From Clostridia bacterium (GTDB taxonomy: Bacteria; Bacillota; Clostridia; Christensenellales; Aristaeellaceae): a DNA stretch of 64,000 nucleotides. This document shows positions 1-64,000 of the stretch, one piece after another. Location: contig JAFXQO010000036.1 in NCBI GenBank assembly GCA_017527065.1, forward strand, positions 1 to 64,000, in the 5' to 3' direction. The notes under the pieces are model-generated. The model was not told where the DNA came from, did not search any database, and was given only the letters and a program-made list of their open reading frames with translations. The translations under genes and the position numbers were made by a program. Numbering within the stretch: position 1 is the first letter of the stretch; each line of letters starts with the position of its first letter.

Positions 1-93
1 CACCTGTTCCCATACCGAACACAGAAGTTAAGCCTCTTAGCGCTGATGGTACTTGGCTGGCAACGGCCCGGGAGAGTAGGACGTCGCCGGGAT
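1..93 (+). rRNA. rrf: 5S ribosomal RNA, 3' part (5' end outside window)
   Basis: The first bases read as the conserved body of bacterial 5S rRNA: the CCATACCGAACACAGAAG loop region, then GTTAAGC, and the closing GAGAGTAGGACG segment near 72-83. About 25 bases of the 5' strand, which would pair with the 3' end, lie left of the window, so the end near base 93 is estimated. It is probably the last gene of an rRNA operon, with tRNA-Asn following about 220 bases later on the same strand. Confidence 0.93.
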
Positions 94-105
94 CCAGAGA
101 AGGGA

Positions 106-133
106 AGTTGGAGGAGCGGGAGCTTCTCCAACT
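106..133 (+). terminator. Stem-loop behind the 5S rRNA
   Basis: An 11-base stem (106-116 with 123-133, one G-T pair) closes a six-base loop shortly after the 5S rRNA. No T-run follows, so it may be a processing or pausing structure rather than a classical intrinsic terminator. Confidence 0.45.
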
Positions 134-198
134 GCCTTATAAGATGGGTAGAGGGAAGAGAAGGGCGAAGCGAAGCAAGGGCAGGGATTGAAAACAAC

Positions 199-303
199 GC
201 CTGCAAGCAATGCCTGAAAACCCGCGAACGACACGCGGAAACCCAAAAGCAACACCCGGAGACCCGCAAACAACGCCCGGAAATCCGCGAACAAAGTCCT
301 GGA
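199..303. repeat. Five tandem 21-base units between 5S rRNA and tRNA-Asn
   Basis: Five contiguous imperfect units of exactly 21 bases begin at 199, 220, 241, 262 and 283, with a consensus near ACCCGCGAACAACGCCCGGAA. The period is a multiple of three, which leaves both strands open and creates spurious reading frames with heptapeptide repeats. No ribosome-binding site supports translation. Function unknown; it may be a spacer or processing element in the rRNA-tRNA transcript. Confidence 0.75.
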
Positions 304-314
304 ACCGAAAACGA

Positions 315-386
315 TCCTCAGTAGCTCAATGGCAGAGCACTCGGCTGTTAACCGAGTTGTTGTAGGTTCGAGCCCTACCTGGGGAG
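315..386 (+). tRNA. trnN: tRNA-Asn (anticodon GTT)
   Basis: The acceptor strands 315-321 and 379-385 pair over seven bases (one G-T pair), the anticodon arm carries CTGTTAA with anticodon GTT, and the T arm carries GGTTCGAGCC. The discriminator base is G386. No CCA is encoded here; the gene runs on with TGCA. A second copy of the 3' half at 7157-7198 does continue with CCA, which suggests that the 3' end of this gene was exchanged during an integration event. Confidence 0.95.
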
Positions 387-391
387 TGCAG

Positions 392-420
392 ACTCCGCAC
401 AGCATTGTGTGGAGTTTTTT
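392..420 (+). terminator. Intrinsic terminator after tRNA-Asn
   Basis: A ten-base stem (392-401 with 406-415, one G-T pair) with a four-base loop is followed by a run of T to 420. It ends the rRNA/tRNA transcript five bases behind the tRNA. Confidence 0.88.
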
Positions 421-723
421 GTTACAATAAAACAAAAACGAGAGCCAAGTACGTTAATATTTCGAGACAACTTCTATGAACATAACTGAAAATCCCTTTT
501 CTGCACAAACCCCTGCACAAGTTCGGAAACTTGCGAGAGGATACAATAATACCCCGCTTTTCTTTCATTAGAAAAACGGGGTTGTTCGACAGACTGCGGC
601 GTGATCTTTCAGTCACACCGCTCTCTGCGGGTACATAGGATAAATAATTCCTTACCCCTATGAACCCTGGGATTTCGGGGTTATTTCATGCTCAAAACGG
701 CAGTTTACCCACACCAGCTTTCT
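421..723. other. Gene-free stretch with a stem-loop
   Basis: No convincing gene is seen. The one clear structure is an inverted repeat at 551-582 (ACCCCG with CGGGGT, plus an inner TTTTCT with AGAAAA), which could terminate transcription arriving from either side. It lies downstream of the isomerase gene that ends at 724 on the minus strand. Confidence 0.5.
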
Positions 724-1569
724 TCATCCAATTAATGCCGTTCCGACGCAATACATGAGCCGCAGCGCTTCCGCCTTGCAGGCCTCCGGCATCTTGTGAA
801 CAAAATTGTGCGCCTCAAATGTCAGATCGCCATCATATCCCGTTTCGCGCAGCGCATCGATTAAAGGGGGCCAGTCGATTGAGCCAACAAATGGCATGGT
901 GTGCTCGTCTCTCTCACCTTGATTGTCGGCGACATGTAACGCGTGCAGTCGGTGATTGAGCAAGTGGATGGCCGCAGGCTGATCCTGGTGGGCCAAATGA
1001 GCGTGGCCGGTGTCCCAGCATGCGCCGACATTGGGCCTGTCGATCCAATCGATCAGATCGCATAATTGCTCGGCTGTCGTAAGGCCAGAGGCAGGCTGCC
1101 GCATGTTTTCGAGCGCCAGACCGGTCTTCCATTTTGCCGCCAGCTCTGCGTACATTCGATAATAGCTGACATTGTCCGCCAGCATCTTGTCCATTGAGCC
1201 GGGTTCCGCCCAGTCGGTGCGCTGCGAAGGATGCATGACGATCCATGGCACACCCAGCATCCCCGCGCCGATGATGGAGCGCTCGATCTGCCGTTCATGA
1301 ATATCCTTTGCCTGTTCGTCATAGAAATTGTGAACATGCGCATGAGCTTGTGTGAACTTGGCGCCGGCTCGTTGCGCAGCCTCGGCAATGCGTTCAACCC
1401 AATTCTGCCAGTCGTCCTGCATGAAAGGCGAGCGCGGATCATGGCTCCAATCCCAGAAATTCATGTCAAGGCAATGGAAGCCGGCGTCCACGACGCGCTG
1501 TAGCTGTATGGTTACATCGACGCGAAATTCAGGATCAAAGAAAACATTCAACGATTTGCAGGGACGCAT
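724..1569 (-). CDS. Sugar phosphate isomerase/epimerase (TIM-barrel, AP-endonuclease-2-like)
   Basis: The 281-residue product has the length and pattern of xylose-isomerase-like TIM-barrel proteins, which isomerise or epimerise free or phosphorylated sugars and inositols in the cytoplasm. The likely metal and substrate ligands are visible in order: HAHVHN, VMHPS, the glutamate of ALENM, WDTGHAHL, LHVADN followed by a conserved RDEH, and the C-terminal glutamate of FEAHN. The ATG is preceded by GGGAGG. It is divergent from the sugar ABC operon at 1775 and shares its 200-base control region, so it probably acts on a sugar imported by that operon. The exact substrate cannot be read from sequence. 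Confidence 0.85.
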   Translation of the reverse strand: MRPCKSLNVFFDPEFRVDVTIQLQRVVDAGFHCLDMNFWDWSHDPRSPFMQDDWQNWVERIAEAAQRAGAKFTQAHAHVHNFYDEQAKDIHERQIERSIIGAGMLGVPWIVMHPSQRTDWAEPGSMDKMLADNVSYYRMYAELAAKWKTGLALENMRQPASGLTTAEQLCDLIDWIDRPNVGACWDTGHAHLAHQDQPAAIHLLNHRLHALHVADNQGERDEHTMPFVGSIDWPPLIDALRETGYDGDLTFEAHNFVHKMPEACKAEALRLMYCVGTALIG

Positions 1570-1657
1570 GTGATAACCCTCCCGTCATGCTTTGGATGGT
1601 CTTCAACTAAGTATAGCGCGGGGTCATGGATTTGACAACAAGAAAAGAAAAAATGTG

Positions 1658-1733
1658 AAAAGTTTACAGAATCTTCAAAAGTTTACATAATTTTCAAAAA
1701 CTTATTGACAGGCAGGCGGCGCTCAGCTATAAT
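1658..1733 (+). promoter_or_regulatory. Sigma-A promoter with upstream tandem 19-base operator-like repeats
   Basis: TTGACA (1705-1710), a 17-base spacer and TATAAT (1728-1733) form a perfect consensus promoter, 42 bases before the first permease gene. Directly upstream, two 19-base direct repeats (1658-1676 and 1677-1695, two mismatches, core AAAAGTTTACA) abut the -35 region. They look like a binding site for a repressor or activator that controls the sugar operon and perhaps the divergent isomerase gene. Confidence 0.8.
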
Positions 1734-1774
1734 AATAATAAAAATAAGCGCATAACTATGAGAGGAGTGGAGTC

Positions 1775-2743
1775 ATGCAAAAAGCATCGAAAACTCCCGT
1801 TAAGCGTTATGGCTTCCGGCACGATTTGCGCCGATCCCTGCGCAGAAACTGGGCGCTGTATCTGCTCGTCATTCCGGGGCTTTTGTATTTCATCCTGTTC
1901 CTGTATTGGCCGATGTATGGCGTTATCATCGCGTTCAAGGATTTTTCTCCCAATAAAGGAATTCTCGGCAGCCCCTGGGCGACATACAGGGGAACGGTGG
2001 ATATTTTCAAGCATTTCAAGAACTTTTTCACGTCGATCCATTTCTACAGGACCCTGCGCAATACCGTCCAGATCAGCCTTTATACCCTGGCCGTCGGCTT
2101 TCCCATTCCGCTCATACTGGCCATACTGATGAACGAGCTGCAGAACCAGCGCTTCAAGCAGATCGTTCAGACGGTGACATACCTTCCCCACTTCATATCC
2201 ACCATCGTGCTCTGCGGCATGCTGTGGATATTTATGAGAAGCGACACCGGGCTGTTCAACATCCTGCGCGGAAAACTCGGGCTTCCGTCCATAAGCTTTC
2301 TGAACGACGGCCGGTATTTCAAGAGCATCTATGTATGGAGCGGCGTTTGGCAGAACGCCGGCTGGGGCACCATCATATACATGGCTACCCTCTCGAGTCT
2401 GGACACGCAGATGTATGAGGCGGCCATGATCGACGGCGCCTCGCGACTGCAGACCGTGTGGTATATCACGCTGCCATGCCTGCTGCCGACGGCGATCATG
2501 CTGCTGATCCTCGACTGCGGCTCCTTCATGTCGGTCGGTTTTGAGAAGGTCTTCGCGCTCCAGACGGACCTGACGCTGGAGGCCAGCGATGTGATATCAA
2601 CGCTCGTCTACCGCAAAGGCATACTGGAAACCAGCTATTCCTTCTCCTCCGCGGTCGGCCTGTTTAACTCTCTGATCAACTGCTTCCTGCTGGTGACCGT
2701 CAACTTCATCAGCCGGAAGGCCGCGAACATCAGCCTGTTCTGA
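1775..2743 (+). CDS. lplB: Sugar ABC transporter permease, LplB family
   Basis: This 322-residue inner-membrane protein starts with a basic cytoplasmic stretch followed by the first membrane segment (LYLLVIPGLLYFILFLYW), as in LplB-type CUT1 permeases for oligosaccharides. Further hydrophobic segments follow, and the EAAMIDG loop that contacts the ATPase is near residue 215. AGAGGAG precedes the ATG. It is the first gene of a four-gene operon. No ATPase gene is present, so, as known for this family, a shared MsmX-type ATPase encoded elsewhere is presumably used. Substrate unknown; likely a plant or host glycan fragment. Confidence 0.92.
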   Translation: MQKASKTPVKRYGFRHDLRRSLRRNWALYLLVIPGLLYFILFLYWPMYGVIIAFKDFSPNKGILGSPWATYRGTVDIFKHFKNFFTSIHFYRTLRNTVQISLYTLAVGFPIPLILAILMNELQNQRFKQIVQTVTYLPHFISTIVLCGMLWIFMRSDTGLFNILRGKLGLPSISFLNDGRYFKSIYVWSGVWQNAGWGTIIYMATLSSLDTQMYEAAMIDGASRLQTVWYITLPCLLPTAIMLLILDCGSFMSVGFEKVFALQTDLTLEASDVISTLVYRKGILETSYSFSSAVGLFNSLINCFLLVTVNFISRKAANISLF

Positions 2744-2759
2744 TAAAGGAGGCTGCAGC

Positions 2760-3689
2760 ATGCAAGACGTAACGAGGAAGGCCGCGGGACATTCCAACAG
2801 GATACGCGCCACGCGCTCGGACAGGATATTCGATACGGTCAATATCCTTATCATGGTAGCCATACTGATCATCATCATCTATCCCCTCTGGTTCGTGATC
2901 ATCGCGTCGTTTTCCAATTCCCAGCTTGTCACGACGGGTAAGGTCCTCATTCTGCCAAAGGAGTTTCACCTGCAGGCGTACCGCAAGGTCTTTTCCGACA
3001 ACCGGATCATGACGGGATACCGGAATACCATCTTCTATACCTTCGCGGGGACGTTCCTCAATGTGATCTTCACGCTGTCGCTGGCCTATCCGCTCTCGCG
3101 GAAGGACTTCATGGGCCGGAATCTCATCATGGGTATCATGAGCGTCACGATGTTTTTCGGCGGAGGTCTGATCCCGACTTACCTGGTGTACAAGCAGCTG
3201 GGCATCGTCAACACGTTCTGGGTGATGATTCTGCCGGGGCTGATCAGCGTCTACAACTGCATCCTGATGCGGACGTTTATACAGGGACTGCCCTACGACC
3301 TGCAGGAAGCCGCCATGATCGACGGCTGCGGCAATATCGGAATCCTTATAAAGGTCGTTCTGCCGCTGTGCAAGCCGATCATCGCCGTTATGGTCATCTA
3401 CTACGGCGTGGCGCACTGGAACAGTTATTTTAACGCCCTGGTTTATCTCAGCAAAAAGGAATTGAAACCACTGGCGCTGATCCTGCGCGAGATCCTCGTG
3501 ACCAATACCACGACCGCCTCCGAGATGGAATCCGCCGGCGGCGCGGAAAGCCAGATGGAGATGCAGCGCATCGCCGAATCCATCAAATACTCGGTGATCA
3601 TCGTCTCCACATTCCCCATGCTGTGCCTGTATCCCTTCGTGCAGAAGTATTTCGCCAAGGGCGTCATGCTGGGCGCGATCAAGGGGTAA
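2760..3689 (+). CDS. ytcP: Sugar ABC transporter permease, YtcP/MalG-like
   Basis: The 309-residue product is the second CUT1 permease. It has an N-terminal membrane segment, a six-helix core and an EAAMIDG ATPase-contact loop near residue 185, followed by the typical LPLCKPI. It starts 16 bases after lplB with AAAGGAGG as ribosome-binding site, so the two are translated from one message and form the heterodimeric membrane channel. Confidence 0.92.
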   Translation: MQDVTRKAAGHSNRIRATRSDRIFDTVNILIMVAILIIIIYPLWFVIIASFSNSQLVTTGKVLILPKEFHLQAYRKVFSDNRIMTGYRNTIFYTFAGTFLNVIFTLSLAYPLSRKDFMGRNLIMGIMSVTMFFGGGLIPTYLVYKQLGIVNTFWVMILPGLISVYNCILMRTFIQGLPYDLQEAAMIDGCGNIGILIKVVLPLCKPIIAVMVIYYGVAHWNSYFNALVYLSKKELKPLALILREILVTNTTTASEMESAGGAESQMEMQRIAESIKYSVIIVSTFPMLCLYPFVQKYFAKGVMLGAIKG

Positions 3690-3699
3690 GCGTATCCTG

Positions 3700-3715
3700 C
3701 GCGGCTATAGCCGCG
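3700..3715 (+). other. Perfect 16-base palindrome between permease and binding-protein genes
   Basis: CGCGGCTATAGCCGCG can fold into a short hairpin in the message just before the ribosome-binding site of the solute-binding protein. Such intercistronic hairpins often protect the downstream part of a message and allow the binding protein to be made in excess. That role is an inference here. Confidence 0.5.
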
Positions 3716-3736
3716 ACAATATAAGGAGGTAGTACC

Positions 3737-5347
3737 ATGAAAAAGATCCTTTCCCTGCTCCTGGTTCTCTGCGTCGCGCTCTTCGGCGTGATGGCGATGG
3801 CCGATGGGGGAACGACTCTGACCAGCGGCGGCATCGAATATGAGCTGACGCCCGAAGGCTACCCGGTCATGAGCGAGCCCATCGTCATCAAGACGTTTGC
3901 CTACACGACGCGGCCCGAAGGCGCCGGCGCCTGGGAGACGCCCAATGACATCGCGTTCTTCAAGATTTTCAACGAGAAGACGAACATCTCCTTCGACTGG
4001 GAGATCGTCGTCAAGTCCGCCTGGGCCGAGCGCGCCAAGGTGCTCATCGCCTCGGACGACCTGCCGGAGCTCTTCTTCAAGGGCCGCTTCAGCAACGCTG
4101 AGCTGAGCAAGTATGGCGCCGACGGCCTGTTCGTGAATCTGGAGGACAAGCTGGAGACTTACGCGCCGAACTTCTACGATTACCTGACCGAGCGCGACCT
4201 GACCAAGTATCTGCGCCTGGGCGAGGGCATCTGGGGATTCCCCTACATCTTCGAGACGGAAGGCGTGCGCATTACCAAGATCTTCTTCAACATCAAGTGG
4301 CTCGAGAACGTCGGCAAGGAAATGCCGACCAACTGGGATGAGATTCACGACGTGCTGGTCGCTTTCCGCGACAATGACGCCAACGGCAACGGAGATCCCA
4401 CGGACGAAGTGCCCGCCGGCTTCACCGATCGCGACAGCATAATCACCGCGTTCGCCGGCGACTTCGGACTGCAGAACAGAGGCACCTCGAACGCCTATCT
4501 GGACGCCGATCCCGCGGATGAAACCGGAAACACCCTGCGCTTCTGGTACAGCGCGGACGAAATGAAGGATGTGCTGTCCAGGGCCAAGACCTATTACGAC
4601 GAAGGCCTCATTCCCAAGATCTTCTTCGACGCCGACTACACCGACGGCCCGTTCTCCACTTATATCAAGGAGAATCAGATCGGCATGCACATGGCGTATG
4701 CCACCATCACCGGCACTTATGTCGATGATTACATCGCCATGCCCAAGGCGCCCTCCGACATGTGGGGCCGCTGCTCCGGTTACCTCAACTCCTACGGCAG
4801 CATGGTCATTACCAAGGAATGCCGCTATCCCGAGGCGATGATGTCCTGGGCGAACTACATGTACACCATCCAGGGCGCCTATGACTACTGCCTGGGCATC
4901 GAGGGCGAATCCTACACCTTCAACGACGCGGGCCACACCGAACTGACCGACCTGATCCTGCACAATCCGGACGGCCTCAGCAGCGAGCAGGCCCTGCTGC
5001 GTTTCAGCATCTATTCCGGCGGCAACAACCCCGTCCTGCTCACCGACGACACCTTCAAGGGCGGCGAGTGCTATTGGACCAGCCTGGAAGGCAGCGCGAA
5101 CTTCAAGCCCTATATGCCCAGCCCCATTTGGGAGGCTTTGCCGCTGTCCGGTGAAGGCACGGAGATCGTGTCCTCCGTCAAGGGCGACATCGACGCCGTC
5201 ATCGCGGAGTATTGCGCCGCGTTCATCACCGGCAAGCTCGACATCGAGGGCGGCTGGAGCGAGTATCTCGACAAGCTGCAGCAGGCTGGCGTTGATGATT
5301 ACCTCTGGGCTTATCAGGAAGCCTACAACAACGTCAACGGCCTCTGA
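3737..5347 (+). CDS. Extracellular sugar-binding protein (ABC solute-binding, LipO-like)
   Basis: The 536-residue protein has a signal peptide (MKK, then a hydrophobic stretch to about residue 22, AMA before the likely cut). The mature part matches large family-1 solute-binding proteins that accompany LplB/YtcP permeases: a first lobe with IKTFAYTTRP, an EKTNISFDWE region and a PTNWDE motif near residue 200. Most relatives are lipoproteins, but no lipobox cysteine is visible here, so the protein may be free or anchored otherwise. Strong GGAGG before the ATG. It should deliver the sugar to the two permeases. Confidence 0.9.
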   Translation: MKKILSLLLVLCVALFGVMAMADGGTTLTSGGIEYELTPEGYPVMSEPIVIKTFAYTTRPEGAGAWETPNDIAFFKIFNEKTNISFDWEIVVKSAWAERAKVLIASDDLPELFFKGRFSNAELSKYGADGLFVNLEDKLETYAPNFYDYLTERDLTKYLRLGEGIWGFPYIFETEGVRITKIFFNIKWLENVGKEMPTNWDEIHDVLVAFRDNDANGNGDPTDEVPAGFTDRDSIITAFAGDFGLQNRGTSNAYLDADPADETGNTLRFWYSADEMKDVLSRAKTYYDEGLIPKIFFDADYTDGPFSTYIKENQIGMHMAYATITGTYVDDYIAMPKAPSDMWGRCSGYLNSYGSMVITKECRYPEAMMSWANYMYTIQGAYDYCLGIEGESYTFNDAGHTELTDLILHNPDGLSSEQALLRFSIYSGGNNPVLLTDDTFKGGECYWTSLEGSANFKPYMPSPIWEALPLSGEGTEIVSSVKGDIDAVIAEYCAAFITGKLDIEGGWSEYLDKLQQAGVDDYLWAYQEAYNNVNGL

Positions 5348-5362
5348 TAGGGAATTGAAACC

Positions 5363-6577
5363 ATGAGTGATAGACTTCATGCCGCGGTCATCGGTCTCGG
5401 TGGCCGCGGCCGCGGCCTGCTTCCGACGATCAGCGCCATCCGCGATCTGGAAATCACGGCGATCTGCGATATATCTCCCGCCCGCCTGCAAGAAGGAAAG
5501 AGGATCATGGCCGATCTGGGCAAGGAGCCCCGATGCTATGAGGATTATCGCCGGATCATCGATGACGGCGGCATCGACCTGGTCTATGTCGTCACCAACT
5601 GGATCACACATTGGGAAATCTGCAAAGATTTCATGGAAGCGGGCGTTTACACTGCATGCGAGGTCAATGGCGCTGCGAGCCTTGACGAGTGCTGGGAGCT
5701 GGTGCGCGTCTATGAGCGCACGGGCACACCCATGATGATGTTGGAAAACTGTTGCTACGGCCGCAATGAGCTGGCCGTCATGAATATGGTGCGCCAGGGG
5801 CTCTTCGGCAGAGTCGTTTACGCGGAGTGCGGCTACTGCCATGACCTCCGCGCCCATATTGCGATGCTGACACATCAGCGCATGAACAACAACCTGCTGC
5901 GCAACGGCGATCTGTATCCCACCCACGGTGTCGGCCCGATGGCCAAGCTTTTGAACATCAACAGGGGCAATCGCTTTGTGAGTCTCGTGTCCATGTCCAC
6001 GCCGGCGCTGGGCGAACAGGACTATCTCCAACGTAACGATCCGGATCATCCGCTGGCAGACCCGCGCCGCGTGCGCTACGCCTGCGGCGACGTGACGACC
6101 AGCCTCGTGAAATGCGCCGGCGGTGAAGTGCTCATGATCCGTCACAGCGTCAGCTTGCCGCAGCCGTACAGTCGCGCGGGATTCGTGCAGGGCACGCGCG
6201 CCATCTACAGCGAGGCCGCCAAGGGCGTGCACATCGATGGCGTTCATAAAGAAGGCCATTGGGAATCCATGGAAGAAATTTTCAAGCAATATGAGCATCC
6301 GATCTGGAAGGAATACCAAGCCAGCCCGGACGACGCGCATGGCGGTATGGATTTCCTGGTGATGGACGCCTTCGCGCAGGCCGCGCGCACGCGCACGCCG
6401 CCTCCGATCGATGTCTACGACGCCGCCACATACATGGCGGTCACGGCCCTTTCCGAAGCGTCGGTGGCCATGGGCGGAACGCCACAGATGTTCCCGGATT
6501 TCACGCGCGGCAAATGGACGAGCGGACGCACGATCTGCGGCGGCAAGTATTGCCTTGATACCGAAGAGATTTTCTGA
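5363..6577 (+). CDS. Gfo/Idh/MocA-family NAD(P)-dependent oxidoreductase
   Basis: The 404-residue product opens with a Rossmann nucleotide-binding motif (VIGLGGRGRG, residues 10-19). It is followed by the EVNGAASLDEC region, where the family has its conserved EKP/EVP signature, and then the dimerisation and substrate domain with H-rich segments (GDLYPTHGVGP). Members oxidise sugars, inositols or sugar derivatives with NAD(P). It starts 16 bases after the binding-protein gene and closes the operon, so it probably acts on the imported sugar, perhaps with the divergent isomerase. The substrate is not determinable. Confidence 0.88.
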   Translation: MSDRLHAAVIGLGGRGRGLLPTISAIRDLEITAICDISPARLQEGKRIMADLGKEPRCYEDYRRIIDDGGIDLVYVVTNWITHWEICKDFMEAGVYTACEVNGAASLDECWELVRVYERTGTPMMMLENCCYGRNELAVMNMVRQGLFGRVVYAECGYCHDLRAHIAMLTHQRMNNNLLRNGDLYPTHGVGPMAKLLNINRGNRFVSLVSMSTPALGEQDYLQRNDPDHPLADPRRVRYACGDVTTSLVKCAGGEVLMIRHSVSLPQPYSRAGFVQGTRAIYSEAAKGVHIDGVHKEGHWESMEEIFKQYEHPIWKEYQASPDDAHGGMDFLVMDAFAQAARTRTPPPIDVYDAATYMAVTALSEASVAMGGTPQMFPDFTRGKWTSGRTICGGKYCLDTEEIF

Positions 6578-6615
6578 AGACCTGAACGAGACTGTGAAAA
6601 GGCTCCGGCATTCGA

Positions 6616-6657
6616 GCGCCTGCCATGCGGTTAGAGGGTGGCAGGCGCGTTTGTTTT
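6616..6657 (+). terminator. Intrinsic terminator of the sugar operon
   Basis: A ten-base perfect stem (GCGCCTGCCA at 6616-6625 with TGGCAGGCGC at 6639-6648) is followed by GTTTGTTTT. It lies about 40 bases after the oxidoreductase stop codon. Confidence 0.92.
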
Positions 6658-7156
6658 ACGTTTTATGAGGACAGTTTATTGATCGTTATCTTACGAATTG
6701 AATCTGACTGACGCATTGATGCCCTGCTCTTCCATGTGAAGGAAAGGGCATATTAAGACACATAAAGAGAAAGGGCGCATGATCCACGAGAAAATGGGCT
6801 GCTTTATGGCCCCTTACGGCATCGAGATTGCTTACGACGGCATGATCGCGGAAGTATAACAGGCGCGGTCACAGTGGAGGCAGATTCTGGCCGAGACCGA
6901 GGCGAAAATTGTGGTATAAAACATAGTTTATACCTCCAAGTATCAGGCAGTATGTGCATTGGTGGAGCAGAAGCTGACGAACAGAAGGCGGGGAAACGAA
7001 AAGGTTTTTTCCAAAACGAGAATCAATGCAGAAGAGAAACTGCATTGTTAATCCCGCTGGCCTCCTGATTTGCATAAGTTTTTGCACAAACAAGCCCAAG
7101 AACCTGCGAGTCCTATACTAGTAGGAACTGCTCCGCTGCATAGAACGACACTAGCG
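6658..7156. other. Intergenic region without an intact gene, probably decayed
   Basis: Only short interrupted reading frames occur, such as one from 6781 (MIHEKMGCFMAPYGIE) that stops after 26 codons. They look like remnants of a lost gene, but no family can be named. The stretch lies between the sugar-operon terminator and the tRNA-Asn fragment, which is where integration scars would be expected. Confidence 0.5.
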
Positions 7157-7198
7157 CTGTTAACCTAGTTGTTGTAGGTTCGAGCCCTACCTGGGGAG
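7157..7198 (+). repeat. Duplicated 3' half of tRNA-Asn (candidate attachment site)
   Basis: These 42 bases match the anticodon-to-discriminator part of tRNA-Asn (345-386) with a single mismatch and continue with an encoded CCA. The sequence to its left resembles the tRNA 5' half only weakly, so this copy cannot be a working tRNA. A tRNA 3'-half duplicate is the usual footprint of a tyrosine recombinase. It may be the left attachment site of the prophage that starts just to the right, or it may bound a 6.8-kb segment together with the intact tRNA. Confidence 0.75.
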
Positions 7199-7215
7199 CC
7201 ACATCATCCTTATAA

Positions 7216-7253
7216 GAACACCGGCCAGCCTCAGAATGGTTGGCCGTGTGTTC
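7216..7253 (+). other. Long stem-loop behind the tRNA-Asn fragment
   Basis: GAACAC and CGGCCAGCC on the left arm pair with GGTTGGCCG and GTGTTC on the right arm, with one bulged base. No T-run follows. It resembles a processing stem or a terminator variant at the end of the tRNA unit. Confidence 0.5.
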
Positions 7254-7286
7254 GTATTGTCATTCTATTTCGAATATCAGTAATGC

Positions 7287-7319
7287 AAAAGGCATCTGCG
7301 TGGGGCAGGTGCCTTTTTT
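7287..7319. terminator. Bidirectional intrinsic terminator
   Basis: A thirteen-base stem (7287-7299 with 7305-7317, one G-T pair) is flanked by A-runs on the left and T-runs on the right, so it could stop transcription in both directions. It separates the tRNA-Asn fragment from the first prophage-side gene. Confidence 0.8.
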
Positions 7320-7400
7320 CATATCATGATACGTTATTCTCTATCAATTTCCTGCGTGAATCACTTTGTTTTGCTATCATAGCAATAAAGGGGCATAGCT

Positions 7401-7667
7401 ATGATCAGGGTACGAATCCATTTGTCCACACTTCTTGGCGAGAAGAAGTGGACACAGGCAAAGCTTGCACGCAGGACGCACATCAGACCGAACACGATCA
7501 GCGAATTGTATTGGGAGATGGCCGAGAGGATCAGCCTGGACCATCTCGCAAGGATCTGTGAAGCATTGGGCTGTTCCTTAGATGAAATTCTCACACTCGA
7601 GTATGTTGATGGTGAGATGATCGACGACGGCAGCAGCGGCAAGCCGGTGCGATCATACAAACGCTGA
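7401..7667 (+). CDS. XRE/Cro-type helix-turn-helix regulator
   Basis: The 88-residue protein is a single HTH domain of the short Cro/CI type (HTH_26-like): WTQAKLARRTHIRPNTISELY is the turn and recognition region, followed by ISLDHLARICEALGCSLDEIL. It ends with a short polar tail. It probably regulates lysogeny or nearby genes. It is convergent with the two minus-strand genes that follow and has its own terminator. Confidence 0.85.
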   Translation: MIRVRIHLSTLLGEKKWTQAKLARRTHIRPNTISELYWEMAERISLDHLARICEALGCSLDEILTLEYVDGEMIDDGSSGKPVRSYKR

Positions 7668-7676
7668 CGAAGGAAA

Positions 7677-7717
7677 GGCCCGAGCGCTACACGGCGTTCG
7701 GGCCCTTCTTTTTTTCG
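7677..7717 (+). terminator. Terminator of the XRE regulator gene
   Basis: An eleven-base stem (7677-7687 with 7694-7704, one G-T pair) is followed by CTTCTTTTTTTC. It lies ten bases after the regulator stop codon and overlaps the 3' end of the convergent gene. Confidence 0.85.
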
Positions 7718-7989
7718 GCGAGACTGAAACAGTATCGTGTGTAGTCAATGGCAGCCTGTGGATATGTAGCGATCATTGAATAGGCGGTGATCTGTGCGCG
7801 AAGTGAAAGATCGGTATCATATGCACCCGGCGTAATGGTCAGGTTCTCATTCTCGAATCGCAAGGTACAGTTCTGCTCTTTGCATTTCTGGATGAGAGAT
7901 GACACATCGAAGTAATTACGTTCAAGTTCGAACAACGACCCGATGACCAATGTGCCGTCCTGCTGGATGCTGTACTCAGATATACTCAC
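7687..7989 (-). CDS. Hypothetical protein linked to the lysogeny-type regulator
   Basis: This 100-residue protein is not recognised. It starts in a four-base ATGA overlap with the stop of the upstream HTH gene, so the two are translationally coupled. The sequence is mixed alpha/beta with a QDGTLVIGSLFELE segment and no obvious motif or membrane segment. A role together with the regulator is an inference from position only. Confidence 0.7.
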   Translation of the reverse strand: MSISEYSIQQDGTLVIGSLFELERNYFDVSSLIQKCKEQNCTLRFENENLTITPGAYDTDLSLRAQITAYSMIATYPQAAIDYTRYCFSLAEKKKGPNAV

Positions 7990-8234
7990 GGTTCCTCTTC
8001 CTCCTTCTTCTCAGGTGGATCAAGATAAATCGTTGTCCCGTCCGGCAGGATAAAGCCCACCTTACAGCCGAGGAAATCAGCTACGATAGCCAAATCCTGC
8101 GCCGACCACCGATCCTGCGAAAACTTGTTGTTGAGGCTCTGTTTGCTTCCCATGCCCAGGCACTCAATGAGATCGATCTGCTTTCGGCCGTAATAACCCA
8201 GAAGCATCTTAACCTTGCTGGTAGTCGTTGCCAT
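7986..8234 (-). CDS. Phage repressor-like HTH protein
   Basis: The chosen ATG at 8234 has GGAGGTGAGCAA in front; an upstream in-frame start lacks a site. The 82-residue product carries an HTH of the type VKMLLGYYGRKQIDLIECLGMGSKQSLNNKF followed by LAIVADFLGCKVGFIL, and an acidic and lysine-rich tail. It is divergent from the plus-strand block at 8414, with two mirrored promoters between them, which fits a repressor controlling itself and the opposite block. Confidence 0.8.
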   Translation of the reverse strand: MATTTSKVKMLLGYYGRKQIDLIECLGMGSKQSLNNKFSQDRWSAQDLAIVADFLGCKVGFILPDGTTIYLDPPEKKEEEEP

Positions 8235-8270
8235 TTGCTCACCTCCATTCCATGCAAATCGGTTTATACT

Positions 8271-8299
8271 ATAGTACACCATAATCGTGTATTTGTCAA
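8271..8299 (-). promoter_or_regulatory. Leftward promoter of the repressor pair
   Basis: On the minus strand TTGACA (8294-8299), a 17-base spacer and TACTAT (8271-8276) form a near-consensus promoter ending 37 bases before the repressor start codon. The spacer contains an ACAC/GTGT dyad that may be an operator. Confidence 0.85.
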
Positions 8300-8332
8300 C
8301 GTTAAAGATTTATTAAATAATCACTTGGATTA

Positions 8333-8361
8333 TTGACAAGTCCACGTTTTTCGTGTACTAT
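8333..8361 (+). promoter_or_regulatory. Rightward promoter of the small-protein block
   Basis: TTGACA (8333-8338), a 17-base spacer and TACTAT (8356-8361) form a near-consensus promoter about 53 bases before the first gene. The spacer holds the dyad CACG-TTTTT-CGTG, similar in position to the dyad of the leftward promoter. Paired, similarly built promoters with dyads inside the spacer suggest control of both by one repressor. Confidence 0.87.
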
Positions 8362-8413
8362 ATCACCAGAAACCAACCGAACAGCAACGACAACGAAAGC
8401 GAGGAAAGAGACC

Positions 8414-9001
8414 ATGATGATGAGCGAATTTACCGAGCGCACCGGCATCGAGCCGACCATGGAAGAGTACCACGTGATCGAGGAAATGTACTACGAGTTC
8501 GACGGTGACAAGAACGCCTTCTGCAAAGACTTCCTGAAAAATAACCGGATGGTCGAAGCGCTCCGCAGGCTCAACAACCAAACAGCAGAAACCTTCTACC
8601 GGGCGAACGAGCACCGGCGTGATGCGGAGGAAAAAGTCGCCGAACTGGAAGCCAGGGTGAAAAAGCTGGAAGCTCAGCTCGAGAAAGAGCAGGAATGGAA
8701 GCCCTGGACGAACGAGAAGGCCGTCAAGCAGGAACGATACGATCATCTCCGCAGCAGTGGCCATGAGATGACTGACGACGAAGCGAAGGACTGGATCGCT
8801 CAGGAGTGGGGTTTCGACAGGGCGAAGATCAGGATCAACCGCAGAATGAAGACATTCGAGGTCAGCCGGCACAACTACCTGAGGCAGAACGGAGAAATCG
8901 ACCGCAGCCCCTACTACGATGCGACGGATTGGTATTACGTGTTCTTCACCGTCTGCGGGATGGAATACGAGGCCTACAGTGGGAGCCTCACGCAGCTGTA
9001 A
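8414..9001 (+). CDS. Hypothetical coiled-coil protein
   Basis: The start at 8414 (three successive ATG codons) follows GAGGAAAGAG; an earlier in-frame start would lie inside the promoter. The 195-residue protein has an acidic N-terminal region, a strong heptad coiled coil at about residues 60-95 (EEKVAELEARVKKLEAQLE) and a mixed C-terminal domain rich in Tyr and Trp. No family is recognised. It is the first gene of a six-gene plus-strand block of small, mostly acidic proteins. Confidence 0.75.
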   Translation: MMMSEFTERTGIEPTMEEYHVIEEMYYEFDGDKNAFCKDFLKNNRMVEALRRLNNQTAETFYRANEHRRDAEEKVAELEARVKKLEAQLEKEQEWKPWTNEKAVKQERYDHLRSSGHEMTDDEAKDWIAQEWGFDRAKIRINRRMKTFEVSRHNYLRQNGEIDRSPYYDATDWYYVFFTVCGMEYEAYSGSLTQL

Positions 9002-9015
9002 TCAAACGACGCCGA

Positions 9016-9037
9016 GCCGGGGCGGCAAATCCCCGGC
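9016..9037 (+). promoter_or_regulatory. Stem-loop directly before the next ribosome-binding site
   Basis: GCCGGGG (9016-9022) pairs with CCCCGGC (9031-9037) just before AGAAAGGA. A comparable hairpin precedes the fourth gene of the block at 9825-9850. These repeated intercistronic hairpins may set relative expression. Confidence 0.5.
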
Positions 9038-9052
9038 AGAAAGGAATTCACA

Positions 9053-9463
9053 ATGACCATTGATGAGATCAAGAGTGCCTACGAGTTCGCGTACAGCATG
9101 ATCCAGGAGCTCAACCAGAAATGCGAGCCGGTACCGATCAGCTTTGTCGATCGGATGATGAATCTCTGGAAGGAAACAATCGATCTCTACAGAAGCGATG
9201 AGGCCCAGACATTCTACGTATACGAGTTCGACGGGGAACAAACTACCGTAAACAAGGAAGGCACTGAGGTCTGGCCATTCTTCCGGGAAGTCGCCGAAGT
9301 TATCGCCATGAGCGATTGCAGCGAACAGAAGGTCGTCAAGATCGTCTTCCAGGGCAAGGAATTCCACTACGCCGGCTGGGCGCCTGGCATGGAGTTCACC
9401 TTCATAGACAATGATGATTCCGAAAACACCTATACGGTGTGGATGGAGCACCTCGACCACTGA
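9053..9463 (+). CDS. Hypothetical acidic protein
   Basis: The 136-residue product is acidic and not recognised. It begins with a helical segment (IDEIKSAYEFAYSMIQELNQ) and continues with beta-type sequence (FYVYEFDGEQTTV, VVKIVFQGKEFHYAGW). AGAAAGGAATT precedes the ATG. The next genes use almost the same leader, which suggests one operon expressed from the promoter at 8333. Confidence 0.75.
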   Translation: MTIDEIKSAYEFAYSMIQELNQKCEPVPISFVDRMMNLWKETIDLYRSDEAQTFYVYEFDGEQTTVNKEGTEVWPFFREVAEVIAMSDCSEQKVVKIVFQGKEFHYAGWAPGMEFTFIDNDDSENTYTVWMEHLDH

Positions 9464-9507
9464 CCGACATCCCGCCCCGGAGGTTACGAGGGCAGAAAGG
9501 AAATATC

Positions 9508-9813
9508 ATGGATCAGGATCGATGGATGAAACGCGAAGCCGAGATGAAGGAGCTGGCCGAGTATGGCAAGAGCCTCATCCGGGAGTTTGGGCGCCGCAAG
9601 GACATCACTGTCACCTATGATCGCCCGAACGAGGAGACGATCAGCCGGTACACTGAGTATCAGCGGGAATGCCACCGCATCATGACCGGCAGCGAGTATT
9701 TCCTGTTCTGGGAAGAAGAGACGATGCACCTGCTCTATGTCAAAGACGTCACCGCCGACAGCGCTCTCACCGCAATGGCTGAACTGATGTGGCTGGCTGC
9801 CCGCAAGTTCTGA
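9508..9813 (+). CDS. Hypothetical small protein
   Basis: The start at 9508 is chosen because GCAGAAAGGAAA lies in front of it. The 101-residue protein has a charged N-terminal helix (KREAEMKELAEYGKSLIREFG) and then alternating beta and alpha sequence ending in LMWLAARKF. No known domain is recognised. It is co-oriented and evenly spaced with its neighbours. Confidence 0.7.
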   Translation: MDQDRWMKREAEMKELAEYGKSLIREFGRRKDITVTYDRPNEETISRYTEYQRECHRIMTGSEYFLFWEEETMHLLYVKDVTADSALTAMAELMWLAARKF

Positions 9814-9824
9814 TAACGACTGCC

Positions 9825-9850
9825 CTCCCGGCCGGGCGAAAGACCGGGAG
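9825..9850 (+). promoter_or_regulatory. Second intercistronic stem-loop of the small-protein block
   Basis: CTCCCGG (9825-9831) pairs with CCGGGAG (9844-9850), 12 bases before the next start codon and next to its ribosome-binding site. Confidence 0.5.
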
Positions 9851-9862
9851 AAAGGATTTACC

Positions 9863-10318
9863 ATGACTAAGAATGATGAACGGCTGAATGCCCTTTCTGA
9901 TGAGCTGGTTCCGGCCAGCGGCAAGTGTGATTCCCTGGCGGGCGAGCTGGTACGGGCCACCGAACGCATCGGCTACCGCTTCTTCAATGACGGCGATCAG
10001 ATCGGCATCGGCTATGGTAAGGAAACCTGCAATCCTGCCGCCAGATTCCTGATCAGGAAGGCCACGAAGGAAATCGCTGATCTGGTTGCCGGCCTGTGGG
10101 GCATGGCCAGCGAGGCGGGCTATGAGGCCGTCCTTGATATACTGGTCGGAAAGGTTGCCGATCACATTGAAGCTCATCCTGAGCTGCGGGAGCAGCCCAC
10201 TCCTGATATGTGGGATTTCTACGATGAGCACGAAGATGTGGATGATTCCTGGGAAGAGGATGAGGAAGAAGACAATTACAACGAAGAAGATGAAGAGGAG
10301 GAAGACTGGGATGAATAA
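9863..10318 (+). CDS. Hypothetical protein with very acidic C-terminal tail
   Basis: This 151-residue protein has a compact N-terminal part (LNALSDELVPASGKCDSLAG, then RIGYRFFNDGDQIGIGYG) and a tail of about 35 residues made almost wholly of Asp and Glu. Such a tail can mimic DNA or bind basic proteins, but that is speculation. It overlaps the next gene by eight bases, so the two are coupled. Confidence 0.75.
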   Translation: MTKNDERLNALSDELVPASGKCDSLAGELVRATERIGYRFFNDGDQIGIGYGKETCNPAARFLIRKATKEIADLVAGLWGMASEAGYEAVLDILVGKVADHIEAHPELREQPTPDMWDFYDEHEDVDDSWEEDEEEDNYNEEDEEEEDWDE

Positions 10319-10601
10319 GATTGAGCGCATGACGATGGTCAAGACGATGGAATTCATTACCCGGAACCTGAACGATGAGGAGGTTTTCTCCGACTGGCTG
10401 ACGGTTGGCGTGGCTGACGGTGATATCGAATATGGCGATGTTGCCGTCAACCTCAATGACGAGGATGCCCTGGAATACTACATCGAAGACGAGAACTTTG
10501 CAGATCTGATGGATACCTTCCTCAAGCTGATGAAGGCCGCCTGTAAGACTGGCGGCTTGTACTGTGATGGCGTGGTCAGCAAACCGTCAGGGGGTGATTA
10601 A
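10311..10601 (+). CDS. Hypothetical acidic protein
   Basis: The ATG at 10311 overlaps the end of the preceding acidic-tail gene, which supports it over an upstream in-frame start. The 96-residue product is acidic (DWLTVGVADGDIEYGDVAVNLNDEDA) and not recognised. The coupling to the previous gene suggests a shared function. Confidence 0.7.
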   Translation: MNKIERMTMVKTMEFITRNLNDEEVFSDWLTVGVADGDIEYGDVAVNLNDEDALEYYIEDENFADLMDTFLKLMKAACKTGGLYCDGVVSKPSGGD

Positions 10602-10603
10602 GA

Positions 10604-10789
10604 ATGACGCGCGACGAATACTTCACTCTCCTGAAGGAACGATGGGAACAGGTGGACAAGACCAGCCGCGAGGCGATCCATGAATACAACGAATGGAAAA
10701 GGGAACTCAGACACATGATCGACGCAGATCAGCGGATAGCCTCTAAAATGGCCTGTACAGCCGTTCCCGGGAAACCCTATCGCCAATAG
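10604..10789 (+). CDS. Small hypothetical helical protein
   Basis: The 61-residue product is mainly a charged helix (EYFTLLKERWEQVDKTSREAIHEYNEWKRE is spread over residues 4-33). GGGGGTG precedes the ATG, two bases after the previous stop. It closes the plus-strand block. Confidence 0.65.
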   Translation: MTRDEYFTLLKERWEQVDKTSREAIHEYNEWKRELRHMIDADQRIASKMACTAVPGKPYRQ

Positions 10790-10853
10790 GTGTGGCGCAG
10801 TAAAACCGCAGGACGGGCCGTTGCAACAGCCAGTAGACGCATAAACGACAAAA

Positions 10854-10896
10854 AGCCCCTGACACCAGCGTAATGCCGATGTCAGGGGCTCATTTT
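10854..10896. terminator. Bidirectional terminator between convergent blocks
   Basis: An 11-base perfect stem (AGCCCCTGACA at 10854-10864 with its complement at 10880-10890) has A-runs on the left and CATTTTTT on the right. It separates the plus-strand small-protein block from the minus-strand late operon that ends at 10897. Confidence 0.92.
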
Positions 10897-11406
10897 TTAC
10901 TCTTCCTCAGTGCCAGCAGTTGCGGCAGGTTCCGTTTCATCGGTACCAGGATCGCCGTCAATCTCAATGTAGCCGAGCGCCGTGAGCATGCGTTCCTCAG
11001 CTTCGTCGTTCATCTGTTTGACGGCAGCCTCAATCATGTCAAGATCAACGTCGAATCCTTTTTCGCGGAGAGCCTGTCTCACATACGCCAGTTTGTCGGA
11101 GCCCCTGCCGCTGCCGATTGTCTGTTCTGCGGCGTTGACGAGCTCATAGACCACCTGATACATGAGGGAGCGCTGCTCCGCGGTCGTCTTTGCGTCCAGC
11201 CACCGACGCACGGGAGGTATGACTGCTTTGACCAGCCAGGCCAGCAGCGCATAAAACAGCAGCCGCACGACAGAGAGGACGATGCCGGTCAGATCGATCA
11301 GGGGCGCAGGCTCAGGCGTGGCGGCTCCTTCGGCGTAGACCAGGGCGGGGCAGAGCAGAGCGAACATAACGATGAAAGCCAGAACCAGAGCAAAGATCTT
11401 CTTCAT
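10897..11406 (-). CDS. Phage holin, LLH-type
   Basis: The start at 11406 is preceded by AAGGAGAATCCCC. The 169-residue product begins with a signal-like hydrophobic segment (KKIFALVLAFIVMFALLCPALVYA), followed by a second membrane segment (VLSVVRLLFYALLAWLVKAVI) and a long charged region. This is the layout of LLH-family holins, which form lesions in the inner membrane at the end of infection. It is the last gene of the lysis group after the endolysin. Confidence 0.75.
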   Translation of the reverse strand: MKKIFALVLAFIVMFALLCPALVYAEGAATPEPAPLIDLTGIVLSVVRLLFYALLAWLVKAVIPPVRRWLDAKTTAEQRSLMYQVVYELVNAAEQTIGSGRGSDKLAYVRQALREKGFDVDLDMIEAAVKQMNDEAEERMLTALGYIEIDGDPGTDETEPAATAGTEEE

Positions 11407-11426
11407 GGGGATTCTCCTTTCTTTTC

Positions 11427-11855
11427 TCACAGGAAATCGTTCTTTTCCTGTCGTTCACGATACAGGTCAAGGATGTAGGCGTATTCGGCGTCGAATACAC
11501 CGTTCACGTCGTGTGTCTTTTCCAGCAGCTTCTTATACTTCCCATCCAGAGCGATGATGTGGTGGAACTCGTCTTTCGTGTGGCGAACCCCGTTGCGGCA
11601 GGCATTTGCAAAATCCAGCACTTCCCAACGGATGCGGTCCTTCTCATTCTCGTCGATCTCCCGCCGTATCTCCTGGACCAGCGTTTTCAGATCGGTGATG
11701 TCATGCCGCGTCTCTGCGGTGATGACGCTGCCGATCCACTTGCACAGCGCGGTGAATGGATTCCATTTGATGGCCGGCGTGATCTGGATGAAGATAGCCA
11801 GAACGAAAGCGACGAATGACCAATGGGCGAGGCACCAGCTCAAAAACTGGTTCAT
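11427..11855 (-). CDS. Membrane protein of the lysis cassette (holin-like)
   Basis: The 142-residue product has one hydrophobic segment near residues 12-28 (WSFVAFVLAIFIQITPAI), then a long charged helical part. It overlaps the endolysin gene by four bases and precedes the LLH holin. It may be a holin, a holin regulator or a spanin-like partner; the sequence alone does not decide. Confidence 0.6.
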   Translation of the reverse strand: MNQFLSWCLAHWSFVAFVLAIFIQITPAIKWNPFTALCKWIGSVITAETRHDITDLKTLVQEIRREIDENEKDRIRWEVLDFANACRNGVRHTKDEFHHIIALDGKYKKLLEKTHDVNGVFDAEYAYILDLYRERQEKNDFL

Positions 11856-12811
11856 TCCACCGTCACCTCCGCGCCGGGATACTTCGTCTGCAGATCATCT
11901 TTCTCGGCTTCGGAAAGGCCATGGATGGTCATGGTATACGTCGGCTGCGCATCATCCGCAATCGGCGCCGCGTCCTTGCGCTCGAGGGCTTCCTTCAGGG
12001 CCGCCAGGGACGCTTTGCCGAATTGCCCGTCGATCTCGATGTCGGCGGCCGTCTGGAAGGCAATCACGGCGGCCTCCGTGGCCCGACCGAAGTCACCGTC
12101 CGCGCCGGCGTTGCCACAGTTGAAGCCGAGTGAGATCAGCTGCCGCTGCAGCTCACGCACGTCTTCACCCTGGCATCCTCTTTTCAGCAGGCGCGTGCCC
12201 AGCGCGTTATCTGGGATCTCAATATCCCCGATGTCCGCGTCAGTGTCACCGTAGCTCACGTAGGGCAGCTTCCCGTGCTTCGTCCACTTTCGCCCATTAA
12301 AGCCCTGCTGCTTTCGGATGTTGTGGACGGCGGTGATCTGCACACCATTGGACCATTTCGGCGTGCACTCCACGGCCAGGCCGTCGCCGATATAGATTCC
12401 GATGTGGCCGCTCATCCATACGGCTTCTCCAACGGCGATGTTGGAGAAATCATCGGACACGTTGTGGCAGCGGGCGATCATGCCGTCCGCATTGGTATCT
12501 GGGACGCCATTCGATCCGTAGACCGCGCCGCCTTTTTCCTTGGTTTCGTCGCCGGTCCAGCCCCACAGGATCCCCTTGATCAGGTTCACACAGTCGAAGC
12601 CCCACGTGGGCGGCTTCTGGTTGGCAACGGCCTTCAGCATGGCGATCTTCGTGGATGTGTACCACCCGTTCAGGTTCTGGGCCGCTTTGCCCTGAATGGT
12701 CTTGTCGGTGATCTGGAATCCATACATGGCATAGCCATAGATCGTCTTGACCCGCTGTGCGATGTCAACTGCCTTTGCGGCCAGGGCATTTCCAGTCATG
12801 ATATAGCTCAT
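11852..12811 (-). CDS. Endolysin with cysteine peptidase-like domain and peptidoglycan-binding domain
   Basis: The start at 12811 overlaps the previous stop by ATGA. The 319-residue product has an N-terminal catalytic region of NlpC/P60-like type (FDCVNLIKGILWGW carries the likely catalytic Cys, and a His follows in WMSGHIGIYIGDGLAVE). The C-terminal PG_binding_1 domain reads LLKRGCQGEDVRELQRQL followed by DGDFGRATEAAVIAFQ. It cleaves peptide links in the cell wall to release phage. It sits between holin-like genes, as usual. Confidence 0.88.
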   Translation of the reverse strand: MSYIMTGNALAAKAVDIAQRVKTIYGYAMYGFQITDKTIQGKAAQNLNGWYTSTKIAMLKAVANQKPPTWGFDCVNLIKGILWGWTGDETKEKGGAVYGSNGVPDTNADGMIARCHNVSDDFSNIAVGEAVWMSGHIGIYIGDGLAVECTPKWSNGVQITAVHNIRKQQGFNGRKWTKHGKLPYVSYGDTDADIGDIEIPDNALGTRLLKRGCQGEDVRELQRQLISLGFNCGNAGADGDFGRATEAAVIAFQTAADIEIDGQFGKASLAALKEALERKDAAPIADDAQPTYTMTIHGLSEAEKDDLQTKYPGAEVTVE

Positions 12812-12990
12812 TTCATAGCGCCTCTCTTTCGCTTTTTCCGTACCACAGCCCATATTATGATGGACAAAAGAAAAACCGCCGCCAGGGAAATGGCGACGAT
12901 TTTCAGGATGTAAATGATCCAGCAGATGATGATATCCGCCTGCGCGATTCGGAGTTGCAACAGCTTCTCCGGGGGCAGATTATCCCACAT
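12808..12990 (-). CDS. Small single-span membrane protein before the endolysin
   Basis: The 60-residue product has one long hydrophobic segment (IIICWIIYILKIVAISLAAVF continues to about residue 49), then a basic tail (RKKRKRG). AAGGAGGTG precedes the ATG. The position just before the endolysin and the four-base overlap suggest a lysis accessory protein or small holin. Confidence 0.65.
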   Translation of the reverse strand: MWDNLPPEKLLQLRIAQADIIICWIIYILKIVAISLAAVFLLSIIIWAVVRKKRKRGAMK

Positions 12991-13019
12991 TGGTCAACAC
13001 ACCTCCTTGTATTCAATTA

Positions 13020-13052
13020 TCAGTCTTGGGGCGGCGCGTTGGCTCTGTTCAC
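13020..13052 (-). CDS. Possible ten-codon open reading frame
   Basis: GTG at 13052 with AGGAGG eight bases upstream begins a frame of ten codons (VNRANAPPQD) before TGA. The site is well placed, but the frame is so short that it could be a remnant of a decayed gene or a leader peptide. Confidence 0.25.
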   Translation of the reverse strand: MNRANAPPQD

Positions 13053-13081
13053 GAGCTACACCTCCTCATGCCATTCGTACA

Positions 13082-13297
13082 TTACGTCTGTGCAGTATGG
13101 GTGATACACTCCTTATAATCTTCCACACAGTCAAGATTCTCATCAACAATCTTGACGGTTGCAGAGATTACATCAGGAGCGTTCCACAGAGTTTGGCAAA
13201 GACCATGAAACTGTGTCTTTGCATTCGTCAGTACGGTGATTCCCTCTGCATGAATGGAATAGTTTCCGTTGATAACTTTGATAATTGCGTATTTCAT
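13082..13297 (-). CDS. Hypothetical small phage protein
   Basis: The 71-residue product (MKYAIIKVINGNYSIHAEG) is not recognised. AAAGGAGGATG precedes the ATG at good spacing. It lies between the lysis genes and the tail accessory gene. Beta-rich start followed by a helix around residues 25-45; no Cys-pair motif or membrane segment. Confidence 0.7.
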   Translation of the reverse strand: MKYAIIKVINGNYSIHAEGITVLTNAKTQFHGLCQTLWNAPDVISATVKIVDENLDCVEDYKECITHTAQT

Positions 13298-13314
13298 GCT
13301 CCGTCATCCTCCTT

Positions 13315-13806
13315 TTACTGGTTGAGTAATGAAAGTTCATTCTCAATCGTCGTGATTTGGTAGTTCGTATTAAGCGTGAAAATAGCACCGTTCGCAATGG
13401 ACGTTTTTGCCTTGCACAATTTCTTGTTCAGATAGAAAAATTCGCCCTTTGCTATGTATCTTGTTGCGCGTTGAACTACTTCTGGTTCAGGCTCCGGTTC
13501 TGGTTCGGGCTCTGGCTCAGGGTCCGGTACATCAGGGATTTCCTCGCCTCCGTCCAGCGCGTCGATGATCTCTTCATACTCAGCAGCGTCAATGATCCGC
13601 ACGTCGGCCTCAAGGGATTCCGTGGCTCCTGACGGCGCGTCCCGCAGCCAGTCAGCGTGATACATCGTTTCGGTCAGGAAATCCTGTACGCGCTCTGCGC
13701 TGTCGATGTCGCAGTAGAAGAACTGACGCTTGCTCGGATACCACTTCAGGAAAGTCGTTCCAGCACCGACAATCGTCCCGTTCCGGATGATCTTGTAGTA
13801 TTCCAT
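13315..13806 (-). CDS. Hypothetical protein with Pro-Glu linker, tail or surface accessory
   Basis: The ATG at 13806 follows GGGAGGGAGGATAGCT. The 163-residue product has an N-terminal domain (YYKIIRNGTIVGAGTTFLKW), a rigid linker of seven Pro-Glu pairs after DVPDPE near residue 100, and a small C-terminal domain (RYIAKGEFFYLNKKLCKA) that resembles short carbohydrate- or spike-associated modules. It follows the DGR in transcription order, so it may be a tail accessory protein; the function is unknown. Confidence 0.65.
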   Translation of the reverse strand: MEYYKIIRNGTIVGAGTTFLKWYPSKRQFFYCDIDSAERVQDFLTETMYHADWLRDAPSGATESLEADVRIIDAAEYEEIIDALDGGEEIPDVPDPEPEPEPEPEPEPEVVQRATRYIAKGEFFYLNKKLCKAKTSIANGAIFTLNTNYQITTIENELSLLNQ

Positions 13807-13883
13807 AGCTATCCTCCCTCCCTTCAAAGGCACAAGAAAACAGCGCCGGGGAATCATCCTCAGCGCCGTTTCGTTGTTCTGTA

Positions 13884-15017
13884 TTATGTCGGTGACAACC
13901 ATCCCTGTACGAACAATTGGTCAAACAGATTTCCCATATTCTGGATCGTGTGCCATGCGTCGAACCGCCGCGCGTAGCTTCGCCAGCTCTGCCACGTCGT
14001 CCAGATGTCCGCGAAGGTCATCCTCCCTGCAATCAGTTTCCGGTTGAGCTTTTTCAGCTTCTGACGCATCTTGGTCACGCTCCGCTTGTATATCTTCCGC
14101 ACCACGTAGCCGGTAGGCGTGAGGAACACTCGGATTTTCAGCCATGAGAAGCCATGACTGAGCTTCACGATCTGTGTCTTCTTCTCGTTCAGCGTGATGC
14201 CAAGCTCACGGCAGATCACCTTGATATGCTCCAAGCACTTTTGCAGGTATTCCTTCGACGGATGGATGAGATAACCATCGTCCATGTACCGACCATAGCC
14301 TTTGATTCTCAGAACCTCTTTGACGTAGTGGTCGAGGCGGTTCGCAGAGGCAAGGGCAAGCACCTGACTGATTTGGCTTCCGAGGCCGACGCCTATGTCG
14401 CCGAACGCGTCAATGAAATGCTCCGTCAGCGCGATCACTTTCCTGTCGGCGAACTGCCTGTGCAGGCAGGCTTTGACAAGCTCATGGCTCACGTTGTCGA
14501 AGAACTTACTGAAGTCGTACAGCAGGATGTAGCCATTGTCACCATACTGCCGGTAATGCTTTTGCAGATGGCATGTAAGCCGACGAACGGCGAAGTCGTA
14601 GCCTTTGTTCGTCATGGACGCGCCGTTGTCATAGATGAACGTGCGCTCAAGCATGGGAACCAGGGCGTTGTCACAGAGGCAGCGCTGCACGACGCGCTCC
14701 ATGATGCCGGTGCTGCGGATGTGGCGGTGTTTGCCGCGCTCGAACAGGTCGAACTCGTAGAAACCGGGGCTCTTGAACTTCCCACTCTCCAATTCCCTGA
14801 AGGTCTGGTACACGTTGAGCGGAGCGTTGGCGATGTACTTCTGCACACTGGCTTTCCATGCTACTCCACGACGGCAGCGTTTATAGGAACGGTACAGGTT
14901 CTCATAGCTGAAAACAGTGGCGAAATCGTCAAAGACGGCGCATTTCGCCGCCTTTTTCGCTTTTCGCGCTTCAACTCTGCGCTTGTACCGCGCTTCGCGC
15001 CGTTCTTCGCTCGTCAT
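13884..15017 (-). CDS. Diversity-generating retroelement reverse transcriptase
   Basis: The 377-residue protein has the reverse transcriptase core. LLYDFSKFF (residues 165-173) carries the first catalytic Asp, LGSQISQ (212-218) is the DGR-type form of the motif that reads QGxxxSP in group II introns, and YMDD (244-247) is the catalytic pair. A basic N-terminus and a C-terminal helical thumb follow, without maturase or endonuclease domains. It copies the TR transcript into adenine-mutated cDNA that replaces the VR of the tail gene. GAGGT precedes the ATG. Order is target, avd, TR, RT, all on the minus strand. Confidence 0.95.
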   Translation of the reverse strand: MTSEERREARYKRRVEARKAKKAAKCAVFDDFATVFSYENLYRSYKRCRRGVAWKASVQKYIANAPLNVYQTFRELESGKFKSPGFYEFDLFERGKHRHIRSTGIMERVVQRCLCDNALVPMLERTFIYDNGASMTNKGYDFAVRRLTCHLQKHYRQYGDNGYILLYDFSKFFDNVSHELVKACLHRQFADRKVIALTEHFIDAFGDIGVGLGSQISQVLALASANRLDHYVKEVLRIKGYGRYMDDGYLIHPSKEYLQKCLEHIKVICRELGITLNEKKTQIVKLSHGFSWLKIRVFLTPTGYVVRKIYKRSVTKMRQKLKKLNRKLIAGRMTFADIWTTWQSWRSYARRFDAWHTIQNMGNLFDQLFVQGWLSPT

Positions 15018-15414
15018 ACGTCATACCTCAAAAATCAAAACCCCGTACTCCTGCTGGATGGTTACAATAGGAGCGTAGCGTTACCGGCCATGAAATGCCG
15101 CATCACCATCAAGCGGCACCATGCAAGCAGCGTCCGACCGAACGCATCAGGGTCTATATTTACCTGCGTTCCCGCAGGAAGGTCAAGCTCTCCTTCTCTC
15201 TCCTTACCCGGACGGGGTTCGCCTTTCGGTTACTACGTCTGCCGTGAGAGGAGCCGCACACCAGCCCGTAGGCGTTGTTCGCGTTGTTGTTGTTGTTGCT
15301 ACCGTTGTTGTTGACATTCCAGAAGTTGTTGGTATTGGTTAGGTTAGGAGACCGCAACCACCAGTACGCCGCACGCAACCAACGGGGTATTACAGAGCTT
15401 AACCTATGGGAGTT
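15018..15414 (-). ncRNA. DGR template RNA region (TR plus spacer)
   Basis: This non-coding stretch between avd and the reverse transcriptase gene contains the TR (15252-15381) and about 234 bases of spacer towards the RT start. In the studied DGRs (Bordetella phage BPP-1) the TR transcript and its 3' spacer form the RNA that RT and Avd bind and prime from, so the same role is inferred. The open frame that crosses the TR on this strand is a result of Asn codons in the template, not a protein gene. Confidence 0.8.
15252..15381 (-). repeat. DGR template repeat (TR)
   Basis: These 130 bases align without gaps with the 3' end of the 2,502-codon target gene, 726 bases away. On the coding strand the TR is rich in AAC codons at the positions that vary, which allows the widest amino-acid choice when A is mutated. 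Of its 36 adenines 14 differ in VR, and none of the 94 other bases differs. Homology ends sharply at both sides (TR C against VR T at 15251/15977). Confidence 0.97.
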
Positions 15415-15425
15415 CTATGGGAGTT
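15404..15425. repeat. Tandem 11-base repeat at the avd stop codon
   Basis: CTATGGGAGTT occurs twice in succession and contains the avd stop codon in its second half. It may simply be a small duplication; no function can be shown. Confidence 0.6.
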
Positions 15426-15819
15426 CTTTGTACCGTGCTCTGTCGTTCTTCAGCACAGCCTTTAAGAGGCGCATTTCGGTATCGATGATCTCCATCCAGT
15501 ATTTCATCGTGTCCATCTCAATACCGAACAGCTCCTGCGCCACTTCGATCTGAGAGACCATGTTCTGAAGCTCCGCGTATGCCCTCAGGAAGTAATCGCG
15601 CCGCATCTGCACCTCGTGCTGGTTCAGCGGATAGATGCTGTTGCCGCGCTTCACGTTCGCGTAGATATACGTTGCGGAGTTCGCCAACGGCTGGGACACG
15701 TAGAAGGTGTACCGCTTTGGAAAGCCTACGCACTTTTGCAGCGTGTACACTTCCAGCTTCCGCGCATTGGCGAGAAACTCCATTTCGGAGGTGCTTCTCT
15801 TCGACTTGATGACAGACAA
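15415..15819 (-). CDS. avd: DGR accessory variability determinant (Avd)
   Basis: The 134-residue basic, helical protein (ELQNMVSQIEVAQELFGIE, then YWMEIIDTEMRLLKAVLKND) matches the four-helix-bundle Avd family, related to 23S rRNA intervening-sequence proteins. Avd forms a pentameric barrel that binds the RT and TR RNA and is required for mutagenic homing. Translation begins at TTG (15817-15819), with GAGGTGG upstream, as no ATG or GTG start is available. It lies between target and TR, the standard position. Confidence 0.9.
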   Translation of the reverse strand: MSVIKSKRSTSEMEFLANARKLEVYTLQKCVGFPKRYTFYVSQPLANSATYIYANVKRGNSIYPLNQHEVQMRRDYFLRAYAELQNMVSQIEVAQELFGIEMDTMKYWMEIIDTEMRLLKAVLKNDRARYKELP

Positions 15820-15873
15820 TGGACACCACCTCGCCTTCAGGAGCCATTATACCATAAACCCGGATTTTTGGCA

Positions 15874-15897
15874 AAAATTTTCGCCGCTTCGCGGCGA
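15874..15897 (-). terminator. Stem-loop with T-run between target gene and avd
   Basis: On the minus strand a seven-base stem (TCGCCGC/GCGGCGA, 15881-15897) with a three-base loop is followed by AAATTTTTG. It could reduce transcription from the target gene into avd. Weaker than the other terminators because three A precede the T-run. Confidence 0.55.
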
Positions 15898-15925
15898 CTG
15901 GATTGGCTTGGTGCTATCCGCTGGC

Positions 15926-15953
15926 AATCCGGCCCCACAAAGGGGGCCGGATT
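15926..15953 (-). other. Inverted repeat just behind VR (DGR homing hairpin candidate)
   Basis: AATCCGGCCCC (15926-15936) and its exact complement (15943-15953) enclose six bases. The hairpin begins 13 bases after the target stop codon and 24 bases after the VR end. DGRs of phages often carry a hairpin or cruciform at this place, which stimulates retrohoming. No T-run follows on the coding strand, which argues against a plain terminator. Confidence 0.75.
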
Positions 15954-15966
15954 ATAGGATACCGGA

Positions 15967-18900
15967 TTAAATCGAGAAGCCGCACACCAGCCCGTAGGCG
16001 TTGCTCGCGTTGGAGTTGTTGACGCTACCGGTGCCGGCGACATTCCAGAAGTAGTTGGTATTGGTGAGGGTAGGAGACCGCAACCACCAGCACGCCGCAC
16101 GCAACCATTTGCCCCCGGTGTTACCGGCGCTGTCTGCACCCTGGGCGGCTACGTTATCGGATGAGGTATTCAGCCTGCCGCAGGCGTGCTTGTGCTTCGC
16201 CAAAAAGTCCGCGTTGACGTAAATGAAGCCGATGTTCGAGTTGCTGGTATTGATCCAGACCGTCTTCTCGCTGATGACCGTATACGTGCCTGCGTACAGC
16301 GTCGGGTCGGCGCTGTCCACGATGATGTTCACATCGTCGGGCAGGATGAAGCCGGGGAATCTGACGCGCACGTTGTTCGCCGTCAGGCCAGCCGCCGAAT
16401 TTGCGACGAACCACGGGATGGTATGCCGCAGGTCGTCCAATTCGTCCAGATACGTCGTGTCGGTCTGGCCGGGGAACGCTTCGGCGTATGCGGCCAGATA
16501 TACCTTGTCCATCGTGCTCTGGACTTCGGTCGATTTGTTGCCGGCGCTTGATCTGACTCTGGCTTCCTTGATGATGCTCTGCAGCGAAATCGGGAAAGCG
16601 TCGTAGAGCTGGCCGTTCATCCACGCTCTCCGCATACTGTCTTTCCAGCCGCCGAGGTTCGTGGACGTACTGTTCATCACACCCAGAAGCGGGAGCGGAT
16701 TTTCAGCGATGAAGCCTGCCGCGACAACCGACGTGACGTCGAGGCCGTTGCGGTACTGGATCGGGTCGTAGTTGAAGCGCATCGGGATATGCGGGAAATT
16801 GGCAATCGCCTTCGCGTCATACGTGCCAAGGTCGCCGTACCAGATTTTGCACCAGTGAATCCAGCCGGTGGCGCGGAGCGACGTGATGTCGCTGCCGTTT
16901 ATGATGCCGATGCCGCCGAGCGTCAGGGGCGCGGTCGTCGAGGTGGCTGTCGCGCGCGCACGGGCCGCTTCCACGCAGTTGGTGGCAAGGTTGTTCGTGT
17001 TGACGGGATAGACGTTGGCTGACGTATTTCCGTCATAGCCGATGTACAGCACCTGAGCGGCGGTTCCCTTGTTGTAGCGGATCGTCATGATGCCACGCTG
17101 ATACTGATACCCGACGTTGATGTTCACGTCGCCCCACAGCAGGTTCACATAGTTGCCTGTACGCCTGAGCTGGAAGCCTTGGTTCCCGTTGTCGTCGAAG
17201 CAGGCCAGCAGAGCGCCTGCGTCGCTCGTGAACTCGAAGTCAATGGCAATCGTGAAGGTGTCAATCGTCCCGTTGAAGAGCTGGAGCAGTGCGCGGTCAT
17301 TCTCGCCGTTGAAGATGACAGGCGTCGATGAGCCGTCGAAGTACGTGGGCGTCGACACCAGCGTCAGATCTTCGATGTTGTTGAAGTGGAAATCACGGCC
17401 CAGCACAACGTCGAAATGATCTTTCGGAGACCAGTACGACGCCGCCACGTTGTTCTTGGCGATGGCGGCGATCTGCGCCATGCTCATGTCTTCGAGGCCG
17501 ACGTTGGAGTTCGGGTCGGGCAGCGTGCCGACAATCCATGTGGCTTTGACCACCGTGTCGCCGGTGATGAAGCCAGTGCTGGCGTCCCAGCCGTTGAACA
17601 CGTAGAACACGTTGTTCCCTTCGAGGGCCGTGTAGGTCGGGTGGTTATCGAGAGGCTGCACGCAGGAGCCGTAACTGACGCCTGTTCGCTGTTCAAGCTG
17701 AGTGCCGTTGCCGGAGCCTACGCCGTCGTACCATGTGACGGTGTACGTCCTCACCGTGGACGTGTAGGTCGCCGTCACGGTCACGTTGGAGATGACAGCC
17801 TGCGGCAGGTTGTCCCAGTCGTCGAAGGTGTACGTATAATGCGGGTCGCTGGCCTTGGTCGGGGTCGGCACTTCGCCGCTCTGGATGGGGTCGTGGGCCG
17901 CGTCGCCGCTGTCCACATACTGGATATAGGCGTTGCCGTTGACGTCCAGTATTGGCGTGCCGTCCGCGTTCAGGAAGGTCACCGTGTACTGCGTGATGGT
18001 CTGCGCAGCCGTGATCGTCAGGTTCGGGTAGTAGGTGTTCATCAGGGTCAGCGTCCTCGCGCCGATGGCGTCCACGCTGATCTGGCCGGTAATCACGGGC
18101 CAGGCGTTGGGATCGTTATCGAGGTTGCCGTTCGCGTCCAGGCGCTTGCCCTGCGCCGCCGCCGATGTCAGGGCCTTGAACAGGCTGTAATCGGGGCCGC
18201 TCACGCTCTCGTCAATGCCGATCAGTCGGATGCCGAGGCGAAGGTTGGCAAGACGTGCGGCGAGGATGTCGAGCACGCCGACGTTCGGCGTGTTCTCTAC
18301 GCGCAGCATGACCAGTTCGGACAGGCTGTCGTAGCTGAAGTCTTCGAGATACGGCTGGTTCAGCAGCACGATACGCTTCGGCGTGCCAAGCTCAAGCGTC
18401 TCCAAAACGCCGCCATTGGCGAAGGTGAAGTACGGGACGGTAGAGCCGCCTGCGTACACTTCCCGGATGAGCGTGTTGGCGCTCAGGTTGATGGGCGTAT
18501 CCGTGAAGCCTGTGCAGCCCTGCACGTTCAGCGTGTCCAGCAGAGCGCAGGCGCTGGTGTCGAGGCTCGACAGGTCGCCGTTGGCGTAGCCCGTTTCATT
18601 CGAGCCGATGAGCAGCGTCTTCAGCTTACCGGCGTTGGTGAGGCCGATCTCATACGGATGGAAAGCGGCCAGCGAGGAAACGCTGGTCAGATTGCTTGCC
18701 CCGTGGATATGCACGTTGTCGCTTCGGCCAAGGCTGTTCGGAGAGATGATCGTCGCCGTTTCGCCTGCGGCCTTCTTCGCGCTCATGACGGCAGAACCGC
18801 TGTCGCCATAGCTCACGCCCATCCACATTGCCTGAATCGCGGACAGGACAATCGTCGTGTCGGCCTGCGCAACGGCAGAGCCGCAGCGGAAGGCAAGCTG

Positions 18901-21900
18901 GTCGTTCAGGAACTGGTCGCACTGGTACTTCGAGTACAGCATCATGGAGCGCCGGTAGATGAAGGATTCCTTCTGCTCCGTGCGGGAGCCGCGCTGCAAA
19001 TACTTGTAGGCGCTGGTCTGCGTCCATGTCGGGTTCTCCGGGTCTACGCTGTAGTCCCAGTAGCCTTTCGTCCATGCGTCCTCGTACTTGTACTCCATGT
19101 CGTCGTTCACGACGGCGGGACACACAAGTTCCGCATTGTCGGTGATATGCACCTGCTTCAGCACGGCGTAGTTCAGCGTGCCGCTGCCGGTGTTGCTCCG
19201 GGTGATGAGCTGCGCCCTCGCCTTGATCTCATCGGCAAACGCTTCCTCGAACATGCACCACATGCGGCTGTCGTGGCCGTTGAACTGGTACGTGTCCGTC
19301 CTGCCGAGCTTATAGTTCCAGTCGGCATAATACGGGATTCGGATGTAGCCTGAGTTCTCTGCGCCGAAACACGAGTCGAGGTCATACAGGTCGGTGTACC
19401 ATATGCCGAAAGTGGAATTCGCCCAGTCGATCTTGCTGGCGTCCACAGCGCCGGTCTCCATGTTCACGCAGTCCCAGATCGATGTAGAGGAATCGGTGAA
19501 TACAATCGATTCAGTCCGCACGTTCTTGCAGCTCAGGAACATGTTCTTCGCCCGGTTATCGCACAGGGCAACCCATTCGATGAAGATGTAATACACAAGG
19601 GCGTGTTCCATGTTGAAGTGCCATGTGAACTCGCGCTTGAACCGGGCTTTCTTCAAATCGCGTTCTGTGCTGTAGCTCGTGCCGTTGTACGTGCCGCCTG
19701 TGCCGCTCGTTGTCGAGGCGTCCCAGAAGTTCGCCCACTGGTACAGCCATGTGTACAGCACCTGGATGTGGCTGTAATCAGGCTCAATACCGGCGTCGTC
19801 CAGATCGCCTTCGTCAGGGTAGCAGGATTCGAGGCCGTTCCGGGCCTGACGCTTCCAGGACAGATCTTCCGCATAGATTTTCTCCATGAGGCGATCCGTC
19901 TTGAACGAGCAGAGCGGGTTCGAGTTGTCCTTGAATTCCCACTTCTGCTGCGTGGTGTCAGCGCCGTCGTCGCCTTCCGTTTCGAGGCCGAAGGATTTTG
20001 AATTGCCCTTGTCGTTGTTCAGACAGCCGTCACCGGCGAAGACGATTGTGCCTTCCGGGTAGTCCTCGAACGCGGTGCCAGCCACGTAATCCTCCTGCGC
20101 CATATTGAACAGCAGGCAGCGGAAGCCCCAGATGGTATTCTGGACGAGGGAACCGGCAGGCTTGTCGTTGAACAGCGTGTCCGCGATGTTGGCGTTGAAG
20201 GTGTTGGCGTGGTCGGTAGACATGTAGTCGGCCTTATAGCACAGCGTGCTTTCACCGATGGATAAGGGCTGGTCGTTCTCATCGTAGCCTTTCAGCACAT
20301 ACTTGACTTTCTTTGTGCTGGCCCCGTCGTTCTTGACGAGGTACACCTTGAAATTCTTCCGCATGAAGCGCTGCGAAGACGTGCCCTGCACCTTGATCGA
20401 CGAGACGAACTTATTGGCCGAATCCTGATCGAGCAGGCTGAATTCGGTGCCGTAGCCGCCCAATCCGTCAGGCTTCGTCAGCACGACGCCTATGTACTGC
20501 CGGTCGTTCTTGAAGTTCGACAGCTTGCCGATGAACAACAGGCACGGGTATTTCAGCCGGGCCTTCACGTAATCGACAGCGCCGTCGCTGTTCAGGATGT
20601 CGTTGTACTCGTTCTGGCTGATGCGCTCACGGATGTCGATGGAGCTGTTCATGTGGTTGCGCAGCACTTCGGAATCGCTCAGGTCGCGGTTGTACATGCG
20701 CACGTCGTACAGCTTGGTCACGCAGTCGTCAGAACCGATGGTGATCGTGGCCGTGCCGTTGTAGATCGCGTCCTCGCTGTACAGGTAGCTGTTGGCGTAC
20801 TCGCCGTTGATGAAGATGTTGGCGTAGGACGTGAAGCGGTTGTCTTCCGTCCAGCGCTTCCGCTGGATGACGAAGGTCACGCGGATGTGCTTCTCATCCT
20901 TGATGTACGCGCATGGGATCGATTCTTCGTTCTCGATGAATCCGGTGCTGTCCAGAACGGGGGACTGGCCGTCAGCCAGCAGGTAGCACACCTGCGGCGT
21001 GATGACGAAGCCGACGCCGTTGCTGTCAAGGCATGAGAACACGACGCTGTTCTGGTTCGTCACGTTGTCCAGCTCGAACTCAAATTCGATGGTTCGACCT
21101 GACGTGGTGACGGTCGCGCCGGTGGCCGCGTCCAGAACAACCGTCTCATCCGCGTCGTTCAGGAAGCTGGTGGTCAGGATCGGAAGATGGATGCTCATCC
21201 TCGCCGCGCCTGCGATGGTCAGACTTTTGCCGTCAAGGTAGCCGTCAGTGACCCAGTTGAAATCGTTCATCTTGGCGGTGATGTCGCGTTCATGACCGAC
21301 AGCGTCTGTCAGTTTGTGCACGTAGGTTTCACGGCCAGCGGTGTTGTTGGTGTAGCCGGTGGGCTTATAGCTGAACACAAGGCCGCTGGTTACGGGCGTG
21401 ATGTCGTAATCGGTCTGCACCTCTGTCACGGTGAACGTCAGCATGAAGGTCGCATCACCGCTGGTCAGCTCGATATAGCCTGTGCCAAGTTCCGGGTACA
21501 GGCTGATCGGCAGGGTGAAGGTGGTGTTGTTGGCGATACTCTCAAACTCGGCGGTGTAATAGTCCGTCTCTGTCCCATCGGATTCGGAATACACCCGAAT
21601 GCCAAGCTCGTCCGTGGTTTCCTGTCCGGGCGTGTAGCAGACATAGCGGAGCATCAGGGTCTCGCCGTTCTCAATGGTGTACTCATCGAGGGACGCGCCG
21701 ACAATCGGGTTTTGGCTGCTGCCGTTGTCATACAGGATGGGGAACGTCAGGATGTTTGATTCAGCGCCGTCCGATGTTTCAAACCACAGCTTTGCCAGAT
21801 GAGCGCCGTAGGCGTAGTTGCCGACCAGCGTGACCGGGAGCTGGAGCGCCTGATTATGGCTCGTGCCGACGTTGACATGGGTATACTCAGTGCCGTCGAT

Positions 21901-23475
21901 GTACAGGTACACAGTCTTGCTCAGGCCGCGCCCGGTGCAGATATACGGGATGCTCATGTTGCCGGTGTACGTCGCAGCGGAATTGAACGTGGTCGAGATG
22001 CTCATGGCGACGCTCGTGATGTTGTACTGAAGCGTCTTCGTCTGGGCGTCTTCATTCGACCGGCCATTGGAGCAGATCACGCGGATATTGGTCACAAGGC
22101 CCTCGCTCAGGAGCGATGTCACGTTTACGGACTGGTCGGCGTTGGACGCCACCTGCTGGTTCGTGATGAACGTGCGCCAGACGCTTTCGGTGCTCAGCTT
22201 GTACTGGACGGTCATCAGGCCATTGGAATACTCAATCTCCGAACCGTAATACTCCACGTACTTGAAGCTCAGGATGGTCTGCTGTGTGGATGCGACGGTC
22301 AGCGTCGTGGATACCATGTTGTTGATGATTCTCACGCTGTAGCCTGCCGCTCCACCGCCGCCCCCCTGGATGAAGAACGGGCCGTCGAACAGCTCTTCGC
22401 CGTTGCTGTCGTAGAAGTGCAGGTAGTAGCTGGAATCGTACTCGACCGCCGCGAGGTCGGAACCGCCGCTGATGGAGATTGTGTCCGTCTCGCCGTTCGT
22501 CCACGTGATCTTGATGCCGCCTTCCACGGCTTCCACGTTGGACACAAGGCCGGTGGTCACAAGCCCCTGCAGCGTGTTCACGGCTGTGCTGAGTTCGTTG
22601 ACGGCGCTGGCGCTGGCCGCGCCGATATTGGTACGGGCTTGCGCCTTCTGCGAATCTGTCAGGCTTTGCGCCGCGTCGTACTTCACCATGCCGCCGATCT
22701 CATCCACGCCGATGTTCTGCCGGGCCTGCTGTTTCTGCGCCGGTGTGAGGGCCTGGGCCTCATCATACCGCACAGCGCCTTCGGCTACCTGCGAGGCGGC
22801 TTCCAGCGCTGCCTTGAGTTCAGCGCCGATGGTCTTGGCCTCACAGTTATAGCCGGTCGCCGGCTTGGGCGTGATCGTATCGCCGATGGCGATGTCATCC
22901 GTGGCCCGGTACAACGCGCCGCTGTAGAAGAAATACGACCCCGCGTCATGCGCGTAGGTCGTGGTCGAGCTCGCCTCGGTGACGGCGATGGCTCCGGTGA
23001 TGCCTGCCGCAGTCGCTGCTGCTGCGGCGGCTGTCGCGGCTGCAGCCTGAGCCTGCGCTGTGGCCGCTTGGATGTTCGCCAGGTTGATGATGTCTTCCGG
23101 GTCGATGATCTCATCCGTCTGCGTCGGGATGACGTTCGTGCTGCAGGAATACACAGCAAGGGTATTCTCGTTCGTCACAAAAATCGTGATCGTCGCCCGG
23201 CCTGGGTGCGCGTAACAGGAGGCGGGCAGCGTCACGACGGCTTTCCCGTCCGCTATCGTCCCTTCGAGCGGCTGCGTCCGGCCGGTTGACCAATTGATGA
23301 GCGTGCCGGTCACGGTGCCGCTCAGGACGTAGGGCTGTCGGTTACGCGTGGCGCCGATGATAAACATGTGAGCCTGATCCTCGCCGCCATACAACGCGCC
23401 GGGCAGCGCCTCAGGCGTGACCAGCCTGTCAAGTGGCGTGATTCGCTCAATCGGGATGATGTGGGTTTCGGGCAC
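15967..23475 (-). CDS. Giant DGR-diversified tail fibre/receptor-binding protein
   Basis: The 2,502-residue protein starts at GTG with GAGGAGGG in front. Approximate layout: a BppU-like baseplate-attachment domain (25-120), an Ala-rich helix (135-160), Ig-like beta regions, a LamG-like domain (700-930), a region like CotH-type kinase folds (980-1310, VQGTSSQRFMRKNFK), LRR-like repeats (1590-1750), two InlB-type repeats (1825-1975), a second LamG-like domain (2045-2230) and a C-terminal DUF6273/C-type-lectin-like domain (from 2275) with WWLRSP. VR covers residues 2457-2500. It is the DGR target and should bind the host surface. The CotH and LRR calls are tentative. Confidence 0.92.
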   Translation of the reverse strand: MPETHIIPIERITPLDRLVTPEALPGALYGGEDQAHMFIIGATRNRQPYVLSGTVTGTLINWSTGRTQPLEGTIADGKAVVTLPASCYAHPGRATITIFVTNENTLAVYSCSTNVIPTQTDEIIDPEDIINLANIQAATAQAQAAAATAAAAAATAAGITGAIAVTEASSTTTYAHDAGSYFFYSGALYRATDDIAIGDTITPKPATGYNCEAKTIGAELKAALEAASQVAEGAVRYDEAQALTPAQKQQARQNIGVDEIGGMVKYDAAQSLTDSQKAQARTNIGAASASAVNELSTAVNTLQGLVTTGLVSNVEAVEGGIKITWTNGETDTISISGGSDLAAVEYDSSYYLHFYDSNGEELFDGPFFIQGGGGGAAGYSVRIINNMVSTTLTVASTQQTILSFKYVEYYGSEIEYSNGLMTVQYKLSTESVWRTFITNQQVASNADQSVNVTSLLSEGLVTNIRVICSNGRSNEDAQTKTLQYNITSVAMSISTTFNSAATYTGNMSIPYICTGRGLSKTVYLYIDGTEYTHVNVGTSHNQALQLPVTLVGNYAYGAHLAKLWFETSDGAESNILTFPILYDNGSSQNPIVGASLDEYTIENGETLMLRYVCYTPGQETTDELGIRVYSESDGTETDYYTAEFESIANNTTFTLPISLYPELGTGYIELTSGDATFMLTFTVTEVQTDYDITPVTSGLVFSYKPTGYTNNTAGRETYVHKLTDAVGHERDITAKMNDFNWVTDGYLDGKSLTIAGAARMSIHLPILTTSFLNDADETVVLDAATGATVTTSGRTIEFEFELDNVTNQNSVVFSCLDSNGVGFVITPQVCYLLADGQSPVLDSTGFIENEESIPCAYIKDEKHIRVTFVIQRKRWTEDNRFTSYANIFINGEYANSYLYSEDAIYNGTATITIGSDDCVTKLYDVRMYNRDLSDSEVLRNHMNSSIDIRERISQNEYNDILNSDGAVDYVKARLKYPCLLFIGKLSNFKNDRQYIGVVLTKPDGLGGYGTEFSLLDQDSANKFVSSIKVQGTSSQRFMRKNFKVYLVKNDGASTKKVKYVLKGYDENDQPLSIGESTLCYKADYMSTDHANTFNANIADTLFNDKPAGSLVQNTIWGFRCLLFNMAQEDYVAGTAFEDYPEGTIVFAGDGCLNNDKGNSKSFGLETEGDDGADTTQQKWEFKDNSNPLCSFKTDRLMEKIYAEDLSWKRQARNGLESCYPDEGDLDDAGIEPDYSHIQVLYTWLYQWANFWDASTTSGTGGTYNGTSYSTERDLKKARFKREFTWHFNMEHALVYYIFIEWVALCDNRAKNMFLSCKNVRTESIVFTDSSTSIWDCVNMETGAVDASKIDWANSTFGIWYTDLYDLDSCFGAENSGYIRIPYYADWNYKLGRTDTYQFNGHDSRMWCMFEEAFADEIKARAQLITRSNTGSGTLNYAVLKQVHITDNAELVCPAVVNDDMEYKYEDAWTKGYWDYSVDPENPTWTQTSAYKYLQRGSRTEQKESFIYRRSMMLYSKYQCDQFLNDQLAFRCGSAVAQADTTIVLSAIQAMWMGVSYGDSGSAVMSAKKAAGETATIISPNSLGRSDNVHIHGASNLTSVSSLAAFHPYEIGLTNAGKLKTLLIGSNETGYANGDLSSLDTSACALLDTLNVQGCTGFTDTPINLSANTLIREVYAGGSTVPYFTFANGGVLETLELGTPKRIVLLNQPYLEDFSYDSLSELVMLRVENTPNVGVLDILAARLANLRLGIRLIGIDESVSGPDYSLFKALTSAAAQGKRLDANGNLDNDPNAWPVITGQISVDAIGARTLTLMNTYYPNLTITAAQTITQYTVTFLNADGTPILDVNGNAYIQYVDSGDAAHDPIQSGEVPTPTKASDPHYTYTFDDWDNLPQAVISNVTVTATYTSTVRTYTVTWYDGVGSGNGTQLEQRTGVSYGSCVQPLDNHPTYTALEGNNVFYVFNGWDASTGFITGDTVVKATWIVGTLPDPNSNVGLEDMSMAQIAAIAKNNVAASYWSPKDHFDVVLGRDFHFNNIEDLTLVSTPTYFDGSSTPVIFNGENDRALLQLFNGTIDTFTIAIDFEFTSDAGALLACFDDNGNQGFQLRRTGNYVNLLWGDVNINVGYQYQRGIMTIRYNKGTAAQVLYIGYDGNTSANVYPVNTNNLATNCVEAARARATATSTTAPLTLGGIGIINGSDITSLRATGWIHWCKIWYGDLGTYDAKAIANFPHIPMRFNYDPIQYRNGLDVTSVVAAGFIAENPLPLLGVMNSTSTNLGGWKDSMRRAWMNGQLYDAFPISLQSIIKEARVRSSAGNKSTEVQSTMDKVYLAAYAEAFPGQTDTTYLDELDDLRHTIPWFVANSAAGLTANNVRVRFPGFILPDDVNIIVDSADPTLYAGTYTVISEKTVWINTSNSNIGFIYVNADFLAKHKHACGRLNTSSDNVAAQGADSAGNTGGKWLRAACWWLRSPTLTNTNYFWNVAGTGSVNNSNASNAYGLVCGFSI
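15978..16107 (-). repeat. DGR variable repeat (VR)
   Basis: These 130 bases encode residues 2457-2500 of the target. They differ from TR at 14 sites, all at TR adenines (six A to G, five A to C, three A to T). Nine codons change amino acid, for example Asn to Ala, Gly, Thr, Val, Ser and Tyr. Most lie in the WNVxxxGSxxxxxAxN stretch, the ligand-binding face of such lectin folds. The 3' end is GC-rich and identical in both copies, as expected for the homing initiation site. Confidence 0.97.
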
Positions 23476-23477
23476 GT

Positions 23478-23843
23478 TTATCCCTCCTCGAAAATGACGA
23501 TTCCCTCCAAAACATCCATGTCATCAAGCGTGATGCGCATGGATTCGTCCATGACCACAGTCACAGGCAAAATCTCAATATCGCTTTCGATTTTGCTGAC
23601 CTGCGACATAGTCTCATTCCATTCCTGCAGATCCTCCGGGCTATTGAAGCGAACCTGCTCGTCGCTGAGCAATTCAGGCTTCAACTTGTCCAGCAGTATG
23701 TTTTCCTGCTCGCACTGGAATTCCCACGCGGGCTTGAGGGTCCGGCGCAGCTTATGCAGCGCATAGGCTGTTTTGATGGGCATGGGCTGTGTGGAGAGCT
23801 TGTTCAGAGCCTTGTAAGCGTCGATAACCTGTTTCTGTGTCAT
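23478..23843 (-). CDS. Conserved phage tail-region protein of unknown function
   Basis: The 121-residue acidic protein (KLKPELLSDEQVRF, then IESDIEILPVTVVMD) lies between the tail-tip protein and the fibre, with AAGGAGG before its ATG. Similar small proteins occur at this place in clostridial siphoviruses. Mainly helical at the N-terminus. A role in baseplate or fibre assembly is likely but unproven. Confidence 0.75.
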   Translation of the reverse strand: MTQKQVIDAYKALNKLSTQPMPIKTAYALHKLRRTLKPAWEFQCEQENILLDKLKPELLSDEQVRFNSPEDLQEWNETMSQVSKIESDIEILPVTVVMDESMRITLDDMDVLEGIVIFEEG

Positions 23844-23855
23844 GGTATTGCCTCC

Positions 23856-26480
23856 TTAATACGTCAGATAGAAATCCGTGTCGCCGTCGATCCTGACGGT
23901 GATTCGATAGCTGTTCGGCCCGCTCTGTGAGACATTGGTCACGCCGATGGAGCATGTTCTCGAAATGACATTGTTGCCCAAGTAAAGCAGCACATTCCCA
24001 CCGCTCTTCGAGATATGCAAATCACTGCTTGAGTACGACGAACTGCTCTGCCCGTCAGCGTACCCCTCGCTGTAGCCGGCGCTGTAGCCGCTGCTGTATC
24101 CGGCGCTGCTGCCAGCACTATAGACGCTACTGGCATCGATTGTATCAGTATCGACGTAACCGATGCCTGAAGCATAGGCTCGCGCGGTGCATTGATAGTT
24201 TGCGTTCCAGCTCGTATGTGACACGGTTATGGTCGGCAGGGAAATCGTCGAAGAGGCGTATGTCGTGCCGTTGTATTTTGCAGCCACGGTCCGGTTACCA
24301 CTGCTATTCCAACTGCCGGTGTTAATCGTCATGTTGTTGGTTACTTCGGTGATGCCTGCATTATATTCGCTGGTGGCATCGACCGTCAGGCTCACGCTGA
24401 TGCCCGTGTAATCCGTTGACGTGACATATGCCGTACATTTATGGTTGCTGGCCCAGCTAGTCACATGCAGGCCAACGTTTGGAAATGCTACCGTTCCACT
24501 GTTGCCATTTGACAAGGCAATGGAACAAACCCCCGTTGCCGGATTCCAGCTGCTACCAGTCATAGTGACGCCGTTTCTTGCTGCCGCCACGCCGTCGATA
24601 TAAGCCTGCGTGGCGGCTATACTAAAAGACCCCGTACCATTCCCATTGATTGCCTTGCTGACGGTGGCAACAATCGACCCACTGCTCTCTGTGAAGGTGA
24701 TGTCGTGCGAGTGATCCAGATCAAGATCAGCCGTTGTGTATGACATCACTGAGCCGCCAGGATTTGCCCCGCATTTAACGGTTCGGCTTTTAATCTGGCC
24801 TGTGCCGTCTGCCAGGGTGTTAGCCGTCAAACCGCCCGTCAATGTGGCAGAGCCGAGGACAGTCAGCCCGGCAGTTGTTATGCTGCCGACGGAAACACTC
24901 TGGCCTACCAACTTGTCGATGATCGTTGTTGCGGAGACTGTGAATGTCTTTGTGTCGACGGTGATGCCGTCCGCCGCGATCGTGACGGAGCTTTTATCGA
25001 CCTTGTTCGATACTTCTGCACGGATCGAAGTCGCCGTCTGGGAAATCGTGCTCGACAGGGTATTGTCCGCATTGGTACGGTCTGTAACCTCTTGCGTGAT
25101 CGCATCCGCTGTGATGGTGAGGCGGCTGCTTAAATCCCCTTCTGCGCCTGTGGCTCTCGTCACCTCGGCGGTGATCGCCTGCGCGTTGACGTTGATGCTG
25201 GCCAGCAGCTCCGTCTTATCTGCGACACGGTATCCCGCTTCAAGCGTGATGTCCGTCGCGTTCTGGGCGATTTTCGTGTACAGCGTTTCCGTCTGGCCCA
25301 GGGAATTGATCCCGGTCTTTTCGACGATGCTGTTGATGCCCTGCTGCATCGAGCCTTCGGACGACCGCGCTCGGCGGCTTTCCGATTCGGCGGCGTCAGC
25401 GGCTGCGCCGGCCGCGCTGTAGCCTTCACTGGCTGTCCTGTCGATCTGAGCGAGTGAGGACGAAACGGTCTCGAGGTTGTTCGCCAGCTCAACCGTGATG
25501 CGACGCGGGTCATTGATGACATCGGCATATTTCACGGTGAGTAGTCGCTCGCTCACGGTGACGCCGTAGTCGGGCAGCGCCACACGAGCTTTTTTCCCTC
25601 GCGTCGCCTCATCCCACCACAGGCCAGTCAGTTTGTAGATATTCTCACCGTCGATGCTGATCTGGACGGACGGGTCGGCGTGATCGGCCAGAAAAGTCGC
25701 GGCCCATGCGTCCGGGCTGGGCTCGTTGGTTTCCTTCACGTCGACCGTCTTCTCGATGACGCCGTGCCTGTTCTGGCTGACTGAATTCTCATACGTCCGA
25801 ATGGTCTTTGTGATTCCGTCTGTGCCCTCAACGCTCCACGTCATGTAGAGCTTGTTGCACATGGGCTCATCATCATACGTGATCTTGCAGCCGGAAACAT
25901 TGCGCGTCAGCCGGAACTCCACTGCATCCGCGCTCGAAAGAGCCACGAAATTGAGCGTCCACGGGCTGGTCGAGAAGTCATACGTGAACATAAAGTCCTT
26001 GCGCTTCTTCTCCAACTCGTCCAACAGGTCTGAAAGGCGGGTGAAATAGATGCCGCTCTTTTTCCACGTCGATGTGTCCGCGCAGGTGCCGAGCTGCCAG
26101 TAAGCGCGTTTCTGATGGGTCATGATCGCGGCCAGAAAAGCCGGGACCGTGCCGCTGTAATCCAGTTTCGTGCCGTCTGGCCGCGTCCATACGCTGTCCG
26201 CAAAGGTATCGCGGGCATGCCGCAATGTAACGACGCGGGAGCGTCGAACCGTCCATGCCAGATTGGTGGCCCGGAACAGCCCTACGCTCCCATTCTCAGT
26301 ATACAGCTCAAACCAGTCATGCAGCTTGACGTCCGCATCATCCTCGCCCAAGGTCATCTGCGCTGTGCTCGTTCCAAACGTTTGAATGGTCAGTGGCATT
26401 TTGGACGGATGAACGCGCGTTTTCTCCGAGTAATCCGCTTTGAGCAGGCGGGGGAAACGTACCGTTGGAATCACAGCCAC
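23856..26480 (-). CDS. Tail-associated protein (Tal / prophage endopeptidase-tail type)
   Basis: The 874-residue protein begins at GTG and overlaps the Dit gene by ten bases. The first 330 residues match the Tal (gp44-like) baseplate hub fold. A helical segment (about 340-390, SSLAQIDRTASEGYSAAG) and a long fibre-like region with repeated TITADAITQEVT-type units follow, then beta repeats and a GYS-rich spacer (SAGYSSGYSAGYSEGYADG, near 800-830). It should close the tail tube and contact the host wall. Confidence 0.85.
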   Translation of the reverse strand: MAVIPTVRFPRLLKADYSEKTRVHPSKMPLTIQTFGTSTAQMTLGEDDADVKLHDWFELYTENGSVGLFRATNLAWTVRRSRVVTLRHARDTFADSVWTRPDGTKLDYSGTVPAFLAAIMTHQKRAYWQLGTCADTSTWKKSGIYFTRLSDLLDELEKKRKDFMFTYDFSTSPWTLNFVALSSADAVEFRLTRNVSGCKITYDDEPMCNKLYMTWSVEGTDGITKTIRTYENSVSQNRHGVIEKTVDVKETNEPSPDAWAATFLADHADPSVQISIDGENIYKLTGLWWDEATRGKKARVALPDYGVTVSERLLTVKYADVINDPRRITVELANNLETVSSSLAQIDRTASEGYSAAGAAADAAESESRRARSSEGSMQQGINSIVEKTGINSLGQTETLYTKIAQNATDITLEAGYRVADKTELLASINVNAQAITAEVTRATGAEGDLSSRLTITADAITQEVTDRTNADNTLSSTISQTATSIRAEVSNKVDKSSVTIAADGITVDTKTFTVSATTIIDKLVGQSVSVGSITTAGLTVLGSATLTGGLTANTLADGTGQIKSRTVKCGANPGGSVMSYTTADLDLDHSHDITFTESSGSIVATVSKAINGNGTGSFSIAATQAYIDGVAAARNGVTMTGSSWNPATGVCSIALSNGNSGTVAFPNVGLHVTSWASNHKCTAYVTSTDYTGISVSLTVDATSEYNAGITEVTNNMTINTGSWNSSGNRTVAAKYNGTTYASSTISLPTITVSHTSWNANYQCTARAYASGIGYVDTDTIDASSVYSAGSSAGYSSGYSAGYSEGYADGQSSSSYSSSDLHISKSGGNVLLYLGNNVISRTCSIGVTNVSQSGPNSYRITVRIDGDTDFYLTY

Positions 26481-27262
26481 CGCCCCCTTGCCTTGATTAT
26501 GGCCTCAACCTCAGTATTCGCCGTAAACGACACCGCAACGGTGCCAGGCGAAACGAACAGGTCATCGCTGCTGGCGGCGCTGCGTTTATCAAGCAGGCTC
26601 ACACCGCCAGCCGAAATCGTCAGGAACCCATGCGCGTCATGGCCGATGGTCAGCGCTGTCCCAGACGCCACACTCAATCCGCTCAGGGAAATGGTGCTTG
26701 TGCCGAGGGCGCTGGTGGCCGTCACGACGAGGCTCGTCAACGTCGATGAGGTGGGTGTCACGGCAATCTCGATGAAGGTCGGCGCGGTGCCGGGTATGGA
26801 AATCTCTCCGGACGCCTCATCATCGGTGATGGGAGGCAAAACAGTCTGGTCGGCTTTCTCCCAATACGGGCAGACATTCGCCTCGAATTCCATCTCGTAG
26901 ACATCTGACAGCTTCATCTGCTCGTCGGGCACGGCGTATTTGATGCAGGTAACATTGATCTGCTGGCCGAGCCTCTGGCTGATCTGCATCACGCCGCCAG
27001 CCGAAGCCCAGCCATTTACATCATTCACCACGCGGGTGCGCTCTTCGAGGTTGTAGAGCCCCTTGATGGAGAAGCGCACCCGGATGATTTTGCTCTCACG
27101 GAGCATACTCGTGAGGCGTCGCCCGCTCTTGCCAGCGTTGGAGATATAGGTGATATTGTTCTTCACGTCTGGCTCAACAGCCGGCCGGACAACGATGCTC
27201 GCATCCACAGAGCCCAGCGCCACACCATTGAGCCATACGTTTTCACGATATGGATTCCGCAT
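26471..27262 (-). CDS. Distal tail protein (Dit)
   Basis: The start at ATG 27262 is chosen because AGGAGG lies eight bases upstream; in-frame GTG and TTG codons further up overlap that site. The 263-residue product has the siphovirus Dit pattern, with an N-terminal beta domain (ENVWLNGVALGSVDASIV) and a second domain after residue 130. It forms the ring linking tail tube and baseplate. It lies between tape measure and Tal, the normal position. Confidence 0.85.
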   Translation of the reverse strand: MRNPYRENVWLNGVALGSVDASIVVRPAVEPDVKNNITYISNAGKSGRRLTSMLRESKIIRVRFSIKGLYNLEERTRVVNDVNGWASAGGVMQISQRLGQQINVTCIKYAVPDEQMKLSDVYEMEFEANVCPYWEKADQTVLPPITDDEASGEISIPGTAPTFIEIAVTPTSSTLTSLVVTATSALGTSTISLSGLSVASGTALTIGHDAHGFLTISAGGVSLLDKRSAASSDDLFVSPGTVAVSFTANTEVEAIIKARGRWL

Positions 27263-27267
27263 CAATA

Positions 27268-30200
27268 TCACCTCCTGTTGCTCGTTTTCATGTCGGCCAT
27301 CATCGTGTCGTCGACGATGGGCACGATGGTCTCTGCCACAGTCTCGCCGTCCAGTTCGAGGATAACGTGCATCATGCGCTGTTCGCCGCCATTAGCATTG
27401 CTGCGGAAAGCCTTACTGCTGGCTGCACGCACGATGGCCTGTTCGGTCTCTAGGGCGCTTTGACGGGCTGTGTAGACGGTGTTTCGCGATGGCTCAGCGA
27501 CATACTGCTGGCCCATCAGAACGTCCGAGACACGGCTCGCAGCATCTTCCAGCATGCCGAGATTCTTGTCAATGCCGACAGCGATACCGGCGTCGAACAT
27601 TTTGCCGATGCCCTTCTCAGCCAGCCTGGATGGGCTATGCTCATCCAGTTCGCGTCTGGCTGCATTGTAAGCTTCGCGAGCTACAACTCTTGCCGCTCTC
27701 GTTATAATACTCTCGTTGTTTTCTATACCAATCGCGATTCCTCTCGCAAAATGCTCCCCGATGGTCGTGCCCGCACTGGCAGAAAGCACCGAAGACGCAG
27801 CATTCTTCGCGGCTGTTGAAACTGTGTCGGCGGGTGTTGCAAGGTCGCCTGCCCCGATGGCGGCAGCCATAGCAGCAACCCAGTCTGTGCCGATCTTTTC
27901 GCCGTTCTCAGCGCTCATAGTGGCAAGCGCCTGCTGAACGGCGGCGTCCTGAAGATCCAGCGTTGCAGCTTCGATCTCACTTTTCCCGTTTGCAATGGCG
28001 GTGGTCATTGCAGATATTGCTTCCTGCGAAGACTGATTCATCGTATCAAGGGCAGTAGAGAATTCAGAAGTGGCGTTCTCGGTTTCAGAACTGATGGCTT
28101 GCATGCTCTCTGTTGCCGTGGTTTGAACCTGTGTCATTGATTCTGACGCCTTGGTTTCCAACTCTGCATACTTCGCCATCAGCGCATCAAGTTCACCCTG
28201 TTTACCGGTGAAATCGGTCTTTGTCGCACTGTCGACAATCTCTTGGGCTGTCTTCTGCACTTCGCTTTCCAGATTGCTGTCATTTTTCGATGGATCATAA
28301 TCAAGGCCGAATGATACTGTCATGTCCTGTTTACCATTCTCTGAGAACATACTGGCAAGAACATCATTCATTTTATTGTCAAATGCTTCATCGTCAGCTG
28401 GTACAATAAAATTCGGATTAAACACAATATTGGGATTATATGTCATATTCCCATTCATCTGTGCTTGCATCTGATCCCACATGCCGTTTGGGTCTTTGAG
28501 GAAAGCGATCGCTGTCTTAGTGGCCTCGGCTAGGTCTTTAAAGAAACCTGTGATTCCTTCAATGCTGTCCTTTATGCCTGATTTAATGCCTTCCCATATT
28601 GCGATAATCGCATCTCGAAACTCTTCACTCGTATTCCAGAAATACAGTATTGTTGATGCAACAAGTGAAATAGCGAGGCCAACAGGGTTTATTGCTCCAA
28701 GCAGTCCACCAAACGACGTTCCGATTCCAGAAATAATCGAGGCTATATTGGACACCATGGCTGCACCTTTCAGCACGAGAAGAGACACGCCGATGCCCTC
28801 AATAGCCGCCTTGATGATTTCAGCATTTTCACCAAAGCCGGGGATGACGTCTGCAATACCCTTGGCAAATCCAGACAACACCTTGTCAGCCGCATCGCCT
28901 ATGCTTTTCAGATTCTCTTCATTGGTGAGGTATTCAACCAACTTGGTTATAAGAGAGCCTGCGGCCGTGGCCAGCCCGGTCGCTGCCGCAATTAGTGCGT
29001 CACCCAGGCCGGTAATGATGCCGGCAACGTCGAAGTCTTCAGAATTGATCGTTTTGACAAGCTCATCCACAAGCGATGTCGCGATTTCACCAACAGCTGT
29101 TCCGGCTTCTGACCACGGAATATCTTTGATCAGATCACCCAACGAGGTGATGATCTTCCCGGCTGTTCTGACCAGTTTCGGTATCTGATCGGCGATGCCC
29201 TGAATGACACTGATCGCAATCTTTGTTGCAGCCGGAATGAATGACGTTCCAAAATTACCTGTCAGGATATTCCCGATTGCCTCAATAATCGTTCTGGCAT
29301 TATCTCCGGCTGTTGTTATGCCATTCCCGATGGCGGTAATGAGGTCAGTCGCTATTTTCTTCCCATTATCAGCAACCTCATTCCAGTCGAAATCTGCGAT
29401 TTTCTGAGCCAAACCACCGATAAAGGTTCTGATTCCCTGAAAGTTTTTCGTATTCATGCCTGCACTGATAGCATCGACGATATCCGTCGCCAGTCCTTCC
29501 AGCGCTGGAAGATCAACTCCCCCGGCTGCCTCAACAATGGCGTTTCCGAGATCGACCGCCAGCTGTCCCCAGTTGGTGTTCTTGATTCCGCGAATGATCG
29601 CAGAACCGAGGCGAATGCCGGCGTTGAAGATTTTCGGCGTGTTTTTGATGAACGCTATGGAAAGATTGGTCAGCATCGTCGCAGTCTCAGCGATCATGTC
29701 GTGCTTTTCAATCTCAGTTGCGATGCTGTTTACCAGCCCTGTGACCAGCGTCACACCGATCTGGGAAACATCGTTCGCATTATCGGACACAACCTTGATG
29801 AAACTGGACACGATACTCCCAGCCACACCAACAACGGCCGGAACCAATTTCCCAAAGCCGCTCGTGATGGAAGCGGCCAGGGCCGGGATGCGGTCGGAAA
29901 CGGTGCTGATGTAGCTCTCAATATCGGCCTGAGAGCTTTCAAGGCTCGCGGCGGCCTTTTCGGCGAAGCCCTCAAACGCCTGCCCGACCTTGTTGTCAGC
30001 ATCCACGGCGGCGATGGCGAACAAGGCTAAGGAACCAGCCGCAATACCAGCCGGGGAAATAATGGCTTTCAGCGCGGGGGCAACCTTCGGCAGGCCAGCA
30101 ATCAAACCGCCCACGGCGGCCATAGCAGGGCCAGCGGCCGCGGCAAGGCCAGCCATTTTCATGGTCAGGAGCTTCGTGCTCTCATCCATGTCATTGAAGG

Positions 30201-31416
30201 CGTTTACATAATCTGTCGCCTGCCTAACGATTGGCCTGAGGCCATCACTGAGCAGATCGGACAATCCAACCTTTGTCACGTCCAGCGCGGAATCGAATCT
30301 GACCATGTCGCCGTAGAGGTTATCCAGCATCATGTCCGCCATGCTCTGGGCCGCACCTTCCGAATTGCGGATATTCTCAACCAGCTTATCGAAATCTTCA
30401 TCGGAGGCGTTCATGATCGCCAGCATGCCGGACAGACCACGCGCGCCTGCCAGCTCGGAAACGGCCTTCATGAAGCCTTCGCTGCCCTCGGTCAATTCAC
30501 TCAGTTTGGCGTCGTATTCATCTTGTGTGAGCGTGCCAGCCGCGAGCTGCTTGTCATATTCCTTAACAGTGTCGTGTAGCTTGGTCGTGTCGATGCCGGC
30601 CTTACGTGCGGCCTGGCGCATCTCCTTCATGATCTTCGAGAAGCTCTTTGCGCCGCCTTTCGCGTCATACAGCGAAAGCCCCAGCGTCTTCATAGCCTCT
30701 GCCTGATCCTTGGTCGGCTTCTGCATGTTCTGAATGATGTTGCGCAGAGATGTACCGGCCATGGTTCCCTTGATTCCGGCATTTGCCATGAGGCCCAGCG
30801 CCACGGCCATATCGTCGATGGAGTACCCCATTGATCCAGCCAGTGGCGCGATGTACTTGAACGATTCGCCCATCATGCTCACGTTGGTGTTCGCGCTGGT
30901 GGACGTGGCTGCCAGGATGTCGGCAAACCGGCTCGCATCCTCTGCTTTCAGACCGAACGCGGTTAAGGCGTCCGTTACGATGTCAGATACAGTACCCAGG
31001 TCTTCGCCGGAAGCCGCAGCCAGGTCGAGGATGGCGGGCAAGCCAGCGATCATCTTATCTGCTTCCCAACCAGCCATGCCCATGTATTCCAGCGCCTCGC
31101 CGGTCTGCTGGGCAGTGAAGGACGTTCCAGCCGCCATCCTGAGCGCTTCCGCACGTAGTTCTTTGAATTCATCCTCTGTCGCGCCGGATATGGACTTGAC
31201 TCGTGACATTTGATAGCCGAAATTGGAGCCGGTCTTGATGATGTCCTTAGCAGCGCTGACGACCGGCTTTGTCACAGATGCAGTAAGGGCCGCGCCGGTG
31301 ATGGCGAGGCCCTTGCCAATGCTTGTGCACTGCTTTTCAATGCTCGATATATCCTTGCTGATACCCTTGGAATCAATTCCAAACGAGGCATACAGCTCGC
31401 CGACTTTGAGTGCCAT
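27268..31416 (-). CDS. Tape measure protein
   Basis: The 1,382-residue protein starts at ATG 31416 with GGAGG upstream. The N-terminal 250 residues carry the PhageMin_Tail (TP901 type) signature (GATEDEFKELRAEALRMA, then FTAQQTGEALEYMGMAGW). Next come hydrophobic Ala/Gly segments near residues 440-480 and many amphipathic helices. It sets tail length; by the usual relation of about 0.15 nm per residue the tail would be about 200 nm. It follows the frameshifted chaperone pair. Confidence 0.95.
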   Translation of the reverse strand: MALKVGELYASFGIDSKGISKDISSIEKQCTSIGKGLAITGAALTASVTKPVVSAAKDIIKTGSNFGYQMSRVKSISGATEDEFKELRAEALRMAAGTSFTAQQTGEALEYMGMAGWEADKMIAGLPAILDLAAASGEDLGTVSDIVTDALTAFGLKAEDASRFADILAATSTSANTNVSMMGESFKYIAPLAGSMGYSIDDMAVALGLMANAGIKGTMAGTSLRNIIQNMQKPTKDQAEAMKTLGLSLYDAKGGAKSFSKIMKEMRQAARKAGIDTTKLHDTVKEYDKQLAAGTLTQDEYDAKLSELTEGSEGFMKAVSELAGARGLSGMLAIMNASDEDFDKLVENIRNSEGAAQSMADMMLDNLYGDMVRFDSALDVTKVGLSDLLSDGLRPIVRQATDYVNAFNDMDESTKLLTMKMAGLAAAAGPAMAAVGGLIAGLPKVAPALKAIISPAGIAAGSLALFAIAAVDADNKVGQAFEGFAEKAAASLESSQADIESYISTVSDRIPALAASITSGFGKLVPAVVGVAGSIVSSFIKVVSDNANDVSQIGVTLVTGLVNSIATEIEKHDMIAETATMLTNLSIAFIKNTPKIFNAGIRLGSAIIRGIKNTNWGQLAVDLGNAIVEAAGGVDLPALEGLATDIVDAISAGMNTKNFQGIRTFIGGLAQKIADFDWNEVADNGKKIATDLITAIGNGITTAGDNARTIIEAIGNILTGNFGTSFIPAATKIAISVIQGIADQIPKLVRTAGKIITSLGDLIKDIPWSEAGTAVGEIATSLVDELVKTINSEDFDVAGIITGLGDALIAAATGLATAAGSLITKLVEYLTNEENLKSIGDAADKVLSGFAKGIADVIPGFGENAEIIKAAIEGIGVSLLVLKGAAMVSNIASIISGIGTSFGGLLGAINPVGLAISLVASTILYFWNTSEEFRDAIIAIWEGIKSGIKDSIEGITGFFKDLAEATKTAIAFLKDPNGMWDQMQAQMNGNMTYNPNIVFNPNFIVPADDEAFDNKMNDVLASMFSENGKQDMTVSFGLDYDPSKNDSNLESEVQKTAQEIVDSATKTDFTGKQGELDALMAKYAELETKASESMTQVQTTATESMQAISSETENATSEFSTALDTMNQSSQEAISAMTTAIANGKSEIEAATLDLQDAAVQQALATMSAENGEKIGTDWVAAMAAAIGAGDLATPADTVSTAAKNAASSVLSASAGTTIGEHFARGIAIGIENNESIITRAARVVAREAYNAARRELDEHSPSRLAEKGIGKMFDAGIAVGIDKNLGMLEDAASRVSDVLMGQQYVAEPSRNTVYTARQSALETEQAIVRAASSKAFRSNANGGEQRMMHVILELDGETVAETIVPIVDDTMMADMKTSNRR

Positions 31417-31429
31417 GCCGCACCTCCAT

Positions 31430-31672
31430 TCACACAGAAGCGACGGATGCAAAGAAGGCGTTGGCCGCCGCTTCGTCGTCCATCGCGGTATTATGTTCGC
31501 CGCTTTCAAGCTCCGCGCGTATTCTCACCGCTACAGCTCCTTGCGGGGACAGGTTGTTAAGCAGCGCGAGGAAGTGCCGCCATGTCATATGGTCAAGCTG
31601 CTCGATCAGGTCAATGCGATAATCCCGCAGGAAGTCGGCTTCTATCGCGTCCCAGATGAGCAGCATGCTCAC
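31430..31672 (-). CDS. Tail assembly chaperone, frameshift extension (gpT-like part)
   Basis: The frame encodes 80 residues (MLLIWDAIEADFLRDYRID). It overlaps the end of the preceding chaperone gene in the -1 frame. A GTG at 31672 exists but has no good ribosome-binding site. It is best read as the extension made by -1 frameshifting at the A-AAA-AAG site (31672-31678), as in lambda G/GT, giving a fused chaperone that binds the tape measure protein. Confidence 0.8.
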   Translation of the reverse strand: MSMLLIWDAIEADFLRDYRIDLIEQLDHMTWRHFLALLNNLSPQGAVAVRIRAELESGEHNTAMDDEAAANAFFASVASV

Positions 31673-32040
31673 TTTTTTTCGCGCTTACCGCCGACAACGA
31701 CGCGGCTGTCCTCGTCGGACATATCCTGCGCCTCGTTTTCTTCCTCCATGTTGAACTCATGGAACAACTTCTGTACGAGCTGAGACAGGTCATAGGCGCT
31801 CATGCCATGGCGGCAAAGTTTATCCACCGTCTCCGCACCGAGCATGGCGTCGGCGGCTTTCATGATCATCATTGTACTCTGAGCAGGATCAGGGCTCATC
31901 TCGGCACGCGCCATCGTCACCGGCACAATGGCAGGGGTTTGCATGGGGATTTCATAATCCTCGCCGTAAATCTTGACCGTGATGGTCTCGCGATTTTTCT
32001 CGCGCATGAAAAGGTCGAAGTCAAGAACTTTGTGTTCCAT
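31669..32040 (-). CDS. Tail assembly chaperone (gpG-like)
   Basis: The start at 32040 is the second of two ATGs because GGAGG lies six bases before it. The 123-residue product (HKVLDFDLFMREKNRETITV) ends in a charged tail. Just before its stop codon the message reads A-AAA-AAG, the classic slippery heptamer. The position between tail tube and tape measure is diagnostic of the chaperone pair. Confidence 0.82.
   Translation of the reverse strand: MEHKVLDFDLFMREKNRETITVKIYGEDYEIPMQTPAIVPVTMARAEMSPDPAQSTMMIMKAADAMLGAETVDKLCRHGMSAYDLSQLVQKLFHEFNMEEENEAQDMSDEDSRVVVGGKREKK
31672..31678 (-). promoter_or_regulatory. Programmed -1 frameshift site A-AAA-AAG
   Basis: Read in the zero frame the codons are GAA AAA AAG TGA. 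Slipping back one base on AAA AAG moves the ribosome into the next frame at GTG AGC, joining the 31669-32040 and 31430-31672 frames. The heptamer is the same as in E. coli dnaX. Confidence 0.8.
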
Positions 32041-32073
32041 GTTCATCCTCCTTGATATAATCGCTTATAGTAC

Positions 32074-32116
32074 AAAAAAGCCTTGCACCTGCACGGGATT
32101 CGCACAGGCACAAGGC
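32074..32116 (-). terminator. Terminator behind the major tail protein gene
   Basis: A 15-base stem with four G-T pairs (32080-32094 with 32102-32116) is followed on the minus strand by six T. It should lower expression of the downstream genes relative to the abundant tail tube protein. Confidence 0.8.
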
Positions 32117-32129
32117 GTGGTCAGCTTGA

Positions 32130-32870
32130 TCAGGCGCCGGCCGAGACAGTCACGGACAGCGTGGCGACCTTCGCTCCCTCAACCGTGGTCACGGTGATGG
32201 TGCTGGTGCCGGCCGCAATGGGCGTGACGGTGAAGCCCGTCTCGGTGATGTTGCCCACGGAGCAGATCGAGCGCTTGGTGTTGGTCACACGGAAGCGCTT
32301 GTTGCTCGATGTGTCGGGCGTAAAGTCCACAGTGACGATCTTGGCAGCGCCGCCCACAGTCAGGCTCAGCGCACCGGACAGAGAGGTCGAGCCATCCTTC
32401 AGGTCGATGCTGGAAATGTGGACATAGGGCAGATTCTCGGCCTCGCCGACCTGCTCCAGATCCCAGGAGACTTCGTCACCATCTGCATCGCTGCTCTCCT
32501 CATTGCTGGTGACGATGTAATCAGCCAGCCTTGCATGACCGTAAGGGTCGGTAATCCGGATGGTCGCATCGCCATCACAACCGGAGCGAGTAGCATAGTC
32601 GTTCAGCAACTCCTGGCCTGGATCAACTTCGCCAGTTGATTCGACCACGACAGGCTTGCCTTCCAGCGTCAGCTTGCCGCTGCGCTTGGTAACGAACGGC
32701 TCCTCATAGACGTCAGTCTCATTGGAGCCGTCCTCGGTATCACTGTCATTGGAGCGCTCCATGCTGGTCAGGCCATAGATGCGCACATACTCATTATTGG
32801 CATGGTCGAGAATCTCGATGAGCCAGTTGCGGATGTTTACCGGGCATCCGCGCTTGCGTCCTTTCGCCAT
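32130..32870 (-). CDS. Major tail (tube) protein with C-terminal Ig-like domain
   Basis: The 246-residue protein has an N-terminal tail tube domain (NIRNWLIEILDHANNEYV) and from about residue 160 a BIG_2-like Ig domain (LSLTVGGAAKIVTVDF, ending in TVEGAKVATLSVTV). Such Ig domains are displayed on the tail surface and may bind glycans. GGAGG precedes the ATG. A terminator follows the gene. Confidence 0.87.
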   Translation of the reverse strand: MAKGRKRGCPVNIRNWLIEILDHANNEYVRIYGLTSMERSNDSDTEDGSNETDVYEEPFVTKRSGKLTLEGKPVVVESTGEVDPGQELLNDYATRSGCDGDATIRITDPYGHARLADYIVTSNEESSDADGDEVSWDLEQVGEAENLPYVHISSIDLKDGSTSLSGALSLTVGGAAKIVTVDFTPDTSSNKRFRVTNTKRSICSVGNITETGFTVTPIAAGTSTITVTTVEGAKVATLSVTVSAGA

Positions 32871-32893
32871 TGGTCATTCCTCCAATCAGATTG

Positions 32894-33280
32894 TCAGTAG
32901 TCACAATATTTCACGCGGATATTGGTGCTGTACAGTTCGCGTCGCACGCCGTCTGCGCCGAGACCTTGTGATGCATTCATGATCTTGATACTCGCTCCAG
33001 CGCCATCACCTGCCAGAAATCCTTCGAAATCGGCCAATTCTTCTGCGATTGCCTGAGAAAGCTCATAGGGATATTTGGTGCTATTACCGCGTGTGATGAT
33101 CTGTACGCGCGCTCCATCCGTGCTTCCGGCATATGAGCTGTCGGTGGACAACACGCACACGCACTCGTCGGGCTTGTCCGGCATGTGGCCCCAGAAGATG
33201 TCACCTTCCGTCTCTGAGTCGGCAACCGTGCCGAAACCGCAAAATTCGAGGTGGCGAGCCACCTGCTCAATGAGATTCAT
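32894..33280 (-). CDS. Tail terminator / minor capsid protein (Minor_capsid_3-like)
   Basis: The 128-residue product starts MNLIEQVARHLEFCGFGTVAD and contains GDIFWGHMPDKPDECVCV, the pattern of the small proteins that cap the tail tube and join it to the head. It lies directly before the major tail protein gene in transcription order, with GAGGTG before the start. Confidence 0.78.
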   Translation of the reverse strand: MNLIEQVARHLEFCGFGTVADSETEGDIFWGHMPDKPDECVCVLSTDSSYAGSTDGARVQIITRGNSTKYPYELSQAIAEELADFEGFLAGDGAGASIKIMNASQGLGADGVRRELYSTNIRVKYCDY

Positions 33281-33291
33281 GCCGCGTCACC

Positions 33292-33651
33292 TCACATAGT
33301 GCCTTCGAAACCCTTCTTCGACAAGTCGGCCATTTCATGTTGGACCGTGGGGTCGTTGCAAGGGTCTTCAAGGTATTTTGCCTTGCGGCCGCGCTGATGC
33401 TGAAACCAAGTCTTCTCGTGCTGCGGAATAGCATACGGAGTGTCATAGCTGACTGTTCCCTGGCTGCCGTCATCGTTGACGTCAACATAGCAAGAGTTTT
33501 TCAGTGGCCCTTGGTCAAGAGGAACCTGCTGCTTGCTCACCGTCGCCAGGTGATCCAGCCCCATCCATGTGGCCCGTTTGCTTCCGCGCTTTACGGTGTT
33601 CTTGATGAGCGCTTTGTCCAGGTTGACCTTGATTTTCATCCCCTTGCTCAC
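33292..33651 (-). CDS. Minor capsid protein 2-like (head-tail joining, gp10-type)
   Basis: The 119-residue basic product has the family pattern VPLDQGPLKNS, then SYDTPYAIPQHEKTWFQH and KAKYLEDP. Translation begins at GTG, overlapping the previous stop codon, with GGAGGTG upstream. Members sit at the head-tail interface of siphoviruses. Confidence 0.82.
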   Translation of the reverse strand: MSKGMKIKVNLDKALIKNTVKRGSKRATWMGLDHLATVSKQQVPLDQGPLKNSCYVDVNDDGSQGTVSYDTPYAIPQHEKTWFQHQRGRKAKYLEDPCNDPTVQHEMADLSKKGFEGTM

Positions 33652-33962
33652 ATCAGATACACCTCCAGATGAGAGAAGCCAAAGCCACGCATGACTTTGC
33701 AGTCGAGCACAGTGTAGTCCTCGCCGTCATAGGTCACGATGCTGTCCGCAGGGATTTTCTCACCGACACAGAACATCTTCGCTCTGGCCTCTACATGGTC
33801 GATCTGGCCGTCTGGATGTTTGTAGGTAGTCATCATATGGGCGCCCATTTCAATGCGGCAGGAGCGTGTTGCAATAGGCCCATAGACGGCTTCGCCGGCT
33901 CCCTGTCGCACGAACGGTTTGATGTCAGCTGTCTGCGTGAAAAACGCCTCGATCAGGCTCAT
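33648..33962 (-). CDS. Minor capsid protein 1-like (head closure)
   Basis: The 104-residue product (IEAFFTQTADIKPFVRQG, then VTYDGEDYTVLDC) matches the small beta-barrel head-closure or stopper proteins of this gene cluster. It overlaps its neighbours by one and four bases, which indicates tight coupling in the connector block. Confidence 0.78.
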   Translation of the reverse strand: MSLIEAFFTQTADIKPFVRQGAGEAVYGPIATRSCRIEMGAHMMTTYKHPDGQIDHVEARAKMFCVGEKIPADSIVTYDGEDYTVLDCKVMRGFGFSHLEVYLM

Positions 33963-34315
33963 TACCGGAGCCTCCCTTCCACGCCCTTGTAGAGCAGCCC
34001 GGCTTCCAGCAGGATGCCGTAAGCCGTTGGGCAGATCGTGCGCCGGTTGAGCTTACCTGAAAAAGACCCATCCTCAAACGTCATGGAGAAATCTCCAATC
34101 TCAAAGGACTTCGTGCCGTCCGGCAATGGCTGATCGCCCGTTGAGGCCGCGATTGTCTTTTCGTGGTTGATCTGGAAGATCACGGCTCGATTGAACGCCT
34201 CGATTTCGTAGTCCATGCGGGGGATGGATGGGAAGATGTAGGCTTTGACCCTCGGTTCCATGGCGGCGATTTCGTCAGCGGTTGGAGCATCAAATGTTCT
34301 GTGGATATCAGGCAT
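33962..34315 (-). CDS. Head-tail connector protein, hypothetical
   Basis: The 117-residue product lies directly after the capsid gene, where the DNA-packaging adaptor (gp6/gp15 type) is expected. The sequence (EIEAFNRAVIFQINHEKTI, then FEIGDFSMTFED) fits an adaptor, but the family call rests on position as much as on sequence. The ribosome-binding site is weak. Confidence 0.68.
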   Translation of the reverse strand: MPDIHRTFDAPTADEIAAMEPRVKAYIFPSIPRMDYEIEAFNRAVIFQINHEKTIAASTGDQPLPDGTKSFEIGDFSMTFEDGSFSGKLNRRTICPTAYGILLEAGLLYKGVEGRLR

Positions 34316-34336
34316 GTCAAATCACGCTCCAATCAG

Positions 34337-34368
34337 AAAAACAGGGCTGCCCCGGAATGGAGCAGCCC
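34337..34368 (-). terminator. Terminator behind the major capsid gene
   Basis: A ten-base stem with one G-T pair (34344-34353 with 34359-34368) is followed on the minus strand by TGTTTTTCT. It lies ten bases after the capsid stop codon and would partly insulate the connector genes. Confidence 0.8.
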
Positions 34369-34377
34369 ATATGGTCA

Positions 34378-35658
34378 TCAGGCGCCGGTCGCAACGTACT
34401 TGACCGTGATAACCACGGTGTCGCCGTTGTTGACCACGTTCACGGTCTGCGCGGTGTGGCCGTCGCCGGTGGTCGCGGGCAGGCCGACGATGTCAGCCGC
34501 CGAGAAATTGTTGGCGAAGGCGTAGCCGTCCGCGGCGGTCAGGGTGACGGTGGCGGTGTAGACCTTGCTCGCGCCGAAGGTACCGTCCGCGGGGCTCCAC
34601 GCGATGGCCGCGGTGTAGCCGGTGCCGCCGTCGTGGGTCGCCTGAGGCGTGCCATTCTTCGCCGGAGCGGTCACGCTGTACTGCGCCGATTCAATGGCCG
34701 TCAGAGACGAGGGCCGCAGCACGGCGAACGGGTAGCGGGTTTCCGCGGTGGGGTTGACGCGGTTGATGGGGTTGGGGAGAGCCCAACCGGCGCGGAAGGT
34801 CACGCGGAGCGCAACCATGTCCTGCTGCGCCAGGTTGTATACGATCTCCTTGGTGGAGGGGTCCTGAATGACCGCTTCGGTCAGGAGCTTGGTGGAGATG
34901 TCGGTGCGGATCGCCCACACGGCCTGATTCCATTCGCCGCCCAGAAGCAGCACTTCTTCGGGATCCATGATCTCGCTCTTGGGGAACATGGCCTCGGCGC
35001 CGTCCAGCTCGTAGGAGCCCTTGCCCTGGACGCCGTCGCGGTAGGCGGCGCGGCCGAAGATCGGCAGACCGTTGTTGTCGACAGCGCCGCGCAGCATGGA
35101 GCGCATCTTGATCGCGCCGACATATGCGCTGGGCACATAGCCGTCTTCCTCGATAAGGGCTGCCAGACCGTTCTCGCCCAGCAGTTCCTGATAGAGGCTT
35201 GCGCCGTTGACGTGCAGCAGGTAGTTGCCAGCGGCGATAGCGCCGTTGACGATGCCAGCGGGGAAGTTGGCCGGCTTGTTCTCGCCGAAGAACACGGCCT
35301 TGTCCCACGCGGCGCCGATGCCTTCGTCAATGCGAGGCTTCACGTTGGCCCAGATGTCGTACTCGCTGTCATCGAGCACGTTCTCGGGGATCGGCACGAT
35401 GCAGGCGATTTCCTCGGCGTACAGGCGGACATTCTCCCAGGCCATGCTGGTGGTCTTCTTGAAGCCGGTGTCGCCGTCAACGAAGTAGGCCATGGGCAGG
35501 GAGCCGAGAACAGGGATAGACCGGGTCTTGGAGCTCATGTTCGGGAGCCTGCGCATCAGCCGCATGGCGATGGAGCTTTCCGGCACAGACTGCAGGATTT
35601 CCCTGGACTTCTCCTCGGGGATGAGGACTTCAGCGCCGGTACGATCGATGATTGCCAT
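34378..35658 (-). CDS. Major capsid protein (HK97 fold) with C-terminal Ig-like domain
   Basis: The 426-residue protein has the HK97-type order: an N-terminal arm, IPVLGSLPMAYFVDGD, ENVRLYAEEIACIVPIPENVLDD and a C-terminal core ending near residue 320. After that a beta-rich domain of about 95 residues follows (IAWSPADGTFGASKVY, then VTLTAADGYAF), which resembles bacterial surface Ig-like repeats. It may be a head decoration displayed in hundreds of copies. No protease gene or prodomain is obvious. Confidence 0.9.
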   Translation of the reverse strand: MAIIDRTGAEVLIPEEKSREILQSVPESSIAMRLMRRLPNMSSKTRSIPVLGSLPMAYFVDGDTGFKKTTSMAWENVRLYAEEIACIVPIPENVLDDSEYDIWANVKPRIDEGIGAAWDKAVFFGENKPANFPAGIVNGAIAAGNYLLHVNGASLYQELLGENGLAALIEEDGYVPSAYVGAIKMRSMLRGAVDNNGLPIFGRAAYRDGVQGKGSYELDGAEAMFPKSEIMDPEEVLLLGGEWNQAVWAIRTDISTKLLTEAVIQDPSTKEIVYNLAQQDMVALRVTFRAGWALPNPINRVNPTAETRYPFAVLRPSSLTAIESAQYSVTAPAKNGTPQATHDGGTGYTAAIAWSPADGTFGASKVYTATVTLTAADGYAFANNFSAADIVGLPATTGDGHTAQTVNVVNNGDTVVITVKYVATGA

Positions 35659-35698
35659 ATAGAATCACTTTCCTTTCCGCAGTTGGGTCGAATGGGTT

Positions 35699-36280
35699 TT
35701 ACACGCTTCTGCCGGCAGCAGCGCGAATGGCCGCGTTGACGGCGCTGTTGCCGCTGCCACCGGAGCCGCCGATGTTCTGAGATCCGTCAAAGCCGCCGTT
35801 TCCGCCCTGATCGTCATCAGCGAGGTATGGATACGATTTCTTAATCGCTTCAGCTTGCTCAGACAGGCCGATGAGTTTACCATCCTGTTCGGTGATCTTG
35901 TCCTGCTGCAGCAGAGGCACGATCACGTTCACATCCTTGAAGTGCATCCCGCGCAGATCTTCCTTGATGCGGTAATCTTTGTGAATGGCCGCGATCTTGT
36001 TGTCACGCTCGGTGATGTCGGCCTGCAGCTGCGTGATCTGAGCATTCAGGGCATCCACATTTCCACCGGCAGCTTTCGCCGCGGCAAGCTGTGTGGTCAG
36101 GTCATTGACCTGGGTGGTGAGGGCTTTCACGGTGTTGCGCTCGGTGTCGAACTTGTTCTTGGGAATGTAGGAGCCGTCCGCGATATTCGCCAGCGTCAGG
36201 CCGGTTGCATTCTGGAGTTTGGCTTCCACCTGGGAATAGAGATCGTCACCGAGAAAGGGCTTCAAAAACGTAAGGTCCAT
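35699..36280 (-). CDS. Capsid scaffold protein (Phage_GP20 type)
   Basis: The start at 36280 follows AAGGAGG; a longer frame upstream lacks a site. The 193-residue product begins LTFLKPFLGDDLYSQVEAK, then has a coiled coil (LTTQVNDLTTQLAAAKAAG to about residue 110) and a Gly-rich stretch near the C-terminus. It guides shell assembly and lies just before the capsid gene. Confidence 0.88.
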   Translation of the reverse strand: MDLTFLKPFLGDDLYSQVEAKLQNATGLTLANIADGSYIPKNKFDTERNTVKALTTQVNDLTTQLAAAKAAGGNVDALNAQITQLQADITERDNKIAAIHKDYRIKEDLRGMHFKDVNVIVPLLQQDKITEQDGKLIGLSEQAEAIKKSYPYLADDDQGGNGGFDGSQNIGGSGGSGNSAVNAAIRAAAGRSV

Positions 36281-36370
36281 GAGTTTTCCTCCTTGTAATC
36301 GTTGTTTCTGCTTTGAGTTGTTGGCGGGCTCTCTCCCGCTTGGCAGACCCCTGAGAACCTCAGAGGCAGG

Positions 36371-36408
36371 CAAAACAAGAAGGGCTGCCGCATGATGCGA
36401 CAACCCTT
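36371..36408 (-). terminator. Terminator before the scaffold gene
   Basis: A 14-base stem with G-T pairs (36380-36393 with 36395-36408) is followed on the minus strand by CTTGTTTTGCC. It separates the small genes after the MuF protein from the scaffold-capsid unit, leaving about 90 bases of leader for the latter. Confidence 0.68.
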
Positions 36409-36428
36409 GATGTGCGTATGGTGGTTTG

Positions 36429-36683
36429 TTACTTCGCCTTTGCCTCAGAGAGGATCATCGGCAGAGAAGCGTCGGAGAGGGCCAGGTTCAGGTCATGAAG
36501 GAATTCCACCATGGCCTCCTGAACGTCTGCGGCGTTCGCCATGTAGCCCTCCTGGTCGATCACGTCCACCATCAAATTGACATTGCGCTGGGTGAAGGTG
36601 GCGTTGAAGGCCACGACTTCGCGGCCATTTCCATCGCAGAGCACGGTCCTAGTGGAGCGGCTGCTATTCTGCTTAGCGTACAT
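36429..36683 (-). CDS. Hypothetical small phage head-region protein
   Basis: The 84-residue product (NSSRSTRTVLCDGNGREVV, then VQEAMVEFLHDLNLALSD) starts at 36683 behind AGGAAGGAG. It overlaps the gene before it by 11 bases. No family is recognised. As one of two small genes behind the toxin-like minor capsid gene it is a possible immunity protein, but it could equally be a structural accessory. Confidence 0.68.
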   Translation of the reverse strand: MYAKQNSSRSTRTVLCDGNGREVVAFNATFTQRNVNLMVDVIDQEGYMANAADVQEAMVEFLHDLNLALSDASLPMILSEAKAK

Positions 36684-36903
36684 TGGTTTCTCCTTCCTGC
36701 GCTGCCTCAATCTGCTGCCGCAGCGTGGCATATGCGCTTTCGATGTCCTTGGCTTTGATTGTGTCCCTGGTGAAGTTGCGGAACAGATCGGCCTGACAGG
36801 TTTTGAAATGTGCGTCGGCCGCCTCGATGTTGGTATACACCGTCAGCAGGTCTTCGGCCTGTTTGACCGTCAGCTCGATCTTTTTTGCCGCCTTTGCCGC
36901 CAT
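36673..36903 (-). CDS. Hypothetical small helical protein
   Basis: The 76-residue product (KKIELTVKQAEDLLTVYTNIE shows the helical character) starts at 36903 behind AAGGGGGTG. It lies 134 bases after the toxin-like minor capsid gene. No known domain. Either an immunity candidate or a head accessory protein. Confidence 0.68.
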   Translation of the reverse strand: MAAKAAKKIELTVKQAEDLLTVYTNIEAADAHFKTCQADLFRNFTRDTIKAKDIESAYATLRQQIEAAQEGETNVR

Positions 36904-36953
36904 AGCGATCACCCCCTTTCGCGGGTCGTTTGTGAATATCTCGACAGAATGGG

Positions 36954-36982
36954 TTGACATAAAAGTGGCTATGTGGTAATAT
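36954..36982 (+). promoter_or_regulatory. Plus-strand consensus promoter inside the minus-strand head operon
   Basis: TTGACA (36954-36959), a 17-base spacer and TAATAT (36977-36982) form a strong sigma-A promoter pointing against the surrounding genes. A second possible -10 (TATAAT, 36980-36985) overlaps it. Confidence 0.72.
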
Positions 36983-36989
36983 AATAAAT

Positions 36990-37048
36990 AAAGATGAGTT
37001 TGCACCTGATTACCCATTGGTTTGAAGATGTGAACTTCATCTTTTTTT
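36990..37048 (+). ncRNA. Putative small plus-strand RNA with intrinsic terminator
   Basis: From the promoter at 36954 transcription would start near 36990 and reach a stem formed by AAGATG and CATCTT, or a longer pairing of AAAGATGAGTT with AACTTCATCTTT, followed by seven T (37042-37048). The RNA of about 60 bases covers the stop codon of the MuF/toxin-like gene from the opposite strand. No reading frame with a start site fits inside. It could be an antisense regulator of the toxin-like gene. Confidence 0.5.
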
Positions 37049-38605
37049 ATATCCCAACGCTTTCACATATTCGCCATTGTGGAATATGACGACATCACAG
37101 TCTTCTTTTGCCGATCTTTCAATTCGCCTCAGAACGATATCCTGATAGCGGTCAAAATCTGTTCCTGTGTTGTCAATGATCAAATTCCCATGATAAGTGG
37201 CGATTTGTTCAAGCCCTTTTCTGGTCTGGGTATCGATCGATGTTGACGATGATGAACTCTTTATTTCCCAGTTCTTCTCATGCCACACAATATCTGGTTT
37301 CGTAACCATCCCAACATTGTTGACATGCCTAATATCCCCACCTATCGCACGCACAAGCTGATCAGCAATTCTTGTTTCATGCCCTTTGGAAGGATCAGAA
37401 TAGCCTGGGTCGCTTGATATGGAACCAACTCCAGGCGTGGATTCTTTGGCATATAGAGCAGATATGTCTGTGAAGTGCCTTCCGAATTCGCTTTTCTCTC
37501 TGGCACGATGCCGGTACATGTAATTGGTCTTCGGCTGGCTGTCGATCAGATCATCAAGGGCTTGCGTCCACTCTTTGACCTTGTTTTGCGCCATCATCTT
37601 CTGCTGCGCTGTCTGAGCCACGATGGCCCGATCCTTGTACTTCCTGATCTGCCGCTCCATGTACCGTTGCTGACTCCGCGCGGTATACTCTTGACTGGGC
37701 GGTTGAATTTCCCGCGGGGAATCACGGAAGCCACCGGCCGGCGCATGGGATATGCCAGGGTAATACGTGGTAATGCCGTGAACACATCTCGGATGGAAAA
37801 CACCTTCATCTTCGGCTTCAGTCAACGAGGGATAGTCGCTGTTCTCGCCGGATACGGAAACGATCACGCCTTCCCATGCCGTGCATATGGGGCATGAGCC
37901 GGCGTGACCGTCAATGACTGCCAGATCGAATCCGTAGGACTGCATTGTGTCGACATAGCTGGACAGCGTGGCCCGCTCGATGGCCGTCAGCGTCGCCATC
38001 TCCGCGTAATTCTCCAGTGTCCAGTGGTGCCCACCTCGGTCGATGAATCCGGTGATGCCCTGGTCGGCGAACATCCGAAGCGCTTCGCCGACCGCCTGCC
38101 GCGCCGTCATGACGCCCGTCGCCATTTCAGACGACACCGCGCCGATCACGTCCGCGTATCGATCCTCGAATTGACGGAGGATGCGGCGCTCTGCCGCGTT
38201 CAGGCTGTTGTTCAAATCAGCCAGGATGTAGGCTGCCTTCTGGCTGTTCGGGCTGATGTGCGCGGTACTGCCCAGCATGGCCTGCATGTCGCTGTGGAAT
38301 TTCTGACTGCCAGTCATCGCCGCTCTGTCGGCCAATCCATCAAGGAGACTCTGCCGTTCTTTTCTGGCATCGGCCAGATCGCGCTCAATCTGAGCCTTCG
38401 CTGCGCTCACTTCGCTGGCTTTCTTTTCCGCCCAGCCATATCGGGTGATACCTCTGCTCACCTTGTTCGCTACAGTTTCCAGCATGCGCGTCTGAGCGCG
38501 GTCGTATATGGTGGCAAGTCCTTCGGCGATATCCTGGATTTCCTGTTCGGTCAGCGGTGATACCCGATGGCCGTCGAGCCCTGTATTGTAGCCATAACCA
38601 GCCAC
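37037..38605 (-). CDS. MuF-type minor capsid protein with C-terminal CdiA-like nuclease domain
   Basis: The 522-residue protein has an N-terminal Phage_min_cap2/MuF region. It includes TIYDRAQTRMLETVANKV, a central helix bundle, and the Cys pairs of SCPICTAWEG and FHPRCVHGITTYYPG near 235-280. A linker with repeated basic residues follows. The last 130 residues differ: ETRIADQLVRAIGGDI, KPDIVWHEKNWEIKSS and GTDFDRYQDIVL match the PD-(D/E)xK-like CdiA C-terminal tRNase type, with Asp and Glu-x-Lys as likely catalytic residues. MuF proteins travel in the virion, so the domain could enter cells with the DNA. The nuclease call is tentative. Confidence 0.82.
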   Translation of the reverse strand: MAGYGYNTGLDGHRVSPLTEQEIQDIAEGLATIYDRAQTRMLETVANKVSRGITRYGWAEKKASEVSAAKAQIERDLADARKERQSLLDGLADRAAMTGSQKFHSDMQAMLGSTAHISPNSQKAAYILADLNNSLNAAERRILRQFEDRYADVIGAVSSEMATGVMTARQAVGEALRMFADQGITGFIDRGGHHWTLENYAEMATLTAIERATLSSYVDTMQSYGFDLAVIDGHAGSCPICTAWEGVIVSVSGENSDYPSLTEAEDEGVFHPRCVHGITTYYPGISHAPAGGFRDSPREIQPPSQEYTARSQQRYMERQIRKYKDRAIVAQTAQQKMMAQNKVKEWTQALDDLIDSQPKTNYMYRHRAREKSEFGRHFTDISALYAKESTPGVGSISSDPGYSDPSKGHETRIADQLVRAIGGDIRHVNNVGMVTKPDIVWHEKNWEIKSSSSSTSIDTQTRKGLEQIATYHGNLIIDNTGTDFDRYQDIVLRRIERSAKEDCDVVIFHNGEYVKALGYKKR

Positions 38606-38620
38606 CGTTCACGCCTCCCG

Positions 38621-40147
38621 TTATTCGATTTCTTTCTGGTCCTTTCCCTTATTCGGAGGATTACCATCATCGTGATAATCGCCATCGAGCGTATTGGCAG
38701 CGCCGGTAGAAATGCCGTTTTCCCTCATGATCTTGGCAACTTCTTCTGCCACCTGCTTCTTGGACCAGTCCGGATGCAGCATGGCAACCTTGACCTCCGT
38801 TGAAGCAGCCACGGCGCTGTGCAGCAGGTTTACCGCAGAAGACGTGGTTGAGAGATCATTGGCCATGTTGTCAGCGAAATGCACCTTGACATCATGCTTC
38901 GCATCGCTACCGGCTCTAGGGTAGAGGGCGGCGTCCAGATGGATCATGGAGGTCATGATTTTTTCGAGGCCTGCCCGCCAATAGGCGATCTTCTTCCCCC
39001 GCGTGTTGTAGGACTTTTTCTCCCGGATGCGCAGCGCTGTTCCGCTCTGCGCCAGCCCCTCGATGTTCAGGCCGAAGGTCTGCGGGGCATATCCTGCTTC
39101 GGATACGATATTGCGAATGAGATCGGCAGCCGTGGCCGCGTGTTCCGCGGATCGAATCTCGAACTGGCTGGGCGTGATGGGATTGCCGTTATCATGCTGA
39201 GGATCAATATCCAGGGCGACGAGTGTCTCCACATCTTCATCGAATTCGTAGGTGTACGAATTGCCATCGAACATGTCCTTGTTCTTGCGCCGCAGGTATT
39301 CGCCGGGGACGATCAAACGGGCCTTTGCGAGGCGAATGTCTCTCATCCAGCTCGAATATGTCTCATCCAGAGAATCCATCATGCCGCGCAGGCCGTCGAA
39401 GTCGCTTCGACCATGCTGCGACGAGCGATCGAGGCGATTGGGCCTGATGTTTGGAATATGGACGGAGAGCATGTCCTGCACCGGCGCTTTGATTTCCGGA
39501 GAGAATCCGAGTCCTTTGAGTGCGCTTGCCGGAGCCAGATTCCCCAGGGAATCACCGTTGCCTGTAAAGACGGCCATTTGGATTTTGCCGCGTTCATACC
39601 GCTCGTAGATGCGAATGACGGCACTGCCTCCCGTCACTGTGTCGTCGCGCAGGACGGAAAAGAAATGGATACACATGAGTTGTCCCAGTCTGTATTCCGG
39701 CCATGCGGCGTCACCCTGCGTAATGGTGAGGATGGGATGATCCAGATCGCGGCGCCAGTTCAGCTTCAGGTATACATCGCCCAGCACCGCACAGGATTCC
39801 GCCGCCTCGTTGAGCAGGCTGTGCACGTTGTTTTCGGTGATGAGCTTTTCCAACCGCTGTTGGTGTTTATCGCAGTCGCTTTCCGTTTTCTCATCATAGC
39901 AGGTCAGGCGAGGCGCCTCCGAGAACAGCAGGTCCGCGCTGGTGGCGGCGATGTCCGCGGCAATCGGCACATGAATCCGGCATTTTCCGTTTCGGTTCCA
40001 GAAGGAGCCAGTGGATGCCGTATTCACCAGGGAAAAGAAATCGCCGCTATAGAGTGCGGCGTATTGTCTGTAATACTTTTCACGATAATCAAGAAGCGCT
40101 TTCCACGCCTGATGAGGCGAGAGAAACGCCGAAATAGCCTTCGCCAT
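38621..40147 (-). CDS. Portal protein (SPP1 gp6-like)
   Basis: The 508-residue protein has the Phage_prot_Gp6 pattern: YREKYYRQYAALYSGD at the start, a clip/stem region with RLAKARLIVPGEYLR, and SGTALRIREKKSYNTRGKK near residue 390. Twelve copies form the channel through which DNA enters the head. It lies between the terminase and the MuF gene, as usual. Confidence 0.93.
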   Translation of the reverse strand: MAKAISAFLSPHQAWKALLDYREKYYRQYAALYSGDFFSLVNTASTGSFWNRNGKCRIHVPIAADIAATSADLLFSEAPRLTCYDEKTESDCDKHQQRLEKLITENNVHSLLNEAAESCAVLGDVYLKLNWRRDLDHPILTITQGDAAWPEYRLGQLMCIHFFSVLRDDTVTGGSAVIRIYERYERGKIQMAVFTGNGDSLGNLAPASALKGLGFSPEIKAPVQDMLSVHIPNIRPNRLDRSSQHGRSDFDGLRGMMDSLDETYSSWMRDIRLAKARLIVPGEYLRRKNKDMFDGNSYTYEFDEDVETLVALDIDPQHDNGNPITPSQFEIRSAEHAATAADLIRNIVSEAGYAPQTFGLNIEGLAQSGTALRIREKKSYNTRGKKIAYWRAGLEKIMTSMIHLDAALYPRAGSDAKHDVKVHFADNMANDLSTTSSAVNLLHSAVAASTEVKVAMLHPDWSKKQVAEEVAKIMRENGISTGAANTLDGDYHDDGNPPNKGKDQKEIE

Positions 40148-40153
40148 TGGTGT

Positions 40154-40330
40154 TCACCTTTCTTTCTTCCTTCGCCTCGTCGCGGCGTTGTAAAACCCTT
40201 TCTCAATTCTCTTGGCCTTGCTCGCACGCTCATTCGATTCGCTGCGCCACTTCGCGTAAGCGATGTACTCCTCACACTTCGCGTGGCAGCCAACTACCAG
40301 TCGCATACATCCATAACATGGTGGATTCAC
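40154..40330 (-). CDS. Small Cys/His-rich protein between terminase and portal
   Basis: Translation most likely begins at GTG 40330, 14 bases after the terminase stop, behind CAGGGATG. The 58-residue product has PPCYGC and GCHAKCEEY, four Cys and one His spaced like a metal site, then a basic tail. Small proteins of this pattern commonly occupy this position in clostridial phages; their job is unknown. Confidence 0.7.
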   Translation of the reverse strand: MNPPCYGCMRLVVGCHAKCEEYIAYAKWRSESNERASKAKRIEKGFYNAATRRRKKER

Positions 40331-40344
40331 AGAACATCCCTGCC

Positions 40345-41655
40345 TCAGATCAAATATCTCATCAGCGGGTAGAACGAATACTCCGCGCTGTCCAGGCAGT
40401 CGATAGGGTAACTGCCGTCGTCCAGCCGCACCCACTCGCCCTTGGCGTATTCCTCCGGCACCCATGTCGCCATCTGGTACGCCTCATGCCATTTCGTCAT
40501 GTTCTCGCAGATTTTGTATCGCCCCTGGACAAACAGCGTCTCGGCCAGTTCGATGCGAGGCAGGATTCCGTCCGATTTGTCGGTGCTGCGCACGGCGAAC
40601 TTGCTCAGGCGCGCGGCGTCCAGAGCGTTCTTCAGCGCCCGGACGAACAGCTTTGCCGCGCTGTCCACGTAGATCGTGCCGATGAACGGATAGACCGTTG
40701 TCCACGGCATCAGCCAGCGCACGATTTCCAGCGCGTAGGTAGCCTCGTCCATCTTGTCGTTCATGCCCTGCTTGTGATAATATCCGTCGATATGACAGAG
40801 CGTCTTGTATCCGCGCGTGAGGCCAGTCAGTGTGGCAGCCGTCGCGTCTGTGCCGCCGACGTCAACGCCTACGGTCAGCTCGACAAACTGCTGCTGTCTC
40901 AACCATTCCCGCGTGACGGCCACGTCGTCGTAGTGGTATGCGCCGTATATGCGGCCGCTGGCGGAGGTGCGCAGGCCGAGGATGTCCCGCGAGTACCAGA
41001 TGCTCCCCTTGTCATAGGTCTTCAGCAGCGTTTGCAGCTTCTCCGTAGAGATGGACAGATTGTCGAGCACCGTGAAGTGCTCGTAATTGTAGCCGGTGAC
41101 GGTTCCCGCGGCCGCTTCCCGGTCATAGAAGTCCAGTATTTCCTGATAGAACCAGTGGCTCGGCGGCATAGGGTTCAGGTCGAAGAAGATCTTCCGGTTA
41201 TGGCTGGACAGTGTTCTGGTGAACACTTCCTTGATGAAGTCCGGGTGACACTCGTTCGCTTCGGTTACGTAGACACTACCGTACGTCTGCCCTTTGATCT
41301 TCGCCGCTGACAGCTTGTCGCCGCCGCCACTGATGAGGACGATCTTCTCGCCTGTCCGCGTGCGGATGAAAAGCGCGTCGCGGTCTTCGTACTGGCCTTC
41401 GCGGCACCGGCCCTTGAAGATCCATTTGAGGCCGAAGCCGTCGCTGTCGATGATGTTCAGTTTTGCGGCTGAAATGGAAACGCCTGCGGCCAGGTGCAGT
41501 TTGTCAGGATGATCCTCTAAGCAGGCGGCCCAGGCGATGAGGTTGATGACGTTTTTGCCGGCGCGCTTTCCACCTTCCGCCACGTTCAGCCAGCAGCGGT
41601 CGGAGCGTTCTATGTACTGGCACTGTTTCGCCGTAAGCGGCGCGTACTCAGCCAT
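40345..41655 (-). CDS. Terminase large subunit (Terminase_3 type)
   Basis: The 436-residue motor-nuclease has an N-terminal ATPase with EGGKRAGKN as Walker A and YGSVYVTEANE as Walker B. Its C-terminal nuclease starts with VGVDVGGTDA and has VDSAAKLF further on. ATG 41655 is chosen because AGGTG lies before it and it overlaps the small subunit stop. It cuts and packs concatemeric DNA through the portal. Confidence 0.94.
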   Translation of the reverse strand: MAEYAPLTAKQCQYIERSDRCWLNVAEGGKRAGKNVINLIAWAACLEDHPDKLHLAAGVSISAAKLNIIDSDGFGLKWIFKGRCREGQYEDRDALFIRTRTGEKIVLISGGGDKLSAAKIKGQTYGSVYVTEANECHPDFIKEVFTRTLSSHNRKIFFDLNPMPPSHWFYQEILDFYDREAAAGTVTGYNYEHFTVLDNLSISTEKLQTLLKTYDKGSIWYSRDILGLRTSASGRIYGAYHYDDVAVTREWLRQQQFVELTVGVDVGGTDATAATLTGLTRGYKTLCHIDGYYHKQGMNDKMDEATYALEIVRWLMPWTTVYPFIGTIYVDSAAKLFVRALKNALDAARLSKFAVRSTDKSDGILPRIELAETLFVQGRYKICENMTKWHEAYQMATWVPEEYAKGEWVRLDDGSYPIDCLDSAEYSFYPLMRYLI

Positions 41656-42301
41656 TGGAATCACCTGCCGTCTGTTCGGTGGACGCTGCGGTCTCCACGT
41701 CCTCCATGGTTCTGTCGGGGAGCGGATGCCGGATCAGCTCAGCCAAAGACACCATGCGGTCGTTGAAGGTGTCGATGTCCTCGTCTCCGCCGCCCTGCTT
41801 CTTCTGGAAGTCAAAGCGTTCCTGGGCGTGCTTCGACGCGGCGTCGATGCCGAGCATCCTTGCCAAGGCGGCCATGGATCGCGCGATAGATTCCAGGTCA
41901 TTGGTGAATGTGGAATGCAGTGGAACGTCGCGTTCCACGCCGTTCACTTTGATCTTCTTGACTTCTACTGTTTCGCGCACGGTCTTTGTGCCGACGCCAT
42001 CGGGATAATTCTGTATGTTTTGAAGAAGCTTCTCGTATACCGCCAGTGCGGCCCGACTTTGCATCTGCAGTAGGCGGGCTGCTGTGTCGGCTTGAATATC
42101 GGCGGTTTTTTCCACCAGCTTTTCAGCTGCTTTCCCTTCACGCGCCTTGCGGAGTTCCGTCCACTTTTCCAATTGTGCCCGGCGCTCGATGGTTGACAGG
42201 GAAACGCCATACTTATCAGCGAGTTTCTGCTGGGAGATGCCGCCTCGGATATACTCTGCTTTTATCTTCTTCCAATTCGGGCCGTCGCGTGTCTGCGCCA
42301 C
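41648..42301 (-). CDS. Terminase small subunit
   Basis: The 217-residue product starts at GTG and has an N-terminal HTH (YIRGGISQQKLADKYGVS, then STIERRAQLEKW) followed by an oligomerisation region. It recognises the packaging site and hands the DNA to the large subunit. It overlaps that gene by eight bases. Confidence 0.92.
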   Translation of the reverse strand: MAQTRDGPNWKKIKAEYIRGGISQQKLADKYGVSLSTIERRAQLEKWTELRKAREGKAAEKLVEKTADIQADTAARLLQMQSRAALAVYEKLLQNIQNYPDGVGTKTVRETVEVKKIKVNGVERDVPLHSTFTNDLESIARSMAALARMLGIDAASKHAQERFDFQKKQGGGDEDIDTFNDRMVSLAELIRHPLPDRTMEDVETAASTEQTAGDSNG

Positions 42302-42444
42302 ATCACCACCTCATTCGTTATTGATTGGCCATCAGGCCAGTTGCAACGGGTCTCACGCTAGATGCACCGGCAAAGACTGTTTCCCCATAGGGTTTAATGG
42401 AAAGCGCCGGGAGAGCCGTTTCGGGCTCGCCCAGCGCATAGACG
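42302..42444 (-). other. Gap before the small terminase gene with a start-less open frame
   Basis: A stop-free frame at about 42318-42450 would encode LSIKPYGETVFAGASS and related sequence, ending in TAA, but lacks a start codon in its own frame. ATG TTT AAA at the end of the preceding gene would enter it after loss of one A or a +1 shift. It may be a frameshifted small gene or chance. The packaging (cos or pac) site could also lie here. Confidence 0.35.
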
Positions 42445-42972
42445 TTAAACATGACGGTATATGACAGCTCTGCTGTAGCCGGTTACGCCGTCCGTCATCA
42501 GGTTCAGGAATTCCTCGCGCGTGAAGCCGGAGAGGCGGAATATCTCTTCCGGGCGCATGCCGAGCTGCCTTCCGATCTCCGGGATTGATTTGCCCTCGTC
42601 CAGCAGGCGCTTCACGATGGCTTTCATCGGTTCCAGCAGGTGAGTGCCGCGGGCCCGGTTGTGCGTGATCGTACCGTAGACGTCCGCGCTGTCGTCGCCG
42701 TGATGGTCGACGATCACCACGGGCACCTTGCCTCCGAGCTTTGATTTCAGCGGTTCGCGCCCGGCGACCGTCCAGCGGTGAAATCCGTCGATGATGGTGT
42801 AATCCGGCCGGCAGACGATCGGCAGCGTCCAGCCGTTCGACAGGATGGACTGCGTCAGCAATTCCAGGTTGTCTTCACTCACGCGGTTTGGGTTGTAATC
42901 GTTTGCGTGCAGCTTATCCCGGTCAACCCACTGCAGCGTGGAAAGCGGCGCGAACAGATCAATATCAGCCAT
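42445..42972 (-). CDS. ParB/Srx-like domain protein (IbrB-like)
   Basis: The start at 42972 overlaps the preceding PP-loop gene by eight bases and has GAAGGTG upstream. The 175-residue product has the ParB-type fold with NDYNPNRV, the helix ELLTQSILSNGW, and IIDGFHRWTVAG as the GxxR-like active loop, followed by a helix-turn-helix (ISIPEIGRQLGM-like region near 130). IbrB-type proteins accompany PAPS-reductase-like IbrA in phages and enterobacteria. The biochemical role is unclear. Confidence 0.8.
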   Translation of the reverse strand: MADIDLFAPLSTLQWVDRDKLHANDYNPNRVSEDNLELLTQSILSNGWTLPIVCRPDYTIIDGFHRWTVAGREPLKSKLGGKVPVVIVDHHGDDSADVYGTITHNRARGTHLLEPMKAIVKRLLDEGKSIPEIGRQLGMRPEEIFRLSGFTREEFLNLMTDGVTGYSRAVIYRHV

Positions 42973-44110
42973 GCGCGGCACCTTCCTTCGCGGCAGCCTC
43001 TTCGATGCTGATCCTGTAATCGCGGAAGATGTTGTTCCACATGATCCTGAGCACGCGCTTTTTGGGATCGCCGTACAGAAGGGCTTCGTACATGCGCCGG
43101 TAATGCTCGTTGGTCGCAATGCCGAAGGTCTTCTTGTACAGCGTGCGCCAGTGTTTGAGCCCCTGCCGCGTGTCAGGAGGAATCAGATCGTTGGGCGTGA
43201 AAAGCAGCTGCTCCAGAAGACGGCGGTAGTCCTTCTGGTTCGCGTCCGCTTCGAGCTCCTGCCGCTTCTCGGTGGAGCGCCTGAACATCTCGCTGTCCCA
43301 GTACAGCAGGGCCAGGTATGCGTTCGGTTCCCTGCGCTCGATGCGCTTCCACAGATCGTGATCCGTTTCCGCGACCCAGCGCAAGCCTTGCGTGCTCATG
43401 TCCCCGAAGAAGCAGCACAGGCGAAGCTGGTTCTTTTTCACGCCCGCCTCGTACAGCCTCATGTAGATGTCAGGGAATTCGAGATGACGCTCCTTGATGT
43501 ACAGCCAGACGTCGTTATCCTTCCAGTCGTAGATCGGATAGAAGCAGTTGCCGAGCTTGCTGGTGTCCATATGCGCGACGCAGGAAAGGCGTGTGATCGA
43601 TTCCGACGTTCTGAGCCCGACCATCTGGATCCCGTCCGCGAAGGCGATCTGGCAGAAGGTCTGGTAATTCATCTGGCCCGGGTATTCGAGGTACGGGCTG
43701 TGCATCACCGCGAAGGGCGGAGGCTGCCGCATCCAGATATCCTCTTTGCCAGGCTCCCAGGTGATCCAGCTTTCCGTGCTTGACAGGTGATCGATCACTG
43801 ACACCTGTTTGAACGGCAGGCAGAACCAGATAAAAGCGGCGCCAGCGGAAATGAATTTCTTCCGCCAGCGCATGGCCGCGTCTACCATGGATGGATACAG
43901 GCCCTCTTCGTCGATGAAGATCACCGTGAGCTGTTTCGGGTCGATCTCGCCGGCCTTGATCAGGTCGTAGGTGATCGACGACATGCACAGGCTGTCCTTG
44001 CCGCACGAGAAGCTCAGGTAGATTTTGCATCCGTTGGCAAAGGCGTTTCGGATGCGCTGCTTTGCCGCGGCCAGCACGTCGATTGATCCTTCAATCCGTC
44101 TGAAAGGCAT
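42965..44110 (-). CDS. PAPS reductase-like PP-loop protein with DUF3440-type C-terminus (IbrA-like)
   Basis: ATG 44110 with GGGAGGTG upstream starts a 381-residue protein. IYLSFSCGKDSLCM (SxGKDS) is the ATP pyrophosphatase loop, VIFIDEEGLYPSM follows, and the Cys pair in RLCCFFGD lies in the middle. The second half carries the long C-terminal region known from IbrA. Members resemble DndC and CysH, which activate or transfer sulfur. It stands between two ParB-like genes. Confidence 0.83.
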   Translation of the reverse strand: MPFRRIEGSIDVLAAAKQRIRNAFANGCKIYLSFSCGKDSLCMSSITYDLIKAGEIDPKQLTVIFIDEEGLYPSMVDAAMRWRKKFISAGAAFIWFCLPFKQVSVIDHLSSTESWITWEPGKEDIWMRQPPPFAVMHSPYLEYPGQMNYQTFCQIAFADGIQMVGLRTSESITRLSCVAHMDTSKLGNCFYPIYDWKDNDVWLYIKERHLEFPDIYMRLYEAGVKKNQLRLCCFFGDMSTQGLRWVAETDHDLWKRIERREPNAYLALLYWDSEMFRRSTEKRQELEADANQKDYRRLLEQLLFTPNDLIPPDTRQGLKHWRTLYKKTFGIATNEHYRRMYEALLYGDPKKRVLRIMWNNIFRDYRISIEEAAAKEGAAHG

Positions 44111-44111
44111 G

Positions 44112-44747
44112 TCACACACCTCCCAGCAGGATCTTCTCTCCGCACTTCGGGCAGATAATGAATCGCTGTTGCTGCTGTGCTTCGTCTTGCACCGGTGCCG
44201 CGCTCTGAGGCGTCGCAGGAGGCGTTGCAACAGGGCTGTAGGCCGCGTCCGGTGCAGCGGCAGGGGAAGCATAGTCGCTCCGTTCCCTGCGGGCCAGAGC
44301 GTCGATATCCTGCGGTTCGAATACGCCGTAGTTCGATATTATATCATCGGCCTCCGTCATGGAAGCCGTAAGTGTTTTCAGCAGCGCCTCGTCCCATCCG
44401 GGGATGTCGGTGTCTCCGGCCAGTTCCTGCAGGATGGCGTCGAAGGCGTCCATGTCGGTCAGGCCCAGATCGTATACGCGGTTGTCGGCCAGCATCAGCT
44501 TTTTCTTCCGCGCTTCGGTAAGCCCCTCGTAGACGTAGCACTCGGCTTCTTTCCAGCCGAGTTCCTCCATGGCCGTCAGCATGCCGTTGCCGACCAGGAC
44601 GGTGTATTCATCGTCCAGCACCATGGGACGCGTCTGCCCGAACATGGTCAGGCTGCGCATCATCTCGTCGATCTGCTTCTTCGGATGATGCCGGATATTG
44701 ATCTTCGGCCGCTTCAGCTGATCGATGGGAATGATTGTGATTCTCAT
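44112..44747 (-). CDS. ParB-like nuclease-domain protein with C-terminal zinc ribbon
   Basis: The 211-residue protein starts at 44747 with GGGAGGTG before it. It has a ParB N-terminal domain (PIDQLKRPKINIRHHP, then TVLVGNGMLTAMEELGW as the active loop), an Ala/Pro-rich linker and a C-terminal zinc-ribbon half (FIICPKCGEKILL). It overlaps the upstream PP-loop gene by four bases, which indicates a functional pair. Confidence 0.82.
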   Translation of the reverse strand: MRITIIPIDQLKRPKINIRHHPKKQIDEMMRSLTMFGQTRPMVLDDEYTVLVGNGMLTAMEELGWKEAECYVYEGLTEARKKKLMLADNRVYDLGLTDMDAFDAILQELAGDTDIPGWDEALLKTLTASMTEADDIISNYGVFEPQDIDALARRERSDYASPAAAPDAAYSPVATPPATPQSAAPVQDEAQQQQRFIICPKCGEKILLGGV

Positions 44748-45526
44748 GCGCGCACCTCCCTCAGGAAGGCGGCGGCGCTGGGAATCTTCCGGGCCGCGTC
44801 GACGATGATCGAGGGATCGATCTCGTAGACTTCCCGGTATCCCTGTTCCAGGCTGTCGCAGTAATCGCGTTCCGGCCATGCGTGCGTGCCCTGGATGAAA
44901 CCGTCCTTCCAGCCATAGATCGGCGGAAGGGCGAGACGGTGATAGTGGATGTAGCCCAGCAGAATTTCATGCGGCCAGTCCGCGATCGGCGCGAAGCGCG
45001 TCTCGCCGGTGTTCTTCTTGATGGTGAACTCATCGCCGCAGACGTTCCCGTCGATTGTGCGGTGTCCCACCAGCAGCACATCCAGATTGTTGTCGAAGAA
45101 CATGCGGGCGAATGGGCGGCGCTGGCTGATCTGGTGCCACCGCTGGCCGATCATGCCGCGGGCGAAGATCAGCTCAGGGTGCTCAACCAGCAGATCGAGG
45201 CCGTAGCCGGTGTGCATCATCTTCACGCCTTCCGGTTTGTTGGCCTCGCACCAGCGAATGAACGCCGGGTAGTCCAGGTCGCAGTAGGCGAAGTAGCCTT
45301 CGTGGACGCCGGCCTTTTCGCACAGATCTGCGAGGACGATGCTGTCCTTGCCTCCAGACCACGCGTAAGCGGCATGCCGGCCGCGCGCAGCGCTGCGGAT
45401 TCGCTCTGTCGCCGTCTCCGCGAAGGCTCCAACCTCTTCCGGCGTCACCAGAGATTCTATATTGGCCAGGGCGTCGAGCCACTCTCCATTGGCTGTACGG
45501 TGCTTTGAGCCGATGACCTTTTTCAC
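44744..45526 (-). CDS. PAPS reductase family PP-loop protein
   Basis: Translation begins at GTG 45526, overlapping the transporter stop codon, with AAGGTGG upstream. The 260-residue protein has AYAWSGGKDSIVLADLCEKA as PP-loop and GHRTIDGNVCGDE and FAPIADWPHEILLGY downstream, as in phosphoadenosine phosphosulfate reductase-like phage proteins. It probably adenylates or reduces a sulfur compound, or transfers sulfur to a nucleotide or nucleic acid. The classic CysH C-terminal Cys signature is not evident. Confidence 0.85.
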   Translation of the reverse strand: MKKVIGSKHRTANGEWLDALANIESLVTPEEVGAFAETATERIRSAARGRHAAYAWSGGKDSIVLADLCEKAGVHEGYFAYCDLDYPAFIRWCEANKPEGVKMMHTGYGLDLLVEHPELIFARGMIGQRWHQISQRRPFARMFFDNNLDVLLVGHRTIDGNVCGDEFTIKKNTGETRFAPIADWPHEILLGYIHYHRLALPPIYGWKDGFIQGTHAWPERDYCDSLEQGYREVYEIDPSIIVDAARKIPSAAAFLREVRA

Positions 45527-46524
45527 GAGGCCACCTTCTTCCGTTTCTCCCACAGGTTCCAGCCGATGGCGAACAGGATGCCCGCGCCGACGAAGTAGAT
45601 GCGCACCGAGGCCATCAGCGTCCACATGCCCATGACGCCCAGCGGAATCAGCACGGCCCAGAAAAGAATCAGACCGGCGTTGATTGCCAGCCCGACCTTT
45701 TTCCCGAAGGCGATATAGATGCTGTACATGGAGGAGGACAGGGTAGAGGCGCCGATGATCGTGATCAGAAACGCCTTGATGATGTTTAGCGCCGGCGTGA
45801 ATTGCGCCCAAGCCAGAAGGAAGATGATCGCCATATAGACGCCGAAGAACACGCCGCCCAGTGTGAACGCCCTTTTGACGTTCACGGTGCGGGTGCCGTC
45901 TTCGTTCGCGTCATTGTAGTTGAGTATCTCGAAAAAGTACGGATATGTGAACGGTCCCGGAAGCAGCAGGATCGCTTTCCAGATGCCGGTCTTCATGCTG
46001 TCCGCGTCGGCTACCATTGGGATGGCGTTGTAGCTGCTGCGTGAATGAATCATGGCTGCTATGGTGACGGCCAGTGCCAGCAGATAGACGATGATCCAGC
46101 CGAAGCCGTCTGTCAGTACGTTTCGGATCATGCCGTACTTCAGCAGGATCAGCAGGAAAACGGCCGCCATGACGTAGGCGATGATCATTCCGAAGTTTTC
46201 GCCCATCGGCGTGTCGGCGAATATGGTCTGTGTGCCGTTCATACTCAGCCATGCTTGGAAGACGCACATCAGGCCGCAGATCCATTTCATGATCTTCGAG
46301 CCGAACACTTCCCGAACCTTCGGGATCTTCAGGGCCACAGCGCCGAACAGGATGCAGGCCACGACGTTTCCGAACACCCAGATTAGGGACGGGATGATGC
46401 CGTACGTCTGCGTCATGGTGACGCCGTTCATCAATGAGCCGATGCCGGCCCAGGTCGCGCAGATGGAGAGCGCGTAATACAGCGTGGGGTTTGATTTGAA
46501 CCGTTGTGTTATTGTGGATAACAT
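45523..46524 (-). CDS. Multi-pass membrane transporter-like protein
   Basis: The 333-residue protein has about ten hydrophobic segments, beginning with LYYALSICATWAGIGSLMNG, a discontinuous helix pattern seen in LeuT-fold/SSS or APC transporters. It is shorter than typical members (450-550 residues). AAGGAGG precedes the ATG. The gene is coupled by overlap to the first PP-loop gene, so it may import the substrate used by the cassette. A transporter in a phage late operon is unusual. Confidence 0.72.
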   Translation of the reverse strand: MLSTITQRFKSNPTLYYALSICATWAGIGSLMNGVTMTQTYGIIPSLIWVFGNVVACILFGAVALKIPKVREVFGSKIMKWICGLMCVFQAWLSMNGTQTIFADTPMGENFGMIIAYVMAAVFLLILLKYGMIRNVLTDGFGWIIVYLLALAVTIAAMIHSRSSYNAIPMVADADSMKTGIWKAILLLPGPFTYPYFFEILNYNDANEDGTRTVNVKRAFTLGGVFFGVYMAIIFLLAWAQFTPALNIIKAFLITIIGASTLSSSMYSIYIAFGKKVGLAINAGLILFWAVLIPLGVMGMWTLMASVRIYFVGAGILFAIGWNLWEKRKKVAS

Positions 46525-46664
46525 GTGAATCCTCCTTAAGATCGGTCATGCGAACCTGGCGATGTTCGCGTTGATAACCTCCGCGTAAGGAGCGCCGCGG
46601 AGCCGATATAACCTCCTTCCCCGGTTATTTGCTATGATCGGATTCAGGCAGGACATACAGAAAA
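46525..46664 (-). promoter_or_regulatory. Structured 5' leader of the transporter/PP-loop/ParB cassette
   Basis: Between the hairpin at 46665-46688 and the transporter start the minus strand forms three successive short stems: ATAACC with GGTTAT, CTCCGCG with CGCGGAG, and GCGAAC with GTTCGC, then AAGGAGG. Such dense structure is typical of riboswitch or antitermination leaders. It matches no class that can be named by eye. Confidence 0.45.
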
Positions 46665-46688
46665 CGCGCGCCCTCTTTCAGGCGCGCG
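46665..46688 (-). terminator. Terminator directly after the late promoter
   Basis: An eight-base GC stem (46665-46672 with 46681-46688) with an eight-base loop is followed on the minus strand by TTTTCTG. It ends the upstream early genes, but it also lies within 35 bases of the promoter at 46703-46731, so any transcript from that promoter must pass it. Confidence 0.82.
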
Positions 46689-46702
46689 AATTCACTGTAG
46701 AA

Positions 46703-46731
46703 ATCATACCATAGGTTTCCGGAACTGTCAA
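46703..46731 (-). promoter_or_regulatory. Strong leftward promoter before the late region
   Basis: On the minus strand TTGACA (46726-46731), a 17-base spacer and TATGAT (46703-46708) form a near-perfect promoter. It is placed between the early/middle genes and the cassette, terminase and structural genes, so it is the best late-promoter candidate in the window. Confidence 0.82.
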
Positions 46732-46764
46732 GGAAGCCAAACGGAAGCCATTCGGAAGTATTTG

Positions 46765-47175
46765 TCAAGCCTTTTTGCCGTGCATGTACGGCCGAGCCCG
46801 GTTGATCTCCATCTTCCGGATGATCTCATTGCCCAATTCGATGCCCAGCCAGCCGCACATATCAAACACGCGGATGCAGATGTCGGCCAGTTCCTCAGCC
46901 AGTCCCGCGTTGTCGCCGTGTTGCACGGCGCGAACCGCCTCGCCGACCTCGCTGCCGATCAACGCCAGCTTCGACAGCTTCATTTGCGTGCTGTGTGCTT
47001 CGAGTTCAAGCCCCATGGAAATGAGGGCTTGCTCTGTGGTCTTGCTGTTGTCATAGAAGCCGTGTTCAAAGGCGTTCCTGTATGCCTCCCGGCACAGGCC
47101 ATTGATGCCGAGTTTGGCACAGCACACCAGGGATTGATCAAGGTTTAAGCTCATGGCCGGCATGTCCTCACTCAT
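46765..47175 (-). CDS. MazG-like nucleotide pyrophosphohydrolase
   Basis: Start 47175 has GGAGGAAAG at good spacing and overlaps the preceding gene by eight bases. The 136-residue product has KLALIGSEVGEAVRAVQHGD and ELADICIRVFDMCGW, the ExxE..ExxD metal motif of all-alpha NTP pyrophosphatases. It may clear non-canonical or signalling nucleotides during infection. Confidence 0.82.
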   Translation of the reverse strand: MSEDMPAMSLNLDQSLVCCAKLGINGLCREAYRNAFEHGFYDNSKTTEQALISMGLELEAHSTQMKLSKLALIGSEVGEAVRAVQHGDNAGLAEELADICIRVFDMCGWLGIELGNEIIRKMEINRARPYMHGKKA

Positions 47176-47488
47176 TTGTCTTTCCTCCATTCTGGCTGGC
47201 CGCGGCGCGGCTCAGCTTGTATATCGTCTTCTTGAGTTCATCGTTTTCCCTCTGGAGCTGCTTGATACGCCTGGCGTATCGGTCACGATCATGACACGCC
47301 TTGTTCAGCCGGCGCTGATCGGCGCGATGGGCGATACGCTCCGCATCCAGCAGAGCGGATATGTTGGTCATCATGTATTCCTCCCGCATTTTCTCTAGCT
47401 TGTAAATGAGTTGCTCCTCAAATGGCACATCTTCCAATCCACCCACAATTGGAACAACGTGGAATATGACTTGATCTTCCTCCGGCAT
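47168..47488 (-). CDS. Hypothetical coiled-coil protein
   Basis: The 106-residue product is dominated by charged helices (RDRYARRIKQLQRENDELKK). No catalytic motif. It overlaps the MazG-like gene by eight bases and lies five bases downstream of the DUF551-type gene. Confidence 0.7.
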   Translation of the reverse strand: MPEEDQVIFHVVPIVGGLEDVPFEEQLIYKLEKMREEYMMTNISALLDAERIAHRADQRRLNKACHDRDRYARRIKQLQRENDELKKTIYKLSRAAASQNGGKTNE

Positions 47489-47492
47489 GTCG

Positions 47493-48110
47493 TCACGGCC
47501 TTTCTGGTAAGGGCATCCACCAGCGAATGCTGTCCTTCACGCTGCCGTTCCAATGACCGGGTGACATATCGTCGGTGGCGTAATACTTCGCGGTGCACAC
47601 GGTGCCCGTATTTGTGCAGACAATGTAGGAGCCAGTTCGCCCCGGCCTGTATTGGCTGACGTTGATCCACTGGCCGAATTGCGGCGAGGCGGAGGTTTCT
47701 TCCTGTGCTGTCACGCGGCAGGTCGGGAGCGGTTGCCCATCATAGGACATAGGTCTGTCGAAATTGACCGTAATGCCGCCTTCGGGGAAATCATGCCATG
47801 AACGCGTGTAGCGGAGCACTTCATACACGTTCCATGCCCTGTACCAATACTCGTCTTTCATGACATCGGGCATATTGTAACCGTTTCGTCCATAGATCAG
47901 GCACGCGGCCAGGTTCAGCGCATCGTTCGCATCGTCTCTGCGTCGGCAGAAGTCGCCGGTGTCCATAGCAGACAGAGGCAGCAGCATCTCCGTGATGCGG
48001 AAGAACTGCCCGAGTTTCAGCCGGGCGAACAGCTCACACGCCATTTCGATAATGTACTCCTGGTCTGGCGTCAGGCTGAGGATGTATCGTTCGTCCTGTA
48101 CGTCACTCAT
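47493..48110 (-). CDS. Phage protein with DUF551-type C-terminus
   Basis: The 205-residue product has an N-terminal helical part (DQEYIIEMACELFARLKLG) and a C-terminal DUF551-like module with WINVSQYRPGRTGSYIVC and the closing RWWMPLPERP. DUF551 modules are common in phages and have no known activity. It overlaps the upstream zinc-ribbon gene by four bases. Confidence 0.75.
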   Translation of the reverse strand: MSDVQDERYILSLTPDQEYIIEMACELFARLKLGQFFRITEMLLPLSAMDTGDFCRRRDDANDALNLAACLIYGRNGYNMPDVMKDEYWYRAWNVYEVLRYTRSWHDFPEGGITVNFDRPMSYDGQPLPTCRVTAQEETSASPQFGQWINVSQYRPGRTGSYIVCTNTGTVCTAKYYATDDMSPGHWNGSVKDSIRWWMPLPERP

Positions 48111-48397
48111 CTTTCATCCTCCTGTTCCAGTTGTTCGCCCGTTTCAATGACAAACGATGTCATGCCGCAACATGGGCACTCGAGTTGTTTCAGCAAGGTC
48201 GTCGCAGGTCGAACACATATCCAGCGTTTCAGACACTTCAAGCAAATGACCTCAGATACTCGATGGGGAAGATTTGTCTCGATGGGGATGATGTCTCCAA
48301 TACTGTCATCCTGGCGTTTTCCCATTCCCTCACATATGGGGCAGACCTGCCGCCCCTCCGGGATGTCGCGGCCACAGCACACGCAGCGCTCACTCAA
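48107..48397 (-). CDS. Zinc-ribbon protein
   Basis: Translation starts at TTG 48397, eight bases after GGAGG. The 96-residue product has CVCCG and CPIC in the first half and CLKC with CPCC in the second, so it likely holds two zinc ribbons. DNA or protein binding is possible; the role is unknown. Confidence 0.7.
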   Translation of the reverse strand: MSERCVCCGRDIPEGRQVCPICEGMGKRQDDSIGDIIPIETNLPHRVSEVICLKCLKRWICVRPATTLLKQLECPCCGMTSFVIETGEQLEQEDER

Positions 48398-48403
48398 TCG
48401 GCG

Positions 48404-48685
48404 TCACCTCCCATCAAGCTTTGCCCCGCATCGCTGGCAGTAATTCCAATCGGTGCTGACGTAGGCCATGCAATTTGAGCATAGTTCATCTGCTCGCCAG
48501 ATAACTATTTTTGCGCCTGGCTTAAAAGGATTCACATGGATGCTTTTTGCGTGAACCACCGGCGCAGCATCGACGGCCGGAGCTTCCTGCATGAGTTTTC
48601 GCGCCCCTCCGGGCGGGCCATTATGGGCGGCGTCGTAGGCGGCAAGTAATGCGGACCGTGAAATCATGTCATCATTCTGAATCAT
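48404..48685 (-). CDS. Zinc-ribbon phage protein
   Basis: Start 48685 is the first with a plausible site (GAGGCGAGA). The 93-residue product has the pattern MISRSALLAAYDAAHNG, then EAPAVDAAPVVHAK, and a C-terminal CSNC/CQRCG ribbon. It is a widespread small phage protein of gut Clostridia without assigned function. Confidence 0.72.
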   Translation of the reverse strand: MIQNDDMISRSALLAAYDAAHNGPPGGARKLMQEAPAVDAAPVVHAKSIHVNPFKPGAKIVIWRADELCSNCMAYVSTDWNYCQRCGAKLDGR

Positions 48686-49122
48686 AGTTCTCGCCTCCAT
48701 CTGGTTTTCATTTCGTCCAACTGCATTTCTGTCTGCTCGTATCGCTGACCCGTCCAATGCGTTCCTCCAGCCGGCCCGTCACAAATCCAGTTTGATGCCC
48801 TGAGGCTTGTTCCTGGCTCACTCTCTCGTGTGTAGGTAATAATGCGCTTATATCCCAGTGCTTTCGCGGCGCGACAGGCTGCTCCATACAACATCGTGCA
48901 GGCATTACGCGTTCCGTCCGTGCAACAGCGGTTGACCTCCAATGTTAGGCCGTCGTCCAAATACCGCGATATCGGCCTCCCAACTATGCACACGCCACAC
49001 AATCTGTCACCATCAAAACAGGCAATAGAATACTTGTGTCCGACAGGAGGCTTGTTATGACGGTGATTGAGTTTCACGAAATCACAGGCTGTTGCAAAGT
49101 TGCAGGGACGCAATTCGAGCAT
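48682..49122 (-). CDS. XF1762 family protein (GNAT-like)
   Basis: The 146-residue product matches a conserved phage family: LRPCNFATACDFVKLNHRHN, GDRLCGVCIVGRP, LDDGLTLEVNRCCTDGT and CRAAKALGYKRIITYT. The fold resembles N-acetyltransferases. Its target is unknown, but members recur in early phage regions and could modify a host protein. Confidence 0.82.
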   Translation of the reverse strand: MLELRPCNFATACDFVKLNHRHNKPPVGHKYSIACFDGDRLCGVCIVGRPISRYLDDGLTLEVNRCCTDGTRNACTMLYGAACRAAKALGYKRIITYTRESEPGTSLRASNWICDGPAGGTHWTGQRYEQTEMQLDEMKTRWRREL

Positions 49123-49128
49123 GTGTTC

Positions 49129-49380
49129 TTACCTCCGTCTGAAATCGCCGCTTCTGGGGCAGGTAGCAAAGTGTGATATATACCCGACGCCTGTAGCCTC
49201 ATTCAAATCTCCGCTCAGCTCCGCGCTGACCACTTCGCCGTTCGGCGTGACGATCTTCTGCTGACCGCCCGGCTTTTTCCAGTAGGTGACCTGCTCCGGA
49301 TCACAGGGCATTGACTTACCGGCAGGTGTTGGAATCCAAATGATTGGTGCGCCGCAGCCTCGGCAGGAAACGATTTTCAC
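49129..49380 (-). CDS. Small CxxCG protein, paralogue of the gene at 58415
   Basis: The 83-residue product has CRGCGAPIIWI, an MPCDPEQVTYW segment, then IVTPNGEVVSAELSGDLNEA and a TGVGYISHFATCP ending. The gene at 58415-58693 shares this whole pattern. The function is unknown; the Cys pairs suggest zinc. Confidence 0.72.
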   Translation of the reverse strand: MKIVSCRGCGAPIIWIPTPAGKSMPCDPEQVTYWKKPGGQQKIVTPNGEVVSAELSGDLNEATGVGYISHFATCPRSGDFRRR

Positions 49381-49811
49381 TTCTGATGCACCTCCTCATA
49401 CTTTTGTAACCTCAGCCTGCGGCGAATGGCCTCATTTCGCAGTGCCTTGTTGTGCGCGTTCTTCCCGGAAAACCTATACCCATCCGTGAAAGGGATGCCG
49501 CAGGTGAGCAAGGTTGTTTCTGCATGATCGATAGCGGAAAGGATCTCTTTTGCGTCATCCCGTCCCAGAAAATCTCTGGATGTATATATCGACACGTCGC
49601 ACTCAATCCACGCGACGCCCCAGTCACCGCAGGCACTGTAGCCCTTGTCATTTGTGGAAACGCGCGCCCAGCATTGTACGTAATAACCGCTTCCCAGTAT
49701 TTGTGCTCCATAAAATGAGTAATCTTCATCGATGGATTTTTCTGAATCCCACACCCAGCCGTTACGACCCAAGAGACAAAGCCAGCTGAGACTGCCGTGA
49801 TTATTCATCAT
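49377..49811 (-). CDS. Hypothetical phage protein
   Basis: Start 49811 follows AAGGGTGG. The 144-residue product (SLSWLCLLGRNGWVWDSEKS, then RDDAKEILSAIDHAETTLL) has a beta-rich first half with several Trp and Tyr and a helical, basic C-terminus. No family is recognised. It overlaps the upstream gene by 11 bases. Confidence 0.68.
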   Translation of the reverse strand: MMNNHGSLSWLCLLGRNGWVWDSEKSIDEDYSFYGAQILGSGYYVQCWARVSTNDKGYSACGDWGVAWIECDVSIYTSRDFLGRDDAKEILSAIDHAETTLLTCGIPFTDGYRFSGKNAHNKALRNEAIRRRLRLQKYEEVHQK

Positions 49812-50028
49812 GATTACCACCCTTTTTTCTTTTGCTGTCATACTTTTCAGTACATATCCCGCAGAGCAGACCGACGTGCCGCCGATGAAACCCGGCTGCA
49901 CGAATTGCTGTCGCTGCACCATGGATCCGGATATTCCGATCTTCATCGCCAGTGTGGTATACTTCCATATATCCGCATTGGTCGCATTCTACGACATATT
50001 CATATACCTTCATTGTCTTTACGGCCAT
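49801..50028 (-). CDS. Small zinc-ribbon-like protein
   Basis: The 75-residue product has CDQCG near residue 15 and LCGIC near residue 55, with HTGDE and HRRH between them. AAGGAAGG precedes the ATG. Function unknown. Confidence 0.65.
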   Translation of the reverse strand: MAVKTMKVYEYVVECDQCGYMEVYHTGDEDRNIRIHGAATAIRAAGFHRRHVGLLCGICTEKYDSKRKKGGNHDE

Positions 50029-50663
50029 GGTGTCGCCTTCCTTTGCTCATCTGTCGGTCGTTTAGTCCAGCACCTCCACGTCCGGTTGTATTCTTCGCAT
50101 TCAAACTTTTTGCAACCATGATATGTGATGAAGAACAAGTAATTCGTGCCGGTGTCTGGATGTATTGAGCTAACATCGATTTCCAAAGGGAACAGATTCC
50201 ATGTCACACCCTGATGTTCTTCAACCCAGAGGACGGTGCCGGCTTCAAGGGCTGTAACCTCGGCGACATTCATTACCCTCGGTTCCTGCGCCTTCAGCAC
50301 TTCATACGCCTCCTTGGCATCGGCCTCCACCTCCCCGAAATTCCTGCAGTCCCGCATTAGACGCTCATACAGCGCGGAATCCAATCCTTCCAATGCATCA
50401 AAGGCATAGAGCGTTTTACCCCAGTAAAGATGGGCCACGTCGCCCCGAATATCGTAGGCTCTGCCGTTGATGATCGTGACGAAGTGTCCCTCGCAAGGTT
50501 CATAGGCGATGACCGCGTCATAATCGCCAAACCGCTCCCAGAGGATCCGTGCGAACCAGTAGCAGCACCCGTTCAGAAACACGTCCTCGCTGCCGCGGAA
50601 TTTGGCGATGAACCTCAGCACTTCTTCATGCAGGGCTATGCACTTCCGCTCTTCTTCACTCAT
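50019..50663 (-). CDS. Conserved hypothetical phage protein
   Basis: The 214-residue product has an N-terminal part with NGCCYWFARILWERFGDYDA and EGHFVTIINGRAYDIRGDV, conserved in many phages of gut Firmicutes. It resembles small papain-like or structural folds (Cys, His and Asp in order), but this is not certain. The second half is joined by a helix (KEAYEVLKAQE). Confidence 0.7.
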   Translation of the reverse strand: MSEEERKCIALHEEVLRFIAKFRGSEDVFLNGCCYWFARILWERFGDYDAVIAYEPCEGHFVTIINGRAYDIRGDVAHLYWGKTLYAFDALEGLDSALYERLMRDCRNFGEVEADAKEAYEVLKAQEPRVMNVAEVTALEAGTVLWVEEHQGVTWNLFPLEIDVSSIHPDTGTNYLFFITYHGCKKFECEEYNRTWRCWTKRPTDEQRKATPWP

Positions 50664-50973
50664 ACCACTTCACCGCCTGACCGCAATATCCGCAAAAGTG
50701 CTCATGATCTTTTTTCACAAGCATTTGTTTACAATTCGGGCAACGCCCAAACCAGATTCCGAACCATTTACCGTTCTTTGGTTTTTCATCAACAACAATC
50801 GTTTTGGGCTCCTGCGTTTTCAGCACTTCATACGCTGCCTTGATGAGATTCAGTATGCATGTGCTGGCTTCATCGCACTCTGTGCCTCCCTTTATGTCAA
50901 ACGGGCAATCTGTGCAGTTCCCTGCGTGAGTGCAGCTCCACAGACCCTTGACAACATCCTCCTTGGCCGACAT
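50656..50973 (-). CDS. Zinc-ribbon protein
   Basis: The 105-residue product has an N-terminal Cys set (CTHAGNCTDCPF) and a C-terminal ribbon with CPNC and CGYCG. The KAAYEVLKTQEP segment repeats that of the next gene downstream, which suggests recombination of modules. Confidence 0.68.
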   Translation of the reverse strand: MSAKEDVVKGLWSCTHAGNCTDCPFDIKGGTECDEASTCILNLIKAAYEVLKTQEPKTIVVDEKPKNGKWFGIWFGRCPNCKQMLVKKDHEHFCGYCGQAVKWYE

Positions 50974-51368
50974 TATTCTTCCTCCTTCCTTGCAGCGCCG
51001 ATGATCTCACCCTTTCCATCGGCCTTTCTACGGTAGAGCCGGTTCTTTTGTTTTTCCTCGACCTTGCGCATCTCACCCAGCGTTCGCTGCAAGGCGTTGA
51101 TGGCAGCCTGGTTCTTGCTGATCCAATCGCAGAGAGGAGCGAGAAGCTCCAGGGTATTCTTTGCAACCCGGCGCTGGCGCCTTACCTGTGTCAATTCCTT
51201 GCCCAGGTGACCGCGCTCATTGTGGGAATGCTCGACGAGCTCAAAATCATGTAGGATGTCATTCTGCTTGTCTTCACATGCTTTCTGTTCCTCATAAGCC
51301 TGGAACGATTCTTCGTCCGCCTCACGGAATACCCGCAGCACGTCCTCTATTCCCTTGGAATCAATCAT
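50973..51368 (-). CDS. Hypothetical coiled-coil phage protein
   Basis: The 131-residue, highly charged helical protein has RGHLGKELTQVRRQRRVAKN and LCDWISKNQAAINALQRTLG. Related proteins of this length occur widely in early regions of clostridial phages. Function unknown. AAAGGGG precedes the ATG. Confidence 0.7.
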   Translation of the reverse strand: MIDSKGIEDVLRVFREADEESFQAYEEQKACEDKQNDILHDFELVEHSHNERGHLGKELTQVRRQRRVAKNTLELLAPLCDWISKNQAAINALQRTLGEMRKVEEKQKNRLYRRKADGKGEIIGAARKEEE

Positions 51369-51411
51369 GTGAGATCACCCCTTTGTCGAAATTCTGAAAA
51401 CATGCCGTCCT

Positions 51412-51657
51412 TCACAGGGGGATGAGTACTCGGGTGACAGTCTCGCTTCTCAGGCCGGTGCTGTGTGCCGTGATGGCCGTAATAGTCGGATATTCAGGCT
51501 TTTCTCGAACTGACTCAATCTCTTTGACAAAGTCCTCAAATTCATCAGATGTGCCAATGCCAAATGCTTCCCTGAGCCGCTCAATGAGGGCGCCTATGGC
51601 TTCGGCCAATTCTTGGAAGTTGGAACTTTCGCTCACCATTATGTCAGGATTCCCCAT
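51412..51657 (-). CDS. Hypothetical small phage protein
   Basis: Start 51657 has AAAGGGGATG in front. The 81-residue acidic product (FQELAEAIGALIERLREAFG) is helical at first and beta-like at the end. No recognised family. It follows the methyltransferase gene by 19 bases. Confidence 0.65.
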   Translation of the reverse strand: MGNPDIMVSESSNFQELAEAIGALIERLREAFGIGTSDEFEDFVKEIESVREKPEYPTITAITAHSTGLRSETVTRVLIPL

Positions 51658-51676
51658 TTTCACATCCCCTTTCCGC

Positions 51677-53347
51677 TCATACAGGGGCGCCGATAAGCAG
51701 TGGACCTGCGTCGGTGTCCAGGAAATAGTCGGCTTTCGCCATAATCTCCTCGTACTTCTCGCGGCCCTGGAAACTGTCCACGACATGCTGTTCCTCTGCG
51801 CTCATGTCGCGGTATCGCTTTTTGCCGTAGTTGGGCGGCAGCCAGCCCTTTTTCTGGCCGGCGAACAGGTTGAACTTCTCCAGGAGGTCCATGTCCTTGA
51901 ACACCAGGTGGGCCGTGCCCTTCTTGAAGAACGTGGCGGTGAAATACTTGGTGTCGATGTTCTTTGTGTTGCCTGTAGCTTCGGCCAGTTTGAGGGCGTT
52001 TTCCAGAGTTCCCTCCCATTCGGTGCGGCCGCTGTCCAGAAAGTCAAACACCTTCTCGATGTCGGCAAATTTGCTTATGACGTTGTATGAACGGAACTTT
52101 TGATCCCAACTGTCATAGGAACCGTAGAAGGGGAGGATGACCTTCTTTCCGATGCGGAAGCAGTCGTTCGTCTTCCAGCCGTTGTAGTAGTGGCGGTTCG
52201 GCGAATCCTCATGCCATGACCGGGCTGTCCAGTTGTCGAACAGGCCGATGATCGTGTCCTCAATACCCGTGAGCACTTTCTGGTTCATTTTGATGATGAG
52301 GGAGAGGATATTGAACGCGGAAAACTCGTAGTCCTGGAGCTTGGACACGCTGTCGTGGAGCTCGTTCTGCAGGTTGCTCGTCAGCTTGTTCGTAATGACC
52401 GGCTGCTGGAAAATCGTGCGCCAGTATTTGCCGCGCACCTGCTTGAGATAAGCATTGACGGTCGCATCGACGCCCCGGCCCTCCTGTCCCCTGACTGTCA
52501 TCTCAATCGGGGACCAGGAGTATTTCTCATCGGGATTGACCGACAGCATGTCGCGCATGGCCTGATATTCTTCGATCAGGCGAATGCCGCACGCGGCCTC
52601 GAAGTTGTGCCGGTTGACCCACTTTTCGATCTCGTCATACTGAACGATGCCGGCGTATTCGCTGGAAACGGTCTGCGTCTTGTACGTGGGCGCCTTCCGC
52701 ATTTCTTCAACGATTGTGCTGTCTATTTTCACCCTTGGAATTTCAACCTTCACCAGCGCCACTTCCACATCTGTTTTGCGCTCGGCGTCACGGAAGGCGT
52801 CTTTGACATACTGGATGGTCGCCCCGTACTGATTGAGCTTCTTCATCAGCTCGTCGCGGCGTAGGCTGTAGGGATTGCGGATGGTCTCAGCGTTCAGGAT
52901 GCAGAGGATGATGCCGCCCCGCTCACAGATTTCCATGGCTTTCAGTAGATGCTCCGCGCCTTCGTCGAAGGGCGGGTTCATGGCGATGAGGTCATAGCGC
53001 TTCTGCGTCTCGAAGGTGAGAAAATCGTCATGCACCACGCGAAAGCCCCGATCCTCCAGCACTGCCCTCAAAGTGGGGTCGATCTCGATGCAGTCGATAT
53101 CCGCGCGCTCTATGGCCTCGCGCCATGAATAATCATCATGCGGCGGATATGAGTGCGTTCTGCCAAAGCGCTTTCTAGCACAGTACTGCGCCAGATTGCC
53201 CTTGCCTGCGCTGGGCTCAAGAATGCTTCCGATCTCACGCCAGTCAATGCCAGCGAACAGCTTGTCTGCCAATGCATCAGGAGTAGGGTAGAAGGTCTTC
53301 TGTGCCCGGCTGCTTCCGGCGATTCCCAGGTAACTTCGGTTCACCAT
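51677..53347 (-). CDS. Adenine-specific DNA methyltransferase with DUF4942
   Basis: The 556-residue protein has a Rossmann methyltransferase domain with ILEPSAGKGNLAQY as AdoMet motif and MNPPF as catalytic motif (near residue 123), typical of N6-adenine methylation. The C-terminal half is the DUF4942 region (WRTIFQQPVITNKLTS, then WKTNDCFRIGKKVILPFY). It may protect phage DNA against host restriction. Its stop lies 19 bases before the next gene. Confidence 0.88.
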   Translation of the reverse strand: MVNRSYLGIAGSSRAQKTFYPTPDALADKLFAGIDWREIGSILEPSAGKGNLAQYCARKRFGRTHSYPPHDDYSWREAIERADIDCIEIDPTLRAVLEDRGFRVVHDDFLTFETQKRYDLIAMNPPFDEGAEHLLKAMEICERGGIILCILNAETIRNPYSLRRDELMKKLNQYGATIQYVKDAFRDAERKTDVEVALVKVEIPRVKIDSTIVEEMRKAPTYKTQTVSSEYAGIVQYDEIEKWVNRHNFEAACGIRLIEEYQAMRDMLSVNPDEKYSWSPIEMTVRGQEGRGVDATVNAYLKQVRGKYWRTIFQQPVITNKLTSNLQNELHDSVSKLQDYEFSAFNILSLIIKMNQKVLTGIEDTIIGLFDNWTARSWHEDSPNRHYYNGWKTNDCFRIGKKVILPFYGSYDSWDQKFRSYNVISKFADIEKVFDFLDSGRTEWEGTLENALKLAEATGNTKNIDTKYFTATFFKKGTAHLVFKDMDLLEKFNLFAGQKKGWLPPNYGKKRYRDMSAEEQHVVDSFQGREKYEEIMAKADYFLDTDAGPLLIGAPV

Positions 53348-53568
53348 CTCTTCTCGCGTCTCCCTTCATCGATTGCGGCGTCCAGCACAGCCGGCATGAT
53401 GTCGAAGTACCGGCACAGCGCCCGCCGCGTCCTCTGCTTGATGTCCATGCGCTGCACGGTGATGATCCGCTCGATCTCGTTATTGGCGAGCCCGCAGGCG
53501 AGGCTCGCACTCCGCATGGACTCGTTGTAGTCATTCAGCTTGCGCGTCAGCAGTTCTCTCACCGTCAT
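53341..53568 (-). CDS. Small HTH-like protein
   Basis: Start 53568 follows AGGAGG. The 75-residue basic product (VRELLTRKLNDYNESMRSAS, then GLANNEIERIITVQRMD) has the spacing of a short helix-turn-helix. It overlaps both neighbours. It may regulate phage genes. Confidence 0.62.
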   Translation of the reverse strand: MTVRELLTRKLNDYNESMRSASLACGLANNEIERIITVQRMDIKQRTRRALCRYFDIMPAVLDAAIDEGRREKRW

Positions 53569-54178
53569 GCTGGCTTTCCTCCTGCGGTGTTTTCTCTTGC
53601 ACATGAGGCCGCTTTTCTCTCGATTCCACTGACAAAGCGCCGGCCGTTCCAAAGAGCGCGACGGTCATGTCCTGAACAAGATTGGTTCGCCATGTCCGCA
53701 GCGTCCTTTCGCTTCGCTCCAGGCCAATGGCGGCCAGTTCCGTAGCGATCTCATCGAAGGTGTAGGGCTTGGCGTCATCGGGCCTGTCGTTTCCATTGGC
53801 ATCCTCGTTGAAGTAATACATGCGGATAACGATGAACTCCGGCTTATCCTCAAATACCTTCACGACAGCGCCGATTTTGAAAAGCTCCTCCGCGGTGGTC
53901 CCATAGGCGCGCAACCGGGCAGCGGTCAGAGTGTCAAGCAGGTCATCCTTGCTCACCACGCCGCTCCCTGGAGGGGGAGCGGTCGTGATGTCATGGGAGC
54001 GATTGACCGGCATGAAGCCGTAGTCATCAGGGCTCGCGGTCAGGCGCATGATTTTCTTGTAGGACCTGAGACACCGTTCTGTGGCGCGATAGTAGTTGAT
54101 CGGCAGCACATGCCTGATCTTCTCCGCCGTAACCTGGGCAGTTCGGTCTATGTACTCAGTAATTTTCTTGTCTTTCAT
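53531..54178 (-). CDS. Putative phage transcription regulator
   Basis: The 215-residue product begins with a helical region (TEYIDRTAQVTAEKIRHVLP). Its C-terminal helix-turn-helix (YTFDEIATELAAIGLERSER, then TLRTWRTNLV) resembles region-4-like late regulators of the ArpU/RinA kind. If so it could activate the late promoter at 46.7 kb. The assignment is by pattern only. Confidence 0.62.
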   Translation of the reverse strand: MKDKKITEYIDRTAQVTAEKIRHVLPINYYRATERCLRSYKKIMRLTASPDDYGFMPVNRSHDITTAPPPGSGVVSKDDLLDTLTAARLRAYGTTAEELFKIGAVVKVFEDKPEFIVIRMYYFNEDANGNDRPDDAKPYTFDEIATELAAIGLERSERTLRTWRTNLVQDMTVALFGTAGALSVESREKRPHVQEKTPQEESQHDGERTADAQAE

Positions 54179-54189
54179 ATGGCGTCACC

Positions 54190-54471
54190 TCAAACGGCCT
54201 CATATGTCACACCGCCTCGGATGGGAATGCCCGCGCTGTCGATGTGGCGATTGCAGAGGTCATAGACTGTCAGCCGGTCAAAAACATGATCGTAGTAAAC
54301 ACGCACAGGCTGGGGTGCGGCGGTGATGTCGTTGTTCAGGGCATACACCGCAAGATGGTAGCTTTGCTTTATCCGGAACATATCGCCCATGAGGCGTCGG
54401 ATACCTTCGGCGGCGAAAATGGCCTCATGCGGTTTCCCGTCATTCCAGCGTGTCAGATACCGCGTAATCAT
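54190..54471 (-). CDS. Hypothetical protein
   Basis: The 93-residue product (EAIFAAEGIRRLMGDMFRIK, then YDHVFDRLTVYDLCNRHID) is not recognised. It starts in a four-base overlap with the thyX stop and so is coupled to it. Confidence 0.66.
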   Translation of the reverse strand: MITRYLTRWNDGKPHEAIFAAEGIRRLMGDMFRIKQSYHLAVYALNNDITAAPQPVRVYYDHVFDRLTVYDLCNRHIDSAGIPIRGGVTYEAV

Positions 54472-55430
54472 GCTTCATCTCTCCCTTCATCGCTCGGGAA
54501 TATGTCGGGCCAGCCGACCTGGAACAGATACAACAGCGGCAGCGCGACTTCTTTCGCCTGTGGGTGAGGGGCGCCCGTCGTGCCCAGCGCCCGCAGGTTG
54601 AAGAAGTGGTGCCATTCCCGCAGCGTGCCGGTTACGATGAGCTCCGTCTTGGTGCTGTTGGGGAGGACAGCCCGCGCTTCCTGCGGGGTGAGCCCTTCGT
54701 TCAGCAGCCGTAAGTATTGCTTCTCGGCCACGTAGCACGCCTTCTTCCATTCGAGATACGCCTCAGAATCACGCTTGAGATAAAACGGTTCGATGAAGGT
54801 GATCTCGTTGCCGAACTTGTTCTGGGAGTAGTTGCAGTACCGGGTGGATTCCTGGGCAAAACTGAACAGCCGATGGCGCACGAACTCATGGGACACGCCA
54901 CGGTCGATGACGAACTTCACTGTCGCCCGGATGTGGGTTTCCCTGTCGAATATGTCCGTCAGATCGCCGTAGTGGATTCGCTTCACCGCCGCATTCGGTA
55001 TGGTGTCCCTGGCTTCGCAGTCCTGTGTGTAGATCGGGTCGAAGAAGCCGATGAAGCACGGGCCGGATGCGGTGTCGTGGTGGAACAGTTCGCGCCATGC
55101 CCTGATGTTGCCGGAGACAATCGGCCGGCCGGCGTTGCAACTCATTTCCAGCATCGGCGCGGCAAAGCCCATGTTCCGGATGCACTGGAGAGACCGGCAC
55201 AGTTCTTCATAGATGAATGGCTGAACCTGGAACATGTAATCCCCGTGCTCCAGCATAGCCTCATGGTGATTCAGAATCAGATTGTTCACGATGGCGACGG
55301 CGCTTGATCCATCCGGCTTGATCTTGTCCTCGCTCTTGTAGCAGGTGCGGGCGGCCTGTTCGATGACCGCCAGATTCCCGCGCCGTTCGGGGCGCTCCAG
55401 GATGCTGAAACCGGCTTTGACAATCTTCAT
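54468..55430 (-). CDS. thyX: Flavin-dependent thymidylate synthase ThyX
   Basis: The 320-residue enzyme has the ThyX signature RHRLFSFAQESTRY (RHRxxS, residues about 186-199) and the NEISTRY-like flavin pocket, and lacks the Cys motif of ThyA. It makes dTMP from dUMP with folate and FADH2 to supply phage DNA synthesis. Overlaps of four bases with both neighbours place it in the early operon. Confidence 0.94.
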   Translation of the reverse strand: MKIVKAGFSILERPERRGNLAVIEQAARTCYKSEDKIKPDGSSAVAIVNNLILNHHEAMLEHGDYMFQVQPFIYEELCRSLQCIRNMGFAAPMLEMSCNAGRPIVSGNIRAWRELFHHDTASGPCFIGFFDPIYTQDCEARDTIPNAAVKRIHYGDLTDIFDRETHIRATVKFVIDRGVSHEFVRHRLFSFAQESTRYCNYSQNKFGNEITFIEPFYLKRDSEAYLEWKKACYVAEKQYLRLLNEGLTPQEARAVLPNSTKTELIVTGTLREWHHFFNLRALGTTGAPHPQAKEVALPLLYLFQVGWPDIFPSDEGRDEA

Positions 55431-55702
55431 TCCAGCGGCACCTCCTTCAGGTCTTTTACGAACTCACGCGCCTTTGCCAGATACATCTCTCCGACAATCA
55501 CCGGGCTTTTCTGTGACAATCGGAACACGAAAGCATTGCGGCCGAGGTTGATGTAAACGGTGAATGCGTCCGGCTGTCCGCGGCGTGCCGCTGCGCTCCA
55601 GGCGACGGCCAGGTTATTGGCCGCCCACACGCCGTCGCGGTTTTTCATGAGCGGAACGGCGGCTTTCAGTTTTTCAGGGCTGTCAATCGAGTAGCGTTTC
55701 AT
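55427..55702 (-). CDS. Hypothetical protein
   Basis: The 91-residue product (DSPEKLKAAVPLMKNRDGVW, then LGRNAFVFRLSQKS) is not recognised. It overlaps thyX and rusA at its two ends, indicating coupled translation. Confidence 0.66.
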   Translation of the reverse strand: MKRYSIDSPEKLKAAVPLMKNRDGVWAANNLAVAWSAAARRGQPDAFTVYINLGRNAFVFRLSQKSPVIVGEMYLAKAREFVKDLKEVPLE

Positions 55703-56114
55703 GCTGCACCTCCTCGATGGTAATGTCCACGCGCGGCGCCTCAGCGTACATCTTCTCGATGTTGGCCGAAACGATCTGGCTGTCGTCGTTGTAGGCGAGG
55801 CCGTTCAGCGCGTCTGCAATGATCTTGTACACGTTGTCGATATCCGGCTTCTTCGTGGGGCGAATCAGCCCGGCCAGCTTCGCGGTGCGCTTGCTCCGGC
55901 TATCGGATTTTGGCACCCCGTAATAGGCCCTGATGTTCATGCGCACCTGCTTGTCGGCAAAGGTGTGTCCCTCGCTCTGCGCCTGGTATTCCAGCTTTAC
56001 AAGGTTTTCGTAGCTCACGGTCTTGTGAGGGGTGAAGGCCATGCGACGGTTTCCCACGTTCACGATGCGTGGACGGCCCTTGCCGGTGGGCTCTCCTGGG
56101 ACACTGAATCTCAT
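55683..56114 (-). CDS. rusA: RusA-type Holliday junction resolvase
   Basis: The 143-residue product has the RusA pattern: GEPTGKGRPRIV at the start and KKPDIDNVYKIIADALNG followed by NDDSQI, which contains the catalytic Asp residues. It resolves branched phage DNA before packaging. Confidence 0.92.
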   Translation of the reverse strand: MRFSVPGEPTGKGRPRIVNVGNRRMAFTPHKTVSYENLVKLEYQAQSEGHTFADKQVRMNIRAYYGVPKSDSRSKRTAKLAGLIRPTKKPDIDNVYKIIADALNGLAYNDDSQIVSANIEKMYAEAPRVDITIEEVQHETLLD

Positions 56115-57478
56115 TGGCCGTCACCCTCCTCGAAACGCTCCTTGAAGAACTCATGGGATTTGTCCTGCAAACTCTTCTCGAAGTCGCTCATCTCATAGCC
56201 CAGCGTGGAGAGCAGCCGGTATTGATCGTCCAGATCCTCGCAGGGCTTCCATGTGCCGTTGTAATCGTTGCACCAGCCATCATCAGACCTGACGTTGCCC
56301 GTGATGCCGCCGCACAGCGCCCAGGCCAGCAGGAACGAGGCTCGGTGAACGCCGCGGCGTTCCAGTTCGTGGACCATGGATTCTTCCTTGTCGCGGTCTT
56401 CTTCATACGGAATCGCCAGCATCTTCCGGATCGTCAGGCTATCCCATCCGCTCCGGTAGTAACCGACGCCTTTGGCGAATGCGTGCCAGGCCAGCATTGC
56501 GCTCATGCACTGATCGTAGAAATCCATGAAAGCGGCCTTGGTGCTGACCCTGAAACCGCGGACAAACGTGGCGCGGAGATCGAAGGCCTCCAGATTCAGC
56601 GCTTTCGCCGTTTCTTTGCGATCCTTCATCCAGGCGTTGTAATCCTTCTCTTGGTTTTTTCGCCGAACCCACGCCTTGTTCTCTTTGTAGATCGCGATGC
56701 CGAAGCCCCATTCGCTCATGCGGTACTTCGCGTCGTCTTCCGGCTCGGGAAGCGGTTTCCGTTCTTCGTCCCTGTGACCGCAGCGCCAGATTTCATCCCA
56801 GCGGCCGCTGTACTTTTCAGATTCGCTGGAAAGCTCGATGATCTTCGGGAATCGCGCATGAATCTGCGGCATCATCTCAGCCCTGAATTTCTTCCGGAGC
56901 TCGTCATCCTTTGCGTTGCGCACTGCATAGGTGAAGTTGTTGGTCCCGAAGCTTTCAAGCACTTTCGCCTGCGCCTCGGGATCCTCCAGCTTGGTTACTT
57001 CCAGCAGGTCGAGCAGCGTTGCGCCTTTGTCTGCGGCAATGCTCATCTGTTTGCGGGGCAGAGCGGCGATGGAAACGCGCTTTCGGACGCTGGTCTCGCT
57101 CATGCCTGTTTTGTCAGCGATGGCCTTAACGCTTTCGCCCAGGTCGAGCATGGTCTGCACGCCGCCCACCTGATCGGAGATCGTCAGGTCGTTCCGCTGC
57201 ATGTTCTCGGCGAGCATCGTGGCGATCTGTGTCGGCATGTCCATATCCTCGATGGAGCAGGGCAGCTCGTCCAGTCCGGCGATTTCCGAAGCGGCAAGGC
57301 GGCGGTGCCCGATGATGACGCGGTAGAAGCCTTCCCGCCCCGGAGCGGGCACCACGGTGAGATTCTGGAGGATGCCGCTTCGTTTAATTGAAGCGGCAAG
57401 CTCCGTCAGATCACCGAGATTCTTCCGCGGGTTATCCGGATGCGGTTCCAATTTGGTTCGCGGAATCATCGTGATCAT
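56111..57478 (-). CDS. ParB/RepB/Spo0J-type domain protein
   Basis: ATG 57478 follows AGGAGG. The 455-residue protein has a ParB CTPase/DNA-binding region (IPRTKLEPHPDNPRK, IGHRRLAASEIAGL, AENMQRNDLT) and an HTH (VKAIADKTGMSETSVRKRVS), then a long C-terminal part rich in Trp and Tyr of unknown role. It may act in DNA segregation, replication or control. It is distinct from the short ParB-like proteins of the PP-loop cassette. Confidence 0.86.
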   Translation of the reverse strand: MITMIPRTKLEPHPDNPRKNLGDLTELAASIKRSGILQNLTVVPAPGREGFYRVIIGHRRLAASEIAGLDELPCSIEDMDMPTQIATMLAENMQRNDLTISDQVGGVQTMLDLGESVKAIADKTGMSETSVRKRVSIAALPRKQMSIAADKGATLLDLLEVTKLEDPEAQAKVLESFGTNNFTYAVRNAKDDELRKKFRAEMMPQIHARFPKIIELSSESEKYSGRWDEIWRCGHRDEERKPLPEPEDDAKYRMSEWGFGIAIYKENKAWVRRKNQEKDYNAWMKDRKETAKALNLEAFDLRATFVRGFRVSTKAAFMDFYDQCMSAMLAWHAFAKGVGYYRSGWDSLTIRKMLAIPYEEDRDKEESMVHELERRGVHRASFLLAWALCGGITGNVRSDDGWCNDYNGTWKPCEDLDDQYRLLSTLGYEMSDFEKSLQDKSHEFFKERFEEGDGQ

Positions 57479-57482
57479 GCGG

Positions 57483-57704
57483 TCATACCTCCTGCCATGC
57501 CGGATACTTGGTGGCAAGCGGCCGATAATCGGCCCCGGCCTTTTTGCCGCACTTCGGGCAAACCATTTCTGGTATCACGTTCCTGTGGAAATTATCGTCA
57601 TCGTAGCCATAATCCTGATAGGTGTGGCCGCAGTGCTCGCACTCGTATTCGGCCTGAAAATCCCGGCGATGCTGTGAAATGATGTGTTTAATCTTCATTG
57701 TCAT
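57483..57704 (-). CDS. Small zinc-ribbon protein
   Basis: The 73-residue product has CEHCG and CPKCG pairs around YQDYGYDDDNFHRN. Start 57704 is preceded by AGAAAG and overlaps the upstream gene by four bases. Function unknown. Confidence 0.68.
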   Translation of the reverse strand: MTMKIKHIISQHRRDFQAEYECEHCGHTYQDYGYDDDNFHRNVIPEMVCPKCGKKAGADYRPLATKYPAWQEV

Positions 57705-57958
57705 GACTTCTTTCTGGCCGCCTTTTCGATGGCCCATTCTTTTTCCATGCATTCTTCGCAGACGTAATAGCCAAATCCACCGATGGTATGGATAAAGTGG
57801 CTTGTATAGCCTTCTCCGAATGTTATCTCTTTGCCGCAGGATACGCAGTTAATCAGCGTGTTCATATCCTGACAGATCAAGGGACAATGCCAGTCTGCAG
57901 GGATTTCATAAGGGGTATACTCATGTTTCACGCAATCCCATATTTGAGCTTTTGCCAT
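57701..57958 (-). CDS. Small zinc-binding protein
   Basis: The 85-residue product has HCPLIC, CVSCGKEI and CEEC pairs. Its ATG overlaps the previous stop codon by one base. Probably a metal-binding protein of the early operon; function unknown. Confidence 0.68.
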   Translation of the reverse strand: MAKAQIWDCVKHEYTPYEIPADWHCPLICQDMNTLINCVSCGKEITFGEGYTSHFIHTIGGFGYYVCEECMEKEWAIEKAARKKS

Positions 57959-58428
57959 TACTCACCCTCCTGTCCCTCGTCCTCGTCGGCTTCTTCTGCG
58001 GTTTCATCTGTTGTCTGGGTATCTTCCGGTTCATCCGGCAGAGTGGCCTGGTCCTCGTCGAACAGGGAGATCTGATCCACTTCTTTTGTGGCGACCATGT
58101 AATAGGATTTGGTGTCGCGGTCCCAGATCAGTTCGTAACCGACGCCGCCTGTCTTGCCCTTGATCTCGTCCTTTACGGGAATGGAACTCGTCACCTTGTG
58201 CTGGAAGGTCGGAATGACGACGTCGCGCTCCGCGTTATACTGCGGGCGGCTGTGATCCGGAACGTGGCTGTCGGCCAGATCGATATCCAGGGTGATCGTG
58301 ATCTTCGCCTCGGTGGCGGCGAATTTTTCCATGCGCATGAGCGTGCTTCTGAGCGAAGCGTTGAAAGATTCCTTCAGAGCCGTGAAAACTTTGCTGTCCA
58401 TATTGAGTCCGTGATCAATGCGATTCAT
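57958..58428 (-). CDS. Conserved phage replication-region protein
   Basis: Start 58428 follows GAGGAGG. The 156-residue product has NMDSKVFTALKESFNASLRS and KITITLDIDLADSHV, then an acidic tail of about 30 residues. It belongs to a family often found near SSB and helicase loader genes in clostridial phages. The tail could mimic DNA. Confidence 0.72.
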   Translation of the reverse strand: MNRIDHGLNMDSKVFTALKESFNASLRSTLMRMEKFAATEAKITITLDIDLADSHVPDHSRPQYNAERDVVIPTFQHKVTSSIPVKDEIKGKTGGVGYELIWDRDTKSYYMVATKEVDQISLFDEDQATLPDEPEDTQTTDETAEEADEDEGQEGE

Positions 58429-58693
58429 GATTAATCCTCCTCGTGTTTTTGTTGTTTCTGTTCCTTCTGCCATACGGGCATGTCGAGAAATACTGAACAT
58501 ACCCGACGCCTGTTGATTTGCCGAGATCACCGTCCAGATCAGCGCAGACCACTTCGCCGTCCTGAGTGACGACTTTCGCTTTCCCGCGCAGATTCGCCCA
58601 GTACATCACGATGTTGGGATTGCACAGTATCCTGTCCCCGGAACAGGCCGTTATCCACGTGACCTCCTCGCCGCAAAACTTGCATCGTGTCAT
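58415..58693 (-). CDS. Small CxxCG protein, paralogue of the gene at 49129
   Basis: Start 58693 is the ATG six bases after GGAGG. The 92-residue product has CKFCGEEVTWI, ILCNPNIVMYW, VVTQDGEVVCADLDGDLG and TGVGYVQYFSTCP, matching the product of 49129-49380 along its length. The basic tail (RRNRNNKNTRR) is unique to this copy. Confidence 0.72.
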   Translation of the reverse strand: MTRCKFCGEEVTWITACSGDRILCNPNIVMYWANLRGKAKVVTQDGEVVCADLDGDLGKSTGVGYVQYFSTCPYGRRNRNNKNTRRINHESH

Positions 58694-58706
58694 AAACACC
58701 CTCCGT

Positions 58707-59093
58707 TCACAGCAGGATCATGGCCATCATTGTCAGAGCTATGATCGATACCATGCCGATCGTGAATGCGATCAGGTATTTGGTCATCCTCGCGATTTTG
58801 TCGTTGTCGCCTTCACGCTGTCTGCACAGGTACTTTTCGTATGCGGCCATGTGCTGCCGCCTGTAGGCCCTGTTCGCCTTTTTCAGGCACGAGATTTCCC
58901 GATCCCGCAGTTTGATAATCCCGTCTTTCCTGTCAAGTTCCGCCAGGAGCTGCCGGTTCCTCAGGTTGCTCTCAGCCAGTTTCTCTTCGAGCGTCTTAAC
59001 CTCACGGCTCATTTTCGCCGCCTGCATGCTGTCCTGAAACGCCAGCACGACGCCTTCGACGCCGGCCTCTTTCACCGTTAATGCCTGTTCCAT
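58707..59093 (-). CDS. Coiled-coil protein with C-terminal membrane segment
   Basis: Start 59093 lies six bases after GGAGGG. The 128-residue product has a long heptad region (REVKTLEEKLAESNLRNRQL) and ends with a hydrophobic segment (IAFTIGMVSIIALTMMAMILL), so it may be a tail-anchored inner membrane protein. Role unknown. Confidence 0.7.
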   Translation of the reverse strand: MEQALTVKEAGVEGVVLAFQDSMQAAKMSREVKTLEEKLAESNLRNRQLLAELDRKDGIIKLRDREISCLKKANRAYRRQHMAAYEKYLCRQREGDNDKIARMTKYLIAFTIGMVSIIALTMMAMILL

Positions 59094-59095
59094 CT

Positions 59096-59926
59096 TCATC
59101 CCTCCAGTATGGCGCGAATGGAATCGCGCTTCTTCTGTCCCTCGGCGCGGCGTTTGGATTCGCCGTCCATCTTCACCGGCTTGCAAACCTCGAAGATGCG
59201 ATCATACACGCGCAGCCGCCGAACGTTCGTCTCCGTCTTGAAGTCCTTCAGATTCGTGGTAATGATCATGGGCTTCTTTGCGGAATACCTGGCGTCGATC
59301 ACCGAGAACACCTGCTCCGCTTTGGTCGATGTCTCGCGCTCGGCGCCGAAGTCATCCAGCACCAGCAGCCGCGCGGTGTTCATGCGGTAGAGCAGTTCAT
59401 TCAGATCGTCGCCGAAAGTGTCAGCCGTCAGGCGCACAATGCTGGTCACCAGAACGGGGACGCGCCGCTCCATCAGGGCGTTGGCGATGCAGCTTGCAGC
59501 GAACGTCTTGCCTGTGCCTGGGCTGCCGTAAAACAGCAGCCCGGCGTTATTGGCAAGCATTTCATCCCAATGATCCACATAGTTACGGCAGATGCGCAGA
59601 ACATGCTGATCTTCCGGCGTGTCGGCGATGAAGTTGTCAAACGTGGATTCGCGGAAACGCTCATCGATCAGCGAGTAAGCAGCCAGCTCGTTCACGCGCT
59701 TCAATTCCATCTGGCGCTGTTGCTCCGCTTCTTCGCGGGCCAACTCATCCATCCGGCATTGGCAGATGATCGGCACGAACCGTCCGTTGTACTTCAGCCG
59801 ATGTTCTTTGGCCTTACCGCACACACCGCAGTGGACCAGATCGTCATCACCGATGAAATCCCCAGGTTCTGCGGTGATGTGATCGGGCAAACCCATGTGC
59901 GCCATGATGTCGTCAATAGATTGCAT
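59096..59926 (-). CDS. DnaC-like helicase loader (AAA+ ATPase)
   Basis: The 276-residue product has an N-terminal CGVCGKAKEH and CQC zinc-type region, Walker A GSPGTGKT, Walker B LLVLDDFGAE and the sensor region MIITTNLKDF, as in DnaC/IstB-type loaders. It loads the replicative helicase at the phage origin with the adjacent replisome organiser. Confidence 0.93.
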   Translation of the reverse strand: MQSIDDIMAHMGLPDHITAEPGDFIGDDDLVHCGVCGKAKEHRLKYNGRFVPIICQCRMDELAREEAEQQRQMELKRVNELAAYSLIDERFRESTFDNFIADTPEDQHVLRICRNYVDHWDEMLANNAGLLFYGSPGTGKTFAASCIANALMERRVPVLVTSIVRLTADTFGDDLNELLYRMNTARLLVLDDFGAERETSTKAEQVFSVIDARYSAKKPMIITTNLKDFKTETNVRRLRVYDRIFEVCKPVKMDGESKRRAEGQKKRDSIRAILEG

Positions 59927-59938
59927 GCTGCACCTCCG

Positions 59939-60811
59939 TCAATAGAAATCGTTCTCGTCGGCATAAGGCTTCTGGTCTGTCCCGCCGTTCCTGCGCTTTT
60001 CCTCGTAGGCCTTCACGTCGCCCAGGGTCTTGAATCCGTTTTCAACATAGCGGTTCAGGATGGAGCGGACGTAGTTGTAAACGGGAACGCCGTTGCCGCA
60101 CGCTTCGTCGATGGCGTGACGGATCAGCTCGTCCGGCAGGGAATCGCGGAAGGATGTGAGTTCTTCCATGTTGTAGAGCGTCATGTTCCGAAGATTCGCA
60201 GATGCGTATGCTTCGAGAGTGTCGGGACTGAGCTGGTGGTGGGGGTCGTAATCGCCGAACGGATTGCCCGTATCGAATGAACAAGTACCACCACTACCGT
60301 TCTCTTTCTCTGGTATCTGATCTCTTATATCTGGTCTCTTATCTCTAATATCTTTATCTCTAATATCTGTGTGGAAATTTTCCACACCACTTTCCACACT
60401 GTTTCCACGTGCCCCAGGTGGAAGAGCATCCCGGCCTTTGAGCTGATCACGTTTCTGCTGTGCCCAGTCCGTTTCGCTGCCGACCATTCGGTCATGATCA
60501 GCCAGCACCAACGTCCCGTCGCGTTCCTCATAGATCAGGCCGAAGCGCTTATAGAGATTCAGAGCAACACGGATGGTGTCTGCGGAGAACCACTTGCAAT
60601 CCCTCTGGATTTTCTCCACGTCGTAGGGGATGACGATCTCGCCGATTGTCCGGGAGAGACGCCCACCCGTGTTGATGGTTTTGAGACAGAGCATCTGATA
60701 CAGGACCACGTAATTCGCGCCGTCTTTCTGGCTCATCAGGAAATCAACCGTGTCGCTGGTCATGAAGGTTTCCCGGAGCTTGATCCAGTAATAGCGCTTG
60801 CCTGTAGCCAT
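59939..60811 (-). CDS. Replisome organiser (Phage_rep_org_N, DnaD-like)
   Basis: The 290-residue product begins with GKRYYWIKLRETFMTSDTVD, the winged-helix domain of phage initiators. A central linker (about residues 140-175) is encoded by an AT-rich repetitive stretch, and a C-terminal DnaD-like domain follows (AIDEACGNGVPVYNYVRSIL). It should bind the origin inside its own gene and recruit the loader encoded just downstream. Confidence 0.9.
   Translation of the reverse strand: MATGKRYYWIKLRETFMTSDTVDFLMSQKDGANYVVLYQMLCLKTINTGGRLSRTIGEIVIPYDVEKIQRDCKWFSADTIRVALNLYKRFGLIYEERDGTLVLADHDRMVGSETDWAQQKRDQLKGRDALPPGARGNSVESGVENFHTDIRDKDIRDKRPDIRDQIPEKENGSGGTCSFDTGNPFGDYDPHHQLSPDTLEAYASANLRNMTLYNMEELTSFRDSLPDELIRHAIDEACGNGVPVYNYVRSILNRYVENGFKTLGDVKAYEEKRRNGGTDQKPYADENDFY
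60315..60409. other. Candidate phage replication origin inside the initiator gene
   Basis: An AT-rich tract of repeated ATCTCT/AATATCT units (60315-60368) lies beside a near-palindrome GTGTGGAAATTTTCCACAC (60369-60387) and three TTTCCAC(A/G) units at 60379, 60391 and 60402, spaced 12 and 11 bases. TTTTCCACA fits the DnaA-box pattern TTWTNCACA. Iterons next to an AT-rich tract inside an initiator gene are the usual origin layout of such phages. Confidence 0.6.
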
Positions 60812-60827
60812 TGCTCATTACCTCCGA

Positions 60828-61274
60828 TCAGAAGGGAAGCTCGTCATCGTCAACTTCCGTGAAGCCCGATGTGTCCATCTTGGTCTGCGTGGCCTGAGGC
60901 TGCTGGTAACCGGGCGATGGCGGAGGAGGCGGGGGAGCGTAATTGTCCGCATCCCTGTCCCTGGGTGTAACGAAATCGAATTCCTCGACCAGCAGCTCAG
61001 TGATGTACCGCTTCTGGCCATCCTGCTCATAGCTGCGGTTCTGCATCGATCCGTTCAGCGCGATTTTCTGGCCTTTACGGAAAAACTTGTGAATGTTTTC
61101 CCCGGTCTGCCGCCACGCGACGCAGTTGAAGAAGTCGGCTTCGCGCACGCCCTGCTGATTCGGGTATTTGCGCTGAACGGCGATCCGGAAGGTACAGCAC
61201 GCGATGTTGTTCTGCGGCGTGTACCGAAGCTCCGGGTCTGCCACGATGTTGCCGATCAGGATGACCTTGTTCAT
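60828..61274 (-). CDS. ssb: Single-stranded DNA-binding protein
   Basis: The 148-residue product has the OB-fold pattern NKVILIGNIVADPELRYT, DFFNCVAWRQTGENI, a Pro-rich linker and the acidic C-terminal tip DDDELPF that binds partner proteins. It coats single-stranded DNA in phage replication and recombination. Confidence 0.95.
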   Translation of the reverse strand: MNKVILIGNIVADPELRYTPQNNIACCTFRIAVQRKYPNQQGVREADFFNCVAWRQTGENIHKFFRKGQKIALNGSMQNRSYEQDGQKRYITELLVEEFDFVTPRDRDADNYAPPPPPPSPGYQQPQATQTKMDTSGFTEVDDDELPF

Positions 61275-61582
61275 GCCTTCTTCTCCTCCTGTGGCATTTT
61301 GATGATGCCGAGCAGATGCCGCAGCGTGTCGCCGGAGATGTTATCGTTCCGGCTGATGTAATCGCGAAGGAGATCGTACACTGCCACCTTGCTGACCAGA
61401 CTGTTATACTCATAACGGGGAATGGTCACGGAATTGGTGATGGTAACAGCGCCGGCAAGATCGCTGGCGGGCATCATAAAACTGTCTCCGATCTCTGCTT
61501 CAATGTTGAACTCCGGGAAGAAGAAATGCTTCTGACGAGGCTGTCGTTTCGTATTGTGGTTATGACTTATGTAGTCCTTCAT
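61271..61582 (-). CDS. Hypothetical protein
   Basis: The 103-residue product (AGAVTITNSVTIPRYEYNSL, then AVYDLLRDYISRND) is not recognised. It overlaps ssb by four bases. The region around residue 60 resembles short helical phage proteins of replication operons. Confidence 0.68.
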   Translation of the reverse strand: MKDYISHNHNTKRQPRQKHFFFPEFNIEAEIGDSFMMPASDLAGAVTITNSVTIPRYEYNSLVSKVAVYDLLRDYISRNDNISGDTLRHLLGIIKMPQEEKKA

Positions 61583-61601
61583 GGCTTGTCCTTTCTGCGG
61601 C

Positions 61602-62135
61602 TCATGGCCGCCACTCTTCTTTGTACCGGGCGATGATGTCCGGCGTGTCGGTCTCTATGCCCAATTCCTGGGCTTCGTGGACAGCGCCGTCGATCAGGTG
61701 ACTCATCTCGGCGCTGTCCATGTAGCGTGTGCGCTTGTAGAACAGATAGCAGTTGTATGTCTTGCCGTCCTGCTCTACGCTCTTGTAGCAGCGGGTGTAG
61801 GGATAGAACTTGTCGATGTCGGCGGACATGGGGAGCATGGCGGCGACCACGTTGCCGTCCTCGTCGCGCTCCACCGTACCGTATCGCACCACCAGCCAGC
61901 GCTTGGCCTCGTCGTCTGATACGCCCTGCGAGATGGCGATCTTGTTCACCAGCACGTGGAAGTAGGCGTTCGCGTCCAGCGAGCGGGGCTTGCGGAATTC
62001 CTTGATCTCAGCGCTGATTTCCTTCTCATGCAGCCGATCATATTCGTCGCGGAAGTCATCGGTCGTTTCGATGGTGACGCGCTGCTTTCCACCGGCCAGC
62101 ATGAGATGATCGACCAGCGTTCCCCTGATCTTCAT
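61602..62135 (-). CDS. NinB-like recombination protein
   Basis: The 177-residue product has RSLDANAYFHVLVNKIAI and a distant YKSVEQDGKTYNCYLFYKRT, the pattern of NinB/Orf-family proteins that bind single-stranded DNA and help recombination. It overlaps the exonuclease gene by four bases. Confidence 0.8.
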   Translation of the reverse strand: MKIRGTLVDHLMLAGGKQRVTIETTDDFRDEYDRLHEKEISAEIKEFRKPRSLDANAYFHVLVNKIAISQGVSDDEAKRWLVVRYGTVERDEDGNVVAAMLPMSADIDKFYPYTRCYKSVEQDGKTYNCYLFYKRTRYMDSAEMSHLIDGAVHEAQELGIETDTPDIIARYKEEWRP

Positions 62136-62743
62136 AGCGCCCGCCAGTGCTGGCGGTAGAGCTCGTCGAGGCCCTGCACGCTCAGCCAGTCGTAGAAGTT
62201 GGAAACGATGCTGTCAATGCTGGCAGCCTCCTCGCGCCGGTAGGTCTCCTGCCAGAATTCCTTCCCGTTGCTGATCAGGTAAGAGAACTCGCGGGCTTCC
62301 GGCACGAGGCGCAGGTACATCGGGTGCTGGGTGCTGTCGAAGTACTTGCCGGCCTCATAGTGGCCGCTGTACTTGATGTCGTAGATGACGCCACCTTTCA
62401 GCGCGTCCAGTCGGCCGTACAGCAGCACATCACGATCACCGATGCGCACCAGCTTCTTCGCGCTGTACTGGAGAATGCCGCCCCGGATGATGCCGGCGAC
62501 GCGGTTGGCGGTGAAATACCACTCGTTCGTCTTGTCGCCGGTTCCGTTGAGGATGGCGGTGACCAGATTCTCGAAGTCGATGCCCTTCTGCATGGCTGCG
62601 CTGGTGGGCGTCGGTTCACGCCGCAGTACTGCCATGAATTCAGCCAACGGATCGCGTTCCGTGGTCGCGTCGTCATAGGGGTTGTCCTGAATGGCGTACA
62701 GCCAGGATGAAAGCAGACTGTGCGTAACCAGAAAACGGTCCAT
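62132..62743 (-). CDS. PD-(D/E)xK exonuclease (RecB/Cas4-like)
   Basis: The start at 62743 lies six bases after GGGGG. The 203-residue product has GIDFENLVTAI, LLYGRLDALKGG and IYDIKYSGHYE with a downstream STQHPMYL, which together form the Glu, Asp, Asp-x-Lys and Gln residues of the nuclease core. It probably resects phage DNA for annealing with the ATPase encoded upstream. Confidence 0.85.
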   Translation of the reverse strand: MDRFLVTHSLLSSWLYAIQDNPYDDATTERDPLAEFMAVLRREPTPTSAAMQKGIDFENLVTAILNGTGDKTNEWYFTANRVAGIIRGGILQYSAKKLVRIGDRDVLLYGRLDALKGGVIYDIKYSGHYEAGKYFDSTQHPMYLRLVPEAREFSYLISNGKEFWQETYRREEAASIDSIVSNFYDWLSVQGLDELYRQHWRAL

Positions 62744-62754
62744 GTGCATCCCCC

Positions 62755-63681
62755 TTACTTGTAGGCGTGAGTCTCGGCGTCGTAGGTGAGGCCAAGCTCT
62801 TTCACGCGGCGATTCCAGGCCACCTTCAATTCACGCTCGCTGGTCAGTGCGTGATGAATGTCCTTGAACAGGCTCATGTTGATGTTTGCGCTGTCGGCAT
62901 CCTTCACGGCGGCGATGATCTCCTGGCCGCGCTTCATGGCGTTCTCGTAGGCCTCGTTCATCTCTGCGAAGGCGGCGGCATCGGCTTCGTTCTTTTTCTG
63001 GTACTGCTCGAACAGGCGGGTGAGGAATGTGTTCGGGTCGCCGGGCTGCAGCGCGGGGATTTTCAGCACGCCGTTGATACCGCGCGTGCCCTTGGCGTAA
63101 TAGCGCTCACAGTTGGAAAGTCCCAGCGTGCGGTCGTTCCCGAACATCTCCATGAAGCCGCCCAGATCCATCGGCAGCCACACGCTGTTCTTCGTGCCGC
63201 CCTCGACCATCAGGCGGAGGCGCGTCGCGTCGCCGTCCTTGTCCTCAACGGCGTGGAACAGCACCACCACATGCTTGTCGAGCTGGTAGAAGCAGTAGTC
63301 CATGAGGCGGGTGAACTCGCGGCCCACGAAGCCGTAGCCCTGCAGAGACAGGGAGCCGTCCCGCTTGCCGTTCTTCGGATCCTGCTTGATCGCCCAGGGC
63401 TTCATCAAGTCGATCAGCTTTCCGCCCGTGTCGAACACCAGGCTGTCGAAGTCGGTCAGGTTCTCGGGAATCAGGTCGTTCAAAACTTCGTCGTAGGACT
63501 GGGGCTGGATGTAGGGCCTGCGGTACATGGGCTCAATGCGGTCAATGCCGTGGTCGATGTCGATGTGCAGCGCCCGGGGCGCGGACAGGCCGAGGGTCGA
63601 TTTGCCGATGCCAGGATAACCGGCGATCAGCATGCGGATCTTCTTCACCTTCGCGGTGGTCTCACTGGGCTGTCGAATCAT
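62755..63681 (-). CDS. AAA ATPase, Sak4-like recombination protein
   Basis: The 308-residue product has Walker A GYPGIGKST and a Walker B-like SLVFDTGGKLIDL, followed by VVVLFHAVEDKDG, typical of the RecA-like AAA_24/Sak4 phage family that promotes annealing. GGAGG precedes the ATG. It heads the recombination group with nuclease, NinB and SSB. Confidence 0.87.
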   Translation of the reverse strand: MIRQPSETTAKVKKIRMLIAGYPGIGKSTLGLSAPRALHIDIDHGIDRIEPMYRRPYIQPQSYDEVLNDLIPENLTDFDSLVFDTGGKLIDLMKPWAIKQDPKNGKRDGSLSLQGYGFVGREFTRLMDYCFYQLDKHVVVLFHAVEDKDGDATRLRLMVEGGTKNSVWLPMDLGGFMEMFGNDRTLGLSNCERYYAKGTRGINGVLKIPALQPGDPNTFLTRLFEQYQKKNEADAAAFAEMNEAYENAMKRGQEIIAAVKDADSANINMSLFKDIHHALTSERELKVAWNRRVKELGLTYDAETHAYK

Positions 63682-63694
63682 GATTCATCCTCCT

Positions 63695-63919
63695 TCACAA
63701 AACACTGCGTTCGTATTCTCTGTTCATCGCCGCCAGGTTCGCGGCGTCTTCTGCTTCGAGCAGCTTGTCCAGCCTTTCAAGCTCGTGTTCCAACCGCTCT
63801 TTTGCCTCCCGCAGGGAAGCCACCGCGTCATCCATGTCGGTACCCACAAGCCCCTCCAGGGCCAGCGTGACACCAAGCAGCGCGGATTCGATCTGAGCAT
63901 AACGGTCTTCATTGTCCAT
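63695..63919 (-). CDS. Small coiled-coil protein
   Basis: Start 63919 is chosen because GAGGGAGCAGGG precedes it. The 74-residue acidic product (LREAKERLEHELERLDKLLE) forms a heptad coiled coil. It overlaps the upstream partial gene. Function unknown. Confidence 0.65.
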   Translation of the reverse strand: MDNEDRYAQIESALLGVTLALEGLVGTDMDDAVASLREAKERLEHELERLDKLLEAEDAANLAAMNREYERSVL

Positions 63920-64000
63920 CCCTGCTCCCTCCAATCTGGTTGATAAGCCCCAGCGCGGAATCTTCGATCCATCGCTGAACCGTCACGCCCTTGGCCCTCA
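63909..64000 (-). CDS. 3' end of a phage gene continuing beyond the window
   Basis: The last 29 codons read RAKGVTVQRWIEDSALGLIN and end IGGSRDGQ before TGA at 63909-63911. The segment looks like a helix-turn-helix or excisionase-like end, and overlaps the next start by eleven bases. The rest lies outside. Confidence 0.55.
   Translation of the reverse strand, partial: RAKGVTVQRWIEDSALGLINQIGGSRDGQ

Follow-up and report, generated by a model that had tools for sequence, protein, structure and literature searches.

In the diversity-generating retroelement (DGR) of Bordetella phage BPP-1 (mtd, avd, TR, brt; NC_005357), the target, Avd, the template repeat (TR) and the reverse transcriptase (RT) follow one another on one strand and a structured RNA fills the gap between TR and RT. 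A hairpin after the variable repeat (VR) and a lectin-fold target end belong to the same system, partly as described in excerpts of PMC12875486. By RT, the nearest named phage to the locus reported here is Roseburia phage Shimadzu (LR596903), whose RT is 48% identical, whose gene order is the same and whose TR-RT gap holds the RNA family RT-2 (144.9 bits). In the DGRs of the Faecalibacterium prophages Lelie, Pioen, Roos and CP11, VR lies at the C-terminus of a DUF6273 domain (excerpts of PMC11792537). CotH-type domains joined to hypervariable lectin domains are described in sections of PMC8008677, and a part of PMC4159848 lists CotH for six DGR target proteins. The present locus resembles each of these systems in the features named, the CotH-type domain being a predicted one.

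We analysed a stretch of 64,000 nucleotides from a Clostridia bacterium (contig JAFXQO010000036.1, positions 1 to 64,000; hereafter the window), and we put the probability at about 0.93 that it carries a complete phage DGR, in which RT and Avd would copy TR into cDNA mutated at adenines, predicted to take the place of the corresponding end of the target. The original prediction had all DGR parts on one strand in the classic order, and this is what we find: in the order of transcription, the target with its VR, Avd, TR, a structured spacer RNA and RT all lie on the minus strand, with no part missing. The DGR is ordinary in plan, a known kind of system, and is firmly confirmed. Its features are as follows.

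15967..23475, minus strand: DGR target, 2,502 residues, GTG start, likely tail adhesin (open reading frame; C-terminal DUF6273, E 3.2e-12; place after Dit and tape measure)
18922..20553, minus strand: CotH-kinase-like domain of the target, about residues 975-1518 (predicted fold)
15970..16662, minus strand: C-terminal lectin-type region (DUF6273), about residues 2272-2502, containing VR (DUF6273 in 26 of 26 aligned rows; core confidently modelled; fold neighbours include C-type lectins)
15974..16107, minus strand: VR, 134 nt, target residues 2457-2501 (89% identity to TR)
15926..15953, minus strand: 11-bp perfect hairpin directly behind the target stop, a DGR-type stem-loop (hairpin scan)
15881..15897, minus strand: terminator-like hairpin in the gap between target and avd (consensus scan)
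15846..15874, minus strand: promoter-like site upstream of avd, TTGCCA-17-TATAAT (11 of 12 consensus matches)
15415..15819, minus strand: Avd, 134 residues, TTG start (PHROGs profile)
15248..15381, minus strand: TR, 134 nt, with 36 adenines and 15 AAY codons in the target frame (repeat search and TR/VR comparison)
15018..15247, minus strand: structured spacer RNA in the TR-RT gap, Rfam RT-2 (RF03077; 144.3 bits against a gathering score of 40, full model)
13884..15017, minus strand: DGR reverse transcriptase, 377 residues, with LGSQISQ and YMDD (motifs, Pfam and PHROGs profiles, RT tree)

TR and VR are near-identical, and 14 of their 15 differences over 134 nt fall at TR adenines: 14 of the 36 TR adenines are changed as against one of the 98 other bases (Fisher p 1.4e-8), and 35 of the 36 adenines stand at codon position 1 or 2 of the target frame. 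VR occupies the 3' end of the target gene, which encodes a lectin-type domain. The sole difference at another base is a C/T three bases from the 3' end of the pair, and the same TCC in TR against TTC in VR recurs near the 3' end in relatives including L003, L004, L010, L011, L013 and L015; in BPP-1, according to excerpts of PMC12875486, IMH and IMH* sit at the 3' end of the VR/TR pair, where the C/T difference falls here. The pair is the only direct repeat of at least 40 nt found between positions 12 and 25 kb, and in the 3.07-Mb assembly TR matches itself, the VR of the target and nothing else, so that diversity within the strain is not visible.

The accessory gene is identified by a match to the PHROGs family 'Avd protein of DGR' (E 4.2e-9); its Pfam match to 23S_rRNA_IVP stays below the cut-off (19.4 vs 33.8 bits), and NCBIfam gave no match of note. 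At 70 of 80 loci, the window included, VR is followed within 110 nt by a perfect hairpin of 7 bp or more; such hairpins turn up in 3 of 76 control stretches taken from within the target and in 1 of 80 shuffled sequences. Terminator-like hairpins in the consensus scan number 8 in the stretch vs 3.3 in shuffles, and promoter-like sites 2 vs 2.1, which is not above the chance level. Ahead of avd the terminator-like hairpin is followed by the promoter-like site with its 11 of 12 matches, and the cassette may thus have its own promoter. At the other end, a gene of 195 residues (13315-13902, minus strand) overlaps the 3' end of the RT gene; it has a run of PE repeats and a weak match to an uncharacterised PHROG.

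The TR-RT gap is filled from end to end by a single Rfam family, RT-2. Among scanned relatives found by RT homology, RT-2 lies upstream of RT in 9 of 9 and in 15 of 17, the misses among the 17 being L112 and L057, where the RT starts right at the end of the contig. A scan of 398 genomes of the phylum under stricter filters picked out two, that of the window and another whose match fell below the cut-off, and the converse test was therefore moved to viral contigs. There a 17-nt RT-2 motif, used without reference to protein, occurs in at least 120 stretches, and 80 listed loci were examined, some of their contigs being common to the set found by RT homology. A related RT stands downstream in every one of the 73 listed loci that extend 500 nt or more beyond the motif. 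On the other side, 55 of the listed loci reach back at least 1,500 nt, and 54 of these contain an A-biased repeat pair with the end of its TR some 100-230 nt ahead of the motif; the 66 repeat pairs of this set have 995 of 1046 mismatches at TR adenines. L228, with RNA and RT present and no repeat pair in the available stretch, was counted against the main reading. RNAalifold predicted 28 pairs from 49 spacers, 22 of them with two-sided pair-keeping changes in at least one sequence; the alignment holds 49 of 59 dereplicated rows, the window included, ten having been set aside manually without any test. No RT-2 occurs in the Lelie stretch, the nd12 stretch, the genome's second DGR or eight further adhesin-homologue loci.

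The RT RNA motifs reportedly originate from a 2017 structured-RNA paper, which may already have linked RT-2 to DGRs; in the literature searched we found no stated function or DGR link for RT-2. The Rfam 15 paper lists RF03077 in a table and uses neither retroelement nor reverse transcript- anywhere in its text. The BPP-1 spacer recruits bRT-Avd and primes cDNA synthesis, as reported in excerpts of PMC12875486, and by analogy RT-2 likely has the same role. The family would thereby gain a concrete job, as a second Rfam class besides Phage_DGR in the TR-RT gaps of phage DGRs. Since RT-2 occupies this gap it could serve to find DGRs by RNA alone, and its comparison with Phage_DGR could reveal how different RNAs prime adenine mutagenesis. 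Two tandem RT-2 RNAs stand ahead of one RT at L073:272-509 and 653-895, perhaps as two template units. Twister-P5 and hammerhead II ribozyme matches occur downstream of RT at L003:14849-14902, L003:15384-15448 and L004:15770-15834, L003 and L004 being the relatives with the closest RTs in the RT search; the window has no match to either ribozyme at the gathering score.

The original prediction also proposed that VR should vary at TR adenines while TR stays constant, a flat VR being the result that would speak against it, and among relatives of the lineage it is the variable VR that we see. Of the 7,991 candidates scored in a search with the target C-terminus, restricted to proteins of 0.55-1.75 times the query length, 80 reached E 0.001 or better, and two of these, compared as proteins and with their own TRs not seen, are instructive. 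P0002 (2,502 residues) is identical to the target at 2044 of 2172 residues of the body (94%) and at 264 of 285 C-terminal residues outside VR; within VR 22 of 25 residues agree where the codon lacks a TR adenine at position 1 or 2, and just 3 of 20 where it has one (p 5.6e-18). For P0001 the body agrees at 1856 of 2161 residues and the C-terminal part outside VR at 264 of 285, and in VR 21 of 25 residues are kept at the other codons and 7 of 20 at TR-adenine codons (p 1.6e-7). Relatives fetched by RT provide 15 non-independent pairs of loci whose TRs are identical over the compared stretch; VR differs in 14 of them, and 171 of the 180 VR differences are at TR adenines, with 9 elsewhere. In one such pair, from different samples (L006/L007), 2,500 flanking bases are identical and each of the 17 changes in VR falls at a TR adenine, and another (L010/L011) has 13 of 13 VR differences at TR adenines and none in 1,300 bases. 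The repeat filter for RT relatives required at least three mismatches, at least 60% of them at A, or at T, and because it permits a 60% bias at either base, a few of the kept pairs may be spurious; L010 (4 of 7 at A) was missed by it and put in by hand. An A-masked TR/VR pattern searched in viral contigs gave no match, and VR diversity was therefore taken from homologous proteins and relatives. In one relative (L060:8628-8762 and 17441-17576) a single TR goes with two adenine-biased VRs, the first upstream of it and the second about 7.7 kb downstream. That near-identical relatives vary in VR almost exclusively at TR adenines supports the view, at the level of sequence, that the DGR is active in this lineage.

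That this RT could instead derive from a group II intron or retron, the repeat being a chance or gene-conversion duplicate, is scarcely credible, even though its best NCBIfam match by E-value is a group II RT/maturase (E 6.7e-24): the TIGR04416 score is 84.7 bits vs a cut-off of 300, and gene conversion is not expected to put 14 of 15 differences at adenines. The RT is intact and contains both LGSQISQ and YMDD, which we take to be DGR-type RT motifs, and it matches Pfam RVT_1 (E 3e-15) and the PHROGs reverse transcriptase profile (E 2.4e-84). It falls in a supported group with the Shimadzu RT and RTs adjoining A-biased repeats, in a tree that holds no confirmed group II RT as outgroup since no NCBIfam group II match among 20 genomes exceeded its cut-off, and a repeat pair passing the filter accompanies 80 of 98 RT relatives. 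On score, motif and grouping we rejected a group II intron or retron RT; a DGR-type RT stands beside TR, as first claimed from the two motifs, and the grouping with group II introns that would have told against it was not found in this tree. A genuine DGR that diversified the target in the past and is now silent in this prophage would fit the single VR state known for this strain and the identical VRs of L058/L059, the one such pair among the 15. We consider this very improbable, since, judged by sequence, every one of RT, Avd, TR, RNA and hairpin is intact, and the near-identical P0002 carries a different VR.

The doubt that carries more weight concerns what an active DGR would be diversifying. 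It is possible, if unlikely, that the target is not a receptor-binding protein but a tail or surface protein that carries a kinase, acts on the host or the environment and uses its lectin tip as no more than an anchor; against this, its gene lies at the usual receptor-binding place, behind the genes for tape measure and Dit and a long gene of baseplate type, and excerpts of PMC11792537 describe other phage DGR targets as adhesins. The earlier claim of a phage receptor-binding protein is thus likely on gene position and on the lectin-type tip, both of which favour it, binding itself being predicted. DUF6273 is found at the C-terminus (E 3.2e-12, and in all 26 aligned rows). The C-terminal model has a confident core with C-type lectins among its fold neighbours, and its confidence is low ahead of VR, at about residues 2351-2460; Foldseek with this model gave no match at E 0.001 or better, and a sequence-profile search of solved structures with the C-terminus gave one match at E 0.99. 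Just before VR, about 70 residues (16126-16362, minus strand; about residues 2372-2450) are absent in 25 aligned relatives and not resolved in the model. The first impression that the combination with a 2,502-residue target is unusual is not supported: the complete targets of RT relatives (n=24) have open frames of 1,822 to 2,409 residues, the other targets of at least 1,000 residues among RT relatives align with this one in 29 of 29 cases, and the 80 C-terminus homologues span 1,486 to 2,932 residues, within the length limits of that search.

Cassette and adhesin seem to have been exchanged, judging from the mismatch between RT and body identity and from the same tip with another cassette or none. 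L003 and L004, with RTs about 80% identical to the window's, have target bodies only 24-25% identical, whereas L016, L019, L056 and L062 have RTs 54-62% identical and bodies about 50% identical; over 24 non-independent loci the two identities are weakly negatively related (Spearman -0.43, p 0.035). L285 has a target homologue 62.7% identical over residues 212-2502 and L294 one of 52%, with neither a repeat pair nor an RT in the available 20.8 kb and no RVT_1 match in their full records (113 and 116 kb, perhaps fragments), and unless the records are fragments these would be natural DGR-less partners of the target. RVT_1 is found in 6 of 8 adhesin-homologue records searched, far from the target in L288, L289 and L291, and in L283, L284 and L287 the same kind of tip comes with an A-biased TR and no RT-2, the RT there sharing 35-37% identity with its nearest match among the RTs used. 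That DGR targets recombine within the gene has been proposed earlier (excerpts of PMC8144416). One giant adhesin family with this cassette, another cassette, or none on available contigs offers a natural comparison set.

The body of the target is predicted to contain a CotH-kinase fold: a fold search with the structure model of residues 975-1518 found CotH. By sequence, CotH kinase PF08757 scores 15.0 vs a cut-off of 23.8 bits in the target, and 12 of the 26 aligned rows match it at E 1 or better (best 5.4e-11). Alignment of the target segment with host CotH by hhalign gave 25% probability, the host alignment comprising 10 of 20 loci after L135 and L138 (stop codons) and eight more were omitted; a sequence-profile search of solved structures with the CotH segment found none. 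We entertain, as an improbable reading, that the hypervariable lectin tip steers an atypical CotH-type kinase and that RT-2 is the priming scaffold of that retroelement clade. If this were true, what the DGR redirects to a changing set of surface molecules would be a phage-tail enzyme as well as an adhesin. The locus also points to hypervariable tail proteins with a kinase fold as a group open to testing, one that a single paper calls unstudied.

The setting is a prophage, as predicted, with recognisable genes for tape measure, Dit, head, scaffold, portal, terminase, helicase loader, Sak4-like annealing protein and endolysin, and a serine integrase past the window on the same contig (68216-69748), followed by host alpha-mannosidase and chorismate synthase genes. 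Translations on the left side resemble host sugar-transport genes, recognised by eye, so that the prophage would extend from about 7 to 70 kb of the contig; its ends are approximate, a search for attL/attR having given only repeats of 12-13 nt. The same genome holds a second DGR (L161:6331-8391; contig G000:C70, about 60676-62737) with a 120-nt TR/VR, 15 differences, all at TR adenines, and an adjoining RT with IGNLTSQ and YMDD; this locus has no Rfam match, and a tape-measure-type match lies on the same contig.

From the observed parts, adenine pattern, RNA family and variation among relatives, the following course can be proposed. The promoter ahead of avd, a consensus match, would yield a single avd-TR-spacer-RT transcript, in which RT-2 would fold, recruit RT and Avd and prime cDNA at the TR 3' end, as its position, conserved structure and the BPP-1 precedent suggest. 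The cDNA, randomised opposite adenines, would then pass to VR, aided by the VR 3' end and the hairpin behind the target stop. About 20 residues of the lectin-type tip would vary, and the phage could try new surface ligands; the prediction is that it keeps rewriting the tip of its likely host-binding protein. The added worth of the locus lies in a job for the RT-2 family and in the kinase-fold body of the target.

Set beside the known systems, the locus differs as follows. The BPP-1 RT is 25% identical and its spacer is Rfam Phage_DGR, not RT-2, and Mtd is encoded by 1,146 bases compared to 7,509 for the target here. In Shimadzu the annotated tail fibre gene ahead of avd has 1,296 bases and lies behind P2-type baseplate genes. 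The Lelie RT is 31% identical and its stretch has no Rfam match at E 0.05. Unlike in the published CotH-lectin fusions, the CotH match of the present target is below the Pfam cut-off by sequence and based on a structure model.
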